Origin: Scytonema hofmannii PCC 7110 | GTDB lineage: Bacteria; Cyanobacteriota; Cyanobacteriia; Cyanobacteriales; Nostocaceae | Length of the DNA: 64,000 bases | Reading direction: 5' to 3' | Assembly: GCF_000346485.2 (NCBI RefSeq) | Contig: NZ_KQ976354.1 | Location: 8,298,039 to 8,362,038, forward strand | Shown: one piece after another, positions 1-64,000 of the stretch | Layout: each line of letters begins with the position of its first letter | Position numbering within the stretch: position 1 is the first letter of the stretch | Made by a program: the position numbers and the translations under genes | The notes under the pieces: model-generated | Told to the model about the DNA's origin: nothing | Database searches by the model: none | What the model saw: only the letters and a program-made list of their open reading frames with translations

Positions 1-60
1 GGAGGGGGGGAGGGGGGGGGGGGGGGGGGGGAGGGAGGGAGGGAGTGAGGGAGTGAGGGA
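1..60. repeat. G-rich low-complexity tract of GAGGGAGT-like units
   Basis: Almost pure purine, G-rich sequence made of poly-G followed by GAGGGAGT/GAGTGAGG octamers, running up to the pcxA upstream region. The same octamer occurs in reverse complement at about 33878-33914. It is a short-repeat tract rather than a gene, and the poly-G part may be partly an assembly-edge effect. Confidence 0.6.
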
Positions 61-132
61 ATGAAGGAAGTAATAACTAATGCCCAATGCCCAATGCCCA
101 TTCAACCAAAATATGCGTACAGGAGTTTTGTC

Positions 133-1410
133 ATGTCTTCTAATTGGCTTAAAGATCGCTTCCTTCAAACACCAGAGCCAGAGCAAGCGCTAGATCGAGC
201 TTATCAAGCTGCATTAAAAATTGAATTTATTGAAGATAGATACTTCAATAGTAACAAAGTTCGTAATAATGGTCACATTGAGTTTCCGCGAGCAGAATTC
301 GAGGAAAATCTGGATATTCTTAAACAAAAAATGAGAGAATTTAATTCCAGCAGATCTGGTCTCGGCAAACTCGGACAAGATCACTTGATGAGGTTGATAT
401 TTGTAGAGGGAATCTTGGCCAAATATACGACTCAAACTCCGGAAAACTCTGCATTGGCTTCGGTTTCACCTAGCACGACTTCCAGTCCGATGGTCAATCA
501 AAAGTTATATCCATCGGCTATCAATGTTATTGACGTTAAATCTGTCCCCTCTAGCAAGAAAAAGAAACAAACTTCACAAGATTTAGAATTGCCAGCATAC
601 GATAATGAAGAGAAAAGTAAGCCAGGAGGACTCCCAAAGTCAATTAAGAAGACGATTAATAAAGTCAAACATGACCTGAATCCTAAATCTGAAGAAGAAG
701 TTGTGAATGCATTTCGCCGGTCTAGAGCAAAAACAGTTATTTCTCTGAGGCTCATGGTGTTGTTAATTGTCATTCCCATACTGACGCAACAGATATCTAA
801 AAATTTCTTAATTTTTCCGATGGTAGAGAAGTTTAGAGCAGGAGAAGAGACGCAAATCTTCATAAATTCTGAAATGAAGGAGGAAGCTCTCAAAGAACTG
901 CAAACCTTTGAAGAAGAACTAAAATTGGAAAGTCTGATCAATTCTGCTCCTGCGCTCAGTAAAGAAGTTGTGGAGGAGAAAGTTAAACATAAAGCCCTAG
1001 AACTGAGAGAAGAATTTCGTCATAAGAGTAATAGCGCTATTAGTAACGTTTTTGCTGATATAATGGCACTTGTAGCTTTCGCTCTAGTCCTGTTGTTTAG
1101 GCGACAAGATATTGCTGTGCTCAAATCTTTCATAGACAACATTGTGTATGGTCTCAGCGACAGTGCCAAAGCGTTTGCTATCATTCTGACAACTGACATA
1201 TTTGTAGGCTTCCACTCTCCTCACGGATGGGAGGTTCTGCTTGAAGGCTTAGCAGGTCATTTGGGAGTTGCAGCCAATCGCAGTGCAATATCTCTGTTCA
1301 TAGCAACAGTCCCAGTGATCGTTGATACAATGGTTAAGTACTGGCTGTTCCGATCGCTCAGTCGGATGTCTCCTTCAACACTCGCTACCGTGAAGGAGAT
1401 GAATGAATGA
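133..1410 (+). CDS. pcxA: Proton extrusion protein PcxA (CemA family)
   Basis: PcxA/CemA is an inner-membrane protein needed for light-induced proton extrusion in cyanobacteria and, indirectly, CO2 and nitrate uptake at low pH. The protein is 425 residues from this start: a soluble, charged N-terminal half (about residues 1-220) and a C-terminal CemA-type region with hydrophobic segments near RLMVLLIVIPIL, DIMALVAFALVLLF and SLFIATVPVIVD. An upstream in-frame ATG at 61 exists, but the stretch between consists of a tandem ATGCCCA-type repeat, and AGGAG at 121-125 sits 7 nt before ATG 133, so 133 is preferred. It is a single gene, with the MFS gene 86 bp downstream. Family assignment rests on overall recognition of the sequence; the function is from homologues. 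Confidence 0.9.
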   Translation: MSSNWLKDRFLQTPEPEQALDRAYQAALKIEFIEDRYFNSNKVRNNGHIEFPRAEFEENLDILKQKMREFNSSRSGLGKLGQDHLMRLIFVEGILAKYTTQTPENSALASVSPSTTSSPMVNQKLYPSAINVIDVKSVPSSKKKKQTSQDLELPAYDNEEKSKPGGLPKSIKKTINKVKHDLNPKSEEEVVNAFRRSRAKTVISLRLMVLLIVIPILTQQISKNFLIFPMVEKFRAGEETQIFINSEMKEEALKELQTFEEELKLESLINSAPALSKEVVEEKVKHKALELREEFRHKSNSAISNVFADIMALVAFALVLLFRRQDIAVLKSFIDNIVYGLSDSAKAFAIILTTDIFVGFHSPHGWEVLLEGLAGHLGVAANRSAISLFIATVPVIVDTMVKYWLFRSLSRMSPSTLATVKEMNE

Positions 1411-1496
1411 GGAAGGAATCGGGGGCTAGGGTTTAAATATCAACACGTTAAAGCGCTCGATGTACTCAAATTTTCCCTACATAAACGCAAGCAGTC

Positions 1497-3053
1497 ATGG
1501 TCGAAGCAAACCTGGTTCAGCAGGAAAATGCACCTAGTTCGGTACAACCTAAGGTAGGGCATTGGGTATTATTATCAACAATTCTTGCCTCAAGCATGGC
1601 TTTTATTGATGCCTCCGCGCTCAATGTTGCTCTCCCTGCTTTGCAGAATGACTTTGGAGCAAGCGGACCACAACTCCTGTGGATTATCAACGCATACCTA
1701 CTCATGCTCGCCGCGCTGATTTTAGTAGGTGGTTCTCTTGGTGATAAGTTAGGGCGCAAAAAAGTATTTGCGATCGGTATCTACCTATTTATGTTGGCTT
1801 CGTTGGCGTGTGGTTTTGCCTCAAATATTAAATTTCTGATTGCAGCACGAGTTTTGCAAGGTATTGGGGGTGCAATGATGATTCCTGGAAGCCTTGCAAT
1901 CATCACCACCTATTTTGAACCAGAACGTCGTGGAGAAGCGATAGGAACGTGGTCGGCAGCAACTACAATGGTAACAGTTGCGGGACCTGTGCTGGGTGGC
2001 CTGCTGTCAGATGCTGGATTTTGGCGAGGAGTTTTTCTGATCAACTTACCCATAGGAATGACTACGTTAGCAATTCTTTACTTTAAAGTTCCAGAAAGCC
2101 GCAACGAAAAAGCTTCTGTACAAATAGACTATCTTGGTGCAATTCTTGTGACTCTTGGATTGGCGGGTTTGACATATGGTTTCATCTCTCTACACGACCT
2201 TGGATTGAGTAACCCGCGTGTTTATCTGACATTAAGCGGCGGTGCGATCGCTTTAATAGCTTATGTCGTAGTTGAAGCTCGTTCTGCTCACCCAATGATG
2301 CCGTTGCATCTTTTCAAATCGCGTACTTTCAGTGGTACTAACTTGTTAACTCTGTTCTTATATGGTGCATTAAGTGTTGGTACTTTCTTTTTGTGTCTCA
2401 ACTTAGTACAAGCGCAGGGTTACAGTCAGTCAATTGCTGGCTTGGCAGATATGCCATTTGCTCTGCTACTCAGTGGATTGTCTCCTTGGGCTAGTCAGTT
2501 TGCAGATCGTTATGGTCTGCGTTTGCCATTGATTATTGGCCCTTTTTTAGCTGGGCTTGGATTTCTGTTAATGTCATTTGTTGGGCTTACACGGGGTCCT
2601 TCAGAATACTGGACGACATTCTTTCCAGGTATCATGGTTTTTGGGCTAGGCATGGCAATAACAGTTGCACCACTCACAACTGCTGTTATGGGTTCTGTAG
2701 CAAAAAACTATGCGGGAACTGCATCGGGAATCAATAATGCAGTCGCACGCACAGCCGGAGTCTTGACGATCGCGATCGTTGGTTCACTAGCTCTGTCTAA
2801 TTTTTCGCTTTCAGTACAAGCGCACACAACCTGTATTCACCTCTCCCACGCTGCACAAATGCTGTTACAATCCCAGGCAAGACAACTTGGTCAAGTAGCG
2901 CCGATTGTTGGGATTGTACCAGAAAATATGAATGCTGTAGAAATAGCATTCAAACTCGCTTTTGTGGATACTTTCCGGTTAGTTATGATAATTTGTGCTG
3001 GACTAGCCTGGTTAGGCGCAGTAATGGCAGTGTTGTTCATTAGTGACCGGTGA
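1497..3053 (+). CDS. MFS transporter, DHA2 family (EmrB/QacA-type, about 14 TM)
   Basis: This is a proton-driven multidrug-type exporter in the inner membrane. At 518 residues with about 14 hydrophobic segments it matches the DHA2 family. The conserved N-terminal motif D1 (IDASALNVALPAL), the loop motif GGSLGDKLGRKK between TM2 and TM3, and the TM5 motif GPVLGG are visible. It starts at ATG 1497 with only a weak ribosome site (AAGCAG). The TGA stop lies inside the CCAGTGA heptamer tract that follows. No TetR-type regulator is adjacent, so the substrate cannot be inferred. Confidence 0.9.
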   Translation: MVEANLVQQENAPSSVQPKVGHWVLLSTILASSMAFIDASALNVALPALQNDFGASGPQLLWIINAYLLMLAALILVGGSLGDKLGRKKVFAIGIYLFMLASLACGFASNIKFLIAARVLQGIGGAMMIPGSLAIITTYFEPERRGEAIGTWSAATTMVTVAGPVLGGLLSDAGFWRGVFLINLPIGMTTLAILYFKVPESRNEKASVQIDYLGAILVTLGLAGLTYGFISLHDLGLSNPRVYLTLSGGAIALIAYVVVEARSAHPMMPLHLFKSRTFSGTNLLTLFLYGALSVGTFFLCLNLVQAQGYSQSIAGLADMPFALLLSGLSPWASQFADRYGLRLPLIIGPFLAGLGFLLMSFVGLTRGPSEYWTTFFPGIMVFGLGMAITVAPLTTAVMGSVAKNYAGTASGINNAVARTAGVLTIAIVGSLALSNFSLSVQAHTTCIHLSHAAQMLLQSQARQLGQVAPIVGIVPENMNAVEIAFKLAFVDTFRLVMIICAGLAWLGAVMAVLFISDR

Positions 3054-3100
3054 CCAGTAACCAGTGACCAGTGACCAGTGACCAGTGACCAGTGACCAGT
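3042..3100. repeat. CCAGTGA heptanucleotide tandem repeat (STRR)
   Basis: About eight copies of a 7-bp unit (CCAGTGA, with CCGGTGA and CCAGTAA variants). The tract overlaps the stop codon of the MFS gene. Such short tandemly repeated repetitive sequences are known from heterocystous cyanobacteria. The remaining gap up to 3439 has a hairpin and an AT-rich leader but no gene. Confidence 0.9.
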
Positions 3101-3187
3101 ACCCTCGTTCCCATGCTGGGAATGCCTTTATTTTGTCGAGCACTTATCCCAATACTCCTCGCTGCTCGGTTAACAATAATTGAGGTG

Positions 3188-3224
3188 TCAGAACCCCGGT
3201 TTCTTAAAGAAACCGGGGTTCTGA
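3188..3224. terminator. Hairpin GAACCCCGGTTTC/GAAACCGGGGTTC
   Basis: A near-perfect inverted repeat with a 13-bp stem and a 5-nt loop (TTAAA) lies in the gap after the MFS gene. It has no long T-run, so it may be a REP-like palindrome rather than an intrinsic terminator. Related palindromes built on the same TTTCTTAAAGAAA-type centre occur at 21276 and 40439. Confidence 0.5.
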
Positions 3225-3439
3225 TTTCCGCTTATTTAATTTAATTTATAAAAAAAAATTGTTTCATGTTTATAACTTTTTTAACTCTAGTTTCTTACCT
3301 TTAAACTTATAAACTCATGCATAGATGTTTGGAAGAGATATTTAATGATCTTCTAACCCTAATTAGAAGCGATCGCTTGTCACTCAAAAAAACACATTCT
3401 TCCAAATCAAACAGCCCGATCAAAAAAAAGGAGACCGAG

Positions 3440-4123
3440 ATGTACAATATCCATTCCAATATCCTCGCAACCTTTAACCAGAATGAAGTCGTACCAGAAA
3501 TTGACGTTACAGCTTACATACATCCTCTAGCAGCTGTTATTGGAAATGTTCATTTGGGCAAGGAAGTAATGGTTGCCCCAGCGGCTTCTGTGCGTGGTGA
3601 TGAAGGGCAGCCTATTTGGATTGCTGATGGTGTGAATGTTCAAGATGGCGTAGTCATTCATGCTTTAGAAACTCATATAAACGGTGAGTTAGTACCTGAA
3701 GCTGTTGTCGAAGTGAATGGTAATTTCTACGGTGTTTATATTAGCGAACGTGTTTCTCTTGCCCACCAAAGCCAAGTACATGGCCCAGCAAAAATTGGTA
3801 CTGACACCTTTGTTGGCATGCAAGCTCTAGTTTTCCGTGCTGAAGTTGGTTGTAACTGTGTTATAGAACCGAAAGCCTTAGTTATGGGGGTTAATATTCC
3901 CGATGGAAGATATGTTCCTGCAGGTTCTATAATCAGAAGCCAAGAAGACGCTGATAGTTTGCCTTTGATTACTCCTGGTTACTCACTTAAAGGGCTTAAC
4001 CATGCAGTTGTGCATGTCAATGTCCAATTAGCTAACGGTTATCGTCATAAAGCCTTGGAAGCTAATCGTGAAAGCAATGCATGGTCAATAGCAGCAGAAT
4101 CAGTACCAACCCCTACAGTGTAA
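3440..4123 (+). CDS. Gamma-class carbonic anhydrase, Cam type
   Basis: Zinc (or iron) left-handed beta-helix carbonic anhydrase, CO2 + H2O to bicarbonate, 227 residues. The residues known from archaeal Cam are all present: RGDEG (Arg59/Asp61/Glu62 equivalents), NVQDG (Gln75), HALET (His81 and proton-shuttle Glu84) and AHQSQVHG (His117, His122). An acidic loop lies between HALET and YGVYI. It therefore resembles Cam more than the CcmM N-domain, and no RbcS-like repeats follow. The start at 3440 is chosen because AAGGAG ends 6 nt upstream and the family begins there; an upstream ATG at 3317 would add a low-complexity tail. It lacks the signal peptide of Methanosarcina Cam, so it is probably cytoplasmic. 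Activity is inferred from residues only. Confidence 0.9.
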   Translation: MYNIHSNILATFNQNEVVPEIDVTAYIHPLAAVIGNVHLGKEVMVAPAASVRGDEGQPIWIADGVNVQDGVVIHALETHINGELVPEAVVEVNGNFYGVYISERVSLAHQSQVHGPAKIGTDTFVGMQALVFRAEVGCNCVIEPKALVMGVNIPDGRYVPAGSIIRSQEDADSLPLITPGYSLKGLNHAVVHVNVQLANGYRHKALEANRESNAWSIAAESVPTPTV

Positions 4124-4149
4124 TCTCGTTTACTACCTTGACCTAAATT

Positions 4150-4169
4150 CAGTGACCTTCGGGTCACTG
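4150..4169. terminator. CAGTGACC-TTCG-GGTCACTG hairpin
   Basis: A perfect 8-bp stem closed by a TTCG tetraloop lies 26 bp after the carbonic anhydrase stop and is followed by GTCACTTTTAA. The arms are the same sequence as the CCAGTGA repeat unit used elsewhere in the window. A UUCG-capped stem would be very stable in RNA; the T-run is short, so termination is only probable. Confidence 0.5.
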
Positions 4170-4203
4170 GTCACTTTTAACTATTTAGGAGCCACTGAAC
4201 ATT

Positions 4204-4470
4204 ATGTTAGGTACAAATCAAATCAAATTTATCCAAAATTGGCTAGATACCAGAGAGATTCACAACCCTACAGTAGCTCGCTTCTTGTGCAAACTTATTC
4301 CTGCTCAATGTCCTTTTGAACGAAAGCTCAAACTTTTTAATCGCGTTGTACTCTACATTCCTCCCCTGTGCAATTTCAACCCTTTTTACTACCAATTAAT
4401 AAATCTTCGCTTTCGTTGTCTTTCTTGTTTGGTAGATGAATATGGTGAAGATGTGACAATTTATCTTTAA
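4204..4470 (+). CDS. Mo-dependent nitrogenase C-terminal-domain family small protein
   Basis: An 88-residue protein matching the Mo-nitro_C family of cyanobacteria: the block ICKLIPAQCPFER-like (here LCKLIPAQCPFER), then IPPLCNFNPFY, LINLRFRCLSCL and a C-terminal DEYGED. Five cysteines are conserved in spacing. The biochemical role is unknown; members are common in diazotrophic cyanobacteria. A good ribosome site (TTAGGAG) precedes ATG 4204. It lies 80 bp after the carbonic anhydrase gene with a hairpin between them, so it may be separately transcribed. Confidence 0.8.
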   Translation: MLGTNQIKFIQNWLDTREIHNPTVARFLCKLIPAQCPFERKLKLFNRVVLYIPPLCNFNPFYYQLINLRFRCLSCLVDEYGEDVTIYL

Positions 4471-4476
4471 AAGTCA

Positions 4477-4585
4477 CAAAAAACCGATTTATCTAAGATT
4501 ACAAAGCTTGATATCTCGTTAGCGTAGAGACGCGCTGAATGAAAGCGTCTCTACAAAGAACCCGGATTTTTGAGATTACTGTATC
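4477..4585. repeat. Dispersed inverted-repeat element, copy A
   Basis: This is an inverted-repeat module whose ends read AAAAAACCGATTT and AACCCGGATTTTTGAGATTACTGTAT. In the middle sits a second hairpin (GTAGAGACGC...GCGTCTCTAC, 4524-4554). The outer parts match copies at 11222, 18336 and 50977, in reversed orientation relative to the 11222 copy. It is a MITE- or REP-like non-coding repeat. Confidence 0.6.
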
Positions 4586-4666
4586 GATGCTTTAGTAAAG
4601 CTTACTCAATCCAAAATCTCTCAATTCAAAATCGTTCAAGTGCTTAAACATCTGAAGGAGTAGCCA

Positions 4667-5710
4667 ATGTTGTTTAGTAAACTGGCTCAAACAAAAGAAC
4701 TGAATCAGAAAATTACTGCGTTGAGGTCATTTAAAGGTAAGTTTCACATCTACAGAGGAGAACAATTACACTGGCTTCAAGTAATTTTTAAACTTAAGAT
4801 CTCAGTTGTACGAGCAATTTTACCTTGGGTGCTCCTGTGTGGTGGATATGGTTTTTTTGTATCACTGCTATCCTATTTTGGATTCCTGACTTCAATTGAT
4901 GGAAGCAAAGTTTTTCCCCAGGTGATTTTGACTTTCAATATAGTTCTAAGTTTGTTGTTAGCTTTTAGGACTAATTCAGCACATGACCGATTTTGGGAAG
5001 GTCGTAAATTGTGGGGAGCTTTAGTCAATACTGTCCGTAACTTAGCTCGTGGAATCTGGATTATAGTTAACGAGCACGAACCGAACGATAAAGCTAACAA
5101 AGAGGCAATAATGCGATTGCTGGTTGCTTTTACGGTTGCAATGAAGTTGCATTTGCGAAGAGAAGCTGTAAATTATGAACTAGCAGCGCTAACATCACCA
5201 AAGCAATACTCCAAACTGAAAGAAGTCAATCATCCTCCATTAGAAATTGCTTTTTGGATTGGAGATTTTCTACAGAGTCAGTACGAGCAGAACAACATAA
5301 ATGTTTTCCAGATGAATTCTTTACAAGAATTGCTGGACGACTTGGTAGATATTTTAGGCGGTTGTGAGCGTATACTCAAAACACCGACCCCCTTGATATA
5401 TACCATTGTTCTCAAGATATTGCTGACAATTTATTTCTTGTTGTTGCCAATGCAAATAGTTGGTGTTTTGCATTGGTGGACCAGTCCAACAATAGCTTTT
5501 ATAAGCTTGATTTTGCTTGGTATTGATGAGATTGGGGCTGAAATCGAAGAGCCTTTCGGTCACGATCCAAATGACTTACCTCTTGATTTGATCTGTAATA
5601 CAATACTTTGCAATGTTGAGGACATTATCAGTTGTGAAAGACAAAATACGTCTTGCATAAAAAGTCCTTTATTACGGAATTATAATCCGTACTATAGGAA
5701 TCCTATTTAA
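4667..5710 (+). CDS. Bestrophin-like (UPF0187 family) membrane channel protein
   Basis: Bestrophin family, probably a pentameric inner-membrane ion channel; cyanobacterial homologues have been linked to chloride or bicarbonate conductance. The protein is 347 residues with hydrophobic segments near residues 45-70, 75-95 and, in the C-terminal part, 235-285. The family hallmark FRTNSAHDRFWEGRKLWG is clear near residue 104, and GIDEIGAEIEEPFGHDPNDLPL near residue 283 is the conserved bestrophin C-terminal signature. A strong ribosome site, AAGGAG, lies 7 nt before ATG 4667. The placement near a carbonic anhydrase is suggestive for inorganic carbon handling but the spacing does not prove an operon. 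Confidence 0.9.
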   Translation: MLFSKLAQTKELNQKITALRSFKGKFHIYRGEQLHWLQVIFKLKISVVRAILPWVLLCGGYGFFVSLLSYFGFLTSIDGSKVFPQVILTFNIVLSLLLAFRTNSAHDRFWEGRKLWGALVNTVRNLARGIWIIVNEHEPNDKANKEAIMRLLVAFTVAMKLHLRREAVNYELAALTSPKQYSKLKEVNHPPLEIAFWIGDFLQSQYEQNNINVFQMNSLQELLDDLVDILGGCERILKTPTPLIYTIVLKILLTIYFLLLPMQIVGVLHWWTSPTIAFISLILLGIDEIGAEIEEPFGHDPNDLPLDLICNTILCNVEDIISCERQNTSCIKSPLLRNYNPYYRNPI

Positions 5711-5779
5711 ACGTAGGGTGGGTAATGCCAGCCCTGTCAAGGTGACTCATAAAATTTTGATTCAGGCGGCTATTCCTCA

Positions 5780-5877
5780 TCTTCTCTCTCTGCGCTCTCT
5801 GTGCCTCTGCGGTTTAAAAGTAATTTATTTAACCGCAGAGACGCAGAGTACACAGAGGTAAGAGGAGAGAGAGAGAG
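5780..5877. repeat. Long imperfect palindrome (CTCTGCGG...CCGCAGAG)
   Basis: An interspersed palindrome of roughly 100 bp: a CT-rich left arm ending in CCTCTGCGGTTTAAA and a right arm TTTAACCGCAGAG followed by GA-rich sequence. It has no coding content. Fragments of the same theme (CAGAGAGCACCTCT) occur near 46057. It is a typical intergenic repeat in Nostocales genomes. The gap 5711-6087 otherwise holds only the terminator. Confidence 0.6.
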
Positions 5878-5968
5878 CTATTGATTTCCTGAAGTTTTTA
5901 TCCACCTTGACATTTATGTAATTCTAGATAAACTCAAGATAATTGATGATATAGTTATAATAATTTAT

Positions 5969-6000
5969 CCCGCTCAATTATATTGAGCGGGGCTTTATTT
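5969..6000. terminator. Intrinsic terminator between convergent genes
   Basis: The stem CCCGCTCAA / TTGAGCGGG (9 bp) with loop TTATA is followed by a T-rich run on the plus strand. It lies between the plus-strand bestrophin gene and the minus-strand response regulator, as expected for a terminator of the former. Confidence 0.7.
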
Positions 6001-6087
6001 TATATTTTCCTTAATTCATACTATTTTGTACTAGATAATAACCTAAGTTTTTTCTAATACAATAATAGAATGAAACTCAATCTCTGT

Positions 6088-6852
6088 TCAGTTGAAAACA
6101 CTTTTCTCAGTCTTCTTAGAACTATGAGTATGAACCTGCTTACCAGGTTTTCGCCCGTCGTAAACTTGCTGTTCTTGTGAGTACTCTTTAAGATAGTAGC
6201 CCATGCCATAAGCTGTGGCGACAAAATCATCAGGCGTTCCAGCTAACTTTAGCTTCTGTCTCAAACGTTTGATAAGAGCCTTAACAGCATCTTCGTCTGG
6301 CGGATCGTCAAAAGACCAAAGGTTCTCTAAAATTTCACCCCGATTCAGAACACAACCCCTACGCCTCAGGAGAAGTTCTAATAAACGGTACTCCTTTGGA
6401 GTCAAATGCAGAGGCTGATTATTATAACTTGCCTTACAAATACTGGGGTCAAATTGCAAGTTTTGCCACTCTAGTACAGGTGATAAAGCCACATTTCCAC
6501 GGCGTAACAAAGCACGGATACGAGCCGACAACTCCTGCATTTTATAAGGTTTGACCATATAGTCATCTGCGCCTGCATCTAGTCCCGCAATGATATCAGT
6601 CGTGGTATCTCGAGCAGTCAACAGGAGAATTGGCATTTGATAACCGTGAGAGCGCAATTGCTGACAAAGACTTATACCATCAAGCTTTGGTAACATTACG
6701 TCCAGCAATAGTAAATCATAAGTAAAAGACCTCACAAATTCCCAGCCCTTTTCACCATTGGTAGCTACATCAATAATATAGTGTTGCTCACCAAGAAAGT
6801 TTGCTACTAACCCAGCAATTTGAGTATCATCTTCGGCTAGCAAAATCCTCAT
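6088..6852 (-). CDS. OmpR/PhoB-type DNA-binding response regulator
   Basis: A two-component transcription factor of 254 residues. An N-terminal REC domain has the acidic pocket (AEDD), the phospho-acceptor Asp in YDLLLLDVMLPKLDG (near residue 51), the LLTA switch and K in VKPY. A C-terminal winged helix (about residues 130-225) has the usual LTPKEYRLLELLLRRRG and YGMGYYLK motifs. A basic, low-complexity tail follows. No sensor kinase is adjacent, so the partner is unknown. The 464-bp gap upstream (6853-7316) holds its AT-rich promoter region, and I see no further gene there. Confidence 0.92.
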   Translation of the reverse strand: MRILLAEDDTQIAGLVANFLGEQHYIIDVATNGEKGWEFVRSFTYDLLLLDVMLPKLDGISLCQQLRSHGYQMPILLLTARDTTTDIIAGLDAGADDYMVKPYKMQELSARIRALLRRGNVALSPVLEWQNLQFDPSICKASYNNQPLHLTPKEYRLLELLLRRRGCVLNRGEILENLWSFDDPPDEDAVKALIKRLRQKLKLAGTPDDFVATAYGMGYYLKEYSQEQQVYDGRKPGKQVHTHSSKKTEKSVFN

Positions 6853-7316
6853 AATCTACATTCTCCTTGAGTAACACTACTGCTGAGACGTTGTTGACAA
6901 GGTAGATTCTGTTTTTTTCGTTTCAAGGGTATACGTAGCAGATGCAGATTGCACAAACCATCAAGATGCACTTTGTAAGTATATACTGCAACTTTTATAC
7001 TTACTTAGAACGGAAGAAATGATTAAAAACTTTGAAGACTCTTTATAAAGAATAAATCACAGATTGTGTTCTAAGTATTTTAGTAAAGAGACACTTTACA
7101 ATGTGGCACATATGATTTCCTGAGCAGAAGATTCTTTTAATTTGTCCCAGAATTGTCACGCTTTATCACTTAGGATATCTATATTGAAAGAACAGCAAAG
7201 GTGAAATATAAACTCTGAAGGATGAAATGTATGTCTGGGCGTTGATATCCTCTACTAAATAAATTCAAGATGAAGTCCAAATGTTTTCTTCTTCTTCATC
7301 CTTCAGTTGACTGTAA

Positions 7317-7733
7317 CTAACCCAGAAAAAACTCCTCTAATATTGGATAAAGTTTTTTTCCTATAAACTCAAATTCTTTTTCAAAAGTCGAAGGAGGTGT
7401 GATATCTCTCCGGTTATTTATACTCCAGAACAAGTAACCGATAGAGTGATAAAACAAACAGTACTTCTTGTCGTGAAATCGTGTTTCTAAGCTTAAACAT
7501 CTGGAATGAGGATAAAAATCTAAATCAAAAGAGATAGTGCTTTGCTGGTGAAAATCACTGGAATCAGTAACTAAAGTGTTAGTTGGATAATTTCTATGAC
7601 CTTGAAGCTTTAGAGAAACTTTTTTCTGATTTTGTGGTTGGTAAGCAGTCAAGCTAAATCGAAATTCAGGAAAGGCTTGTGCTGCAATTTCAGTAGATAA
7701 TATCTCAAATTCTAAAGATAAGGTGTTGTTCAT
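7317..7733 (-). CDS. Hypothetical protein (138 aa)
   Basis: I do not recognise this protein. It is soluble with no signal peptide, and alternates beta-rich segments (SLEFEILSTEI, EFRFSLTAYQ, TISFDLDFYPH) with an aromatic stretch HSIGYLFWSINN; it ends in a short helix. ATG 7733 is chosen because GGAG lies 6 nt upstream; a TTG five codons further upstream is also in frame. It is a single gene on the minus strand, with no functional context beyond the neighbouring small membrane gene. Confidence 0.55.
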   Translation of the reverse strand: MNNTLSLEFEILSTEIAAQAFPEFRFSLTAYQPQNQKKVSLKLQGHRNYPTNTLVTDSSDFHQQSTISFDLDFYPHSRCLSLETRFHDKKYCLFYHSIGYLFWSINNRRDITPPSTFEKEFEFIGKKLYPILEEFFLG

Positions 7734-7844
7734 AACTGACTCCAAATTGTAGTTATCTTGGGAACGCTGTCAATTGATGAGAAAGCAAGTTTCAAATGCT
7801 TACCTGACAAGGGATACTTAGGTATTGCACTTTATAATTGCCTT

Positions 7845-8108
7845 TTATTTTCCTATTACCTGGGTAGGTGTAAGCATTGGTGTTATATCCAAATTACTAG
7901 TAGAGGTATGGTCTTGTGTGCTGGAAGGTGGGAAGAAAGTGCAAGCAATTACGCTCGCACCACACATCAGAATAAAACTGCCTAGCAAGGTAATAATGGC
8001 AGTGTAATTTTCCCTAGAAGCTTTCGTCTCCTCATCATGATCCAATTTCAAGTAGAGAGGCACTTGACTCATAAATCGATGATATTGGTTAGCATTTTTG
8101 CTAGTCAT
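7845..8108 (-). CDS. Small hypothetical membrane protein
   Basis: An 87-residue protein with one clear hydrophobic helix (AIITLLGSFILMCGASVIACTFF) after a charged N-terminal region and a Ser/Thr/Pro-rich tail; probably a single-pass membrane protein. ATG 8108 is chosen; the frame can be extended to a TTG at 8162 but without a ribosome site. No family is recognised. It could be a spurious frame, although its composition looks like a real small membrane protein. The 410-bp region 8109-8518 beyond it is AT-rich with no gene seen. Confidence 0.4.
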   Translation of the reverse strand: MTSKNANQYHRFMSQVPLYLKLDHDEETKASRENYTAIITLLGSFILMCGASVIACTFFPPSSTQDHTSTSNLDITPMLTPTQVIGK

Positions 8109-8518
8109 AATGTTAACCGCTCTGTTGATGACTTCATTATAACTATAAATCAGAAATTTCAAGAATAACTATTATACATACTATATATAGATAATAATAA
8201 TTTTCAAACATAAGAAAATTTTATGAAACTCTATAGTAATCTTGTTTGAATTGTGAGAAGATGCTAAATGTCAGAAATCCAGTATCTTGTGAGATACCGA
8301 ATTTATTTACCTTGTTTAATTACCTGACAATTGATTTAGAAATGCTAGATAATTTTCTTCTTCAGTAAGAAATTTGTGAATCCGGTTTTTCTGCACTTTA
8401 GCTATAAGAAATTTGAATGAAAAATGAGTCGGCGATGGCACGATTCATTATTTTATCTGATACTTGAGATATCCCTGATATTTGTCTTTTCCTAAAGTAA
8501 AAACCATGCTGTTTGAAG

Positions 8519-11134
8519 TTATAACCAATTTCCGACTAAGACAAATGGTGCCCAATAAAAAGGATGAGAAAAATCTGCATCGTGCAAAAATGTTAACTGG
8601 GCTTGACGCAAAGCTTCCGCTTTATCAATTCCTGGCTGTCTGAGATGTTTATAAAACTCTGACATAAATTTGGCTGTAGATTCATCTTTAACAGCCCAGA
8701 GGGTTGCTAAGGTACTACGTGCTCGTGAATGAACTGCTATTCCAGCCAATCCCAAGATAGCGCGATCGTCTCCTTGAGCTGTTTGACAGGCGCTCAGAAC
8801 TAATAACTCTATTGGTTGAGTTTCGTCTTCATTTCTAGACTTAATTAATTCGCCCAATTCTTTGACTTTAATCTTGCTATCCCAGGTTAGTATAAAAGTG
8901 TCATCAGATCTACTACTAAACTGACCGTGAGTCGCTAAATGCAAAATTGAAAAAGGCTTTGATTGAACAGCTTTTTGCAGGTTGGCGCTAGTAAATTTTT
9001 CATTCAAAAGAAATTGGCCGGGAACTTCTGAGACAATCTGTTTGACTTCCATATTGACTCCTGGCAAAGCTTTAAACCCTTGACGTGCTGCACTTAATCC
9101 TGCTGTCATCATTTTTAAATTGTTTCCTGCGAACGATCGCGCCTGCAATAACTGCATCCCTGGAGAGAGAGCAAGATTATATTTTTCCACTAGAAACTGT
9201 TTGCCATCATGTAAAGCAGCCATTGGCAAAGTTCGCAAACGACCATCTAACACAAATGCTAAAGTTTTTACTCCACTCTTGGCTAAGTCAGACTCTACAG
9301 GACGAATCAGCCAATCATATAAATATTGATATAGACGCAAGCGTTCTTCATTGGAGTAAGCAAGATTGAGGGACTGTCGCATCTGTTTCAGATTGTTTTC
9401 AAGATCGGTTTTAGATAAAGAAGTTTTGTAACTTAAAAGAGGTTTTCCAGGAATCGATAAAATAACTTCCAAGCGATCGCGTAAAATAATTGGATAAATA
9501 ACTGCTGCTGTGTTGTCGATTTGGTCAATTTGCTGTGGTTTGGCTTCTATACAAGCTTCGCGAAAGAAATTGTCTAGTTCAGCTAGCTGTAGAGCTTCGA
9601 TTGTTTCTCGCGCCTGGACTAAATTCTCTGGACTGGGCTTGGATGATTGTAACAAAAGATCCACTAACTCCCGATAAATGGGTTCTACACTCTCTTGAAA
9701 AGAAAACTGCACGTCTCGATTAATCGACACCAAGTCACTACGCAAAGATTTAAGCATATTGACGGCTAAATCATATGCGACTATTGCAGCTTTAACATCC
9801 CCCTGAATTTTGCGAATGCGCCCGATTTGCCAATAAGCTTGATAGGCGATATCAGAAGCATAAATCGCCTCAGCAATCTGTTGAGCTTGTTCCGTAAGTT
9901 GTAACGCCAGATCTAACTGTTGTGTCTGGAAATACAATCCTCCTAACTTAACTAAAGCATACGCTTTGGCTCGCGTATCTCCCAAAGTTTCTGCTTGTTG
10001 TACCCCACGGGCTAAAACCTGTGCTGCTTCCTGATATTGTGCAGGATAACCTCCACGTTGCTGCGCCAATTGAGAAAGACTGCGAGCAAAGTTAACAGCC
10101 GCATAAATCGATGTGCGAGAAGGAGGAAGATTGTTGAGTTGAGTTTTTATTGGTACTAATAAAGATTGAGCTTGTTTCCATTGTGAGGTTTCTGTATAAA
10201 GACTGAGTTGGTTCAACTGAGCTTCTACTTGCAAGCGAGGGTTGGTTGTTTTTGCTGCTGCTTGTTGGTAATAATTTAAAGCTACTTGCTTTTGCTCTTG
10301 ATCTCTTGCCGTATTTCCCAAGCTAAAAAGAATTTGACTGGTATCCTCAGGAGAGTTAATGCGATCGCTAATTGCCAAACTTTGCTTTAAAATATCTTGG
10401 GATTTTTGTACATCTCCTACCATTTGTAAAGCCACTCCCAGACTTTGTAGTGTTTGCATTTTTAAGAGAGAATCAGGTTGGCTTTGCAGTTGCTCGGTGA
10501 TGCTTGCTAAAAGACTTTGCGACCTCCGATAATATCCCAAAGATTGTAACGCTTGAGCTTGGTTAATTTGACTACCTGTTTTTCCTACGAGATCGCCAGC
10601 AGCTGCATAGGCGCGTTCAGCTTTTTGCCAGCTTTCCAGAGCAGCTTCCCCTTTTCCTTGTGCAAGTTGGAGAGTGCCCAAAGTGTTTAAAGATACTGCT
10701 AGAATCTGTGAATGTTCCTTCTGACGTTTTAAGAGATTGAGGCTGTTGACAATGGCTTTCTCCGCCTTGTTCCACTCTCCCAAATTCTGATAGGCTAAAG
10801 AAAGATAAGACAAACTCCAAGCTTGATTAAGAATATCACCTTGCTGCTGAAAACTAACAGCTGCTAATTCCCAGAATTTAGCAGCATCAGCAAACTGTCC
10901 TGCTTCAAACAAGTCTCTGCCTTTATCAAGTTGGGATTTAGCATCTTTGACTTGAAGTTTTCCATTTTGACTAGCATCAAAAACTACCAAAGACTGAGCT
11001 TTTTCAGTTTTTAACCTCAATTTCAGATTGGCTTTGGCTACATCTGGAAAATTGCTAACCATCAACAAGAATATCAGTATGTTGAGGTAGAAAATATATT
11101 TTACTAATGAAATCAACTTGCGATTTTTATACAT
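8519..11134 (-). CDS. TPR-repeat CHAT-domain protein
   Basis: 871 residues: an N-terminal membrane anchor or signal segment (LVKYIFYLNILIFLLMV), about ten tetratricopeptide repeats (residues 65-490), then a C-terminal CHAT domain, a caspase/separase-like cysteine protease fold. The predicted catalytic dyad is present: His in HLATHGQF (about residue 735) and Cys in LSACQTAQGD (about 783), followed by the family-typical GLAGIAVHSRARSTLATLWAVKDEST and FYWAPFVLVGNW end. TPR-CHAT proteins are widespread in cyanobacteria, often beside CHASE2 sensors and haemagglutinin-type exoproteins, as here. Substrates are unknown. It is transcribed in the same direction as the downstream small genes but with gaps, so probably alone. 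Confidence 0.9.
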   Translation of the reverse strand: MYKNRKLISLVKYIFYLNILIFLLMVSNFPDVAKANLKLRLKTEKAQSLVVFDASQNGKLQVKDAKSQLDKGRDLFEAGQFADAAKFWELAAVSFQQQGDILNQAWSLSYLSLAYQNLGEWNKAEKAIVNSLNLLKRQKEHSQILAVSLNTLGTLQLAQGKGEAALESWQKAERAYAAAGDLVGKTGSQINQAQALQSLGYYRRSQSLLASITEQLQSQPDSLLKMQTLQSLGVALQMVGDVQKSQDILKQSLAISDRINSPEDTSQILFSLGNTARDQEQKQVALNYYQQAAAKTTNPRLQVEAQLNQLSLYTETSQWKQAQSLLVPIKTQLNNLPPSRTSIYAAVNFARSLSQLAQQRGGYPAQYQEAAQVLARGVQQAETLGDTRAKAYALVKLGGLYFQTQQLDLALQLTEQAQQIAEAIYASDIAYQAYWQIGRIRKIQGDVKAAIVAYDLAVNMLKSLRSDLVSINRDVQFSFQESVEPIYRELVDLLLQSSKPSPENLVQARETIEALQLAELDNFFREACIEAKPQQIDQIDNTAAVIYPIILRDRLEVILSIPGKPLLSYKTSLSKTDLENNLKQMRQSLNLAYSNEERLRLYQYLYDWLIRPVESDLAKSGVKTLAFVLDGRLRTLPMAALHDGKQFLVEKYNLALSPGMQLLQARSFAGNNLKMMTAGLSAARQGFKALPGVNMEVKQIVSEVPGQFLLNEKFTSANLQKAVQSKPFSILHLATHGQFSSRSDDTFILTWDSKIKVKELGELIKSRNEDETQPIELLVLSACQTAQGDDRAILGLAGIAVHSRARSTLATLWAVKDESTAKFMSEFYKHLRQPGIDKAEALRQAQLTFLHDADFSHPFYWAPFVLVGNWL

Positions 11135-11221
11135 ATTATTGAAAAATAGGAAGTAGGGAGTAGGTGTAAAAAATTTTCATTCCCTCGTTGCGAGCAATTA
11201 CCCGTGAATGTCTAGAGCGCC

Positions 11222-11330
11222 AGTACAGTAATCCCAAAAACCCGGTTTCTTCAAATTGAGCATCTAAGATATCAAGCTTGACCACAGAGAGAAATCGGGT
11301 TTTTGCCCTCTTTTTGAATACTGTATCGGC
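11222..11330. repeat. Dispersed inverted-repeat element, copy B
   Basis: The outer ends CAGTACAGTAATCCCAAA and the reversed AATACTGTATCG form terminal inverted repeats around AACCCGGTTTCT and AAATCGGGTTTTT. It matches the copies at 4477, 18336 and 50977. It lies between the CHAT gene and the REC-kinase gene. Confidence 0.65.
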
Positions 11331-11339
11331 GTGCTAGAT

Positions 11340-12668
11340 TTATTCCTTGTCATTTATAGGAAGTTCAATTACAAATTCTGTTCCTTGTCCCAATTTTGAA
11401 AAACAGGAAAGTTTACCTTCATGCCTTTGTTCTATAATTTCTTGAGAAATAGATAATCCCAAACCAGTTCCTTTACCTACAGCTTTTGTAGTAAAAAATT
11501 GTTCAAATATTCGTTCTTTGATTTCCTGTGGTATTCCCGGTCCATTATCTTTGATGGAGATAATCACAGAAGTGCCTGTGCTATTTACTGATGTAAAAAT
11601 ATCAATAATATATTTAATTTCTTTTTCTGATTTTAAAGCTTTTTTAGCAGCTTCATCAATAGCATCTATAGCATTAGAGATAATATTCATAAAGACTTGG
11701 TTGAGTTGTCCGGGGTAGCATCTAATTTTTGGTAAATTTTCATATTTTTTAATAACTTCAATACCAAAACGATTTTTACTATTTTGCAGGCGGTACTTTA
11801 ATAGTACCAGGGTACTATCAATACCTTCATGAATATCAAAAGAGGTTTTATGGAAAATATCAGAACGAGAAAAAATGCGTAAACTATTACTAATTTTACT
11901 AATACGTTCTACACCTTCATTAACAGATGATAGCAAGTTGGGGATATCTAGAATCATTTTGTCTAATTCTATATCGATCGCATCTTCCACAATTTGCTCT
12001 ACTGGATTAGGATAGTATTTTTGATAAAGTTTTAAATGATAAATGAAATCGGATAGAAAATTTTCAAGATAGTTCAAGCTTCCTTCTATAAAAGTCAGGG
12101 GATTATTAATTTCATGGGCAACACCAGCTACTAACTTACCGAGAGAAGAAATCTTTTCATATTGCACTAGCTGAAGTTGAGATTGATGTAGTTCTTGTAG
12201 CACTTGAGAAAGTTTTGCTGTCCGTTCTTGCACCCTCTTCTCTAACTCCATATTCTGGATTGCAAGTTCTTGCGTCAACAAACGTAGCTTTAAATGAATG
12301 TTAATTCTGGTTATGACTTCTTCTGGTTGAAAAGGTTTGGTAATGTAATCTACGGCTCCTAAAGAAAGACCTCTGACTTTATCAACGGTTTCTGAAAGAG
12401 CCGTCATAAAAATTATGGGTATTTCTTGAGTGATAGAATTTCCTTTAAGTATTTGGCAGGTTTCAAATCCATCGATTCCTGGCATCATAATGTCTAATAA
12501 AATCAAGTCAGGCTGGGCATATTTTGCTTGCTCAATAGCGCTTTCCCCGTCAGTTGCAACTAAAATCTCCCATCCCATATTCGCAATAGCACTACATAAG
12601 ACTTTGAGATTTTTGGGATTATCATCAACAGCTAGGATAATGGCATTTTGACAACTAATAGAATTCAT
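11340..12668 (-). CDS. REC-domain histidine kinase (response regulator fused to HisKA/HATPase)
   Basis: 442 residues. An N-terminal REC domain (Asp in [13 protein letters not shown], about residue 56) is joined by a long coiled coil ([21 protein letters not shown]) to a histidine kinase core with H-box [13 protein letters not shown]-box [14 protein letters not shown]1 DNGPGIP and G2 [10 protein letters not shown]. The start overlaps the stop of the CHASE2 kinase gene by 4 bp (ATGA), so the two are translationally coupled and probably one signalling pathway. Such receiver-first kinases usually act downstream of a membrane sensor. No DNA-binding domain is present. Confidence 0.92.
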
Positions 12669-15160
12669 AAGATTTCACCCTGAAAAGATTTAATAAATTC
12701 CCGAATATTCTTGATTTGGAAGTTGTCAGCTAATTGACGAACTTTGTGAGTAAACGGGAAGAATCGATCATCTAATCGATCTAACTCATCTAATAAAATC
12801 TCTATACCTTGAATGTTCCCTCTCATAGCAAAATCCAACAGTTTGTTCAGTTCTGCTGCTGGTGGGGCTATGAATTCAGTTTTGGAAGCAGCAGGGGTTG
12901 AATAAGCAGAATAATAATTTTTCCATTGCTCATCTAAATTTTTAGCTTCAATACCCATCTTATTTTTATCTTGGACTACTGGGTCTCTATTGATGGAGCG
13001 CTCGACCATTAATAAGTCTATATCTAACCAAAATTTACTGCCAACGCCCAAAATACTTTCAACTTGAATTTTACTTTCCATTAACTCAGCCAATTTACGG
13101 CTAATTGCTAACCCCAAACCCGTTCCTTCAGTTTTTTTCTTGTTTTCGCCAACCTGCTCAAAAGGCAAAAAAATCTTTTCTATGTGTTCTGATGTTATCC
13201 CCACTCCAGTATCTTCGACTTGGAATCGCACGCGAGCGATAGGGGAACCACTGCATTGTAAAGGTTCTGGTGACTGGGGTAATTGGGAAGAATCTTCAAG
13301 AGTCTCCAATCCCCAGTTCTTAATCTCTAGGATTTCTACTTTGAAAGTAACTCCTCCTTTTTCAGTAAACTTAATTGCATTGCCTAGTAAATTAATTAAA
13401 ATTTGCCGCAACCGTTTTTCGTCAGCGCAAACAACCTCTGGAAGTTGCGGCTCTATTTGGTAAGTAAAAGATATACCTTTTTGGACAGCACTAATACGAC
13501 ACATTTCCGCTACTGCTATTAAAAAAGACAAGAAATGAAAATCACTCTTGTACAGTTCTAGTTTGCGAGATTCGATTTTTGAGAGATCTAAAATATCGTT
13601 GATTAGATTTAACAAGTGAGAACCGCACTGATAAATAATGTTGAGACCATCCGTCTGAGGTTTTGTCAGGTTTGGAGAACGTTGCAAAATTTGTGCGTAC
13701 CCTAGAATACCATTGAGGGGTGTCCGCAGTTCATGACTCATATTTGAGAGAAATTCGCTTTTGGCGTGGTTGGCAATATCAGCAGCGATTTTGGCTGCTT
13801 CTAATTCTTTGGTGCGCTCTTTCACTCTTTGCTCAAGAGTGCGAGAATACTCCTGTAATTGCTTGTTGGCTTCTGCTAATTGGAATTTTTTATAAAAGTT
13901 GGTTGTAACAATTGCACTACCAATCAGAGCCAGTAAGGGTGAAACTGAAGGAATCCACCAACCTATAAGAAACATCAAATAGGCAGTACTTAAGATAATG
14001 GCTATTGCAAATGTCATTCCTATAATCAACAACCCAAAAAATTTTTGTAGACGGTTAGATTTGAGATACAGCAACTGCCAAGTTACACTACTACTCACAA
14101 AAGACCAGCAACAAACCCACAACCATTCACTATGGTAAGACCACGTTTTCATCAGAGGTCGTCCATTAAGAGCAGCATTTATCATTTGACTGGTCAAATT
14201 AGCGTGAAGCACCACTCCTGGCATTGGAACACCACCATGGAGCAATGCATTTTTCCTGTAACCCACATAAAGCTCGTCACGGATACTCTTAGCTGTCACG
14301 CCTATTAAAACAATGCGATCGCGTATTCTTTCGGGAGCGACAGAACCATTCAGGACTTCTCTCAAAGATACTGTATCAAAACGCTCAAGAGCACCTCGGT
14401 AATTCAGTAATATTTGGTATCCTCCAATATCTGCTCCTCGGTAATTGAACTCTGTACCTTGAAGAGGTGTAAATACTGCTTTACCTAACTGCAAAGAATC
14501 CCCATTCTTGTCTAGAGGTTTCAAGGAGATACCTTTTTTGCGTTCCAAATACATTAGGCTTAAGCGAGCCGCTAACCCCAAAACAATTTCGTCTTTGTCA
14601 TTGCCAGCAGATAGCAAACCTCGTCTGACTTTACCATCTGTATCTTCAACCCAATCAACAAGAGCAACTTGGTCTTGTTGCGATAAGATGGGAGGTGGCG
14701 GTACTTTACGGACTCCAGCCATTTTCATAACACCAATTAGGTTTGGTGTAGATTTCATAACTGCTACCAATTTCTCATGACCTGGTTTGACAGCCAGATT
14801 CCGATAAATATCTAAGCCAATAACAGCTGGTTGGTGTGCTTTGATCTCGATCAGCAAATCAGCTAAAACAGTGTCAGGAATCGGCCATGCACGGACTTGG
14901 GATATATCTTGTTCTTCAATAGCGACAATGAGAATGCGCTCTTCCCTTGGTTCCAAAGGCCGCAAAGTATAAAATCCCTCTAGGATCTGCCACTCCAGTA
15001 GTTGGAACAATCCAGCTATTCCTCCAGCAATGACGCCAACAGCCACACTGGAAGACGCGATCGCTATATAACGACAGCCTCCCCTAAACTCTCCACAGAT
15101 GGGTTGAGACTTCCAGAATATTGAGACACGTTGAGTAATGGTTTTCCAATTGAACAGCAT
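12665..15160 (-). CDS. CHASE2-domain sensor histidine kinase
   Basis: 831 residues. An N-terminal membrane segment ([19 protein letters not shown]), an extracytoplasmic CHASE2 domain (about 60-330), then transmembrane helices near 345-435, a coiled coil ([20 protein letters not shown]), HisKA with [12 protein letters not shown] (His near 476), a HATPase domain with N-box [11 protein letters not shown]1 DTGVGI and G2 GTGLGLAIS, and a C-terminal extension of about 110 residues with no recognised domain. CHASE2 is an extracellular ligand-sensing domain of unknown ligand. It heads the two-gene unit with the downstream REC-kinase. STRR heptamers lie directly upstream of its start. Confidence 0.92.
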
Positions 15161-15165
15161 TGTGT

Positions 15166-15210
15166 TGACCAGTTACCAGTGACCAGTTACCAGTGACCAG
15201 TTACCAGTTA
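15166..15210. repeat. STRR tract, CCAGTTA/CCAGTGA heptamers
   Basis: About six 7-bp units that alternate CCAGTTA and CCAGTGA just upstream of the CHASE2 kinase start on the minus strand. Three reversed units (GGTCACT) follow at 15293-15315, near the 3' end of the DUF928 gene, so the two tracts form an inverted pair around an 80-bp spacer. Confidence 0.8.
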
Positions 15211-15292
15211 TGTATACTGTAGAAGCTCTTGATTTATCTATGAAAAAAATTAATTCATGATTCAAATGCTCTACTTTTAGGTAGGCGATTCA

Positions 15293-15315
15293 TTGGTCAC
15301 TGGTCACTGGTCACT
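15293..15315. repeat. STRR tract, reversed GGTCACT heptamers
   Basis: Three tandem GGTCACT units lie about 10 bp beyond the stop of the DUF928 gene (minus strand). It is the inverted partner of the tract at 15166-15210. Confidence 0.75.
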
Positions 15316-15324
15316 ATTAAGTTA

Positions 15325-16086
15325 TTAATCCCAATAGGTCACATAAGTCGATCGTTTTGCCAAAGGTGCATTGGCGATCGCATTCAAACCTACAGCATTT
15401 AACAGTTGTTGCCAAGAAGCCTTTATAATCGGGTTAAGAGGCTCAGCTTGCCTTAATTTAGCAAGTTCAAAAATAGTATCATACCAAACACCATGTTTGG
15501 CTAAGTGAGAAGCCAATTCTAGAGAAGGAGACGACCTGCTTTGATTTTTTAAGCCGACAGGGTATTCAATTCGTTGAATCCATCCACTGACCAGTGGGCT
15601 ATCTGGCTCTAATTCAGATGAGCAAATCATTGCCAAGGACCATTGATAATTTTTACCTGTCTTGATTCCGGGTACGGAGTCAGGGAGTTTGATTGCCATC
15701 ACTCCCGGTTTTTCAGGTAAATTGATGGTTGTTTGGTAGTGGTTTATGGCTTGCTCATCTTGTACGCCGAACAATGCTTTTTTGGCGGTAGTCGGCGGGA
15801 TGTAGACCAATATTGCCGGACGCTCTTTTACAGTCAAACCAATTCCGCTTGACGGTAGTAAGGCGGTGACCGAGGCTGTAGACCCTACTTTTTCAGCCAT
15901 GAGGCAGTTGTTACCAGATCGAGAAGCTCCTCCTGTTGAGTGCCTTGGTGCAGGTAGCCGTGGAGGTCTGAAAGTGACTACTTGAGCAGCCTCTAGCCTA
16001 TCCCACATAGGAGTAAAAAACAACAACATCAACAGGGCGCTTCCCAAGAGGCAGAATTTGAGCACAGAGTTACGCTGATTTGGCAT
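15325..16086 (-). CDS. DUF928 domain protein
   Basis: 253 residues with an N-terminal signal peptide (LLGSALLMLLFFTPMWD) and a DUF928 body recognised by LTVKERPAILVYIPPT, PGVMAIKLPDS and the family end that includes GVWYDTIFELAKLR followed by WQQLLNAVGL. DUF928 proteins are cyanobacterial, exported and of unknown function, and are commonly found beside CHASE2 kinases, CHAT proteins and haemagglutinin-type exoproteins. It is transcribed in the same direction as the CHASE2 kinase, 164 bp upstream of it, with inverted STRR tracts in the gap. Confidence 0.85.
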   Translation of the reverse strand: MPNQRNSVLKFCLLGSALLMLLFFTPMWDRLEAAQVVTFRPPRLPAPRHSTGGASRSGNNCLMAEKVGSTASVTALLPSSGIGLTVKERPAILVYIPPTTAKKALFGVQDEQAINHYQTTINLPEKPGVMAIKLPDSVPGIKTGKNYQWSLAMICSSELEPDSPLVSGWIQRIEYPVGLKNQSRSSPSLELASHLAKHGVWYDTIFELAKLRQAEPLNPIIKASWQQLLNAVGLNAIANAPLAKRSTYVTYWD

Positions 16087-16267
16087 ATACTGTGATGTCC
16101 TTTTGGAGTTTTTGAGAGGGTTAGGTATTAATATTTAAGGCTTATGTACCCTGCGATTAATAAGATACACTGAATTTTAACATTTTACTATCATTTAGGT
16201 ATTAATCTTAACACCATTAGCAGGTATTTTTGCAAAAATTTTCAATCATTTTTTTAAAGGTAAATTT

Positions 16268-16323
16268 ATTTTTTTAAAGAAAAACAGTCATCTTACTTTT
16301 TTTAAAGAAAAACAGTCATCTTA
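16268..16323. repeat. Two direct copies of a 28-bp sequence
   Basis: TTTTTTAAAGAAAAACAGTC plus ATCTTA occurs twice with a 28-bp period in the 650-bp divergent intergenic region (16087-16733) between DUF928 and the metalloprotease gene. That region is AT-rich, has palindromic ATTAATGT motifs near 16615-16665, and presumably holds promoters for both genes; no gene is seen in it. Confidence 0.7.
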
Positions 16324-16733
16324 AATTATTGCATAAGATAAAAAATCCCTATCTTCCAGATAGCGATTTTCTGAGGTTTAGTCTTTCCTCAAAGCTCGAT
16401 CCAATAGGATTGCTATAGCAATTTCCTTACCAAGATTTGCTTTGATGCTTGAGTTATATTTAGACGAATTCGGTTATCAAAATCAGTGGGTTCGTCGTCT
16501 TTGCTGAGTATTTGTCGTTTGCTATAGTACTTTAGTTCTACATTGGAGTTTTGTATCGGTAACTAGTCTAAAGTGCAGTCAGTATATTTACCAGTAAAAT
16601 AAAATCCGGTTACATTAATGTTCTAAAGTAAGTGTAACTGTATTTACATTGCATTAATGTAGCAGGATAGTCAGTTAAAAGATTTTCATGACCCGAAAAA
16701 CAAAACATTTCTGGATTGGTTGCAAACTTAACT

Positions 16734-18224
16734 ATGAAAAGCATTAGGAATCACAAGTCTCTTATCTACGGTCGTAGAAATAGAATAAAGCCAGATACTC
16801 ATTTTAGAAAGTGGTTTTTGCTACTCCCATTACTTTTCTGCATTGCGGTTATTGGTAACTTAACACTAGCACAGGCAAAAACTACATACACTACTAGATC
16901 GACAACAAACACAAACATCCAGGTATATTACGGAGCTGAGATTACTTCAACACAAATGATTGCAACGGAAGTAGCAGCCAAGCTATGGTCAGAATTTTTA
17001 GCTGATGATGTTACCATCAAGTTGTTTGTGACAACGACCAGTCAGATGCCTAAAGGTGTTTTGGGAAGCGCAACAGGAGAGATGTTGTTACCCCAAACTT
17101 CATACCAAGACTTTCTCTCTAAATTTTCTGTAGATAAAAAATCGCAGAATGATAGAACTGCCTACACCAACTTTCAAAAAGAAGAAAATCAAGATGTTTC
17201 TGAGTTAAATGTAATGGTTAACGATCGCTTAGTATCAGGTATTGATGACATCAACCTGGCTAGTGCTAATGCCAAAGCCTTAGGAATACTTTCCAGCAAT
17301 AATCCCGATTATGACGGTCATATTGTCTTAAATAAGCTCATTGACGCCTCATCAGGTATCCCATTGACATGGAGCTATAACTTTACCAACAACCAGATTC
17401 CGTCTAACACATTAGACTTTTTGAGTACGGTTGTACACGAAATGGGTCACACTCTAGGTTTTATCAGTGGAGTGGATAATCCCAACTTAAAATTGGCAAT
17501 CAAAAACGAGAAAATGCTAGGTATACCCATAACAGAGTCTGATGTAGAAGACAGTATCACTCCACTAGATCTATACCGCTTCTCCAGCCAAAGCAGAAAC
17601 AATATTGTACCCGGCGATCGTGGCAGCCCCAGTATCAAGGGAATACCAGACTTATCAATAGGGAAAAATTCTTTCTTCACTTTTAATCGAGGCTTTTCAA
17701 AGGTTGAGGATATGTCAACAGGAGAAGATACTACACTAGGTGGAGATGGAAACCAAGCCTCTCATTGGAAACAAAACAAAAATGCTATCATGGAGCCTTA
17801 TCTAGAGGCAGGTAAGAGAGAGGCGATCGCAAGGGCGGATCTCATCGCATTGGATTTAATTGGTTGGGACTTGCGATCGGAAGCTATGTCACTAGACCAA
17901 TTGGCAGCAATTTTACCAACTCTATACAATCAAGCCAAAGCTACAGCAGAAGACAAAATTGCAAATTCTTCTACTTGGATTCTGACCGAGCCTCCGCGAC
18001 TTATAAATCCTATAACAATAGATGTCAACAACAGTAATGACAGTATTAACAATAATGACGATGATGACGATGATGATACTCTTCTTTCAGTGTATTCACA
18101 AGATTCTGCCATAGCAGAGTTTTGCAATAATTCGCAGAACAATAACACATCTCAATGTATAAGATGGAGGACTTTTGGTTTCGCAAAATGGAGAGAGTAT
18201 TATAGAGAAATAGGTTTAAAATAA
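16734..18224 (+). CDS. Secreted leishmanolysin-like metalloprotease (NF038122 type)
   Basis: Exported zinc protease of about 496 residues. An N-terminal signal peptide (LLPLLFCIAVIGNLTLAQA) precedes the catalytic domain with VVHEMGHTLGF (His/Glu/His at about 235-239). A distal SHWKQ and then IMEPYL supply the likely third histidine and Met-turn, as in leishmanolysin-type metzincins. A poly-Asp stretch (NNDDDDDDDT) near residue 443 precedes a Cys-containing tail. ATG 16734 is preferred; a TTG six codons upstream is also in frame, neither with a strong ribosome site. It lies divergent from DUF928 and upstream of the haemagglutinin-type gene, so it may process surface proteins; that is inference. 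Confidence 0.8.
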   Translation: MKSIRNHKSLIYGRRNRIKPDTHFRKWFLLLPLLFCIAVIGNLTLAQAKTTYTTRSTTNTNIQVYYGAEITSTQMIATEVAAKLWSEFLADDVTIKLFVTTTSQMPKGVLGSATGEMLLPQTSYQDFLSKFSVDKKSQNDRTAYTNFQKEENQDVSELNVMVNDRLVSGIDDINLASANAKALGILSSNNPDYDGHIVLNKLIDASSGIPLTWSYNFTNNQIPSNTLDFLSTVVHEMGHTLGFISGVDNPNLKLAIKNEKMLGIPITESDVEDSITPLDLYRFSSQSRNNIVPGDRGSPSIKGIPDLSIGKNSFFTFNRGFSKVEDMSTGEDTTLGGDGNQASHWKQNKNAIMEPYLEAGKREAIARADLIALDLIGWDLRSEAMSLDQLAAILPTLYNQAKATAEDKIANSSTWILTEPPRLINPITIDVNNSNDSINNNDDDDDDDTLLSVYSQDSAIAEFCNNSQNNNTSQCIRWRTFGFAKWREYYREIGLK

Positions 18225-18335
18225 ACGTGCCAGCCAAATTGTCACGAGTTTGTTACCAGAGAAGACGTAATCTAGTCAGTAAGTTCAAACGAGATAGGTC
18301 TATTTTGGCTTGAACAAGTCTTACTTAAAGCATTG

Positions 18336-18432
18336 GTCCGTAATCCCAGGAATCCGGTTTCTTTTAATTTAGCCAACGAGATATTAGTCTTTACGGTTCT
18401 AGAGAAATCGGATTTTTCCTCTGTATTCAATG
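18336..18432. repeat. Dispersed inverted-repeat element, copy C
   Basis: Diverged copy: GTAATCCCAGGAATCCGGTT at one end and GAGAAATCGGATTTTTCCTC at the other. It matches the copy at 11222. It lies in the 432-bp gap between the metalloprotease and the exoprotein gene, which otherwise contains no gene. Confidence 0.55.
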
Positions 18433-18656
18433 CTACACTGGTTCCCTAGACTTAATCTCATTCCGTGCTGTACTAGTCAGGAGCGTCATTAGTCATTGGT
18501 AAGGATTTTAGGTGTATTTACATCTTGTAATGTAGTACTTTAGGGTGGGCAATACCCACTACATAAGGCTTTTGGTGAACAATACTTACCCCACGTATAT
18601 CTTAAAAATCAAGTAAGATTTTTATGTATTAAATGTATTAAGCACAGTACAATGAT

Positions 18657-21248
18657 ATGTTTTTTAAGTTAACAACAATTTTACAGAAAGCCTTGTATTT
18701 ATTTTTTCAAAAAAAATACCTATATCATCTTATTACTATTTCTCTGCTCTGGAATACCCCATTGCCAGCTAGAGCACAAACCGAAATAACTCCAGATGGT
18801 AGCCTACCTACCAGCATCAACAATATTGGTGAGGGAGTCTATGAAATTACTGGGGGTGGGCAACCCAACAACGGTACCAATCTTTTCCACAGCTTAAAAG
18901 ATTTCTCCATAAAAGCGGGAGACACAGCCCGATTCGTTCATCCTCAAGGTATTGAGAACATTATCACCCGGATCACTGGCGGGTTGCCTTCTCAAATTAA
19001 CGGCACTATTCAAACACTCATAGAAGGTACTACAGATATTGGTCGTGCCAACCTCTTCCTGATCAATCCCAGTGGTATTATCTTTGGAGAAAATGCTCGT
19101 TTAGATATAGGTGGTTCTTTTTTTGCTACCACTGCAGATAAAATAAAATTTGCTGACGGTACGGAATTTGTTGCCACCAACTCTACAGCCAATCCACTGC
19201 TCACAATTAGTGTTCCCATTGGGTTGCAATATGGGTCAACTCCTAACGGTAGTATTCGTGTCAACGGTAACGGTCACAATTTGGGATTCTCCGTTGATTC
19301 TGATTATGTAGATCGGAGTAACCGTCCATTAGGATTGCACTACGGAACCCAAACAGGTAAAAGCATCGCTTTGGTGGGAGCGAATGTGGTCTTGGATGGT
19401 GGAAATGTTACCCTTCCACAAGGGAGAGTGGAAGTTTGGTCAGTCAATAATGGTGAAGTTTCTTTAACCAACAAAAACCAACAAATACAACTTGAACCAG
19501 GGCAAGGAATTAATTACGGTAATATAGAATTGTTGAATGCCGCATCTATTGATACCAGTGGCAACAGTGCAGGTAGCATACAACTGCGAGGGAAAAACAT
19601 TAACCTGACCAATGGTTCAGTCATTTTCACAGACACGATCGGGAATGGGACTCCAGGAACGCTTAATGTCTTGGCTTCTGAATCCGTAAAGGTACAAGGG
19701 ATAGTTAACAATCCCAACAGTCAATATTACAGTGGTATATTTGCTGATGTTGCACCAGACGCAACAGGAAATGGCAGCAACATCACGATCGACACTCAAT
19801 CCTTGCTCTTGATTGATGGGGGTCAAATACAAAGTGCCACTTATGGGATTGGTTCTGCGGGTGATTTATATGTGAAAGCGAAAGATATTCAACTGATTGG
19901 CGATTCTCTACTCGGAGCAAGTGGTCTATTTTCCCCAGTTACACCAGGAGCCACTGGCAATGGAGGTAACGTAAGTATTGAAACTGAAAGTTTAAGAGTT
20001 TTAGCAGGTGCTGAGATTACTACAACTACTTTTGGCGCTGGTAATGGTGGAGAATTAACTATCAAAGCGAATGATATAGAAGTCAAAGGTGTCGCAGAAC
20101 GTACATATATTTTTACAGGTGAAAGTTTAGAAAACCCCAGTGCAATTGCAGCCGCAGTCCAAAAAATCCCAGAATTTGCCAATTCTGGCACTGGTCGGGG
20201 TGGAAATGTAAAGATTCAAACCCAAAATTTGCGTCTTGTGGAAGGTGGTCAAATAGCTTCTGCAACTCTTAGCTTGGGGAATGCTGGGAATTTGCAAGTT
20301 AATGCTAACAATGTTGAATTGATAGGCGTTAGCAAAACTGTTCGTAGTGGATTATTGGCAAGTGCTATCCAAGAGAGTGGCAATGGGGGTAATATCACGG
20401 TTAATGCCAATCAGTTAACTATTCGTGATGGGGCGACTATCAGTGTGAGCAACTTCCAGAGCCAAAACAAAGTGCCTCCTGGTACAGGGGCAGCTGGTAG
20501 CATTCAAATTAATGCCCCTTCTCTGCTCATGAAACAAGGCACAATAACTGCTGATACAAACGCTGGCGATTTTGGGAACATTACAATCCAATCGCAAAAC
20601 ACGCTCATGAGTCGAGGAAGTGGGATTAGTACCAACGCCCTCAACAGTTCCCGTGGTGGAAATCTTACCATTTCTACCAATACTTTAGTCGCTATAGAAA
20701 ATAGTGACATAACTGCAAATGCTCAAAAAGGTTTTGGCGGAAGGGTGGTACTCAATGCCCAAGGTGTTTTTGGGAGTCAGGTTCGCCAACAACAGACTTT
20801 AGAGAGTGATATTACCGCTTCTTCCGAACTAGGACTGGAGTTTAATGGTACGGTGCAAGTCAACACACTAGATGCAGACCTTTCTCGCGGGTTAGTGGAA
20901 CTACCAACAAGTTTAACCGACTCCTCCCAACGAATTGCTACAGGTTGCGCTGCAACAGCAAGAGACAATAGTTTAGTCTTTAGTGGACGAGGTGGGTTAC
21001 CAGAAAATCCCGATAATACCCTACGGGGTCAGACTTTATGGTATGATGTGCGGAATTTGTCAGACTCCCAACAAGCAGAAAGCAAACCTCAAAAAATTGA
21101 CAAGCTGTCTGACATAAGGCAAATGCCAGATGAAAGCATTGTGGAAGCGAAAGGATGGGTTAAGAATTCTAAAGGCGAGTTGGAGTTGGTGGCAGTAGTC
21201 CCATTAGCTACTGCAGGTTTGCCAACTCTTAGTTGTGATGTAAGGTAG
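18657..21248 (+). CDS. Filamentous haemagglutinin N-terminal domain exoprotein (TpsA-like)
   Basis: A two-partner-secretion-type exoprotein of 863 residues. A signal peptide (ISLLWNTPLPARAQ) precedes the haemagglutinin N-terminal TPS domain with the motifs NNGTNLFHSLKDFSI, NIITRITGG and NLFLINPSGIIFGENA, and then degenerate beta-helix repeats rich in GNGG and GNAG. It ends with a cyanobacterial C-terminal tail (RGGLPENPDNTLRG, VEAKGWVKNSKGELELVA) and two Cys residues. TpsA proteins are exported through a TpsB/ShlB-type outer-membrane barrel, which is not encoded in this window. It is a single gene following the metalloprotease; a role in surface adhesion is from the family. Confidence 0.9.
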   Translation: MFFKLTTILQKALYLFFQKKYLYHLITISLLWNTPLPARAQTEITPDGSLPTSINNIGEGVYEITGGGQPNNGTNLFHSLKDFSIKAGDTARFVHPQGIENIITRITGGLPSQINGTIQTLIEGTTDIGRANLFLINPSGIIFGENARLDIGGSFFATTADKIKFADGTEFVATNSTANPLLTISVPIGLQYGSTPNGSIRVNGNGHNLGFSVDSDYVDRSNRPLGLHYGTQTGKSIALVGANVVLDGGNVTLPQGRVEVWSVNNGEVSLTNKNQQIQLEPGQGINYGNIELLNAASIDTSGNSAGSIQLRGKNINLTNGSVIFTDTIGNGTPGTLNVLASESVKVQGIVNNPNSQYYSGIFADVAPDATGNGSNITIDTQSLLLIDGGQIQSATYGIGSAGDLYVKAKDIQLIGDSLLGASGLFSPVTPGATGNGGNVSIETESLRVLAGAEITTTTFGAGNGGELTIKANDIEVKGVAERTYIFTGESLENPSAIAAAVQKIPEFANSGTGRGGNVKIQTQNLRLVEGGQIASATLSLGNAGNLQVNANNVELIGVSKTVRSGLLASAIQESGNGGNITVNANQLTIRDGATISVSNFQSQNKVPPGTGAAGSIQINAPSLLMKQGTITADTNAGDFGNITIQSQNTLMSRGSGISTNALNSSRGGNLTISTNTLVAIENSDITANAQKGFGGRVVLNAQGVFGSQVRQQQTLESDITASSELGLEFNGTVQVNTLDADLSRGLVELPTSLTDSSQRIATGCAATARDNSLVFSGRGGLPENPDNTLRGQTLWYDVRNLSDSQQAESKPQKIDKLSDIRQMPDESIVEAKGWVKNSKGELELVAVVPLATAGLPTLSCDVR

Positions 21249-21275
21249 ATATTCGGCTAGTTTGCAAGGGTTACA

Positions 21276-21308
21276 AGATCCCCGACTTCTTTAAAAAGTC
21301 GGGGATCT
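21276..21308. terminator. AGATCCCCGACTT hairpin after the exoprotein gene
   Basis: An inverted repeat with a 13-bp stem (AGATCCCCGACTT / AAGTCGGGGATCT) lies 27 bp after the stop. It has no T-run. A near-identical palindrome lies at 40439-40471, so it is a dispersed REP-like unit that may also terminate transcription. Confidence 0.55.
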
Positions 21309-21491
21309 AAACTTACTTTTAGCAAGATAAGAACATTTTCCGCAAGAATATGAAAGACAGCAGCGTAGGTCATTCGGTAATCTTTCTATATTAGGAAGAA
21401 GAATACCATTTGTACACAGCTGGGGCATACCGAAAACAATGTTAAATAGAATTTTGAGGCTGTTGTTAAGAAAATAGGACGCTAGCTCATT

Positions 21492-23198
21492 ATGGTTAAG
21501 TCTTATACATTACAGCCAGAAAAGACAGAAGAGAGCGATCGCCTTCCTCACGATTTGCTCTTTTATCTGGTCACTTCCATCCTCCTACACGCCATCCTAT
21601 TATTTGGCGTCGATTATTGGTGGCAAGTTTTTCAGCCCAATCGAGAGAAAGAACTTTCTCAACCCATTCCAATAGAATATCTTGAAGTTGCTCCTGAACC
21701 AGCAAAGACACCTCCAGAAACCTCAAAACGAGCTGCCAGAGATTCTGTTAACGGTGGCAAAATTAAACAGAAAAGTTCCATTTCTGTTACAAAATCGGCA
21801 TCACCAGCAAAATCTACACCAAGCGCACTTCGCCCTCAAACCTTATCCGAACCAGAAGCAGCAACAGGATCGCCACCGCAACAATCGGCGCAACAACCAG
21901 CCAGATCGCCAAATTCATCATCTCAACAACTGCAATCTCAACCATCAAAAACAGTAACGTCTCCTGTCACGCAACCAACAGAACCTAACATTGCTCAATC
22001 TGAAGTTCCCTTCAATACTTCTCCAGAACCGCAACTTCCACAAACAAAGGAAACTCCGTCTGTTGTACCATTACCAACACCCAAACCACAGCCAATCGAA
22101 ACTCCAAGCGACACAACCGCATTAACCAACAAACTCAGACAATCAACTATTGCGCGTCGCGTTCGGGCATTACCAACACCCAAACCACAGCCAATCGAAA
22201 CTCCCCGTGACACAACCGCATTAACCAACAAACTCAGACAATCAACTATTGCGCGTCGCGTTCGGGCATTACCAACACCCAAACCACAGCCAATCGAAAC
22301 TCCCCGTGACACAACCGCATTAACCAACAAACTCAGGCAATCAACTGTTGCACGTCGCGTTAGGATATTACCAACACCCAAACCACAGCCAAGAGCAACT
22401 CCAAGCGACACAACAGCACTGACTCGTCGCATCACAACACCCAAACCACAGCCATCAGCTTACGAAAACCTCACCCCTAAACCTTCCTTGCAAGCGCTTC
22501 GGCGTGGTGCAATCAGGGAGAAGTTCCAAGAAAATAGTCAGATCCCAGCACCAACTCCATCTGCGATACCGCTACAATCCAAACCCCAGCAAACAACTAT
22601 TGCTCGCAGTACTGCTTTTTCAAACTCTAAACCCAATCAAACAAATGTTGCTCCTGCAGCTAAACCAACAAATCGATCGCAAAAACTAGCAGCAAGCCCT
22701 TCGTCTGAGCAATTGCAACCTCGGTCAATTCAAAGCACACCATCTAAAGTGAAGCCATCCCAAAAATCAGGAGCAGCAAGTCGTTTGGGCGGTCCAGTCA
22801 GTTTATCAAGTCGTAATATTGAGGAGAATTTAGCAGCCCTCACCGATTCCAATCCGAACAACCGAACTTTTGATGGTATTGATGCTCGTAAAGATGACTT
22901 GGGTCTTTATCTCGAACAATTGCAGCGACAGGTGAAGCAGCAGTGGATACCCGGACTTACCCAATATTCCCGCCGAACAGTCCTTCACTTTACTATTAGT
23001 CGTTCGGGTCGAGTCACCGGTCTCCAAGTTGCACGACAATCTGGATTCAACGCTATTGATGAAGCTGCACTGAGCGCTGTCCAGCGAGCAGCACCTTTTG
23101 CTCCTTTACCGACTACATATTCTGAAAACTATCTATCCATTGAATTTACATTTAGTATTAACGTTTATGGGCAACTTGATTTATTTATGGGGCAATAG
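21492..23198 (+). CDS. TonB family protein with proline-rich repeat linker
   Basis: TonB couples the proton-motive force to outer-membrane transporters or surface machinery. In 568 residues: an N-terminal TM helix (LFYLVTSILLHAILLFGVDYW), a very long Pro/Gln/Ser-rich periplasmic linker (about 60-440), and a C-terminal TonB domain (about 470-565) with VLHFTISRSGRVTGLQVARQSG and DEAALSAVQRAAPFAPLP. The linker contains a 33-residue unit (TPKPQPIETP...STIARRVR) repeated three times exactly plus partial copies. No ExbB/ExbD genes are adjacent. It follows the exoprotein gene by 244 bp in the same direction. Confidence 0.85.
   Translation: MVKSYTLQPEKTEESDRLPHDLLFYLVTSILLHAILLFGVDYWWQVFQPNREKELSQPIPIEYLEVAPEPAKTPPETSKRAARDSVNGGKIKQKSSISVTKSASPAKSTPSALRPQTLSEPEAATGSPPQQSAQQPARSPNSSSQQLQSQPSKTVTSPVTQPTEPNIAQSEVPFNTSPEPQLPQTKETPSVVPLPTPKPQPIETPSDTTALTNKLRQSTIARRVRALPTPKPQPIETPRDTTALTNKLRQSTIARRVRALPTPKPQPIETPRDTTALTNKLRQSTVARRVRILPTPKPQPRATPSDTTALTRRITTPKPQPSAYENLTPKPSLQALRRGAIREKFQENSQIPAPTPSAIPLQSKPQQTTIARSTAFSNSKPNQTNVAPAAKPTNRSQKLAASPSSEQLQPRSIQSTPSKVKPSQKSGAASRLGGPVSLSSRNIEENLAALTDSNPNNRTFDGIDARKDDLGLYLEQLQRQVKQQWIPGLTQYSRRTVLHFTISRSGRVTGLQVARQSGFNAIDEAALSAVQRAAPFAPLPTTYSENYLSIEFTFSINVYGQLDLFMGQ
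22071..22466 (+). repeat. 99-bp tandem repeat inside the TonB gene
   Basis: Units begin at 22071, 22170 and 22269 with a diverged fourth at 22368 and a partial fifth at about 22438. The first three are nearly identical at the DNA level, including synonymous positions, which points to recent expansion. Each encodes 33 residues, so the reading frame is kept. Confidence 0.9.
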
Positions 23199-23249
23199 GG
23201 ACAGTGAAATAGGAAAATAAACAATGAGATTTAAGCACATGGGGTCACA

Positions 23250-23645
23250 ATGAAAGTTGGTACAGCATACACAAGATTGCTTGTCAAAGACTGGAAAGCT
23301 TGCTTTTTGTTCTACAAAGAGGTTATTGAATTTGATGTTGCAGTGGTCGATGAAGAAGCCGGATATGCTGAGTTTAAAGCCGGAGAGATGCGGTTAACTC
23401 TATTTCGACGACAGGAAATGGCACAAATGATTCACAATGCCGATCAGCCTGCTCACGCCGAATGCCAAGACACTGTAGCTTTAATTTTTGTCGTACAAGA
23501 TTTAGAAGAAGAATATCAAAGATTAAGGCATAAAGGCGTGCATTTTACTGCCGCACCTATGAATAATCCTTATTACAACCTCAAAACAGCTTATCTTCGA
23601 GATCCAGACGGCACTCTCATTGGTCTGTACCAATATTTAGTGTAA
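23250..23645 (+). CDS. VOC (glyoxalase/bleomycin-resistance) family protein
   Basis: 131 residues with the vicinal-oxygen-chelate fold: YTRLLVKDWKACFLFYKEVIEF at the start, a central FVVQDLEEEYQRL and the end signature AYLRDPDGTLIGLYQ. It is short, one VOC unit, acting as a homodimer in the family. The substrate cannot be inferred. It sits 40 bp before the REC-flavoprotein gene in the same direction, so the two are probably cotranscribed. Confidence 0.85.
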   Translation: MKVGTAYTRLLVKDWKACFLFYKEVIEFDVAVVDEEAGYAEFKAGEMRLTLFRRQEMAQMIHNADQPAHAECQDTVALIFVVQDLEEEYQRLRHKGVHFTAAPMNNPYYNLKTAYLRDPDGTLIGLYQYLV

Positions 23646-23685
23646 ACTACACCAGGAATTTAATAAGGGAGGTTGTCAAAGCGCT

Positions 23686-25353
23686 ATGGCTCCGAAACCT
23701 GTAATTATGACGGTGGACGACGATCCAGAAGTTTTACAAGCTGTGGCGCGGGATCTACGCCAAGAATATGGCGATCGCTTCAGAATCATCCGCGCCGAAT
23801 CTGGTGCTAGTGCGATCGAAGCGTTAGAACAACTCAAACTCCGCAATCAGCCAGTGGCATTATTTTTAGTCGATCAACGGATGCCACAAATGTCTGGAGT
23901 GGAATTTTTGGAACAAGCAATGTCAATGTTTCCTGATGCAAAACGGGCATTATTGACTGCTTATGCAGATACTGATGCTGCCATTCGCGCTATCAACACC
24001 ACCAAAATCGATTACTACTTGATGAAACCGTGGGACCCACCAGAAGAACGTTTGTACCCAGTGCTTGACGATTTGTTGGATTACTGGGTAGCAGATTTCC
24101 GTCCACCATTTGAAGGCATTCGTGTCATTGGCAACCGTTGGTCTCCCCATTCCCATCAACTAAAGGACTTTTTAGCACGAAATCAACTGCCTTATCAGTG
24201 GTTGGATATTGAGCTATCGGAAGAAGCACAAAAATTAGTTGAATATGCTGAGTGCGATCAATTACAATTACCTCTCGTTCTTTTTGCTGACGGTTCCAAT
24301 CTCATACAGCCAACCAACCTCCAGGTTGCTGAGAAAATGGGGCTGCGGACTCAAGCAGAAAAGCCATTTTACGATTTAATTATCATTGGTGGCGGACCTG
24401 CGGGTTTAGCAGCTGCGGTATATGGAGCATCAGAAGGGTTACGCACCGTGATGATTGAACGAGAAGCTCCTGGAGGTCAAGCAGGCACAAGTTCGCGTAT
24501 TGAAAATTACCTTGGTTTTCCTGTGGGGTTGAGTGGGGGAGACTTAGCGCGACGTGCTGTCACGCAGGCAAAACGCTTTGGTGTTGAGATTCTAACACCA
24601 CAAGAAGTTACGGGTATTCGATTACAAGACCAGTATCGAATTGTACAATTAGGAGATGGGAATGAAATCAGTTGCCATGCCATGATTTTGGCATTAGGTG
24701 TATCGTGGCGGCGGTTAGATATTCCTGGGCTAGAACGTTTGACAGGCGCAGGGGTTTACTACGGTGCGGCGCAGAGTGAAGCTTTGAGTTGCCAAGGAGA
24801 AGAAGTATACATCATTGGAGGCGCAAACTCTGCAGGACAAGCAGCAATGTACTTTTCTCGGTACGCCAAGCACATCACCATGTTAGTACGTGCTGATTCT
24901 TTGACAAAGAGTATGTCGCAATACTTAATCGACCAAATTGCAGAAACACCAAATATTACAGTAAAAACACAGACTAGTGTGATAGAAGTAAAAGGCGAGA
25001 CAAGTTTAGAAGCAATGACTCTTCAAAACTCCTTAACTGGTGAAACACAAACTGTTCGTGCAACTTCTTTGTTTATTTTTATTGGCGCAGTTCCTCGTAC
25101 CGACTGGTTAGATGGAGCGATCGCAAGAGACGAACGAGGTTACATTTTAACAGGTTCAGACTTGCAAAAAGATGGGAGTCCCATTAAAGGATGGACATTA
25201 GAACGCGATCCCTTTTTACTAGAGACAAACATCCCCGGTATTTTTGCAGTAGGAGATGTGCGCCATGGTTCGATAAAGCGAGTTGCTTCCGGAGTCGGAG
25301 AGGGGTCAATTTGCGTTCAGTTTGTTCATCGCTACCTCAGCAACGTGTTGTAA
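23686..25353 (+). CDS. Response-regulator / thioredoxin-reductase-like flavoprotein fusion, redox cysteines absent
   Basis: 555 residues. REC domain at 1-125 with acidic residues VDDDPEV and phospho-acceptor Asp in LFLVDQRMPQMSG; next a glutaredoxin-like segment at about 145-215 in which the usual CxxC position reads WSPHSH; then a thioredoxin-reductase-type FAD/NAD(P) module with IIIGGGPAGLAAA (about 229) and VYIIGGANSAGQAA (about 373), ending with FAVGDVR. The position of the reductase CxxC reads VYYGAAQSEA (about 358). The fusion class is annotated as thioredoxin-disulfide reductase, but disulfide reduction is not supported here by any CxxC. REC phosphorylation may gate the oxidoreductase; the nearby CNB kinases are candidate partners. 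Confidence 0.9.
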   Translation: MAPKPVIMTVDDDPEVLQAVARDLRQEYGDRFRIIRAESGASAIEALEQLKLRNQPVALFLVDQRMPQMSGVEFLEQAMSMFPDAKRALLTAYADTDAAIRAINTTKIDYYLMKPWDPPEERLYPVLDDLLDYWVADFRPPFEGIRVIGNRWSPHSHQLKDFLARNQLPYQWLDIELSEEAQKLVEYAECDQLQLPLVLFADGSNLIQPTNLQVAEKMGLRTQAEKPFYDLIIIGGGPAGLAAAVYGASEGLRTVMIEREAPGGQAGTSSRIENYLGFPVGLSGGDLARRAVTQAKRFGVEILTPQEVTGIRLQDQYRIVQLGDGNEISCHAMILALGVSWRRLDIPGLERLTGAGVYYGAAQSEALSCQGEEVYIIGGANSAGQAAMYFSRYAKHITMLVRADSLTKSMSQYLIDQIAETPNITVKTQTSVIEVKGETSLEAMTLQNSLTGETQTVRATSLFIFIGAVPRTDWLDGAIARDERGYILTGSDLQKDGSPIKGWTLERDPFLLETNIPGIFAVGDVRHGSIKRVASGVGEGSICVQFVHRYLSNVL

Positions 25354-25656
25354 GCATACATTACGTAGGTTGGGTTGAGGAACGAAACCCAACATTGAAC
25401 CCTTATTGTGAGATTTCGTTGCTCAATCAAACCCACGATGTCTTAATGTTTACTTTATAAATCATCTCTTAGAGGTTAGTAGGGGCGCAAGGCATTGCGC
25501 CCGTACAGTCGTTAATTGTTAAAATAAAAAAATATAGCAATTCTCATATTGTGAGGTACAGGAAGAAAAAATTAACCGCACCCTGTAGCGGATGGACGCA
25601 GATGAATTTGTACTTCCGTAGAGTCAGAAACGTTATTTAGATGGGAGACTTTTATT
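25354..25656. repeat. 303-bp gap with repeat palindromes
   Basis: Contains the hairpin GTAGGTTGGGTTGAGGAACG-AAACCCAAC (25364-25393) and AGGGGCGCAAGGCATTGCGCCCGTACAG (25480-25507, split palindrome GGGCGCAA/TTGCGCCC). Related GCGCAA...TTGCGCCCC sequences occur at about 32456 and 58410. No gene is seen. Confidence 0.55.
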
Positions 25657-26286
25657 ATGGTCACAACCATAACACCCGCAGAAACCAGAACCATACTTGA
25701 AAACATTAGCTGGCAAACGTTCAAAAGTATGCTGGCTGACATGGGATCGGGGCGTAACACCAGACTCGCTTATGACAATGGAATAGTAGAAATTATGTCT
25801 CCACATAAGGCACATGAAAACCCCAACCGCTTAATCGAAGCTTTTATTGGGGTGTTATGTGAAGAACTGGGCTTGGAAATTAGCCGCACTGGCTCGCTGA
25901 CTTTAACAAGAGATGACTTGGAGAAGGGAGGGGAGCCAGACAGTAGCTACTACATTCAAAATGAGTTCTTAGTTAGAGATAAGGAAAAAATAGATTTAAG
26001 CGAAGATCCACCACCAGATCTTGTACTTGAAGTGGAGTACTCACGTTCTGCCGTAAATAAATTGAATCTTTACGCAGCAATTGGCATCCCTGAATTCTGG
26101 CGGTACAACGGTAGTATCCTGCGGATTTACAGACTCAGTGGCAAGCAATATTCAGAAGTTCAAAGTAGTCCTACCTTTGCCCCTGTACCAGTGAAAGAAA
26201 TTCCTCAATTTATTGAAGCGGCTAGAAAAAATGGGGAAATGGCAACGACTCGTGCTTTCCGTACTTGGGTTAAGAGCTTAATATGA
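25657..26286 (+). CDS. Uma2 family endonuclease-like protein (DUF820)
   Basis: 209 residues of the PD-(D/E)XK-fold Uma2 family, hugely expanded in cyanobacteria with unclear biological role. Visible blocks: TFKSMLADMG near the start, LAYDNGIVEIMSP, ELGLEISRTGSLTLTRDDLEKGGEPDSSYYIQ with the acidic residues of the active site, PPPDLVLEVEYSRSAVNKLNLYAAIGIPEFWRY with the core Asp and Glu-x-Glu. It appears full length. It is a single gene between the flavoprotein and a broken haemagglutinin fragment. Confidence 0.9.
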   Translation: MVTTITPAETRTILENISWQTFKSMLADMGSGRNTRLAYDNGIVEIMSPHKAHENPNRLIEAFIGVLCEELGLEISRTGSLTLTRDDLEKGGEPDSSYYIQNEFLVRDKEKIDLSEDPPPDLVLEVEYSRSAVNKLNLYAAIGIPEFWRYNGSILRIYRLSGKQYSEVQSSPTFAPVPVKEIPQFIEAARKNGEMATTRAFRTWVKSLI

Positions 26287-26305
26287 GCGACTACTTTTTA
26301 AGGAC

Positions 26306-26436
26306 TATAGCAGTCCTATTTGATAGGTAAAACTGATTAACCGCCTTCGGATAGCGTATCCGTAAGGACATAGACGAAAAGAGCAAGGGAGAAAAGAGAG
26401 AACAGAGAATTTTACAAATGATTTAGGATTGCTATA
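26306..26436. repeat. MITE-like element with TATAGCARTCCT ends
   Basis: TATAGCAGTCCT at 26306-26317 is matched in inverted orientation by AGGATTGCTATA at 26425-26436, bounding about 130 bp with no coding content. Similar AGGATTGCTATA sequences occur alone at about 16408 and 36132. The rest of the 310-bp gap (26287-26596) is AT-rich. Confidence 0.45.
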
Positions 26437-26596
26437 TATGTAATGAGGCTGTACTCTTCGTTTTCACCATCGTGACCTCAATGTTAGAGCCATGTTAAAG
26501 AAATTTATACATTTAGATGGCTAGTGAATTTATTTTTTCTCTTTAATTTAAAATATTTTTGGTCAACAAAGTCTTCATAAGGTCAAGAAAAATTTC

Positions 26597-27115
26597 ATGT
26601 TTACGAAAAGCTGGCTCAGTTGGTTTTGGCAGTCGGGACTTGTGGGTTTGTTGACTTTAATGGGAGTGGGAGAAGGTGCGTTTGGGGGCGTCGAGTCGAA
26701 AACACTGGCTCAGTCTAACCAAACTTCCTCAGTAGGAACTGTAGTTACAGTTAACGGTAACGTCTTTGAAATTACAGGAGGTACGACCGTTGGTGTACAA
26801 ACTGGAGCAGTTGGCAATGGTGGTCACATTACTCTTCAAACTGGTTCAGTGTCTTTATTTGGAGGTGGGCAGCTCAATGCAAATATGTTTGGACAGGGCA
26901 AGGCAGGTAATATTTCTATTCAGGCTACGGATGCTGTCTCCCTAAGAAATGCCTTTGTCTTTAGCAACCTGGGACCAGGCGGTGAAGGTCAGGGGGGAGA
27001 TATTCGCTTAAGTGCTAGGTCGCTTTCTTTGACTGATGGTACTCAATTAGTTGCTAGTTCTGGCGGACGTGGAAACGCTGGCAATATCTTTTGCCTAATG
27101 GAAAACTTGTTTTGA
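26597..27115 (+). pseudogene. Broken haemagglutinin/S-layer-type exoprotein fragment
   Basis: 172 residues. A signal-peptide-like start is followed by VNGNVFEITGGTT, which is the normal beginning of a TPS-type exoprotein, but it then jumps directly into beta-helix repeats (GNGGHITLQTGSVSLFGGGQL, GKAGNISIQATDAVSL) without the haemagglutinin N-terminal domain, and ends abruptly in a non-family tail (FCLMENLF). Compared with the intact 863-residue gene at 18657, it has lost an internal block and the 3' part. A different open frame follows (about 27102-27259) that ends in ELFGISEKLMSKLIDE and looks like the tail of another lost gene. Confidence 0.7.
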
Positions 27116-27272
27116 GTCGAGAGTGCTCTCAATAGTATTCCCGATCTTTCGTTTTGGTCGTTGGACAGATAAGATAAGACGTCTGGTTCACAAAAACTTT
27201 TTAGAAATGGAGTTGTTTGGCATTTCTGAAAAACTAATGTCAAAATTGATTGATGAGTAAGAGGTAACAGCC

Positions 27273-27491
27273 ATGCAGGAAATAACTCTCGCTGAAGCGT
27301 CTAAAAACTTGCCGGAATTAATTGAAGCTGTGAAGAGTGGAGAAGAAATTGTCATCACAGAAGACAATAAGCCCGTTGTCCAACTCACTCTTGTATTGCC
27401 TGTTAAGCGTCGTCCTCTATTTGGAAGCGCTAAAGACTTGATTACAGTATCAGATGATTTTGACGAACCATTAGAGGACTTTAAGGAATAG
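27273..27491 (+). CDS. Phd/YefM-type antitoxin, no adjacent toxin
   Basis: 72 residues with the typical start MQEITLAEASKNLPELIEAV and ITEDNKPVVQL of the Phd/YefM DNA-binding antitoxins, plus an acidic tail DFDEPLEDFKE that would contact a toxin. No PIN or RelE-like gene follows; the next gene is a histidine kinase 81 bp downstream. It is probably an orphan, possibly left after toxin loss. It lies at the edge of the broken exoprotein region. Confidence 0.8.
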   Translation: MQEITLAEASKNLPELIEAVKSGEEIVITEDNKPVVQLTLVLPVKRRPLFGSAKDLITVSDDFDEPLEDFKE

Positions 27492-27572
27492 TTTTGAGTG
27501 CTGATTCAGCCTTTGATACCTATTCAATTCAGCGACTTTGGTAATTAAAAATATTCTTATAAAGGAATTGCC

Positions 27573-28961
27573 ATGCTGCACGATCCAAATCAAATGATGC
27601 TGTTTCCTAAGTTGCCAGATGAAGCTTTGGAGGAAATGAAGCAGCATGGTACGGAAATAGAACTCCATGTAGATGATGTCCTTTTTAATGAAGGTGATTC
27701 CGACTATTGCTTTCATGTCGTCCTTGAAGGTGAAATCGAAATTGCAAAGCAAGTTGGTAAAGAGACGAGAGTGCTAACTGTTCACCGATCAGGTGAATTC
27801 ATGGGTGAAATTTCCATGCTGACTGGTGCAAGTTCTATTGCTACCGCCCGTGCGATCGCACCCAGTCGAGTTTTGCGAATTGAAATAGATATGTTCAGAC
27901 ATATCCTTGCCGAATGTTCGCCTCTAGCTGACACAATTCTAACAGCTATGGCAGGACGCACTCAAGATGTAGAAGCACAACTCAGGCAACAAGAGAAAAT
28001 GGCAGCATTGGGTAAAATGTCAGCAGGTCTTGCTCATGAATTGAATAATCCAGGGGCTGCGGCGCGACGGGCGGCTTGCCAATTGCGCGAGAACTTTCAA
28101 GATTTACAAACTATATCTCTCAAACTTAATTTACTTTCTAGAGAGCAAATTAAAATTATTACCGATATTCAATATCAAGCCACAGATAACGCTACTCGTG
28201 CAGCTAAACTCGATCCCCTGACTCAAAGCGACAAAGAAGACGAAATCACAGACTGGTTGGAAGACCATAATATCAACAATGCCTGGAAACTTGCCCCCAC
28301 ATTAGTTAATGGCTTTTTAGATGTTGAAAAGCTGGATTTTCTTGCTGATAATATTCCTAGTGAGTGTCTTGGCAGTGTTCTGAAATGGCTGGAAGCGTCA
28401 TTGGCATCTTATGGGCTGATCGATGAAATTGAACAAAGCACAACTCGTATTTCCGATTTGGTTAAAGCCATTAAGGGCTATTCCTACATGGATCGAGCAC
28501 CTTTACAGGAAATAGATTTACACGAGGGAATTGAAAATACTTTACTTATCCTGCACCATCGGCTAAAACATGGAGTCATTGTAAACCGCGATTACGATCG
28601 CACTCTACCAAAAATTTGTGTTTATGCAGGTGAACTGAACCAAGTGTGGACAAATTTGATTGACAATGCCATAGATGCAATGAATGGCAAAGGAGATTTG
28701 ACAATTCGTACTTATAAAGACAGTGATTGTCTGGTGGTAGAAATCATTGATACAGGAGCAGGTATTCCACTAGCAATTCAATCCCGAATTTTTGAACCAT
28801 TTTTTACAACTAAAGGAGTCGGTAAAGGAACTGGATTGGGTTTAGAAATTGCCTATCGTATTGTTGTTAATAGACATCACGGTAACATTAACTTTAAATC
28901 TCAACAGGGTCATACCTGCTTTCAAATTCGTTTACCTTTAACAGTGACCAGTGACCAGTGA
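27573..28961 (+). CDS. Cyclic-nucleotide-binding-domain histidine kinase (paralogue 1)
   Basis: 462 residues, soluble. The N-terminal cNMP-binding-fold domain (about 15-130) has EGDSDYCFHVVLEGEIEI and GEFMGEISMLTGASSIATARA. This is followed by a kinase core with H-box SAGLAHELNNPGAAARRAA, a long family-specific insert of about 150 residues, N-box QVWTNLIDNAIDAM, G1 DTGAGIP and G2 [10 protein letters not shown]. There is no receiver or membrane segment. The next gene is a close paralogue, so the pair arose by tandem duplication. The natural response partner is not fused; the REC-flavoprotein at 23686 is the only REC protein nearby on this strand. The stop codon lies in an STRR tract. Confidence 0.9.
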   Translation: MLHDPNQMMLFPKLPDEALEEMKQHGTEIELHVDDVLFNEGDSDYCFHVVLEGEIEIAKQVGKETRVLTVHRSGEFMGEISMLTGASSIATARAIAPSRVLRIEIDMFRHILAECSPLADTILTAMAGRTQDVEAQLRQQEKMAALGKMSAGLAHELNNPGAAARRAACQLRENFQDLQTISLKLNLLSREQIKIITDIQYQATDNATRAAKLDPLTQSDKEDEITDWLEDHNINNAWKLAPTLVNGFLDVEKLDFLADNIPSECLGSVLKWLEASLASYGLIDEIEQSTTRISDLVKAIKGYSYMDRAPLQEIDLHEGIENTLLILHHRLKHGVIVNRDYDRTLPKICVYAGELNQVWTNLIDNAIDAMNGKGDLTIRTYKDSDCLVVEIIDTGAGIPLAIQSRIFEPFFTTKGVGKGTGLGLEIAYRIVVNRHHGNINFKSQQGHTCFQIRLPLTVTSDQ

Positions 28962-29044
28962 CCAGTGACCAGTAATCAGTGACCAGTAATCAGTGACCAG
29001 TGACCAGTCGCAAATGACAAATGACAAATGACAAATGATAAATC
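28941..29044. repeat. STRR tract between paralogous kinases (CCAGTGA then AAATGAC)
   Basis: About nine CCAGTGA/CCAGTAAT units from the last codons of kinase 1, then four AAATGAC-type units up to the start of kinase 2. The stop TGA of kinase 1 is part of a repeat unit. Confidence 0.9.
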
Positions 29045-30484
29045 ATGTTAGATATCAACACTTTACGCGAAGTTCCACTCTTTGCCAAACTATCAAATAA
29101 ACAGTTACAATGGTTGCTTGATGAAGGGGTAGAAGTATGGCGGCAACCTGGTGAAGTTCATCGTTCTGAGGGCGAACCTGCTAACCATGTTTTTATATTG
29201 CTTGAAGGTCAAATAAAAATTACACAGAAAATTGGCAATCAAGAAATTTTGTTAGCGATTTATGATGCAAAAACTCTGTTTGGAGAATTGCCTGTTTTGA
29301 TGGGTCAGGAATACTTTTGGGCAAGCGGTCGCGCTGTAACTCGCTGTCATATTTTTCAATTGACCAACAAAACATTTTGGGAAATGCTTTCTAGCTGCAC
29401 TTGCGTCATGACTTCGATTTTACGGACAATGGCAGAACGTTTGCAAGAAGTACAAACAATATCGCAGCATCGTGACAGGTTAGTATCACTGGGTACTTTA
29501 GCGGCTGGTTTAGCACACGAGTTGAACAATCCTGCTTCTGCATGTCGCAGGGCTGCGGGTCAACTGCGTCAAACAAGACAGGTGTTGCAACCACTGACAA
29601 TTAAGCTCAACCAGCAACAAATGACCTGTACCCAAAAAGTTTTTGTGGCAGATTTGCAAAAAGATGCTATAGCTCGTGCAAGAACAGCAACAAAACTAGA
29701 TCCGATCGCACAAAGCGATTTAGAGGAAGAATTCGTGCAATGGTTAGAAACATATGCTGTAAACAATCCTTGGAAACTTGCCGCAACTTTTGTGACATCA
29801 GGGCTAGATATTGAATGGTTAGAAAATGTTAGGAAAAATATTGATGAGGGGTTGCTTTATAATATTTTGGCTTGGATAGAGGTTACGCTGCAAGAGACTG
29901 GTTTGTTAGATGAAATAGACCACTGTACTGCACGAATTTCTACCCTCATTGAAGCAGTCAAAGACTATTCTTACATGGATAAAGCGGCACTTCAAGAAAT
30001 AGATGTACACGAGGGGATCGAAAGTACTTTAACAATCTTAAATCATAAGCTCAAGCAGACTAATGTGGAAGTCATTCGGGAGTTTGACTGTGAAATACCG
30101 CGCATCTATGCTTACGGGAATGAACTCAATCAAGTTTGGACGAATTTGATAGATAATGCGATTGATGCGTTAGTACTGGGGACTAGGGACAAATCATCTC
30201 AATCTCCACTTCCAAGTCCCTTATCCCCAATCCCTAAAATTTGGATTCGTACAAGTTGTGAAAATGACTTTTTGTTCGTAGAAATTGCAGACAATGGACT
30301 TGGTATTGCTCAAGAGATTCAGTCTCACATTTTTGAGCCATTTTTTACTACTAAAGGTGTAGGTCAGGGAACAGGTTTGGGTTTACATATTGTCTATCGC
30401 ATTGTTGTAGGACAACATCAAGGCGATATTCGGTTGTTTTCTCAGCCAGGAGATACTCGGTTTCAAATCAGGTTACCAATGTAA
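29045..30484 (+). CDS. Cyclic-nucleotide-binding-domain histidine kinase (paralogue 2)
   Basis: 479 residues with the same layout as its upstream paralogue: a CNB-like domain (GEPANHVFILLEGQIKI, LFGELPVLMG), H-box AAGLAHELNNPASACRRAAG, N-box QVWTNLIDNAIDAL, G1 DNGLGIA and G2 GQGTGLGLHI. A stretch of about 20 residues between N-box and G1 (LGTRDKSSQSPLPSPLSPIP) is absent from paralogue 1 and is encoded by repeat-like DNA at about 30175-30235; it falls in the ATP-lid side of the HATPase domain and may be tolerated. ATG 29045 follows the STRR tract directly, without a strong ribosome site. Confidence 0.9.
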   Translation: MLDINTLREVPLFAKLSNKQLQWLLDEGVEVWRQPGEVHRSEGEPANHVFILLEGQIKITQKIGNQEILLAIYDAKTLFGELPVLMGQEYFWASGRAVTRCHIFQLTNKTFWEMLSSCTCVMTSILRTMAERLQEVQTISQHRDRLVSLGTLAAGLAHELNNPASACRRAAGQLRQTRQVLQPLTIKLNQQQMTCTQKVFVADLQKDAIARARTATKLDPIAQSDLEEEFVQWLETYAVNNPWKLAATFVTSGLDIEWLENVRKNIDEGLLYNILAWIEVTLQETGLLDEIDHCTARISTLIEAVKDYSYMDKAALQEIDVHEGIESTLTILNHKLKQTNVEVIREFDCEIPRIYAYGNELNQVWTNLIDNAIDALVLGTRDKSSQSPLPSPLSPIPKIWIRTSCENDFLFVEIADNGLGIAQEIQSHIFEPFFTTKGVGQGTGLGLHIVYRIVVGQHQGDIRLFSQPGDTRFQIRLPM

Positions 30485-30530
30485 TGGTAGAACAGTAGCT
30501 AAAGAAAGTTAATTTACAGGAGCATAATTG

Positions 30531-30989
30531 ATGCTACGTCCAACACTAGGAGATTTTAGCAGCATTGTTTGTTTTAAGGCAGCAATTGAGGGCATGGAAG
30601 AAACTTTGGGCGAAAAGACGACTGCGATCGCATTAATGGCGGCGGGTCGCAATCGCGGTAAAAAGTTAGCACAAGAATTTGGCTTAGCAGGGACACGCAT
30701 ATCCTTAGATGATATTGCTGACAAGCTTAGACTAGCTTTAGGTCAAGATGGTACGCGCCTTTGTGTCATCGATAAAATCCTGTCTGAAGGCAATACTATC
30801 AAAGTTTACACTTCAGAAACGTTGTGTTCTGCGAACGAACCCCAAGGTTCAACTCGTCAATGTACCTACACTTTAGGCGCTGTTTGGGGCGCACTAGAGC
30901 TGCTTGTTGGTAAACGCTTGCAGGGAAAACACACCGAATCTGTACTGCGCGGCGGGACGCATGATGTATTTGAGTTTACTGAATTTTAA
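30531..30989 (+). CDS. V4R-like (hydrocarbon-binding) small protein
   Basis: 152 residues. The C-terminal part (YTLGAVWGALELLVGKRLQGKHTESVLRGG) resembles the V4R ligand-binding domain end; the N-terminal half (SIVCFKAAIEGMEETLGEKTTAIALMAAGRNRGKKLAQEFGL) matches a conserved cyanobacterial family that I recognise only loosely. ATG 30531 is supported by AGGAG 8 nt upstream; a TTG one codon earlier is also in frame. It follows kinase 2 by 46 bp and so may be cotranscribed. Its end overlaps the convergent AraC gene by 4 bp. Confidence 0.6.
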   Translation: MLRPTLGDFSSIVCFKAAIEGMEETLGEKTTAIALMAAGRNRGKKLAQEFGLAGTRISLDDIADKLRLALGQDGTRLCVIDKILSEGNTIKVYTSETLCSANEPQGSTRQCTYTLGAVWGALELLVGKRLQGKHTESVLRGGTHDVFEFTEF

Positions 30990-31891
30990 ATTTTTACTTG
31001 TTTTCTATATGCCTTGGGTGTCGTACCTATTAATTTGCGAAAGACATTTGTAAAGTGGCTTTGGCTTTGAAAACCCACTTGTTGACATATCTGATCTATC
31101 GCTTCTTCTGTCTTCACTAATAATCTTTTGGATTTTTCTATTCTGGAATTCAAAACATATTGGTGAGGTGAAAAACCTGTTGATTGTTTAAATAACCTTG
31201 AGAAATGATATATGCTCATGCCTGCAACTGCTGCAATTTCAGTCAAAGTTAAATCTTTTTCTAAATTTTGATTTATATATTCAATAGCTTGTCGTAACTT
31301 TATATTCGAGAGACCTTCCGATTGTGTAGCAATCTTCGTAGAAGAGACAGCATACTGTTTAAGAATGTGAATGCAAAGAGTCGTTGCTAAGGATTCTATA
31401 TAAATACGGCTACCTTTGTCTTGTGATTCTAGTTCTGACTTAAGTGCCAATCCTATATGATGAACTAACGGGTCTGGGGTAGCAAAATGAGGTAATATTT
31501 CTAGCTTATGCAAATCCACTGAGTCATAGAGAGCACGGGTAAACATGACCTCTTCTAAGCTGAGAACCAAAAATTCAACTTCTGAGTCCCAAGTGAATTT
31601 GTGATAGGTGTTTGCTGGAATAACTGCAACATCGCCATAGTTAATGCTTTCATATCGCGTATCACCGTTCAACACCCTTTTGGCGCTGAATGTCTGTTTT
31701 TCCAAGCTAATACCGATCGCATACTGTTGGGGACTGTGTTCTGGAGTCTCATGAGCAGGCTGCAAATGATGATCTAAACGAACACATTGCCAATTAGCAC
31801 GGTAGCTTGAAGCAAGAGGAGATCGCGGTAGTATTTGTGCATATGCGTCTTCTTGAGCAAAATTCACACATATGATTTTCTCCTGTGGCAT
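30986..31891 (-). CDS. AraC family transcriptional regulator
   Basis: 301 residues. An N-terminal cupin-like sensing domain (GDVAVIPANTYHKFTWDSEVEFLVLSLE) and a C-terminal double helix-turn-helix with TLTEIAAVAGMSIYHFSRLFKQSTGFSPHQYV and IDQICQQVGFQSQSHFTNVFRKLIGTTPKAYRK. It is divergent from the DUF393 gene (143 bp between them), which is a plausible target. The ligand is unknown. Confidence 0.92.
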   Translation of the reverse strand: MPQEKIICVNFAQEDAYAQILPRSPLASSYRANWQCVRLDHHLQPAHETPEHSPQQYAIGISLEKQTFSAKRVLNGDTRYESINYGDVAVIPANTYHKFTWDSEVEFLVLSLEEVMFTRALYDSVDLHKLEILPHFATPDPLVHHIGLALKSELESQDKGSRIYIESLATTLCIHILKQYAVSSTKIATQSEGLSNIKLRQAIEYINQNLEKDLTLTEIAAVAGMSIYHFSRLFKQSTGFSPHQYVLNSRIEKSKRLLVKTEEAIDQICQQVGFQSQSHFTNVFRKLIGTTPKAYRKQVKI

Positions 31892-32034
31892 CGTTTTTTC
31901 CCCAGAAACGATTGCTTGAGTGAGCTTTACGCTGCGTTTGCCCTTTTAAACAGCCAAGATTGCTGTGTGGCTCAGCAAATAACTTAATGTTAAAAATATT
32001 AACATACTAAGCGTTAAAACACCCATAGACTCCT

Positions 32035-32448
32035 ATGAGTTATTTTGTGATTTACGACGGAAACTGCAATCTCTGTGTCACCCTCGTGCAGATGCTGGAA
32101 TCCCTTGACAGGGGACAATTGTTCCGCTACATTCCCATGCAGGATGAGCAAATGCGATCGCAATGGGGGATTACCGCGAGTGATTGTGAATTAGGCATGA
32201 TTCTTCTAGATGCAAATGCCCCAGAAAGACGTTGGCAAGGCAGCGATGCTGCTGAAGAAATTGGAAAACTTCTACCTAATGGTAGTATTTTTGTAGATGC
32301 TTATCGTGCATTACCAGGAGTCAAATGGGCAGGCGATCGCATTTACGAACAGGTTCGCGACAACCGTTACACCATTTTTGGCAAGCGTTCTAGCACTTAC
32401 GTATCATCGTACTGTGCTCATAAAAAATGTAACACCACTAACCACTAA
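32035..32448 (+). CDS. DCC family thiol-disulfide oxidoreductase-like protein (DUF393)
   Basis: 137 residues with the DUF393 signature near the start, YDGNCNLCVTLVQML, carrying the CxxC pair (Cys12, Cys15), followed by FRYIPMQDE and a C-terminal DNRYTIFGKR. Family members are predicted thiol-disulfide oxidoreductases of unknown substrate. The gene is divergent from the AraC regulator, whose promoter region it shares. Confidence 0.85.
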   Translation: MSYFVIYDGNCNLCVTLVQMLESLDRGQLFRYIPMQDEQMRSQWGITASDCELGMILLDANAPERRWQGSDAAEEIGKLLPNGSIFVDAYRALPGVKWAGDRIYEQVRDNRYTIFGKRSSTYVSSYCAHKKCNTTNH

Positions 32449-32551
32449 CCACTGTACGGGCGCGGCGGTCTTGCGCCCCTACCAATCACTCATGATGATA
32501 GGCGAGACGCCTGTCCCACACCACTAACCACTAACAACTAACAACCAACCA

Positions 32552-32971
32552 CTAACCATTAAATATTTCTAAGACTTGGCGACAAAAAAGTTTTAGCTTG
32601 TCGCCGATTTCTGGGATAGGTTCAGATGCACCAACAAAATTCCAGTTTTCTACTGTAGAAAGTCGCCACTGTTCGCCAAGATGGTTGAAACCTGAGACTT
32701 CTAGCCCAATTGCACGACGTAAATTGCTAATAGGGTCATGATAAAATCGTATTTGAATTAAGATACTGCGGCTTTGCCAGGATTTACTAATACCTGGAAA
32801 ATGAAAGCCAATGTCTATGGAATCTGGATCTATTAGTTCTCTGGTTTGCGGATCGTTTTTCCAGGGTTTGAGGTCAGATCTGGCGTCTGGAAACTCAAAT
32901 TTGAATAAGTTAACGACCGTAGCAATCTTGCTGGCGAATTCAAGGTTTGTTGCCATCTCAGATGCATTCAC
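32552..32971 (-). CDS. Conserved cyanobacterial hypothetical protein
   Basis: 139 residues. I recognise no named domain. It is soluble, with a central part (SIDIGFHFPGISKSWQSRSILIQIRFYHD) and a Trp-rich GEQWRLSTVENWNF. The GTG at 32971 is supported by GGAG 7 nt upstream; ATG at 32956 is the alternative. It is a single gene with no context. The region 32972-33347 upstream holds only short out-of-frame remnants and the psbQ promoter. Confidence 0.55.
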   Translation of the reverse strand: MNASEMATNLEFASKIATVVNLFKFEFPDARSDLKPWKNDPQTRELIDPDSIDIGFHFPGISKSWQSRSILIQIRFYHDPISNLRRAIGLEVSGFNHLGEQWRLSTVENWNFVGASEPIPEIGDKLKLFCRQVLEIFNG

Positions 32972-33347
32972 GACATAACTCCTGTGTTGCTTTGACTCCT
33001 ATGCGAGTGTGAAGACAGATAACCGCCCGTAAAGCTTGTTGTATTGGTGTTACAGATTATCAAGAAGCATTTCGTTTGGGCAACTCTACATGAGATTTTC
33101 CTGACAATCGCCGTCGCTGTTGTTCCAAAAACCTTGATTTGATATTTTAGAATTAGACAGCCTATCATATGCAATTTTACTGAAATTTTTCAAAGAAAAA
33201 GCAAAAATTGCCCTTTTGGTAGAGATGGTAAAGGAGTGTTGACGGATTTTCAGCAAAATCCCTTGTTGACAAGCACCTCGAAGATACCTTAGCGATATAA
33301 AATGACACTGATAGTTGGCAAAAACAGGCAAAATACAACTTTAGGTT

Positions 33348-33815
33348 ATGGCGCGTTATCGCTCAATTCTGTCACTAGTTTTGGTATTGTTGGCAACATT
33401 CCTGGTTAGTTGTGGCGGTCCTTCAGTCGCAACAGCACCTCCAACTTACACCCCATCTCAGTTAGAGAAAATTCAAGAATATGTCCCTGAAGTTCTGGCT
33501 GTTCGCGATCGCGCGGCTGAACTGCAAAAGCTGATCCAAACACAACAGTGGGTAAAAGTCAGGAATTTTATCCACGGTCCAATGGCGGAAGCACGGTTGT
33601 CGATGAATTATATCGCATCCAATCTGCTACCCCAAGACCAAAAATCGGCTCGCGAGAAAGTGAAAAATTTGTTAGACCACCTGGTTAAAGTTGACCAAGC
33701 CGCTGAGGTCGCAAATTATCAACAAGCTGTGATTAACTCTCAAACGGCATTTACTGATATTGAGAACTTCCTCAAACTTGTTCCTCAACCCAGTACTCAG
33801 GCTGAGGAGAGTTAG
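33348..33815 (+). CDS. psbQ: Photosystem II protein PsbQ (CyanoQ)
   Basis: 155 residues. A lipoprotein signal with lipobox LVSC (Cys22) followed by the four-helix PsbQ body (QLEKIQEYVPEVLAVRDRAAEL, WVKVRNFIHGPMAEARLSMNYIASNLL, KVKNLLDHLVKVDQAAEV). CyanoQ is a lumenal lipoprotein bound to the oxygen-evolving side of photosystem II and stabilises it. It is monocistronic or followed by the oxidase gene after a 107-bp repeat-containing gap. Confidence 0.93.
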   Translation: MARYRSILSLVLVLLATFLVSCGGPSVATAPPTYTPSQLEKIQEYVPEVLAVRDRAAELQKLIQTQQWVKVRNFIHGPMAEARLSMNYIASNLLPQDQKSAREKVKNLLDHLVKVDQAAEVANYQQAVINSQTAFTDIENFLKLVPQPSTQAEES

Positions 33816-33877
33816 CACCTGATAAGGTGAAGGAGTAGACAAGGGGATGAGGAGATGGGGAGATGGGGAAAATTTTA

Positions 33878-33916
33878 CTCCCTCGCTCCCTCGCTCCCTC
33901 ACTCCCTCACTCCTCA
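33878..33916. repeat. CTCCCTCG/CTCCCTCA octamer tract
   Basis: About five 8-bp CTCCCTCR units sit immediately before the oxidase gene. It is the reverse complement of the octamer seen at the left window edge. Confidence 0.8.
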
Positions 33917-33922
33917 AAAGAG

Positions 33923-35020
33923 ATGAAAGTATTGATTGTCGGTTGTGGTGTGGTTGGAGCAGCAATTGCTTATGAACTCAGCCAAGTTAAAGGGCTAAAC
34001 ATTACTGTTGTTGACCGCCAACCACCTGCTCAAGCCTCTACAGGGGCAGCTTTAGGCGTTTTAATGGGTATTATTAGCCAAAAAGTCAAAGGCAATGCTT
34101 GGCGAATGCGTCAAACAAGCCTTGAGCGTTATGAAACCCTCGTTCCTGAATTAGAAGCCCTTACGGGTCGTCAAATTCTTTTTAATCGCCAAGGCATTCT
34201 CCGTCTTTGCTTGTTGGGGGATAACACAGCCGAGTGGGAAAAGTTACAAGAAATTCGGCACTCTCAGGGTTTTCCCTTAGAAATTTGGGATGCGGTAAAA
34301 CTCAAGCAGTTGTGTCCTCAAGTTAACAATGACAAAGCTATTGGTGCTGTTTACTCTCCTCGCGATCGCCAAATCGATCCTACAGCACTGACTTTGGCTT
34401 TGGTGGATGCTGCACGCCATCATGGTGTGATGTTTAAATTCGGTGTTGATGTTTTGGGTATAGAATCCTTTGAAAGGCGAGGTGATGAGCGTGACTATCA
34501 CCTAGAGACAACAGAAGGAACAATTCCTTGCGATTGGTTAGTTATAGCAGCAGGGCTGGGTTCGTCTCCTCTACTGGTACAATTAAAGCAAGCGGTTGAT
34601 ATCCGCCCAGTTTTAGGACAAGCTTTACAAGTTCGCTTGACATCAACTCTTGGAAATCCCAACTTTCAACCAGTTATCACCGGAGATGATGTCCACATCG
34701 TTCCCGTTGGTGGTGGCGATTACTGGATAGGCGCAACTGTAGAATTTCCGACCGATAGTCAGGAGATAGCACCTGACAAAGAACTGTTGGAATCAGTCAG
34801 ACAACAAGCGATCGCATTTTGTCCCGAATTAGCACTAGCCACAGTTACCCGCACGTGGTCGGGATTGCGTCCGCGCCCAGAAGGACGCCCTGCACCAGCG
34901 ATTGGTCAGTTACCGGGATGCGAACGCGTCCTATACGCAACAGGTCACTACCGTAACGGCGTTTTACTGGCACCAGCAACTGCTTGCGCGATTCGTGAGA
35001 TGATTGAAAAAACGAAATAA
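33923..35020 (+). CDS. FAD-dependent oxidoreductase, DAO/ThiO-like
   Basis: 365 residues from ATG 33923. A Rossmann FAD motif at the very start (VLIVGCGVVGAAIAYEL), then QASTGAALGVLMG, a middle substrate domain, and the C-terminal DAO signature TRTWSGLRPRPEGRPAPAIG and YATGHYRNGVLLAPAT. It is most like glycine oxidase ThiO (thiazole synthesis), but the substrate is unproven. The earlier in-frame ATG at 33863 would translate the CTCCCTCR repeat tract, so 33923, just before the Rossmann motif, is preferred. Confidence 0.85.
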   Translation: MKVLIVGCGVVGAAIAYELSQVKGLNITVVDRQPPAQASTGAALGVLMGIISQKVKGNAWRMRQTSLERYETLVPELEALTGRQILFNRQGILRLCLLGDNTAEWEKLQEIRHSQGFPLEIWDAVKLKQLCPQVNNDKAIGAVYSPRDRQIDPTALTLALVDAARHHGVMFKFGVDVLGIESFERRGDERDYHLETTEGTIPCDWLVIAAGLGSSPLLVQLKQAVDIRPVLGQALQVRLTSTLGNPNFQPVITGDDVHIVPVGGGDYWIGATVEFPTDSQEIAPDKELLESVRQQAIAFCPELALATVTRTWSGLRPRPEGRPAPAIGQLPGCERVLYATGHYRNGVLLAPATACAIREMIEKTK

Positions 35021-35151
35021 CGCCTATCTTGCGATCGCAAGAGCGAATAGAATTCGCATCTACACAAACACAAACTGTCTGTGCGTGCTAACTTTTCATA
35101 CCTTTTAAACTTTGCGCCTTTGCGCCTTTGCGTGAGGCATTTAAAATCACA

Positions 35152-35991
35152 ATGACAATAACAGAAAACAAAATTCAAGCAGGGTCTTTAGAGTGGTTTT
35201 ATCGTGAATCTTTACCAGTTGGTAGAACAGATTTGCTTCCCGTGTTGTTATTACATGGCCTAGTATCACAAAGTTATAGTTGGCGCAATATAATGCCAGC
35301 TTTAGCAGAACAAGGAACCAAATCCATTGCACCAGATTGGATTGGTTTTGGTTTTTCAGCCAAACCTGAGAAAAGAGATTTTGCTTACACACCTGATACT
35401 TTTATTAAGGCGTTAGAAGCATTTATCAAAGCCATAGAACTTGAACGATTTTCCCTGATTGTGCAAGGGTTTTTAGGTTCTGTTGGACTGCAGTATGCTT
35501 TGCGGCATCCAGAACAAATTGCCAATATAGTTATACTGAATACACCAGTTTCCAGTCAGGCAAAATTGCCTTGGAAAATTCAACAAATAGGTTTGCCTTT
35601 AGCAGGTGAGATGATCGCTCAAGACCCCTTACTTGTCGATCGCACTCTAGAAGGTGGGAGTCGGTATGTCATAAACGATAGCGATTTAGACGTTTACCGC
35701 AAACCTTATTTGAAAAGTTCTGCTTCTGGAAGAAGTCTTTTAGCAACGATTCGCAATTTGCAGTTAAACACAGCAATGGCGGAAATCGAATCAGGTTTTA
35801 AACAATGGCAACAGCCAATTTTAGTTCAATGGGGTACCACTGACCCTTGGTTATCCGTGGACATAGCACAAAATTTTGTGAATACGCTACCCCAAGGTGA
35901 ATTAATTAAACTTAATGGCGGTGGACACTATCCACAAGAACACCATTCAGAACCTATTCTTCAAGACCTTTTACCTTTTGTGCGTGTTTGA
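35152..35991 (+). CDS. Alpha/beta hydrolase
   Basis: 279 residues. Alpha/beta hydrolase fold with oxyanion motif LLHGLVSQSYSWRNI, DWIGFGFSAKP, the nucleophile-elbow position VQGFLGSVGLQYAL, in which the usual G-x-S/D-x-G reads QGFLGS, and the C-terminal acid and histidine region WGTTDPWLSV and NGGGHYPQEHHSE. It resembles haloalkane-dehalogenase-like proteins, but the nucleophile (normally Ser or Asp) reads Phe or Leu, so catalysis is uncertain. An upstream ATG at 35128 falls in a TTTGCGCC repeat, so 35152 is chosen. Its stop opens an STRR tract. Confidence 0.8.
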   Translation: MTITENKIQAGSLEWFYRESLPVGRTDLLPVLLLHGLVSQSYSWRNIMPALAEQGTKSIAPDWIGFGFSAKPEKRDFAYTPDTFIKALEAFIKAIELERFSLIVQGFLGSVGLQYALRHPEQIANIVILNTPVSSQAKLPWKIQQIGLPLAGEMIAQDPLLVDRTLEGGSRYVINDSDLDVYRKPYLKSSASGRSLLATIRNLQLNTAMAEIESGFKQWQQPILVQWGTTDPWLSVDIAQNFVNTLPQGELIKLNGGGHYPQEHHSEPILQDLLPFVRV

Positions 35992-36119
35992 CCAGTGACC
36001 AGTGACCAGTGACCAGTGACCAGTGACCAGTGACCAGTGACCAGTGACCAGTGACCAGTGACCAGTGGTCAATGACAAAGGACAAATGACAAAGGACAAA
36101 TGATAAATGACAAATTCAC
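35989..36119. repeat. STRR tract, about ten CCAGTGA units then AAATGAC units
   Basis: The longest uniform tract: ten consecutive CCAGTGA heptamers from the hydrolase stop codon, followed by a run of ACAAATG/ACAAAGG heptamers. After it comes an AGGATTGCTATA sequence at about 36132 and the hemJ leader. Confidence 0.92.
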
Positions 36120-36199
36120 AAATTTAGATAGGATTGCTATATAGCACCTCGAAATTATTCACTTGTGCCAAAACAATCTTTTGACGGAGATAAAGATTC

Positions 36200-36766
36200 A
36201 TGGCTTATTCTTGGTTTAAGGCTTTTCATATTGTTGGAATAGTGGTTTGGTTTGCTGGTTTGTTCTACTTGGTACGTCTTTTTATCTATCATCTGGAAGC
36301 TAATGAAGAACCAGAACCCGCACGGACGATACTAAAAAATCAGTATCAAATCATGGAAAAGCGTCTCTACAACATCATCACAAATCCAGGGATGTTCTTG
36401 ACGGTAGCAATGGCAATCGGTTTATTAACTACGGAACCGGAAGTTCTCAAGCAAGGTTGGTTGCACGTCAAATTAGGATTTGTCGTTTTGTTGTTGGGAT
36501 ACCATCATTACTGCAAGCGCCTGATGAAGCAATTGGCAAAGGATGAATGCAAATGGAGTAGCCAGCAAATGCGGGCGTTGAATGAAGCACCGACAGTAAT
36601 GTTGGTGGTGATTGTCCTGCTAGCTGTGTTCAAGAATAATCTCCCTACCGATATTACGGCTTGGGTTGTTGTTGGTTTAGTGATTTTTATGGCAGCAACT
36701 ATCCAGTTATATGCAAGAAAGCGTCGTCTGGATAAGGAAAAGCTAACAGAACAAGTAACACAGTAG
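36200..36766 (+). CDS. hemJ: Protoporphyrinogen oxidase HemJ
   Basis: 188 residues, an inner/thylakoid-membrane enzyme converting protoporphyrinogen IX to protoporphyrin IX in heme and chlorophyll synthesis. It has four hydrophobic helices and family-conserved blocks WFKAFHIVGIVVWFAGLFYL, YNIITNPGMFLT, LHVKLGFVVLLLGYHHYC and RALNEAPTVMLVVIVLLAVFK. HemJ is the common form in cyanobacteria. ATG 36200 has GGAGA 9 nt upstream. Confidence 0.93.
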   Translation: MAYSWFKAFHIVGIVVWFAGLFYLVRLFIYHLEANEEPEPARTILKNQYQIMEKRLYNIITNPGMFLTVAMAIGLLTTEPEVLKQGWLHVKLGFVVLLLGYHHYCKRLMKQLAKDECKWSSQQMRALNEAPTVMLVVIVLLAVFKNNLPTDITAWVVVGLVIFMAATIQLYARKRRLDKEKLTEQVTQ

Positions 36767-36836
36767 CAAACGAGTCGATCGCGCTGTTATCCAATACTAC
36801 TCGCTTGGACAAATTTGCCTAATAACATCCTTCGTA

Positions 36837-36861
36837 GAGACGCGCCATGGCGCGTCTTTAC
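36837..36861. repeat. GAGACGCGCCATGGCGCGTCT palindrome
   Basis: A perfect inverted repeat (AGACGCGCC / GGCGCGTCT) lies in the 163-bp gap between hemJ and coaE. It is a frequent cyanobacterial interspersed palindrome, and might also stop hemJ transcription. Confidence 0.6.
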
Positions 36862-36929
36862 ATATTTGTAAATTTTTTTTCATTTTATATGCAAGAGGAA
36901 ACAATATTCCCAGAAGTGGATTTGGATAG

Positions 36930-37529
36930 ATGAGTAAACATATTATTGGATTAACTGGTGGTATAGCCACGGGCAAAACCACTGTTGCTAATTATTTGGC
37001 TAGTGCTTACAATTTAACGATTTTAGATGCAGATCTTTATGCTAGAGATGCTGTATCTACGGGTACGCCAATTCTTCAAGCGATCGCTCAACGTTACGGA
37101 GAACAAATTTTACTGGTAGATGGTAGCCTCAACCGTCAGAAACTGGGAGAGATAATTTTTCACAATCAAGAGGAACGCAACTGGGTAGAGGGTTTGATTC
37201 ATCCTTACGTGCGCGATCGCTTTTTGCAAGAAATAGCCATATCAATTGCACAAACATTAGTCTTAGTTGTACCTTTACTATTTGAAGCAAAAATGACAGA
37301 TTTAGTGACAGAAATTTGGGTAGTTAGTTGTTCTGAAGAACAGCAATTAGAAAGATTGATGCAACGGAACCATTTAACCTTAGAGCAAGCACAAGCTAGG
37401 ATTCTCAGCCAAATGCCCATTACAGAAAAAGCTGCTCATGCAAATGTGATTTTAGATAACTCTTCCACTTTGGAAATGCTTCTCAAGCAGGTTGATACAG
37501 CGTTTATATCGTTACCACATATTAATTAA
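36930..37529 (+). CDS. coaE: Dephospho-CoA kinase
   Basis: 199 residues. Last step of CoA synthesis, phosphorylating dephospho-CoA. It has the P-loop GLTGGIATGKTTVA at the N-terminus, DADLYARDAV, LIHPYVRDRF and VVPLLFEAKMTDLV, and the lid/adenine region QLERLMQRNHLTLEQAQARI. Length is normal for CoaE. It is a single housekeeping gene. Confidence 0.95.
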   Translation: MSKHIIGLTGGIATGKTTVANYLASAYNLTILDADLYARDAVSTGTPILQAIAQRYGEQILLVDGSLNRQKLGEIIFHNQEERNWVEGLIHPYVRDRFLQEIAISIAQTLVLVVPLLFEAKMTDLVTEIWVVSCSEEQQLERLMQRNHLTLEQAQARILSQMPITEKAAHANVILDNSSTLEMLLKQVDTAFISLPHIN

Positions 37530-37674
37530 GTAGCCATCACGAACTGCGTACACCAGAACAGATTTTGCTGTAGTTCACTATCACGATACGCCAGCATCAT
37601 AAATGCCACCGCCGCCGTCACCCCCCAGTCTAGATTCCGAGTTGTTACTGATAAGATTTCACTCTCAAAATAAT

Positions 37675-38454
37675 ATGCCTCTTTTAAAAACAGCGATTGA
37701 TAGGGTCGCACAAAAAACTGTTAACAGTAGCTCTCATGCTATCGTCATCGGTGGCAGTATTGCTGGATTACTAGCTGCACGGGTGTTAGCAGACCACTTC
37801 AATCTAGTTACAATTTGTGAACGCGATCGCTTTTTAGTCAGCCTGATTGGTATAGGTGGAGACTATCCCCCCACAGATGAGGCTGGTTTTCTTAACTTTG
37901 CCCAAAGCCTGCGTAGCTCAGAAATTTATGAAGTTATTAAAAATAGCCAACCCCTCTCCCCCATCTATGGTTATCACCGCACAGAAAACTGCTGGCATCA
38001 CTATGAGCGATTGTCACGTTTCCCTGATAATTTGGTTGTGTTAGGTGATGCTTTTTGTGCTTTCAATCCTATCTACGGTCAGGGCATGACTGTCGCATCT
38101 CTCGGTGCTTTAACTCTAGACCAGTGCCTTAAGCAAAAAAACCAATCTAAAGGTTTGGCTCATCGCTTTCAAAAACAGTTAGCCAAAGTTAGTACTCTAC
38201 CGTGGCTGATGGCAACTGGCGATGATTTTCGGTGGTCAACCACTAAAGGAAAACAACCAGGCTTGATAACCCGATTGATGCACTTGTATCTCGACCAAAT
38301 TATGTTGGTTGCAGTCCACAATGCGTTTGTCTACAGAGTTCTGCTGGAAGTCACACATTTGCTTAAACCACCCACCGCATTTTTCCACCCTGCGATCGTG
38401 ACACAAGTTTTAAAACAGACGATGAATCAGCGTGCTCAACCGTTTAAATTTTAA
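37675..38454 (+). pseudogene. FAD-dependent monooxygenase with internal deletion
   Basis: 259 residues. The start (HAIVIGGSIAGLLAARVLADHFNLVTICERDR) is the FAD-binding end of a flavin monooxygenase family. Directly after the Arg at about residue 52 the frame continues with SLIGIGGDYPPTDEAGF, VVLGDAFCAFNPIYGQGM and ALTLDQCL, which belong to the middle and C-terminal part of the full-length protein. About 200 residues are therefore missing, with the frame kept. The junction falls at a HIP1 octamer (37823-37830). It is probably non-functional, because the substrate domain and part of the FAD fold are lost. ATG 37675 is taken as start. Confidence 0.75.
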
Positions 38455-38554
38455 TTCTTGCGCCAATCTGTGTAATTGCAGATTCGACTGCTCCTGAACC
38501 AATAGAACACAAAGCTTTGCAACTTAGGGCAGATATAGCCTTCACTCACATCTC

Positions 38555-38605
38555 GTTTTGACATTTTTTTTAAAAAAAACTCTTATATATTGACAATGTC
38601 AAAAC
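38555..38605 (+). promoter_or_regulatory. Promoter and palindromic operator of the XRE-PIN module
   Basis: A perfect 13-bp palindrome, TTGACA-A-TGTCAA (38590-38602), is preceded by an additional half site GTTTTGACA at 38555-38563; the outer arms GTTTTGACA and TGTCAAAAC are inverted. TTGACA at 38558 could be a -35 box with TTATAT near 38583. It lies 50 bp before the XRE gene, as for an autorepressing antitoxin-type regulator. The promoter assignment is inference. Confidence 0.6.
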
Positions 38606-38653
38606 AAGAAACTATCTTGAGAGTACAAACAAACTCCAACTGCCAGAAATGCT

Positions 38654-39847
38654 ATGGCTACCAACATTCTGGACAATATCGATCTACGCAAACTGGGAGA
38701 ACTTTTACAACAGGCGCGTAAGAAGTGCGGTATGACTCAGGCGGATGCAGCGAAGGTTATTGATACTGCACGTACTACTATCGTTGCTATTGAAAAAGGA
38801 GAACGTCGTCTCAAGCCAAATGAGTTAATTAAACTGGCTCGTGCTTACGGGCGAGATGTGAGTGACTTTGTTCGACAAGGTCTTGTTGTTGAGCCTTTCG
38901 AGGTTCAGTTTCGAGCCGCCTATAAGCTTAGCGAGCAAGAGTTCGGGCAAATCAACCCGACCATTCAGCGAATAGAGGAGCTATGTCGCAATTATCTAGA
39001 GCTTGAGAAGATTATGGATGCTCCGCTTCCTCGGAACTACCCTCAAGAGTATGACCTAACAAATATGCCCATAGAGGCTGCTGCGGAAAGCATTGCGATC
39101 GCAGAACGGCAACGACTTGGACTTGGAGACGGTCCTATTCCGCTCCTGCGAGATATTCTAGAACAGAGTGTAGGTATCCGAATTTTTTACCTAAAAATGC
39201 CAACAAAATACTCGGAAATTTATAGCTATGACGAGCAACTTGGTGGCTGTATAGCGATTAATTTAGATTGCACTGAAGAACGGCGGCGTTGGTTGATAGC
39301 GCATGGATACCTGCATTTTCTTACTCATCGACGAAAGCCTGTAGTTGATTTCGAGGGGCAATATCAGAGAATCCCGGAGAGTGAGCGACTAGCTAAGGCT
39401 TTTCCAAAATATTTTCTAATGCCTACAAGTGGTTTGCTTAGGCGATTTAATGATATGTATCGTACCCATAACAAGTTCACTCCAACTAATTTGTTCACTC
39501 TTGCTCACTACTATGGTGTATCCATAGAAGCTCTTGTTTATCGGTTGGAAGAGATGAGGCTTTTGCCATCTGGTACTTGGGATCGGTTGCGCGATCGAGG
39601 ATTGAAAGTAAGGAAGGTACAACAAGAGCTAGGTTTAGAAGAAATCCAACAGCGAATTGATATAGTGCCCATTCACTATCAGCATCTTGCAATTGAGGCT
39701 TTAGATCGGGGACTGATTACTGAAGGGCGGTTTGCAAATTTCCTTGGCGTCGATCGCTTGGAAGCTCGGCGCATTGCAGAAACATTGCGGGAGCATTCGA
39801 GCGGGATGATAGAAGAAACTGCTCCTAACGATCTGCGGCAAGCATAG
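38654..39847 (+). CDS. XRE regulator fused to an ImmA/IrrE-like domain with degenerate zinc site
   Basis: 397 residues. N-terminal helix-turn-helix (about 12-70: LLQQARKKCGMTQADAAKVIDTARTT-type), then an ImmA/IrrE (DUF955, COG2856) domain. The zinc motif that normally reads HExxH reads HGYLH (about residues 217-221), so the catalytic Glu is replaced by Gly; the downstream block ESERLAKAF-FLMP is still there. It may bind zinc, but proteolysis is doubtful. The next gene, a PIN protein, starts 21 bp after the stop; such regulator-PIN pairs behave like toxin-antitoxin modules. A palindromic operator lies upstream. Confidence 0.85.
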   Translation: MATNILDNIDLRKLGELLQQARKKCGMTQADAAKVIDTARTTIVAIEKGERRLKPNELIKLARAYGRDVSDFVRQGLVVEPFEVQFRAAYKLSEQEFGQINPTIQRIEELCRNYLELEKIMDAPLPRNYPQEYDLTNMPIEAAAESIAIAERQRLGLGDGPIPLLRDILEQSVGIRIFYLKMPTKYSEIYSYDEQLGGCIAINLDCTEERRRWLIAHGYLHFLTHRRKPVVDFEGQYQRIPESERLAKAFPKYFLMPTSGLLRRFNDMYRTHNKFTPTNLFTLAHYYGVSIEALVYRLEEMRLLPSGTWDRLRDRGLKVRKVQQELGLEEIQQRIDIVPIHYQHLAIEALDRGLITEGRFANFLGVDRLEARRIAETLREHSSGMIEETAPNDLRQA

Positions 39848-39867
39848 AGATTTTGGGAGACTTAGTT

Positions 39868-40419
39868 ATGCAAATTAGTCACTCCCACTTAGTTCTTGAC
39901 GCTTGCTGCATTCTGAACTTCTGCGCTTCAGGTTATTTCATCGCAATTTTGAGGTCTATCCCTGCCCAAGTTGTAGTTACTAAAGTTGTAAGAGATAAAG
40001 AACTCATAACACTTCAACGTCTCAAAGACGAGGAGAAAGAAGCTAGAATTCAGTTTGAGACAGCTATTACACAGGGTTTACTTTTAGTAGTAGATTTTGA
40101 ATCAGAATTAGAGGAAGAAACATTTGTAAACTATGCTTTTGAACTAGGAGATGATGGCGAGTCTGCAACCTGTGCCATTGCGATAATTCGAGGATTGGCA
40201 ATTGCTACTGATGATAAAAAAGCAGTCTCATTCTCTCAAAAAGAAGCACCACATTTACAGGTTTTATCAACACTAGAAATAATTAAGAATTGGTCAGAAG
40301 TTGCCAATCTTACTTCAACTGAATTACGCGCCGTACTTGGTGCTATACGAACCAAAGGAAGATACATACCACAGAGAAATCATTCTTTGCTCGGTTGGTG
40401 GGAAAACTTGATGCAGTGA
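39868..40419 (+). CDS. PIN-domain protein, candidate toxin of the XRE-ImmA pair
   Basis: 183 residues. PIN-like nuclease fold with first acidic residue in LVLDACCILNFCASG (Asp about 11), a central long helix segment, and the second acidic cluster in ELGDDGESATCAIAIIRGLAIATDD, ending in a family-specific tail. The ATG at 39868 has GGGAG 8 nt upstream; the frame extends to a TTG at 39853. Predicted ribonuclease toxin partner of the XRE-ImmA protein; the pairing is inferred from adjacency. Confidence 0.8.
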   Translation: MQISHSHLVLDACCILNFCASGYFIAILRSIPAQVVVTKVVRDKELITLQRLKDEEKEARIQFETAITQGLLLVVDFESELEEETFVNYAFELGDDGESATCAIAIIRGLAIATDDKKAVSFSQKEAPHLQVLSTLEIIKNWSEVANLTSTELRAVLGAIRTKGRYIPQRNHSLLGWWENLMQ

Positions 40420-40438
40420 AACCGAGGAAAGTTTGCTC

Positions 40439-40471
40439 AGATCCCCGACTTCTCAAAGAAGTCGTGGATCT
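40439..40471. terminator. AGATCCCCGACTTCT hairpin between convergent genes
   Basis: A 14-bp stem with one G mismatch (AGATCCCCGACTTCT / AGAAGTCGTGGATCT) lies between the PIN gene and the convergent Uma2 gene. It is the same palindrome as at 21276. Confidence 0.55.
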
Positions 40472-40480
40472 TGCAGCCCC

Positions 40481-41182
40481 TTACTGAGGATGCTGCAGCA
40501 ACTTTTGAACAAAAGTCAGGTGTTCTGAAGAACTTACCCCTTGCTGTAGTACTGCTAAAACTTGAGTCATATTTCCTGTTAGGATCTCTGACACAGCTAA
40601 CCACAAACCGGGAAAAACTCGACTTTTGATAATCCCATTTATATCCGCTTCCAAAGGGACATATTCACCGTTTTGTAGGCTAAACCAGTTGAATTTATTG
40701 TCCAAAACTTGCCAGACAATATATTCCTGTACGCCATTACGACGGTATACCCACTTTTTATCGTGCATATCAATTGATGCGCTACTCGCTGCAACTTCTG
40801 CAACTAACTCTGGTGCGCCTTCAATATAATCATCGTCACTAATGCGTGCTTGTCCCCCTAATTGATTATCAATTAAAAGCACAACATCCGGCTGCGGTTC
40901 ATTGTCCAAATCTAAGCGTACTGTGGCATTATCCGCTAAGTCCACATTAGGAGTAGAAGCTTGATAAACCCCCAACCAAGTAATCAATTGCCCGTGAGGT
41001 TGTCCATGACTTTTAAATCTTAGGGGGGACGCCACGTACACAACTCCTTCGATTAATTCTGCTTTCTTAATGTGCGGCATTGCTGTATAACGGCGCTCAA
41101 ATTCGGGGCGCGTGAGGCGATCGCCACTTTCTAAAGGTGGTATTTTACCTATAGTTGAACCATGCTTTACAGAAGGTGTCAT
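40481..41182 (-). CDS. Uma2 family endonuclease-like protein
   Basis: 233 residues with the usual cyanobacterial Uma2 motifs: LTRPEFERRYTAMPHIKKAELIEGVVYVASP, a DLADNATVRLDLDNEPQPDVVLLI acidic segment, EGAPELVAEVAASSASIDMHDKKWVYRRNGVQEYIVWQ and a C-terminal VFPGLWL. It appears full length, PD-(D/E)XK fold. Biological role unknown. Confidence 0.9.
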   Translation of the reverse strand: MTPSVKHGSTIGKIPPLESGDRLTRPEFERRYTAMPHIKKAELIEGVVYVASPLRFKSHGQPHGQLITWLGVYQASTPNVDLADNATVRLDLDNEPQPDVVLLIDNQLGGQARISDDDYIEGAPELVAEVAASSASIDMHDKKWVYRRNGVQEYIVWQVLDNKFNWFSLQNGEYVPLEADINGIIKSRVFPGLWLAVSEILTGNMTQVLAVLQQGVSSSEHLTFVQKLLQHPQ

Positions 41183-41244
41183 GTATGGGTTCCTCGTTTT
41201 GCAAAGCGTTAGCTTAAATGTAGCATCCTACTTCTTGCTCTCGC

Positions 41245-41658
41245 TTATTCCTTATTAATGTTTCGCTCAAATTCATCAATTGCTTGAATGGAGTCGGAAA
41301 TTGAGATGCATTGTTCTAGTAAGGAAATATCTAACTGCGGCAAAAACTCGCTTGATTTTATTTGCTCGTACCCATAGGTGTCAGGGTAAAGAGTGGCTTG
41401 AGGAGCTTCTGGATTGTCCCGTAAGTGGTACAGTTTAAATTGATATCTCTCCCAGAACCAAACTTCTGAAACTCCTAGGCGTCGGTAAACCTCTAATTTT
41501 CTTATGTTGCCACTAGTCACAACGACTTCTATGGCTATGTCCGGTACTTTTTTTGCTTCTCCTATGCAATAACATATCTGCTGGTGCAGCATTCCACAAA
41601 ATGTGTTAAACATTAACCCTGTAACAGGTTTTGATATGATGATCGGCAAATTACCCAT
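41245..41658 (-). pseudogene. Uma2 family protein, N-terminally truncated
   Basis: 137 residues with only the C-terminal half of an Uma2 protein: CYCIGEAKKVPDIAIEVVVTSGNIRKLEVYRRLGVSEVWFWERYQ and SEFLPQLDISLLEQCI. The first 45 residues do not match the family start, and about 70-80 residues that normally come first are lacking. In the preceding DNA (41659-41760, same strand) there is another short frame that ends SELAA, looking like the tail of an unrelated gene, which suggests a rearrangement junction. Confidence 0.6.
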
Positions 41659-41852
41659 AATTAAGCAGCCAGTTCAGACCACCAATAAAAATTGGTTAAA
41701 CCACGAACAAAATCAGCCCGATCAATGATTTGGCGACAACGTTTAATTAAAGCCCTGCTTACTGAGCACCGTTTATTCTAAGCGGTAACTGGCTTTAACA
41801 CTTTTGGCCCAGTTGGGGGTGCGATGGACCCCGCAACAAGGTCATACCTTCT

Positions 41853-42191
41853 TCACCAGTCAGCTAAGGTATGCGATGCTTCTTCTGAAAATCCTACTAA
41901 AGCAATAGGCTCCGAGTCAGGAAATACAGCAACAATTTGTAAATCGCCTCCCATTGCCTGAATGTACTTTCGCAAGGTAGAAAGCATCAAGTCAGTGCGC
42001 TGTTCAATACGAGAAACATTTCCTTGATCGATACGAAGACACTCTGCTATTTGTTTCTGGGTTATTTTTCTCGCTTGTCTAAGTTCTTGTCGTGTCATTT
42101 CTGAAGCTATAAGCTCACTCGTGAGCTGCTCAACTTCTTTTCGATCTTCTGGTGATAATTCTGCCAGTTTTTCTCTTAAAGTTTTTCCCAT
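41853..42191 (-). CDS. HigA-like XRE antitoxin
   Basis: 112 residues. A charged N-terminal helix, then a helix-turn-helix domain RQARKITQKQIAECLRIDQGNVSRIEQRTDLMLSTLRKYIQAMGGDLQI, typical of antitoxins placed downstream of RelE-like toxins. ATG 42191 is preferred (GAGTAGG 6 nt before), giving a 7-bp gap to the toxin; ATG 42206 would overlap the toxin by 8 bp. Confidence 0.85.
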   Translation of the reverse strand: MGKTLREKLAELSPEDRKEVEQLTSELIASEMTRQELRQARKITQKQIAECLRIDQGNVSRIEQRTDLMLSTLRKYIQAMGGDLQIVAVFPDSEPIALVGFSEEASHTLADW

Positions 42192-42198
42192 ACAGAAC

Positions 42199-42555
42199 CT
42201 ACTCATCCTCTAATTGAGATAAATGCATCTCAAACCGGGCATCAGCTTTCTTGATGAGTTGTTTATAGAACAAGCGCTTACTAATACCAGATTTATCACC
42301 TGCTACCAGTAAAATTGCAGATCGCTTCGGATCAAAAGCAAATGCTATCCGCCAAACACCATCAGCCGCGTTAAACCGCAACTCTTTCATGTTGGAGTAC
42401 TGTGACCCCTTAAGGGTGTCAACGTGTGGACGCCCTAGCTGTGAACCAAATTGTTCTAGCAAACCTGCCATAGCGAGTACCATTTTTTGTACTTCAAAAG
42501 GCAAGGCATTAAACTCTGGCTCAAATTCATCATGAAATTCAACTACCCAGTTCAT
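42199..42555 (-). CDS. RelE/HigB (Gp49-like) toxin
   Basis: 118 residues. Phage-derived Gp49-like RelE-fold mRNA interferase: FHDEFEPEFNALPFEVQKMVLAMAGLLEQFGSQLGRPHVDTLKGSQYSNMKELRF followed by WRIAFAFDPKRSAILLVAGDKSG and a basic FYKQLIKKAD tail. Toxin-first order with the antitoxin downstream matches HigBA. The candidate promoter is unusually close to the start codon (see the promoter entry). Confidence 0.9.
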   Translation of the reverse strand: MNWVVEFHDEFEPEFNALPFEVQKMVLAMAGLLEQFGSQLGRPHVDTLKGSQYSNMKELRFNAADGVWRIAFAFDPKRSAILLVAGDKSGISKRLFYKQLIKKADARFEMHLSQLEDE

Positions 42556-42561
42556 TCATTT

Positions 42562-42590
42562 ATTATGCTTTAAAAAACATATGCTTTCAA
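42562..42590 (-). promoter_or_regulatory. Promoter of the HigBA-like module
   Basis: On the minus strand: TTGAAA (42590-42585), 17-nt spacer, CATAAT (42567-42562). The -10 end is only 7 bp from the ATG, so the toxin mRNA would be leaderless or nearly so. The sequence AAAGCATA occurs twice across the promoter, a possible operator. Confidence 0.5.
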
Positions 42591-42684
42591 GGGTATATCA
42601 GATAGATATAAAATACACTTATTAATAAAATACTGAATACAATCACACTCTTATAGCTCTACCGCTTCTAAAAACCTTTTTATA

Positions 42685-42972
42685 TCAAGTTCGGCTGATT
42701 GACCATAAGAAAAATTTCTCCCTTGTCCCCGTGTCTGGTGTGTCTGCCCTAACTATGGGTATGCAACCGGACATGATATAAATCCAACTCCGGCTATAGC
42801 CTGTGACTGCTACCACTTCTTCAGTCCCTATACCTTTGGCTAACAACCAAATTATCTGGTAGTGTGTCCGCGATCGAGCGGCTCCTTGGCTTGTCGGTAA
42901 CCTCTTTCCAGTTCTTCTAGGCTCAGATGTGGCTCGATTGTTACTCGTCTTGGCCGAAGCGATCGCACTCAA
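42685..42972 (-). mobile_element. IS630-type transposase N-terminal remnant
   Basis: An open frame of about 95 codons without an ATG, containing a helix-turn-helix region TSQGAARSRTHYQIIWLLAKGIGTEEVVAVTGYSRSWIY, as in the N-terminal domain of IS630/Tc1-type transposases and their orphan forms. The catalytic DDE part is absent. The frame then runs into unrelated sequence. It is a decayed insertion sequence within the island. Confidence 0.55.
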
Positions 42973-43088
42973 CTGTATTCTGATTTATATTATGGGTGAT
43001 TTGGCGGACATCATATGATTTGATATGTGAGCGCTGTATCATCCAACTTTTGTACTATTTGACTGAGCTAATTATTAGCACGTTTTTT

Positions 43089-43553
43089 TTAAGACACGAT
43101 ACTGTTTAAAGTTTGCTCCCAATCTACTACAAACAACCTTGGTTTCTCAAAACGTGATATATGCTTAACATTGGTTGTTATAATGGTAACTTCATCAAAA
43201 TTTGGCAATTGAAGAGTGGCTTGAGATGCAAGAATTACATCTATATCCAAACTATCTTTACTCGCAGTTGGTTTCCCTTGGTTTCGCACTTCTGCCCATA
43301 GTTCTGCTGCTTGTCGCATCGTTTCATTTGTCAATGGAATAAGAAATTGACTAAGTTTATCAAGGCGCTCAATACTTTTCTGTTTCTTTCCCCTAATCAG
43401 TTCACGCCTAAGTTCGTAGTCAACTATTTCTGGTACTCGTATAACAACGCCAGATTCTTGCAAGGAATGTAACCATTGTTTAACTCTCGGATCTCCTTTT
43501 GGGTGCGTCACTTCGCTATTCGGGTGCGAATCCAGTAGTACAGATCTTTTCAT
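43089..43553 (-). CDS. PIN-domain toxin (VapC-like)
   Basis: 154 residues. Type II ribonuclease toxin: first Asp in VLLDSHPNSEV, then VRVPEIVDYELRRELIRG, the acidic cluster ASKDSLDIDVILASQA and the end TIITTNVKHISRF. The start abuts the stop of the antitoxin gene without a gap. It forms a VapBC-like pair with the gene at 43554. Confidence 0.85.
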   Translation of the reverse strand: MKRSVLLDSHPNSEVTHPKGDPRVKQWLHSLQESGVVIRVPEIVDYELRRELIRGKKQKSIERLDKLSQFLIPLTNETMRQAAELWAEVRNQGKPTASKDSLDIDVILASQATLQLPNFDEVTIITTNVKHISRFEKPRLFVVDWEQTLNSIVS

Positions 43554-43760
43554 CTATTTTTCAACCAACCGATTCTGGTTAAGCCCTGCCTTAATCTCAG
43601 GAAGTACTGTTTCATCGTACCCAGAGTCATCAGATATCCATTCGTCAACAAGCTCTATAATCTTTTCCAAAGAATCTTCCTCCAAAAAGGACTTTTCTTC
43701 GTCTAATATCTGTTCAGACAAGGTTTTTAAAAGCTGGTCTTCTTTATCCCGCAAATTCAT
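43554..43760 (-). CDS. Antitoxin of the PIN toxin (VapB-like)
   Basis: 68 residues, acidic and helical (LRDKEDQLLKTLSEQILDEEK, SLEKIIELVDEWISDD), of the size and position of an antitoxin; no named DNA-binding motif is obvious. ATG 43760 overlaps the stop of the upstream truncated gene as ATGA, so it is translationally coupled to it; a TTG at 43778 is also in frame. Confidence 0.65.
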   Translation of the reverse strand: MNLRDKEDQLLKTLSEQILDEEKSFLEEDSLEKIIELVDEWISDDSGYDETVLPEIKAGLNQNRLVEK

Positions 43761-44368
43761 TTCCACTGCCACTGCCAACCCACAAGTGTCATGACTGCCG
43801 TTGCTGCTAGGACAAATGACGCATGACCCCTATGGGAGTACAAACCGATTGGCTGTTGGTTTTGGAAAATAGTACTGGCTAAGATGTTATCTCTGAGAAG
43901 TTGACCTGATGTGGCAGTGTAGTCGATTTTCCAGTTAAGGGCTTGGGAGAAAATGCTGAGCGCCAGGACGACACCGCCAATGACTAAACCAGTGAGTTGA
44001 GAACGGGCTAGTTCTGGATGCAGTCTGAGCAGTAGGGTATTGCTGAGGGTGAAGATAGCAATGAGTCCCCAGTAGAGCAACCCATCACCCATCTGTTCTT
44101 GACCGAGTAGGGAGTGTAGGGGGAAAGGACTTGTAAGAGTTGAGATGAGTCCAACACCGAGAAATATCTCCCACAACAGCTTGCTAATTTTCCAATTCTG
44201 GGGAATCTTGAGTTGAGACCTTTCTGACCACAGAATTAAGAAGTTGAATATGCAGGTGAGCAGGATGACGAGTACTTTTGGTTGAGTCCAGATTTCCCCT
44301 CGCGTTACTCCCCAAGGATTGATGAGAATTATGCTGAGGGAAAACAGTAGAGTGTAAAGGTGGTTCAC
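43757..44368 (-). pseudogene. O-antigen-ligase-like membrane protein, C-terminally truncated
   Basis: 203 residues. An N-terminal part of a polytopic O-antigen ligase/polymerase-like protein with several hydrophobic helices (YTLLFSLSIILINPW, VLVILLTCIFNFLIL, LIAIFTLSNTLLLRL, LTGLVIGGVVLALSIFSQ) and GLYSHRGHASFVLAATAVMTLVGWQ. Full-length proteins of this type are far longer; here the frame ends in WQWQWK directly at the VapB-like gene. The start overlaps the stop of the PPC gene as ATGA. It is probably inactive. The truncation may mark insertion of the toxin-antitoxin module. Confidence 0.65.
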
Positions 44369-45600
44369 GACTGTTTGTCTTTACGAATTTTCAGAGCTTT
44401 CGCTACACCCCATGTTGCGAGTGCCAGCAGCCCTAATGCAGATGCGGATTCAGGGGTAGATTTAGATTTTTGGGAAGTCTTGTCGCTATCAGGGATTGAA
44501 GGCCTTTGAGAAGCAGTTCTTGCTGATAGGGTTTGAGCACACCCACCGCCTCCGCTACTACCGTAACTTGAACTGGCGATCGCATTCCCACTGCTATCAA
44601 GCAATTGCACATCAGCATTCCCACTTAAACCGTTCATGGCAAGATTTAAGCTCCTAGTAGTGTCGAGGCTGAAACGGTAGTAGTCGTTAGTGTCAGCGCT
44701 ACCCACCCAATCAGTATAAGTGCTGCTAGTAGAATTGAGAGTTATCTGACGTGCGCTGTTGAGGTTGTTTCCAGCAAAGTCATTGATTGTTGCTGACACG
44801 CTCAAATTGTAGTTGGTGTTAGCACCGTTGTATGGATAGACTCGAATATGGTAGGTGCCTGCGTCTAGACTGCGGTTGATAAATTCAGTAACTACTCCAC
44901 TCTGAGTAGAACTAGCAAGCACATTACCACTGTTATTGAGCAATTGCACATCAACATTCTCAATCAAACCATTTAAGGTAAGATTCACACTGCTGTTACT
45001 GCTAAGATTGAAGCGATAGAAATCATCAGTGTCAGATGAACCTACCCAATCGCTATAGCTACTAGCTGTGGAATTTAGGGTAATCTGACGTGCATTGTTG
45101 AGGGTGTTTCCAGCATAATCGTTGATTGTTGCTGACACGCTCAAGTTGTAGTTGGTGTTGGCACCACCATAGGGATAGACTTGGATATAGTAAGTGCCTG
45201 CATCCAGAGTACGGCTAATAGATTCAGCAGTGGTGCTACCGTTAGTTGAACTAGCAAGTGCGTTGCCACTACTGTCAAGCAACTGCACGTCTGCATCAGT
45301 GACAAGACCATTGAGAGCAAGATTAAAGTTGCTAGTTTGACTAAGGTTGAAACGGTAGTAGTCGTTGGTGTCAGCGCTACCCACCCAATCACTGTAGGTG
45401 CTAGCTGTAGAATTTAGGGTGATTTGACGTGCATTGTTGAGAGTGTTTCCAGCAAAGTCATTGATTGTTGCTGATGCGCTCAAGTTGTAGTTAGTGTTGG
45501 CACCACCATAGGGATAGACTCGGATATAGTAAGTGCCTGCATTTAAAGTAGGGCTGATAGATTCAGCAGTGGTGCCAATGTTACCTGAAAGGGCAACTCT
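44365..45600 (-). pseudogene. PPC-repeat PEP-CTERM-like surface protein, 5' truncated
   Basis: The frame is open from 45600 with no ATG and starts inside a repeat, so the signal peptide and first repeats are missing; the first usable start is TTG 45483. It contains bacterial pre-peptidase C-terminal (PPC) domains in tandem of about 117 residues: TINDFAGNTLNNARQITLN, YSDWVGSADTNDYYRFNL, DADVQLLDSSGNALASS and TLDAGTYYIQVYPYGG recur. The C-terminus has a Gly-rich stretch, then TPESASALGLLALATWG and a basic tail, a PEP-CTERM-like sorting signal in which PEP is PES. Exported surface protein in origin. Confidence 0.7.
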
Positions 45601-46134
45601 TCAGGCAAAACAAAATTTGCGTTTTAGTAACATTAGAACCGCTACTCAACAACCGATAAGATAATTTGTTGCAGTCGGGAGATCGCTAGTTTTTACAGCC
45701 CTTCGCCTCACCTTACCGGGGCAGCAACAACAATATTCTCTCAAATTTTGGGCAGTTTCGCTCAAGAAAAGCTTGTTCAATAGCTATCATAAATCCTTCA
45801 ATAAATAGCATAATGGGTAGATGCATAAGTATTTAATGCAATGTAATGCTTTGTGCGACTGCGAGCGAAATAAAAGAATACTTTTAACTCGTTCATCAAT
45901 TATTTTCTATTTTTTATTTTTGGTAAATCCTAAAATTTACTGAATTAATAAAACTAGCATCTACGGAATCAGTCAATGAAGATTTATTGTTACTTTATAA
46001 AGTCAATCTAAAGAAAATGATAATGAAAGAAGTTGAATTTTAAAAAAAACATAAAGACACAGAGAGCACCTCTTAGTGTACCGACGCTGCTATCTCTCCT
46101 CTTAGATTATCGTCACTTTTGATATCAAACCATC
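45601..46134. other. Gene-free stretch
   Basis: About 530 bp with no gene supported. It starts at the break point of the PPC gene and includes an AT-rich tract (45900-46040). A fragment AAAGACACAGAGAGCACCTCT (46053-46073) resembles the repeat palindrome at 5780. Confidence 0.5.
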
Positions 46135-46384
46135 TAAAAGTGGAGTAGTTTTGAGGTACAATGACAAGTCGGGAATTTGACTTTACGATATGCGATCGCT
46201 AAGGGATTTCCAAATAAAAGAATATCCCAGAATTCCTTGTGGTGCGGGCGTCCCGCCCGCCACCAGTAGAGGACGGGCGGGGACGCCCGTCCCACAAGAG
46301 GGATAATTTATTTCTTGGAAATCCTTAAAAGTGGAGGATTTTTGAGGTATAGTGACGGGCCGGGAATTTGACTTCACGATATGC
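46135..46384. repeat. MITE-like element between 58-bp direct repeats
   Basis: A 58-bp imperfect direct repeat (AAAAGTGGAGTAGTTTTGAG... to ...TTTACGATATGC) occurs at 46135-46193 and again at 46327-46384. Between them lies an element of about 128 bp (46200-46327) with inverted ends TAAGGGATTTCCAA and TTGGAAATCCTTA and a GC-rich inner palindrome (GCGGGCGTCCCGCCCGC / GCGGGCGGGGACGCCCG). It has the architecture of a miniature transposable element. Confidence 0.65.
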
Positions 46385-46390
46385 CTTAAA

Positions 46391-47788
46391 TCACCCAACT
46401 TCACCCCCAACCACCACATCACGAATCCGTAAACTGGGTCCCCCACAACCCACAGCCAAACCATTTTGTCCGCCTTTACCACAACCCCCAGATTCATCCC
46501 AGTAAAAATCATCACCGATCACTTCAATATCTGCCAGAGTTTGGAAAACATTCCCTGAAAGCGTCACATCTTTAACAGGTTCAGCAATTTTACCGTTTCT
46601 AATCATCCACGCTTCCCCTGCACTAAAGGTGAACATCTCCCCATTCGTCATCCCACCCAACCAGTTACGCGCATAAACTCCTTCTTTAATCTCACTAAAT
46701 AAATCCTCCACGGGCGTCTTACCCCTTTCAATCCAGGTATTGGTCATCCGTACAATGGGAGGGAAGTGATAGTTGAGACACCGCGCATTACCCGTAGGCT
46801 CTTCATCCAATTTGCCTGCTGTTTCGCGGGAATGCAAGCGCCCCACCAATACGCCATCTTGAATCAACTGTGTTGTGGTTGCTGGTGTGCCTTCATCGTC
46901 GTAAAAATAGCTACCGCGATGCCCATCTGGCGCAGCACCATCAAAAATGTGCAACTCTTTTGGACCAAACCGCCGCCCAATGGTCATCACTTCTAATAAA
47001 TCTGGGTTTTCGTAAGCCATGTCTGCTTCGGAAAGATGCCCAAAGGCTTCATGGACAAATAACCCGGTGAGAATGGGGTCAATCACTACAGTGTAAGTAT
47101 TTCCTTTGACTGATGGCAAAGATAACGCTGCAACTGCTCTTTGTGCTGCAAGTTTTACTTGTTCATCTAGAGTCATTAAATCTTCAAAGGCTTTGCGCGA
47201 ACCTGAGGTTTCCCTTCCCGTTTGTACCGTCTCTCCATTTCTGGCTGTTGCAGCAAAACGGATTTCCATATCTACCCAAGATTGCTCAATATAGGTTTTT
47301 TCACTGGTGGCAATGATGACTCTTTGAGTGCTGTCAGCATAACGCACTGAGGTGGTGGTAATGCGTGAGTCAACACCTCTGAGCAAGTCCATGTAGCGAT
47401 CGCACAATTCTTTTTTCTGTTTGAGCGGAATTTGCCGGGGATCGGTTCCCCTTAGAGGCAACACGCATATTTCTTGTATTATGTCAATAGAAGCTAATAC
47501 AGTCTCCTCATCGCCGACAATTCTAGCCGCAGCAATGGCTTCTTCTATGCGATCGCGAATTGTGGAAAGCTGGTTAAAGCTACTAAACCCCCATCCCCCT
47601 TTATAACAAGCACGAATCTGTCCGCCAATTGAGATCCCTTCGCTAAGAGTTTCTACCTTGTCGCCACGCAACAAGATATCAGTTCCTTCAGCTTCTTCAA
47701 GGCGAATCATCAGATAATCTACGCTTGGTGAGTAGCGGGCGATGAGGTCAGAAAGCAAATTTTGAGCGTCAGCGAGTAAGGTCTGCAT
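46391..47788 (-). CDS. tldD: TldD/PmbA family metalloprotease-related protein
   Basis: 465 residues. TldD-type subunit of a zinc metalloprotease: the HExxxH motif is FVHEAFGHLSE, with GRRFGPKELHIFDG, HRGSYFYDDEGTPATTTQLIQDGVLVG, CLNYHFPPIVRMTNTWIE and GNVFQTLADIEVIGDDFYW. In cyanobacteria it usually works with a second PmbA-like subunit, which is not in this window. It is full length. It is divergent from the DUF2079 gene. Confidence 0.92.
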   Translation of the reverse strand: MQTLLADAQNLLSDLIARYSPSVDYLMIRLEEAEGTDILLRGDKVETLSEGISIGGQIRACYKGGWGFSSFNQLSTIRDRIEEAIAAARIVGDEETVLASIDIIQEICVLPLRGTDPRQIPLKQKKELCDRYMDLLRGVDSRITTTSVRYADSTQRVIIATSEKTYIEQSWVDMEIRFAATARNGETVQTGRETSGSRKAFEDLMTLDEQVKLAAQRAVAALSLPSVKGNTYTVVIDPILTGLFVHEAFGHLSEADMAYENPDLLEVMTIGRRFGPKELHIFDGAAPDGHRGSYFYDDEGTPATTTQLIQDGVLVGRLHSRETAGKLDEEPTGNARCLNYHFPPIVRMTNTWIERGKTPVEDLFSEIKEGVYARNWLGGMTNGEMFTFSAGEAWMIRNGKIAEPVKDVTLSGNVFQTLADIEVIGDDFYWDESGGCGKGGQNGLAVGCGGPSLRIRDVVVGGEVG

Positions 47789-47987
47789 TTGTAACTAGGG
47801 AACAATAACCAACTCCATTTATTGTCCATTGATAGGGGTATTGTGTACCACTTATTATGGGAGTGAGAAACATCTCTCAGATTAAATGCATCATGAGAAA
47901 AAATCGGCAACTCTTGTTGTTAGAGTTTCAGAGTCATAACGCTTTACAATAATTGATTGCCCCGTTTCTTACAGTCAGGGTAAACGA

Positions 47988-49646
47988 GTGATGCTCTCAA
48001 GATTGCGAAAAAAGCTGCAAACCGCCTCAGAATTGAAACCAGTGGTTCCAACTGATGTTAAAACAATACTTCCCTTGGTGGGAATCTTCTTTGTCCTCTG
48101 TCTCTTTGTTACCCTAAATCGTTACTACAGTTTTTACGCCTCTTTTGACCAAGGCATTTTTAACCAAGTTTTCTGGAATAACCTTCACGGACGCTTCTTC
48201 CAAAGTTCCCTTTCCTCAAGTCTTTCAACTAATGTTGTTCACGCTGGAGAAGTTGCCACTGTTTATTATCATCGCCTGGGTCAACACTTTACTCCAGCGT
48301 TGTTACTTTGGCTACCAATATATGCTTTATTTCCCTCCCCGGCAACTTTAGTCGTTTTCCAGGTAATTTTTATTACTGCTGCGGGTCTGGTGTTGTACTT
48401 GTTGGCGCGACATTACTTAGAACCACCCCTGGCAGTAATGATAACTGCTAGTTTCTACGGGGCTAACGCTGTTATCGGTCCCACCTTAAGCAATTTTCAC
48501 GACATCAGCCAAATTCCATTGTTTGTCTTCGGGTTGCTTCTAGCAATGGAAAAGCGCTGGTGGCAACCATTTTGGTTACTCGCTGTTTTGATTTTGGCGG
48601 TTCGTGAAGATGCTGGTATCGGCTTATTTGGCGTTGGCGTTTACATGATTTTAAGCAAACGCTTTCCCCGTGCTGGGCTTGCTGTCTGTACCTTGAGTTT
48701 CAGTTATATCTTGGTTCTTACTAATACAATCATGCCCCTGTTTTCCAAGGATATTTCCCAGCGTTTTATGTTGGAACGGTTTGGGCAATATGCGGATGGG
48801 AATGAAGCTTCCACTTTAGAAATTATCTGGGGTATGATTAGTAACCCTTGGCGCTTATTGGTAGAACTAGTTACACCTGTAGACCGTACTATCAAGTATC
48901 TACTGGGTCACTGGTTGCCTTTAGCGTTTATACCTATTGTTGCTCCGGCGGCTTGGATGATAGCAAGCTTTCCCCTGCTAAAACTATTTTTAGGTCAAGG
49001 TGATACAGTCCTAGCGATTAACGTTCGCTATGCTTTAACTGTGGTTCCTGGGCTATTTTACGGGGCAATCCTTTGGTGGTATAAGCATCCAAAAGCATTT
49101 AAACCGTCATTTCGCCGTTTTTGGATTGGCTGTATTTGTGTTTCTCTACTGTTTTCTTTCACTTCAAGTAGTTCTGCTTTAAACAGAGCATTTTATTTTT
49201 TACTACCAGATTCGTTTCAACCTTGGGTATATGTATCCTTACCTCAACAATGGTATCATGTGGCGCAGATACATCCATTGTTGGCACAAGTTCCACCCCA
49301 AGCAAGCGTGTCTGCTACTACCTATCTTGTCCCCCATCTTTCCAGTCGCCGTGAAATTATTCGCTTGCCTGCTTTAGAATTGCGAAATGATGAGCGTCAA
49401 GTGATAAAAGTAGATTATGCGATCGCAGACCTGTGGCAATTGCAACAGTATCAAGCAGCATTTAAGAGCGATCGCGGTTTCCTGCGAGAACTTGTCACGC
49501 TGATTGACCAACTGACCAACAATCGGGAATATGGAATTGTTGATTTTAGAGATGGGGTGATTTTACTTAAGAAAGCGGCTACTTCTGACCAACAAGCAAC
49601 AAAAGCGTGGTTGGCTTTTCGCCAAAAATTAGGGAGTAGGGAGTAG
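47988..49646 (+). CDS. DUF2079 integral membrane protein
   Basis: 552 residues, about ten hydrophobic segments. The DUF2079 start YYSFYASFDQGIFNQVFWNNLHG and SNFHDISQIPLFVFGLLLA, LAVREDAGIGLFGVGVYMIL are clear. The family is related to GT-C-type membrane glycosyltransferases. A role in exopolysaccharide or cell-envelope glycan is plausible given the glycosyltransferase 127 bp downstream. The end carries a GGGAGTA heptamer repeat. Confidence 0.9.
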   Translation: MMLSRLRKKLQTASELKPVVPTDVKTILPLVGIFFVLCLFVTLNRYYSFYASFDQGIFNQVFWNNLHGRFFQSSLSSSLSTNVVHAGEVATVYYHRLGQHFTPALLLWLPIYALFPSPATLVVFQVIFITAAGLVLYLLARHYLEPPLAVMITASFYGANAVIGPTLSNFHDISQIPLFVFGLLLAMEKRWWQPFWLLAVLILAVREDAGIGLFGVGVYMILSKRFPRAGLAVCTLSFSYILVLTNTIMPLFSKDISQRFMLERFGQYADGNEASTLEIIWGMISNPWRLLVELVTPVDRTIKYLLGHWLPLAFIPIVAPAAWMIASFPLLKLFLGQGDTVLAINVRYALTVVPGLFYGAILWWYKHPKAFKPSFRRFWIGCICVSLLFSFTSSSSALNRAFYFLLPDSFQPWVYVSLPQQWYHVAQIHPLLAQVPPQASVSATTYLVPHLSSRREIIRLPALELRNDERQVIKVDYAIADLWQLQQYQAAFKSDRGFLRELVTLIDQLTNNREYGIVDFRDGVILLKKAATSDQQATKAWLAFRQKLGSRE

Positions 49647-49772
49647 GGAATAGGGAGTGGAAAATAATGCTACAACAAAAAATAAATTCTTGTAGTTTGC
49701 AGCATTAGCCAAATTTGGATTTTGGAGTCAAGATAAAAAGTTATAGATTTGTAATAAGATAGGGTGTAGGAG

Positions 49773-50963
49773 ATGAAAATACTAGTGCTGAGTTGGGAGT
49801 TTCCGCCTCGCATAGTTGGGGGAATTTCTCGTCACGTAGCAGAGTTATACCCGGAACTAGTAACGTTAGGACATGAAATTCACTTAATTACACCAGAATT
49901 TGGGAATGCTCCTTTGTATGAGGTGGTGGAAGGAGTTCGAGTACATCGTATACCAATCGCACCCAGTCATGATTTTTTTCATTGGGTTGTGAATTTAAAC
50001 GAGAGTATGGGTCATCATGGTGGTAAGCTAATACTCGAAGAAGGTTCTTTTGATCTCATCCACGCTCATGACTGGTTGGTTGGAGATGCGGCGATCGCTC
50101 TCAAACATAATTTTAAAATTCCCCTAATCGCTACGATGCACGCTACCGAGTACGGACGCTATAACGGTATTTACACGGATACACAAAGGTATATAAGTGG
50201 CAAAGAAAAACTACTCGTTTATAATGCTTGGCGAGTCATCGTTTGTACCGACTATATGCAGCGGGAAGTAGAACACGCTTTACACAGCCCTGGGAATAAA
50301 ATTGACGTTATTTATAATGGTATTCGACCAGAAAAGAAAAAGCTCCAGCAAGATTTTCCCGCTCTGGATTTCCGCCGTCAATTTGCTGAAGATGGTGAGA
50401 AAATTGTCTACTATGTAGGTCGCATGACCTATGAAAAAGGTGTACCCTTGCTTCTCAGTGCTGCGCCTAAAGTACTTTGGGAAATGGGAGGATATGTTAA
50501 GTTTGTGATTATTGGTGGTGGTAATACAGACCATCTGAAAAAGCAAGCTTGGGATACAGGGATTTGGCATAAATGCTATTTCACGGGCTTTATCTCTGAT
50601 GACTACTTAGATAAATTCCAAACAATTGCTGATTGTGCTGTTTTCCCAAGTCTCTACGAACCCTTTGGTATTGTTGCTCTAGAAAGCTTTGCCTCACGCG
50701 TTCCAGTTGTTGTTTCCGATACAGGCGGTTTTCCAGAAGTTGTGCAACATACCAAAACAGGGATTGTGACTTATACTAACGATCCAGATTCCTTGGCTTG
50801 GGGAATTTTAGAAGTGTTAAAGAACCCAGGCTACCGCCAATGGCTGATTGATAATGCTTATGAAGACTTGGAACGTCGTTTCTGTTGGCCTAAATTAGCA
50901 AAACAAACAGAGGATGTTTACAAACGAGTCTTGCAAGAGCGATCGCAAGTACTTTGGTTATAA
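49773..50963 (+). CDS. Glycosyltransferase family 4 (GT-B)
   Basis: 396 residues. GT-B fold: N-terminal LSWEFPPRIVGGISRHVAEL, FDLIHAHDWLVG, and a C-terminal donor-binding half with VYYVGRMTYEKGVPLLL, FTGFISDD, VFPSLYEPFGIVALESFASRVPVVVSDTGGFPEVV (GT4 E-x7-E motif). Retaining enzyme; the donor and acceptor are unknown. It follows the DUF2079 gene in the same direction. Confidence 0.93.
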   Translation: MKILVLSWEFPPRIVGGISRHVAELYPELVTLGHEIHLITPEFGNAPLYEVVEGVRVHRIPIAPSHDFFHWVVNLNESMGHHGGKLILEEGSFDLIHAHDWLVGDAAIALKHNFKIPLIATMHATEYGRYNGIYTDTQRYISGKEKLLVYNAWRVIVCTDYMQREVEHALHSPGNKIDVIYNGIRPEKKKLQQDFPALDFRRQFAEDGEKIVYYVGRMTYEKGVPLLLSAAPKVLWEMGGYVKFVIIGGGNTDHLKKQAWDTGIWHKCYFTGFISDDYLDKFQTIADCAVFPSLYEPFGIVALESFASRVPVVVSDTGGFPEVVQHTKTGIVTYTNDPDSLAWGILEVLKNPGYRQWLIDNAYEDLERRFCWPKLAKQTEDVYKRVLQERSQVLWL

Positions 50964-50976
50964 GTAGTTCAAACAT

Positions 50977-51028
50977 CTAGAAACCCGGTTTCGCACTTAT
51001 TTATCGGGTTTTTGGGATTACTGTACCT
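50977..51028. repeat. Dispersed inverted-repeat element, copy D
   Basis: AAACCCGGTTTCG and TATCGGGTTTTTGGGATTACTGTA. It is a short copy of the repeat at 11222, in the opposite orientation, directly after the glycosyltransferase gene where it might also serve as a terminator hairpin. Confidence 0.65.
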
Positions 51029-51073
51029 ATGACTAAGATGGCATGACTTCCTTGTGCGGAGTGGCTCAATTAG

Positions 51074-51433
51074 TTAACTCTTCCTGATAGTTGAGTGAAC
51101 CGTTTGGGCGATTACAGGCGTTGCTTCATTTTGATTAGTTGTGGAAAACTCATCGAAGAGTTCAAAAAATTGTTCCAGGGCTTTATGTTCATCCTGTGAA
51201 AAAAACAGGATGATTTTGTCCCAAGACTGACTAGATGTAACCTTAAACTTTTCCTGAATCCAGTTTTGAAAATTGACAAAGTGCTTTTCCTGATTGGTTT
51301 CTGGTTCCCCCAGTTGATGACGAGCAAAGAAGTAACCAGCCAGAAATGTTCGCAGATGAGAAATAGAGGGTTGACCCAAATACATTGCAGGGCGCTTTTG
51401 AATGTTTCGGATCAGATCGTATAAGTCAAGCAT
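51074..51433 (-). CDS. Conserved hypothetical protein
   Basis: 119 residues. No named domain. It starts LDLYDLIRNIQKRPAMYLGQPSISHLRTFLAGYFFARHQLG, a conserved helical block seen in several small bacterial proteins, and continues with FQNWIQEKFKVTSSQSWDKIILFF. ATG 51433 has GAGGA 8 nt before it; an earlier ATG at 51493 lacks a ribosome site. Function unknown. Confidence 0.6.
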   Translation of the reverse strand: MLDLYDLIRNIQKRPAMYLGQPSISHLRTFLAGYFFARHQLGEPETNQEKHFVNFQNWIQEKFKVTSSQSWDKIILFFSQDEHKALEQFFELFDEFSTTNQNEATPVIAQTVHSTIRKS

Positions 51434-51511
51434 GAGTCTTATCCTCAAAATGAACACTGCGCCGCTTCCATTGTCTTCTCGTCTGAAACGCATATCAATT
51501 CATGGTAAGAT

Positions 51512-51530
51512 CTCCTTCTTAAATAAGGAG
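51512..51530 (+). promoter_or_regulatory. Hairpin that pairs with the ribosome site of the small ORF
   Basis: CTCCTT (51512-51517) can pair with AAGGAG (51525-51530), the Shine-Dalgarno of the small ORF at 51535, with a 7-nt loop. In the mRNA this would sequester the ribosome site. Confidence 0.4.
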
Positions 51531-51534
51531 TTTT

Positions 51535-51666
51535 ATGGCGCAAACTGAAGATATCGAACAATCACTAAACTCATCTGTTGCTGCGAATGCCACAACAACG
51601 CTCACTCCATCTTCGTTGCATATCAGTGTTTGTGCGGTGTTTATTAGCAGAAGCTTGCAACATTAG
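51535..51666 (+). CDS. Short ORF (43 aa) upstream of the KamA gene
   Basis: ATG at 51535 follows a perfect AAGGAG by 4 nt. The peptide starts MAQTEDIEQSLNSSVAANAT and ends SLHISVCAVFISRSLQH, with one Cys and a Ser/Ala/Thr-rich middle. No family recognised. It ends 29 bp before the KamA start, so it may be a leader, or a small peptide substrate; both are inference. It could equally be a chance frame. Confidence 0.35.
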   Translation: MAQTEDIEQSLNSSVAANATTTLTPSSLHISVCAVFISRSLQH

Positions 51667-51695
51667 ATTGGAACCCTTTAGCAAAAGAGTGGCAA

Positions 51696-52847
51696 ATGAC
51701 GAGTACAGACACAAATATCACTCAGAACACTAGGTTAGTAGAGATAGGCTGGAAAGACGAATTAATCGAAAGTTTAAAGTTATCTAACCAAGCAGAAGAC
51801 TGGTTGCCTTTATCACCAGAAGAACGCGATCGCGTGACTGAGGCAAAGCAGAACTTTCCCATGATGGTTCCCCAAGGTTATGCAGATCTCATCAATTGGC
51901 AAAACCCGGACGATCCCCTGCGGTTGCTGCTGTTACCTTCGGAAGGTGAGAAGGATGAATCTGGAAACTTTGATACCAGTGGTGAAGAACTTTCCACAAT
52001 TATACAGGGTTTGCAGCACAAATACGACCAAACAGCAGTGTTAATTGTGACTCAAGCTTGTGCCGGACATTGCCGCTACTGTTTTCGTCGGCGGCTGATG
52101 AGTCGTGATGTATTGACACAAGAGACAATAGAGGATTTACAAGAAGCACTGGCTTATATTGCCCAACACCCAGAAATAGACAACGTGCTTCTTTCTGGTG
52201 GCGATCCTATGATTTCCAGCACTCGCCGCCTAGCCAATCTTTTAAGTGCGATCGCACAAATTCCCCATATTTGGCAAATTCGCATCAGTACCAAACTCCC
52301 TGCTTTCTTACCCAGTCGTTTCACCACTGATCCAGAACTATTAGACGTTCTGCATCAATATAAATCTCGATTTCAAATCATCATTCAATGCCATTTTGAC
52401 CATCCCCGCGAAATCTCCACAGCAACAATTTGCGCCTTAGAAAACCTGCAAAAAGCTGGTTGTTTGCTAACTTCTCAAATCGCTTTGATGAAAGGTATTA
52501 ACGACTCTCCAGATACTTTAACTGAACTCTTCAAAAAACTCCATCGTTATAGCGTTATTCCGCAATATATCTTTCACCCACGTCCCGTTAAGCATGCAAC
52601 TCACTTTCAACTGCCAATTGTAGAAGGAATGCAGTTAATAGAAACAGTTCGTCAACAGTGCAGTGGACCCGTCAAACGCTTTCGCTATATCCTAACTCAT
52701 GAAGACGGCAAACTAGAACTTGTAGGTATTCTTCCCGGTTCACCCATACAGTTAGTAGCCAAATGGCAGCAGGTGCGGCGAGGATTAGATAACTCTGGAG
52801 TGATACTATTGCCAGTTGACGAGCAAACTTGTTGGCTTAATCAGTGA
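51696..52847 (+). CDS. KamA family radical SAM protein (lysine 2,3-aminomutase-like)
   Basis: 383 residues. Radical SAM Cys motif CxxxCxxC reads CAGHCRYCFRR, followed by VLLSGGDPMISS and ISTKLPAFLPSRFT as in lysine 2,3-aminomutases and EpmB. Family enzymes use a 4Fe-4S cluster, SAM and PLP to move an amino group to the beta position. The PLP-lysine and substrate specificity cannot be settled here. The KamA gene is followed by an ATP-grasp gene across an STRR tract. The stop lies in the repeat tract. Confidence 0.88.
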   Translation: MTSTDTNITQNTRLVEIGWKDELIESLKLSNQAEDWLPLSPEERDRVTEAKQNFPMMVPQGYADLINWQNPDDPLRLLLLPSEGEKDESGNFDTSGEELSTIIQGLQHKYDQTAVLIVTQACAGHCRYCFRRRLMSRDVLTQETIEDLQEALAYIAQHPEIDNVLLSGGDPMISSTRRLANLLSAIAQIPHIWQIRISTKLPAFLPSRFTTDPELLDVLHQYKSRFQIIIQCHFDHPREISTATICALENLQKAGCLLTSQIALMKGINDSPDTLTELFKKLHRYSVIPQYIFHPRPVKHATHFQLPIVEGMQLIETVRQQCSGPVKRFRYILTHEDGKLELVGILPGSPIQLVAKWQQVRRGLDNSGVILLPVDEQTCWLNQ

Positions 52848-52978
52848 CCAGTGACCAGTGACCAGTGACCAGTGACCAGTGACCAGTGACTAGTGACCAG
52901 TGACCAGTGACCAGTGACCAGTGACCAATAACAAATGACCAGTGACCAGTGACCAATAACAAATGACAAATGACATAG
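52841..52978. repeat. STRR tract, about fifteen CCAGTGA units plus AAATGAC units
   Basis: The CCAGTGA heptamers begin at the KamA stop and pass to CCAATAA/CAAATGA units that run into the first codons of the ATP-grasp gene. This is the longest tract in the window and fills the whole intergenic space. Confidence 0.93.
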
Positions 52979-53952
52979 GATTATTATTTGAGCTTGAGGC
53001 TGACATCATGTCAGACTTAACAGCAAAAGAACAAACGCACTATCACTGGCGAGAACCAGAAGAAGTGGAAGCCGTCGCAGAAAGTTTAACAGCTTTAGGT
53101 TACACAGTAGATAAAATTGGCGCTTTAAATAATTTGTTAGAAAGGTGGCGTTTTCATCAACTCCCAGATTTTGTTTGGAACCTTTCAGTCAGAACTCTTT
53201 CCCGCAATCGTACCGCTCTAGCACCCGCAATTTTAGAGCAATTAAATATTCCTTATACTGGTGGTGACGCTACAGTCAAAAGTCTGACTTTAAATAAAGA
53301 TCTCCTCAAACCCGTGTTACAGTGGCGTGGAATTTCGACACCTTCTTGGTATCGATATGAAACAGGAGAGGATATTCAATCTTTACCTCCTTGGTCAAGC
53401 TCAATTTTGAAACCTAGTTGTGAAGGTTACTCGTTAGGATTGCGAAGATTTGATAACCAAGAGGGATTGGCTGTACTCCGTCAACAAGTGGAGGAAATAG
53501 GTAAGTTATTTCATGTACCAGTACTGTGTGAAGAATTTATTGCAGGTCGTGAGATTACAGTGGGTATTGTTGGCAATTCTTCACCATTGTTAATCGGTGC
53601 AGTAGAAACAGTCAACGCCATGGGTGAATCACTGAATGAGCAAGTTTTAGATTTGTCAGCTAAGCGTCAGGGAAAGTTTCAGAAAATTGGAGTCGATCTT
53701 GATGATTCAAAGCTACAGGGGTTGCGTGATGTCACCTTGGAATTGATGAAGTTTTTTAGACCGCTAGATTATGCAACTTTTGATTTTCGTATAGCACTAG
53801 ATGGACGGGCGTATCTATTAGATATCAATGCAGACGCTACTTTGCATCCACAGCGTTCGTTTGCTCAAATTGCTCGTGCGGCTGGTCTATCTTATCAACA
53901 ATTGATCGAGGTGATTTTGAGGACTTCTTTGGAAAGATGGGAAAAGGGTTGA
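52963..53952 (+). CDS. ATP-grasp protein related to D-alanine--D-alanine ligase
   Basis: 329 residues. ATP-grasp carboxylate-amine ligase fold: LNIPYTGGDATVKSLTLNKDLLK, SSILKPSCEGYSLGLRRF (glycine-rich loop region), VLCEEFIAGREITVGIVG, and the metal-binding end YLLDINADATLHPQRSF. It is not a housekeeping Ddl by context; it is paired with KamA. The start at 52963 is supported by the family N-terminus IGLLFELEAD, although that ATG lies in a heptamer repeat. A plausible role is to activate or ligate a beta-amino acid; inference. Confidence 0.85.
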   Translation: MTNDIGLLFELEADIMSDLTAKEQTHYHWREPEEVEAVAESLTALGYTVDKIGALNNLLERWRFHQLPDFVWNLSVRTLSRNRTALAPAILEQLNIPYTGGDATVKSLTLNKDLLKPVLQWRGISTPSWYRYETGEDIQSLPPWSSSILKPSCEGYSLGLRRFDNQEGLAVLRQQVEEIGKLFHVPVLCEEFIAGREITVGIVGNSSPLLIGAVETVNAMGESLNEQVLDLSAKRQGKFQKIGVDLDDSKLQGLRDVTLELMKFFRPLDYATFDFRIALDGRAYLLDINADATLHPQRSFAQIARAAGLSYQQLIEVILRTSLERWEKG

Positions 53953-54059
53953 CTTGGGAATTGCAAGTACATAAGTTAATTTGATTTGCACCTATTGAGA
54001 AGTAACTGGTATCTTTCCAATGTACCAGCCTATTTCCAGAAAACACTTCGTTGAAAAAA

Positions 54060-54866
54060 ATGAAATTCATCAAATTGCTACTGGTTAGCATTTCTCTCAT
54101 ATTTTTTGTATGGATGAGTCCAGTACAAGCCAGCCCCTTGGCTCAAGTACCAACTCCTCCACCTGAAGTTCAAGAAAGTGAAACATCATCGGCGGCTTTA
54201 ATTCAGGAACTCGCTCAAGAGTATAAGCCCAGTCGAGACTTGAACTACGATCGGTCAAGAGACCAGATGTTTGGTATTATTGATAATCGAGACGGAATTG
54301 TGACAGACATTTATGCTGGTTTCTCAATTCGTTTAACAGGCGACGGCGATACCAGCCAGGAAGCTGACAGGCTGGGACAGAATACCGAACACGTTTGGCC
54401 TCAAAGTAAAGGGGCTGATAAGGGTAATGCCCGCAGTGACCTTCACCATTTGTTTCCCTCGCGAAAAGATGTGAATAGCGATCGCGGTAACAAACCTTTC
54501 AGTGAAATTGAGGATCGAAGTACTGAGAAGTGGTATCGAGATGATGTTCGTTTAAGGACGATTCCTAATAGTGAAATTGATGAATTTAGCGAATCAGCAT
54601 TTTCTAGATTTGAACCTAGAGAAGAGGTGAAAGGAAATATTGCTAGAGCAATGTTTTACTTCAATACTATATATAGCGATCGCGCTAACGCAGTAGACCC
54701 AAACTACTTTGAAAGACAGCGTCAAACCCTGTGTCAATGGAACCAGCAAGATCCTCCTGACACTACTGAAATTGAACGCAGTCGTGCGATCGCTGAATTT
54801 CAAGGAAATGAAAATCCTTTCGTGCTAGATGCTACATTAGCACAAAAGACCTACTGTAATTCTTAA
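54060..54866 (+). CDS. Secreted endonuclease I family nuclease
   Basis: 268 residues. Signal peptide (FIKLLLVSISLIFFVWMSPVQA), then an EndA-like His-Me finger nuclease domain with NTEHVWPQSKGADKGNARSDLHHLFPSRKDVNSDRGNKPF, which holds the catalytic His and metal-binding Asn. A predicted periplasmic or extracellular non-specific nuclease. ATG 54060 is chosen; TTG 54051 is in frame but less likely. The next gene, murJ, starts at the very next base after the stop. Confidence 0.9.
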   Translation: MKFIKLLLVSISLIFFVWMSPVQASPLAQVPTPPPEVQESETSSAALIQELAQEYKPSRDLNYDRSRDQMFGIIDNRDGIVTDIYAGFSIRLTGDGDTSQEADRLGQNTEHVWPQSKGADKGNARSDLHHLFPSRKDVNSDRGNKPFSEIEDRSTEKWYRDDVRLRTIPNSEIDEFSESAFSRFEPREEVKGNIARAMFYFNTIYSDRANAVDPNYFERQRQTLCQWNQQDPPDTTEIERSRAIAEFQGNENPFVLDATLAQKTYCNS

Positions 54867-56480
54867 ATGAAGCGCTCACTAGCTGGAATTGCGGGAATTG
54901 TTGCGATCGCCACTCTCATCAGCAAACTCTTTGGGTTAGTGCGATCGGCTTGTGTTGCAGCAGTTTTTGGAGTTGGTCCGGTTGCTGATGCATACAATTA
55001 CGCCTATATTATCCCCGGCTTTTTGTTAGTTTTGCTTGGTGGTATTAATGGTCCAGTGCATAGTACTCTGGTGAGCGTTTTAGCAAAGCGAGAAAAATCA
55101 ACAGCTGCTCCTTTGGTAGAAACAATCACCACTCTTACTGGCTGCATCTTACTTTTGGTCACTATTAGTTTGATTGTTTGTGCAGATTTTTTCACTCATT
55201 TAATAGCCCCTGGTTTGGAACCACAAGTTAGAACCCTAGCTGCACAACAATTGCAGATAATGGCTCCCATCGCTATGTTATCGGGGTTTATCGGTATTGG
55301 CTTTGGGACTCTAAATGCAGCACAACATTACTGGCTTCCTTCCATTAGCCCAATGCTATCTAGTCTAACAGTCATCATTGGCTTGGGTGTTTTCGTCCTA
55401 CAACAGGGAACCCCAGCCAATACATCTGACTACCCCCTACTCCCTACTCCCCACTCCCCACTCCCTATTTTCCAAGGAGGCTTGGTATTAGCTGGTGGAA
55501 CTCTTGCAGGTGCTATTTTGCAATGGGTAGTTCAATTGATAGTGCAGTGGCGGGAGGGTATGGGGAGACTACGCCTGCGCTTTGACTTTTATTCTCCAGG
55601 GGTGAAAGAGGCGATCGCAGTCATGGCTCCTGCTATTTTATCTTCCAGCATGACCCAAATTAACATTTACGTTGACTTATTCTTCGCTTCTTATATTCCT
55701 CATGCGGCGGCGGCATTAAATTATGCTGGGCTACTTGCTCAAACGCCCAAAGGTATTCTTACGAGTGCCTTATTAATACCATTCATAACAGTATTTTCCC
55801 AATTAACAAAGCCAGAAGATTGGTTTGCATTAAAGCTGCGGATTCGTCAAAGCATCATTATTACAGCTCTTACTATGTTACCCTTGGGAGCTTTGATGAT
55901 AACTTTAGCTGTGCCAATTGTAAGAATAGTGTACGAGCGCCAAGCATTTGACTCCCATGCATCCAAACTTGTGGCAACTCTTTTCATGGCTTATGGTTTA
56001 GGCGCTTTCACCAGTGTTCTTGTCAGCGTATTAGTGCGGGTATTCTATGCTTTGGAAGATGGGCAAACACCTTTTCGCATAACTTTAATAAATATTTCAC
56101 TGAATATAGTACTTGATTATTTTCTAGTAAAAGCCTTTGGCGCACCCGGTTTAGTTCTTGCTTCTATGGGAGTGAATTTAACAGCAACTATCATGTTGTT
56201 ATGGTGCTTGCATCGCCGACTCAACGGTTTAGCTTTGCGAGAATGGAGTCTACCCATACTGGGTTTAATTGGCATAAGTGGAATAACAGGGCTTGCTTGT
56301 TGGCTCACAAGTTGGGGTTTTGAAGTTCTTTGGGGTAGCGAAGGAATACTGAGACAGTTGTTACAATTAAGTCTTGCTAGTAGTATCGGATTAGGAGTTT
56401 TTGCAGCTTTAGTGAGTATCATGAAACTGCCAGAGGTTGAGTTGTTGGTGAATCGCTTGAGAAAGAAACGACTGGAATAG
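54867..56480 (+). CDS. murJ: Lipid II flippase MurJ (MviN)
   Basis: 537 residues with about 14 TM helices. Peptidoglycan precursor flippase: VAIATLISKLFGLVRSACVAAVFGVGPVADAYNYAYIIPGFLLVLLGG start, and the internal FYALEDGQTPFRITLINISLNIVLDYFLV are typical. An odd stretch DYPLLPTPHSPLPIFQ at about residues 188-203 comes from the repeat tract at 55430-55471 and is not family-like. It starts at the base after the endonuclease stop, so cotranscribed. Confidence 0.93.
   Translation: MKRSLAGIAGIVAIATLISKLFGLVRSACVAAVFGVGPVADAYNYAYIIPGFLLVLLGGINGPVHSTLVSVLAKREKSTAAPLVETITTLTGCILLLVTISLIVCADFFTHLIAPGLEPQVRTLAAQQLQIMAPIAMLSGFIGIGFGTLNAAQHYWLPSISPMLSSLTVIIGLGVFVLQQGTPANTSDYPLLPTPHSPLPIFQGGLVLAGGTLAGAILQWVVQLIVQWREGMGRLRLRFDFYSPGVKEAIAVMAPAILSSSMTQINIYVDLFFASYIPHAAAALNYAGLLAQTPKGILTSALLIPFITVFSQLTKPEDWFALKLRIRQSIIITALTMLPLGALMITLAVPIVRIVYERQAFDSHASKLVATLFMAYGLGAFTSVLVSVLVRVFYALEDGQTPFRITLINISLNIVLDYFLVKAFGAPGLVLASMGVNLTATIMLLWCLHRRLNGLALREWSLPILGLIGISGITGLACWLTSWGFEVLWGSEGILRQLLQLSLASSIGLGVFAALVSIMKLPEVELLVNRLRKKRLE
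55430..55471 (+). repeat. CCCTACTC/CCCCACTC repeat inside murJ
   Basis: A short run of ACTCCCTACTCCCCACTCCC-type units of the kind usually intergenic (compare about 59760 and 61065) is translated in frame in murJ, adding a Pro/Ser-rich loop between TM segments. Confidence 0.7.
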
Positions 56481-56545
56481 AATGGAACTAATTAGTCATC
56501 AAGATGGTCGTGCTACAAGTTGCTACGCATCTACTTTTAATTTAG

Positions 56546-57880
56546 ATGGAAAACTTGAGAACCAACGCGATCGTAAGACTCAGACTGACTCAGTTAAACA
56601 GGTTAGCTGTAGCAATATTAATGAGTGTTGCAGTTTTACTCCTCTTGTGGTTTGCTTCTCCCTTGCCTAAAATGCTTGCACAACCACAAGTAAAGATTTT
56701 TGAAAAAGTTTGGCAAACTGTAAACGAAAACTTTTACGACCCCAACTTTAATGGAGTTGACTGGAAGGCAATGCGGAAAAAGTATGAATCATCCGCAGCA
56801 AGCACCAAGTCCAGCCAGGAACTTGCTGTCGTTATCAATCAAATGCTTGCTGAGTTGCAGACATCTCACACTCGCTTCTACACAAAAGATGAACCTGCTT
56901 ATTATCAGCTTTTGGGTATTTTTCAAGAAGGGAATCCTGATTTTCAAAAGCAGTTAAGAAAGTTTTTTAAAAAAGGTAAGATTGAATACAGTGGTATTGG
57001 TATAACTACTAAAGACATCAACGACAAAACTTTTATCAAAACTATACTTGATGGCAGCCCTGCTTTAGCAGCAGAGTTAAAAGTGGGCGACCAATTGCTC
57101 AGTGTAGGCGATCGCCCTTACAAACCCCTTGAGTCTTTTGCTGGTAAAGCGGGTCAAAAAGTCACATTGTTAATTCAAAGAAACAGTAATGCGAACAGCC
57201 GCCAAAAAATTACTGTAATTCCCAAGATGCTAGACGCAACCACGATGTTTAGGTCAGCACAGCAAGCCAGTACCCAAGTCATTGAGCGAGATGGTAAAAA
57301 AATTGGTTACGTTCACATCTGGTCAAATGCAGCCGATCCAGATCAGGAACAGCTACGAGAAGATCTGATTTACGGTCGTCTCCGAGAAGCAGATGGTTTA
57401 GTTTTAGATTTAAGAGATGGTTGGGGTGGAGGAGACATTAGCTATCTCAACATATTCACTGCAAAAGCCGGACCGAGTGTTACCAATGTTGCTCGTGACG
57501 GTAGAAAATATACGTTTATTCCTCAATGGAAAAAGCCTGCTGTCATGATCATCAATGAAGGCAGCAGAAGTAGTAAGGAAATTCTGGCATATGGTTTTCA
57601 GCAACATAAAATAGGACCTGTTGTTGGTTCTAAAACAACGGGTGCAGTCGTTGCTGGTCGTCTTTTTCTGATGGATGATGGTAGTTTCCTCTATTTAGCT
57701 GTTGCCAACGTATTTATTGATGAGAACCAAAGGCTAGAAGGTAAAGGCGTCGCGCCAGATATTAGCGTTCCCTTCTCATTAGAATATGCAGAGGGTAAAG
57801 ATCCTCAAAAAGAGCGGGCTATAGAGACTCTGCTAGCAACAGCCAAGCAGCGCAGCCAATCAAGAGAAGGAAACCCTTAG
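56546..57880 (+). CDS. S41 family C-terminal-processing-type protease
   Basis: 444 residues. A TM/signal segment at about 20-45 (LAVAILMSVAVLLLLWFA), then the S41 N-domain (FEKVWQTVNENFYDPNFNGVDWKAM), a PDZ region (GIGITTKDINDKTFIKTILDGSPALAAELKVGDQLLSVGD) and the protease core with LVLDLRDGWGGG and the nucleophile region NEGSRSSKEILAYGFQQH. The Ser-Lys dyad is likely Ser plus the conserved Lys after it. Tail-specific or periplasmic protein processing. A different short frame overlaps its start; ATG 56546 fits best. Confidence 0.88.
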   Translation: MENLRTNAIVRLRLTQLNRLAVAILMSVAVLLLLWFASPLPKMLAQPQVKIFEKVWQTVNENFYDPNFNGVDWKAMRKKYESSAASTKSSQELAVVINQMLAELQTSHTRFYTKDEPAYYQLLGIFQEGNPDFQKQLRKFFKKGKIEYSGIGITTKDINDKTFIKTILDGSPALAAELKVGDQLLSVGDRPYKPLESFAGKAGQKVTLLIQRNSNANSRQKITVIPKMLDATTMFRSAQQASTQVIERDGKKIGYVHIWSNAADPDQEQLREDLIYGRLREADGLVLDLRDGWGGGDISYLNIFTAKAGPSVTNVARDGRKYTFIPQWKKPAVMIINEGSRSSKEILAYGFQQHKIGPVVGSKTTGAVVAGRLFLMDDGSFLYLAVANVFIDENQRLEGKGVAPDISVPFSLEYAEGKDPQKERAIETLLATAKQRSQSREGNP

Positions 57881-58597
57881 AACTGGTTGATAGATTTTTT
57901 GTATATGTGGCTACAATCAAACTCAACTTAAGCAAATTCCCCAGATAGATGACAATGGCAGATTTTTAAAGATATATTTAGAAATACAGAGATTCAGGGC
58001 AACTACTGACATAGGTAATTTGTTTTTCTACCTTGACATATTTAATCTCTAACAATCCACAGATAGATTGTTTGTATTCTAGACCAAACTCTACGCACAC
58101 TCATTTTATTGCCCGTGTTTCTAATTAACTACAGTCATTCCGAACAAACACAAACCTCAGAAAATCCTCAGATTTATTTGGTACCTCTAAGAGGGTGTCT
58201 GAGAAGTCTTATTTCATACTTAACCTTGGCGATTAGAAATTGCGGTTATACAGGCAAAACCCACAAAAATCTCTTGTGGTAAGGGCGTCCTCGCCCGTCA
58301 GCAAACGGGTAAGGGCAAGGACGCCCTACAATAGGTCGAATTTATTTTTTGCACATCCCTAACATGATTTCCAAAAAATAAATTACCGGGGAATAGGTAA
58401 CCTATCTTAGGGGCACAATGCCTTGCGCCCCTACAGAAGTAAAATTTTTCTCGAAAATCGCCTAAGTTATCGAACTAACATTTGGCGAGGTTCAACAACT
58501 GTGGATTGAACCTATAAAGTTGTCTTTTTCGACCTTCTCCAGTTACATTTTTTCATCTCAACCTACTTACGTTCTGTTGTCACTTGCAAACTAATTT
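57881..58597. other. 717-bp gap with palindromic repeat
   Basis: No gene is seen. It holds an inverted repeat TGTGGTAAGGGCGTCCTCGCCC / GGGCAAGGACGCCCTACA at 58275-58330, related to the GC-rich core at 46240, and GGGGCACAATGCCTTGCGCCCC at about 58410. Confidence 0.5.
58275..58334. repeat. Hairpin repeat AAGGGCGTCCTCGCCC/GGGCAAGGACGCCCT
   Basis: Inverted repeat of about 60 bp, a smaller relative of the element at 46200-46327. It lies in an intergenic region. Confidence 0.6.
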
Positions 58598-59749
58598 ATG
58601 CTGTTATCTGTTAACATTCCCAAAACCCCTTCGACCGAGTTATTACTTAAGCTTTGGGCAGAGCGTTATACAGTAGACGTATCTTCTCTCTCCAAAAATC
58701 CTAAGTTTTATGGAGAATTGGTAAAAGCCGCTTGGCCAGAAGCTCGAGCCTTAACAGCAGCTAAATTATTGAAGACTGTATTAGAGCGCACGAGTTATCA
58801 AGCAGTGTTACAGGCAAAATCTCTCTACGAATATATTCCTGACATTATTGATTCTCAAGCGGAGCAGCGAATCACTCAGTTTGCCTGCAAAGTTTATCAA
58901 ACGTTACTATCCTTTTACCAACAACAGTCTGGTATTGTTGTCACTCCTATAGTCAAACAAATGACTTCAGGTAATACTGAAGAAACGACTCTTGTGTTAC
59001 GGACAATACCAAGCATAGAAAAGTTGTTCAATGAATTAGAACAATCTTTACTAAAGTATCAGGAACAACATTTCATCGCAAAGGAGCAGCGTGTGCTTGG
59101 TTTTCTGACTACGCTGTTCAATTTCACTAATCAGTTACTGATTAATCAGTTGACACCAGCTGAGAAAGTGCTGCTGTGTCCCTACTTTAAGTTCCTTGAA
59201 GAACAAGTTGCTATGCCCTGGCAGCGAGTCTGTGCCGCCGCCGCAAAGCATCAGCTAGGTTCACCAGCTTTAGCTCTAGTTCAGCAAATGTTCCCTATAG
59301 CGAATGAGATTAGTTCAATAGTTTACTGCCGACTGTTACAATTATTGCCCAATTATCGTAGCTTAAGAGGCTCTTTGGGTCATCCAGACGTCGCTCACTC
59401 TTGTCTTCGTGACTTAGATATGTTCCAGGCTTACTTATGGCTATGCGTGTTAGAAGAAAGTCTCAGACCTATGGAACAGGAACTGGTACCTTTATGTGTG
59501 ATGGTCATGCCAAGTGTGGGAGTGAAATGGGAAATGACAAATCAATGGAAGCGACAATTAGTAGATGAAATAGAAAGCCGCGTGCCTCCAGAACAAAAGC
59601 CCCTTTTGCTGAATTACACTCAAGGTATGGAGTCAGCATTCTTTGCAGCGCGTCAGCGCCTAGGTCACCCTGGTGACATCATAGAAATTCCCTCTGAGTT
59701 TGGGGACAACTTAATTATTCATATTAACTCTCAAAGTTCTTTTTCTTGA
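58598..59749 (+). CDS. Conserved cyanobacterial hypothetical protein
   Basis: 383 residues, mainly helical, soluble. No domain recognised; conserved-looking blocks LKLWAERYTVDVSSLSK, CPYFKFLEEQVAMPWQRVC, SLGHPDVAHSCLRDLDMFQAYLWLCVLEES and LVPLCVMVMPSVGVKWE. The length, start and composition suggest a genuine gene. It is alone between two gene-poor stretches. Confidence 0.7.
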   Translation: MLLSVNIPKTPSTELLLKLWAERYTVDVSSLSKNPKFYGELVKAAWPEARALTAAKLLKTVLERTSYQAVLQAKSLYEYIPDIIDSQAEQRITQFACKVYQTLLSFYQQQSGIVVTPIVKQMTSGNTEETTLVLRTIPSIEKLFNELEQSLLKYQEQHFIAKEQRVLGFLTTLFNFTNQLLINQLTPAEKVLLCPYFKFLEEQVAMPWQRVCAAAAKHQLGSPALALVQQMFPIANEISSIVYCRLLQLLPNYRSLRGSLGHPDVAHSCLRDLDMFQAYLWLCVLEESLRPMEQELVPLCVMVMPSVGVKWEMTNQWKRQLVDEIESRVPPEQKPLLLNYTQGMESAFFAARQRLGHPGDIIEIPSEFGDNLIIHINSQSSFS

Positions 59750-59944
59750 CACTGTCTAGAAAATAGGGAGTAGGGAGTGGGGAACTCGGGGCCCCCTCTG
59801 GGGATAAGGGGCAATGGGGAGTGGGGGAAGAGAAATTTTTATGATTGGTGGTGAAAATTTTTTCATCGGGACTGCCTAAATTGATTGATATAAAAAGCAG
59901 TTAGGAGTAAATTGTGTATACAGCAGTCGAACAGGTAAGACTAT

Positions 59945-60178
59945 ATGGACGTTTTGAAGATTAAAAAAACAATTACGAGTGATTTACTAGAACTTAGCGG
60001 GTTATCCGAATTTAAAGGCAAAGAGGTAGAGATTACGATTTCTCTGGTCAACCAGGAAGCTACTCAAACTTCCCGCAAAAAGAAAAATTTTATGAAATTT
60101 GCAGGAATAGCGGTTGACATGGCTGCTACACTCCAAGATTTGGAGAATGAAGTTGCTGCAAATAGACAACTTGATTGA
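59945..60178 (+). CDS. Small antitoxin-like protein, no toxin found
   Basis: 77 residues: VLKIKKTITSDLLELSGLSEFKGKEVEITISLVN at the start, basic SRKKKNFMKFAGIAVD, ending in LQDLENEVAANRQLD. This pattern resembles small antitoxins that precede PIN or RelE toxins, but the DNA after the stop has only a short degenerate frame. It is probably an orphan. Confidence 0.5.
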   Translation: MDVLKIKKTITSDLLELSGLSEFKGKEVEITISLVNQEATQTSRKKKNFMKFAGIAVDMAATLQDLENEVAANRQLD

Positions 60179-60560
60179 CAGAGCTAAGTGCCAATTGAGC
60201 GAAGTGTCCACTATTACCAAAACTCAATTGTCGTAATTCTCTCATACCAATTTGAAAAAAGAATGCGACAGTAGTCGGGCGAGATTAAGCCCAAGCAAGG
60301 CTTTCTCAATCCAAAATCCAAAATCTAAAATCCAAAATGGTATAACTTTGGAAAAGGAATTCCGGGACAAAAAATAAAGTGTCCTCAATCTTGTTCATTT
60401 CAATACGCTTTTAGGCTTACTTTGTTATGTAAGTGGCTGCGTAGTTTCGCACTAATTGAGGCGTTGAACTACAGTACATGAGGTAGCTGACACTGCTTAA
60501 CTTGACCGAAACCACCCCTGCCATTGAGCAAGAACCAACTTCTCCAAATCACAAATAAAC
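60179..60560. other. 382-bp gap with AATCCAAA repeats
   Basis: A run of AATCCAAA-type units (60306-60341) and otherwise unstructured sequence. No gene is seen. Confidence 0.5.
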
Positions 60561-61070
60561 ATGGACTCTAGAGAGCTTTTAGAGCTTTACTCAGCAGGAA
60601 GAAGAGATTTTTCTTGTGCTCATCTCGGTGGTTCCAAGCTGAGTGGTACTAACTTAAGCGGTGCTGACCTAAGAAACGCTAACCTACTTTTTGCTGACCT
60701 TTCCAATATTGACCTGCGGAGTGCTGACTTACGTGGTGCAATTTTACGTGGTGCTGACCTCCGTTGTGCCGATCTGCGGGGTGTTATTCTCAACCGTGCT
60801 AGCTTGTACACGGCTGATTTCTACAAAGCTAACCTCAGTCGTGCTAATCTCAGCGAGACTAACCTTAAGGGAGCCTTTCTGAGCGAGGCTAACTTGAGCG
60901 GAACTGACTTGCGTGGTGCCAACCTAAATTATACCGATCTGCATGGTGCTAATGTGGAAGATGCTCGATTTGGCTGGAATACGGGGCTTTCGGAAGACAT
61001 GAAGCTTGACTTGGAACGGAGAGGAGCGATTTTTGAGGATTCTCTCAAGAAACAGGGGAGTGGGAAGTAG
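60561..61070 (+). CDS. Pentapeptide-repeat protein
   Basis: 169 residues. About 20 consecutive A(D/N)LxX pentapeptides from residue 20 to 135 (LSGADLRNANL, LRGADLRCADL, LSEANLSGTDLRGANL) that would form a right-handed quadrilateral beta-helix, preceded by a short helical N-cap (SRELLELYSAGRRDF) and followed by a helical C-terminal part. No signal peptide. Family functions vary; not assignable. A GGGAGTA heptamer repeat follows the stop. Confidence 0.9.
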   Translation: MDSRELLELYSAGRRDFSCAHLGGSKLSGTNLSGADLRNANLLFADLSNIDLRSADLRGAILRGADLRCADLRGVILNRASLYTADFYKANLSRANLSETNLKGAFLSEANLSGTDLRGANLNYTDLHGANVEDARFGWNTGLSEDMKLDLERRGAIFEDSLKKQGSGK

Positions 61071-61172
61071 GGAGTAGGGAGTAGGTGAAAGAGTGTTTCT
61101 TTCATTCGTAGCGGGTGGTGTGCCGCCCGTGGGGCTGCTCTCAAGAGACGCTCTGAAATTATTAACTTTAGC

Positions 61173-62231
61173 TTAATCTATGAGTTTAGAAACACTTTCT
61201 TCTCCGAAAAAAGCAGCCAATTCCTCAATTAAGGCTTGGGGTATTGGAATACCTGTTAACATTCGCTCTTGGCGCGTCATTGCTTCTAGTTCTCCAGGGT
61301 AGTAGATGGGCTGGTTGGAGTCTAGACGGGGAGTTTCTTTGAGAGAAGCGATCGCATCTTGCACCTGTTGCTCAAACTCTTTGCGATCGCTCCACGCCTC
61401 CACATCAAGCACCCAGAATAAATGTCCGGTACCGTTAGCACCATCATGAATTGCTTTATTTTTAAACATTGCTGCTGCAGTACCCAACAACGGACCGCAC
61501 AGTAAATCTGCCACAAATGCCAAACCAGACCCCTTATAAGATGCTGGTAAATTGACTGCTACCTGCTTGGGATTATCTGTTGGTTCTCCTGCTTCCGTAA
61601 GCCCCCAACCCAAAGGTATCGGTAAACCTTGATATCCAAAGTGCTTAACTTTACCTCCACTCACAGTCCCGGCTGCCATGTCTAAAATCACAGGTTGCGA
61701 TGTACCTGTAGGAATTCCCCAAGAAATTGGATTGTTGCCCAGTTTTGCCTTTGTTCCTCCATAGGGAGCTAAGTCTACAGCACTGGTATCGCTAGTTGCA
61801 AAGCCAATTGTACCTGCTTCTGCTGCCATGCGAGTATAATAACCCGCCATCCCAAAGTGATTGCTATTACTCACTCCCACCACAGCCATTCCAAACTGAC
61901 GAGCAACTTCAATCGCTTTTTCCATTGCGACTTTGCCTGCATACTGTCCGGGACTGCGATCGCCATCAATCCGAATCATTGTTGGACGTGCTGAATTGAT
62001 ACACAAATTTGGTTTTGAGTTAATCCGTCCACTCCGCAAACTTTTCACATAACCAAAAATTTGTTGCAAACCGTGCGAATCCATTCCACAAAGATTTGCC
62101 TCCACCAAATGCGTTTTTAATGCTTCTGCAACTTCCGGTAACAGTTCGTAGGGAGAGAGAACCGCATCAAAAAAATTATGCAGGGATTTGACTGAAATTT
62201 TCTTGTAGTTTGACATGAGGTTGGTAGACAT
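61173..62231 (-). CDS. Malate/L-lactate dehydrogenase family oxidoreductase (Ldh_2)
   Basis: 352 residues. NAD(P)-dependent oxidoreductase of the malate/L-sulfolactate/ureidoglycolate dehydrogenase family: NLCGMDSHGLQQIFGYV, VVGVSNSNHFGMAGYYTRMAAE, YGGTKAKLGNNPISWGIPTG and the GLAFVADLLCGPLLGTAA end. Substrate not determinable. The 5' end overlaps the VanW gene by up to 56 bp; ATG 62216 is an alternative start that gives a shorter overlap. Neither has a clear ribosome site. Confidence 0.9.
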   Translation of the reverse strand: MSTNLMSNYKKISVKSLHNFFDAVLSPYELLPEVAEALKTHLVEANLCGMDSHGLQQIFGYVKSLRSGRINSKPNLCINSARPTMIRIDGDRSPGQYAGKVAMEKAIEVARQFGMAVVGVSNSNHFGMAGYYTRMAAEAGTIGFATSDTSAVDLAPYGGTKAKLGNNPISWGIPTGTSQPVILDMAAGTVSGGKVKHFGYQGLPIPLGWGLTEAGEPTDNPKQVAVNLPASYKGSGLAFVADLLCGPLLGTAAAMFKNKAIHDGANGTGHLFWVLDVEAWSDRKEFEQQVQDAIASLKETPRLDSNQPIYYPGELEAMTRQERMLTGIPIPQALIEELAAFFGEESVSKLID

Positions 62232-62997
62232 CTAAGGTGCGATAATTGACTTGCCATCCTTCAGTTAGATCTTCCACTTGGCGCACGTGACGGAGCGTTT
62301 CTACCCGCCAACCAGGCATTTCGTTGATATGAGGTGCGGGGAGTGTTTCCAAAATATGAGATGAAACCTTTACTTCAACTGGCTTTGGCTCAGTTCCCCA
62401 CACACTTGCTACAACCAAAGCCTTGTCACCAAAAACCTGCAATCGCAAACGTAAAGAAGCTTGGCTGTTATTTCTCACAATTAAGTTTTTATAACCATAA
62501 GCCACTGTTGCATCTTGACCTAAAGTAAAAAAACGAGTGTCTCCATGAGCATCAATTGAGTGATTGTGACGTTCTAAAATTTCACAGTTTGCCCATAGTA
62601 AAGCCTGAAATAAAGTCGTAGAAATTTGGCACAACCCACCTCCAACATCACTCATCAAGCGATTACCCACCAGAGTTGGACCCTCCCGGAAACCATTGGC
62701 AAGAGTTGGACGCGGTACGCGATGCCAAAAGTCAAAAATTTGCTCCGGGTTCAGGGTCAACCTATCAATACCCTTTGTCGCCAGTTGCATATTCCAAAGG
62801 CGGTTCTCGTTGACTTGGAGAGAACCAGAACGTTGTTTAATTGCCGTACTAATTTCACTCCATTGATAGCAATAATCAGAAGATTGCTCTGAGCCTTGTT
62901 TGCGAGGGTAGTAAAACACGTAACCCCGCCAGAACGATTGAGCATCTTTGATTTTTTGGCGAATCAACGCTTTCAAACTTGGGGATAACAGGTTCAT
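62176..62997 (-). CDS. VanW family protein
   Basis: 273 residues. VanW domain with LTLNPEQIFDFWHRVPRPTLANGFREGPTL, MSDVGGGLCQISTTLFQALLWANCEILERHNHS and DATVAYGYKNLIVRNNSQ. The function of VanW is unknown even in vancomycin-resistance clusters. ATG 62997 with GGAGG 5 nt before fits best; a TTG one codon earlier is also in frame. It overlaps the downstream Ldh_2 gene, so the two form a transcription unit. Confidence 0.9.
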   Translation of the reverse strand: MNLLSPSLKALIRQKIKDAQSFWRGYVFYYPRKQGSEQSSDYCYQWSEISTAIKQRSGSLQVNENRLWNMQLATKGIDRLTLNPEQIFDFWHRVPRPTLANGFREGPTLVGNRLMSDVGGGLCQISTTLFQALLWANCEILERHNHSIDAHGDTRFFTLGQDATVAYGYKNLIVRNNSQASLRLRLQVFGDKALVVASVWGTEPKPVEVKVSSHILETLPAPHINEMPGWRVETLRHVRQVEDLTEGWQVNYRTLDVYQPHVKLQENFSQIPA

Positions 62998-63123
62998 CAA
63001 AACCTCCGGGATACCTCCTACCTTTAGGGTAGGGTAGTTGAAGACAATCTATCAGTTAGGGAGACTCGTAAAAAGGATAAATCGCTATTAAACGGTATAA
63101 AACAGAATTGTTGTCTGAGTGAG

Positions 63124-63159
63124 AAGTGGTGTAACGGTTAAGGTTTAGACCTTCCACTT
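63124..63159 (-). other. Nested hairpin at the tnpB 3' end, possible IS end / reRNA scaffold
   Basis: The stem AAGTGG (63124-63129) / CCACTT (63154-63159) encloses AAGGT-TTAG-ACCTT (63140-63153), a perfect 5-bp stem with a 4-nt loop. The tnpB stop codon lies at the edge of the inner stem. This is where IS605-type right ends and reRNA scaffolds lie. Confidence 0.5.
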
Positions 63160-64000
63160 TTCTTTCTAGACGTTGGTAAGCTCCCACTTACCAGTTTTTG
63201 AAACTCAGGGTTTTTTCGATGCTTAGGGTCAAGCCAGCCCAACTCCACTGCATCATCCAAACTCTTACCTTCGAGCTTCAGAAACATTGCAGTACGACGC
63301 AATAACACTGCTTGCACTTCACTCGCTCCCATGTACCGAGTAATCTCCTTATCCGTACCTCGATGAAGGACAGCTTTAGCAGCATTGCAGTCTGAGTGCA
63401 CAACGACCCCAGTATGCCTGGTAAAACTGTCTCCAACACGCTTCCCTAAAAGAGTCAACGTGACGGAATCAGTTTGTGACGTATACGCAGCGTTCACCTC
63501 TGTGATGACTGAATCACTCCAATCAGCCCATTTTTGTAAACTGTCTCGCATACAGCCTTTGACCCAACTGTTCAACTTGCGAGACAAAGATTTGCTGTAG
63601 CGTTTATTTTTGATGGGTTGGGTCAGATCTTCTGCAAAAACTTTTAATAAACCAGTAGCAAACAGGGATTTAGAAGTTTGACCAAGTAATGAAGAGATAG
63701 CTGTTTGGTCTTTCCGATAACGTTTATTTTCAGTTTTTCTAGATAAGTTATTTTTGAGAATACGTGCAGCTTTTACTGGGTCATGTAATTCCAGCTTACG
63801 AAAAATAGCAAACAGCTTACCACGAAGACGATTCTTATTAATAATGCGGTTAGACTTTTTGGTTAGTAGCTCACCCAGACCAGCACCGTGAACTTTTTCC
63901 GACGAATCAATGAAAGCTTCTGTATATCCTTTATCGATACCAATAGGCGTTCGCTCTGAGTCAGATGATTTATTGTAGTGTCCGAAGTCTACTAAGAAAT
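63138..64000 (-). mobile_element. tnpB: TnpB-type RNA-guided nuclease (IS200/IS605 family), 5' end beyond window
   Basis: An open frame without a stop from the window edge to 63138, at least 287 codons, 5' part missing. RuvC-I Asp in PIGIDKGYTEAF, RuvC-II Glu in ITEVNAAYTSQTD and RuvC-III Asp in VVVHSDCNAAKAV are present. The region between II and III that normally carries the CxxC...CxxC zinc finger lacks it: it reads SQTDSVTLTLLGKRVGDSF with no cysteine. The tail is basic. No tnpA is visible. TnpB is an RNA-guided nuclease that uses a reRNA transcribed across the 3' end. Confidence 0.85.

Follow-up and report, generated by a model that had tools for sequence, protein, structure and literature searches.

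A radical-SAM/ATP-grasp gene pair in Scytonema hofmannii PCC 7110 as the core of a five-gene locus with a proposed role in envelope-precursor synthesis

The paired genes for a KamA-like radical-SAM enzyme and an ATP-grasp ligase of the D-Ala-D-Ala ligase (Ddl) fold in S. hofmannii PCC 7110 form the core of a five-gene locus whose most likely product is a modified, probably lipid-linked, peptidoglycan-type envelope precursor. The window, i.e. the whole stretch of 64,000 nucleotides analyzed here, carries all five genes (Table 1). A rough probability of 0.45 goes to a pathway dedicated to the envelope, in which an unusual and probably acidic building block is formed and ligated and MurJ2, an additional homologue of lipid II flippases, flips the lipid-linked product. 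This is the best single account because the ligase and MurJ2 reading frames overlap in six genomes, the MurJ paralogue is dedicated to the locus and a VanW protein belongs to it. The first-pass annotation had described the two open reading frames, in the same direction, as an aminomutase-like and a D-Ala-D-Ala-ligase-like gene with only an STRR tract between them, all of which is confirmed. It missed MurJ2, VanW and the Ldh_2-family dehydrogenase as members of the unit, and also a second KamA/ligase pair in the genome; the second MurJ and VanW point to the envelope, a setting absent from that annotation.

Table 1. Positions of the locus features within the window
Feature	Position	Strand	Basis
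KamA-like radical-SAM enzyme, 383 aa	51696-52847	+	ORF; TIGR00238 and 2a5h matches
STRR heptamer array, unit CAGTGAC and variants	52842-52975	.	Genome-wide repeat type
Ddl-fold ATP-grasp ligase, 329 aa	52963-53952	+	ORF; Dala_Dala_lig_C match
MurJ2, additional homologue of lipid II flippases, 537 aa, in a clade specific to the cluster	54867-56480	+	
Ldh_2-family NAD(P)H-dependent dehydrogenase, 352 aa	61173-62231	-	
VanW-domain protein, 274 aa	62176-63000	-	PF04294, 119.9 bits

The KamA stop codon and the ligase ATG are separated by 115 bases, and by 16 to 166 bases in seven other genomes measured. The heptamer array, for which we take STRR to be the name, spans the KamA stop codon and the initial codons of the ligase; it belongs to a genome-wide repeat type and is not a functional element of the locus. 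Further arrays of related units lie at 3042-3100, 15166-15210, 28942-29043 and 35989-36115 of the window.

The KamA-like protein passes the NCBIfam KamA subfamily model TIGR00238 (221.8 bits, cut-off 199.2) and matches the lysine 2,3-aminomutase (LAM) 2a5h of C. subterminale (E 3.9e-47), and it falls below every narrower NCBIfam aminomutase model tested: lysine 2,3-aminomutase (TIGR03820, 189.4 bits against a cut-off of 525.4), glutamate and arginine 2,3-aminomutases (TIGR04368, 206.5 against 650; TIGR04468, 197.7 against 600) and EpmB (TIGR03821, 232.3 against 369.3), the last being the top single model. The predicted structure used for the fold search (pLDDT 66.9) shares the fold of 2a5h (Z 24.7 across 307 residues at 27% identity, against 12.1 for the next family), which is the lone aminomutase among the matches listed, a result that excludes nothing. 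The two proteins have in common the CxxxCxxC radical-SAM motif (C122, C126 and C129, unvarying in 11/11 KamA orthologues), LAM Arg134 (here Arg131) and probably the PLP lysine. They differ at LAM Asp293, presumably the binder of the lysine epsilon-amino group, which is replaced by Arg296 here and by Arg in all 11 orthologues, at Arg116 (here Thr113) and in the DAPGGGGK stretch, which gives way to an SHxxGK-like stretch; the segment H294-P-R-P-V-K-H300 is unvarying throughout the same 11 proteins. These alignments comprised 11 KamA and 10 ligase orthologues, with G292, G456, G454, G352 and G353 left out. Judged by its residues and the model cut-offs, the enzyme is not a lysine aminomutase. According to a published study, mutation of Asp331, which is equated here with LAM Asp330, helped to give a Bacillus enzyme alanine 2,3-aminomutase activity (PMC9850924); changes in this pocket can therefore alter the substrate.

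The PLP-binding residue, which we take to be Lys337 in LAM, was initially read as lost, because the hhalign alignment ended at residue 325, short of its place, and because the structure model has a beta hairpin at the C-terminus. A sliding test was split, favoring the PLP register in L047 (19.1; shuffles 4.0, sd 5.0) and the hairpin register in L048 (10.8 vs 0.8), with most other sequences within the shuffles. Once proteins from rhizobia and Paenibacillus were added, GK[IL]E[IL] aligned to GK[IV]P[IL]; the loss was set aside after this wider alignment, by which the lysine is probably retained, as Lys339. The added proteins, encoded on rhizobial symbiosis plasmids and in Paenibacillus, are 38% identical to the KamA-like protein and carry RPV at the Asp293 place and GK[IL]E[IL] near the C-terminus, with a common [TS]GKIE stretch, and these features place the window's KamA in a wider subfamily. 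The neighbors of those genes differ; of the stretches read, only that of B. barranii has a ligase nearby.

The ligase passes Pfam Dala_Dala_lig_C (57.3 bits, cut-off 24) and fails the NCBIfam D-Ala-D-Ala ligase subfamily model (94.8 against 243). Its structure model (pLDDT 80.0, pTM 0.81) is closest to Ddl and D-Ala:D-Lac ligases (Z 24-27), the D-Ala:D-Lac ligase 1ehi being the top row (Z 27.4), tied within 1 with Ddl rows. The whole fold and the ATP-binding residues are common to E. coli DdlB, with Lys97, Lys144, Asp257 and Asn272 retained and Glu270 replaced by Asp. The residues that we take to form the DdlB D-Ala pocket (Ser150, Tyr216, Arg255, Gly276 and Ser281) are, by contrast, all replaced in 10/10 ligase orthologues, Arg255 by Thr in every one and Tyr216 by Lys or Arg, depending on the alignment. 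They are retained in the genome's own housekeeping Ddl and in 4/4 ligases of the second pair, and Arg255 also in the Bradyrhizobium, NGR234 and Thioflavicoccus ligases. On these residue and cut-off tests, the protein is not a D-Ala-D-Ala ligase. A further Ddl-like ATP-grasp gene of this genome (L035; G000:C1:6899269-6899814) has the same FDFR stretch as the window's ligase and is without Arg255. Basic residues have been gained in both members of the pair, which suggests that their substrate may be anionic. The first-pass annotation had proposed that a beta-amino acid is made and then ligated to an amine or peptide. What survives is a conserved radical-SAM/ATP-grasp pairing, with a Ddl-fold ligase, in an unassigned route; the beta-amino acid product is hypothetical, with the CxxxCxxC motif and probable PLP lysine retained and Asp293 absent, and the substrate residues of a D-Ala-D-Ala ligase are absent.

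Conservation of the pair in other cyanobacteria, the check that had been proposed for it, is borne out within the family. An intact KamA orthologue occurs in 14 of the 217 family genomes searched (E at most 2.7e-187), and all 14 have a full downstream ligase on the same strand; a broken KamA orthologue was found in G301. Insertions have placed the ligase ~2.1 kb from KamA in L021 and ~9.4 kb away in G456, where the interruption (L123:10448-19999 and L127:618-7815) contains a partial second ligase 5' end and has the look of an insertion whose edge was duplicated. A scan of named genomes gave 11 KamA loci, nine of them (L015-L023) with an intact same-strand downstream ligase; Calothrix sp. PCC 7103 is among the named carriers, and L025 holds both genes as fragments only. 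A KamA orthologue of 55% identity in a Phycisphaeraceae MAG (L024:9974-11176) has no ligase, MurJ2, VanW or Ldh_2 nearby, and may reflect transfer, mis-binning or another use. In a sample of 292 genomes of the phylum, KamA matches at 1e-30 were found in 12, of which only this genome has the window's type, the other 11 being more distant proteins, and the ligase was found at 1e-30 in this genome only. No relative was found in the viral contigs scanned with the KamA and ligase alignments, and nothing on the pairing or the gene cluster was found in the open-licence papers searched. The pairing goes beyond chance, since it is conserved across genera and purifying selection acts on both genes, judged against the congener G292 (dN/dS 0.186 for KamA, 0.360 for the ligase); a chance neighborhood was rejected. 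The corresponding values are 0.194 for MurJ2, 0.148 for Ldh_2 and 0.297 for VanW.

An all-versus-all comparison of the flanks gave three more common families, MurJ, Ldh_2 and VanW. MurJ2 lies at full length 3' of the ligase in 13/14 carriers, the copy of G292, counted among these, having one in-frame stop; in C. elsteri (L020) an internal deletion has removed the middle of the gene. The ligase stop overlaps the MurJ2 start by 4 bases in L017, L018, L019 and L125, and the overlap is 20 bases in L015 and L016; the pair and MurJ2 form one operon. A gene of the endonuclease I family (54051-54866, + strand) lies between ligase and MurJ2 in the window; it also occurs 3' of the ligase in G292 and is not present in the Calothrix loci. 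VanW and Ldh_2 are found within the retrieved stretch in 12 of the 14 carriers, on a side of the KamA operon that differs between genomes, and are missing from L020 (a contig of 10.5 kb) and L021 (21 kb looked at). Plain species synteny was rejected, as the linkage persists on either side. In L023, named Lyngbya confervoides BDU141951, KamA, ligase, VanW and Ldh_2 are present and the contig stops after the ligase. Of 25 relatives compared, only the pair-bearing genomes, G000 (this genome) and G292, have a second full-length MurJ, VanW and an intact Ldh_2, and decayed loci retain KamA, ligase and MurJ2 pieces in order (G301) or MurJ2 and Ldh_2 pieces (G296). The five genes thus occur, remain linked and decay jointly.

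MurJ2 exceeds the MurJ equivalog cut-off (TIGR01695, 405.4 against 235.55). The nine cluster MurJs in the tree group in a single clade (support 100/99), apart from 25 housekeeping MurJs, and MurJ2 is therefore a paralogue and not the sole flippase of the cell; same-gene copies (L053, L031, L030, L087), decayed (L080, L086) and deleted (L020) genes and fragments of less than 450 aa (L014, L036) were omitted from the tree. At the 12 E. coli MurJ sites compared, cluster and housekeeping proteins match, with scattered within-group differences. In the VanW protein, Cys124 and His147 are unvarying in 13/13 sequences and would be the catalytic residues; no hydrophobic 19-residue window above 1.6, and hence no visible signal or membrane segment, was seen. 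VanW proteins include LD-transpeptidases, for which part of one report names a Cys-His-small triad without positions, and some are without that activity (PMC12729407).

Similar pairings are found elsewhere. The second pair of this genome (G000:C1:891028-893304; L043:9947-12313) comprises KamA2 (C1:891028), of the canonical lysine type with Asp293 and DAPGGGGK retained, and a ligase (C1:892336) with the Ddl residues retained; it is widespread in the family. A ligase, whole or partial, lies downstream at 14/18 KamA2 loci (wide flanks 4/4, short flanks 10/14), and Asp occupies the Leu282 place in 8/8 of its ligases where the pattern reached the site, a match at the wrong place in L104 not being counted. 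Acidic residues in both enzymes of the second pair, and basic residues in both of the first, suggest that the members of each pair are matched. A MATE exporter adjoins the second pair in L044 and L046, and in L043 by similarity to the L044 gene. Between KamA2 and the ligase lies a SET-domain gene in L044 and L045, and in L046 a gene which we take from its sequence to be amidinotransferase-like (no Pfam match at 0.01).

A plasmid search gave 96 records with KamA relatives and 21 with ligase relatives. In B. barranii (Bradyrhizobium; L129:8665-13430), a KamA of the window's subfamily is part of a string with a gamma-glutamyltransferase, a 7TM protein and an ATP-grasp gene, while in Thioflavicoccus mobilis (L133:3557-9038) genes for a diaminobutyrate transaminase, SbnA, an ornithine cyclodeaminase-like protein and a Ddl-like ligase are accompanied by a convergent canonical-type KamA. 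No partner gene was seen in the flanks of the R. gallicum R602 KamA, or in those of the NGR234, R. leguminosarum Norway and R. gallicum IE4872 ligases, for all of which the gene table is incomplete. The 50 most abundant proteins listed for pea bacteroids of R. leguminosarum UPM791 include both a "lysine 2,3-aminomutase" (RLV_1884) and a "D-alanine--D-alanine ligase" (RLV_1846), neither of which was detected in vegetative cells (PMC7950203); the tie to the present pair, made by annotation, is a lead.

In the preferred envelope pathway, the KamA-like enzyme would perform a PLP-assisted 1,2-amino shift on an amino acid whose acidic side chain would meet Arg296, Lys299 and His300, around the LAM Asp293 place. 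Ldh_2 would supply or reduce a partner acid, and the ATP-grasp enzyme would activate one carboxylate as an acyl phosphate and join both acids. The product would then pass to a stem peptide or lipid carrier and be flipped by MurJ2, and VanW would act on it through Cys/His thiol chemistry. A more specific version, in which glutamate or a diaminopimelate-like amino acid is rearranged and ligated into a non-standard stem peptide, flipped by the dedicated MurJ and processed by a VanW thiol enzyme, so that some Calothrix-like cyanobacteria possess a second, beta-amino-acid-bearing peptidoglycan, is unlikely as a whole. Several observations weigh against the envelope, of which the most damaging concern VanW export and the broken MurJ2 of two carriers. 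A VanW without a visible signal or membrane segment is odd for a periplasmic transpeptidase; L021 has neither VanW nor Ldh_2 in 21 kb; the stop in MurJ2 of G292 and the deletion in C. elsteri imply that those carriers may do without MurJ2; and the second pair and the Bradyrhizobium and Thioflavicoccus loci show no wall genes and look like small-molecule pathways.

The last point leads to the main rival, which is nearest to the first-pass annotation, a possible yet doubtful reading in which an exported peptide-like metabolite would be formed from a KamA-derived beta-amino acid, extended with a second acid by the ligase, tailored by Ldh_2 and exported by the MurJ homologue acting as a MOP-superfamily exporter and not on lipid II. 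It draws on the MATE exporter, of the same superfamily as MurJ, beside the second pair, on the gamma-glutamyltransferase of the Bradyrhizobium string and on the diaminobutyrate/diaminopropionate genes of Thioflavicoccus. A precedent is MysD, described in part of one paper as a cyanobacterial Ddl homologue with another substrate, serving mycosporine-like amino acids (PMC11983340); it works with mysABC genes, none of which was seen beside the window's ligase. MurJ2, however, lies well over the equivalog cut-off without a clear difference from housekeeping MurJ, and a wall role suits VanW better.

Clusters of vanB-type glycopeptide resistance likewise combine a Ddl-fold ligase, a dehydrogenase and an adjoining VanW protein, and it is conceivable, but quite unlikely, that the locus is a related system: Ldh_2 would form a 2-hydroxy acid, the ligase would make a depsipeptide or altered dipeptide ending the stem, with VanW as accessory and the KamA-like enzyme supplying the other partner, as protection against an antibiotic or wall enzyme. 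Loss of Tyr216 in DdlB favors ester formation, and its equivalent is lost here; 1ehi also heads the structural rows, in a near tie with Ddl. Yet Arg255, Gly276 and Ser281, which true D-Ala:D-Lac ligases retain, are lost as well, Ldh_2 is to our knowledge not the family of VanH, and the locus adds a radical-SAM enzyme and MurJ. Very improbable is an EpmB-type enzyme making (R)-beta-lysine for EF-P beside an unrelated ligase, one of the two outcomes that had been named as refuting the proposed route, neither of which occurred. EpmB is indeed the best single model, but its score is far below the cut-off, and no EpmA above the TIGR00462 cut-off was found in the genome (the top score, 240.2 against 286.9, belongs to a 517-residue frame), and on these two grounds the identity was rejected. 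Moreover, Asp293 is replaced, the ligase neighbor is conserved and the KamA orthologue is missing from most family genomes.

Radical aminomutases serve catabolism, osmolyte and antibiotic synthesis and EF-P modification. If true, the tie of KamA to a MurJ/VanW locus would extend radical chemistry to the building of the envelope. The pairing of KamA with Ddl-like ligases recurs, in the second pair of this genome and on the Bradyrhizobium and Thioflavicoccus plasmids, so that solving one case would help in reading the others, and Calothrix sp. PCC 7103 is one of the named carriers that open the locus to muropeptide analysis. In Calothrix-like cyanobacteria, a radical enzyme and a ligase occur together with a spare flippase and another two genes, a combination that points to a pathway, not described so far, for an unusual building block, probably destined for the envelope.
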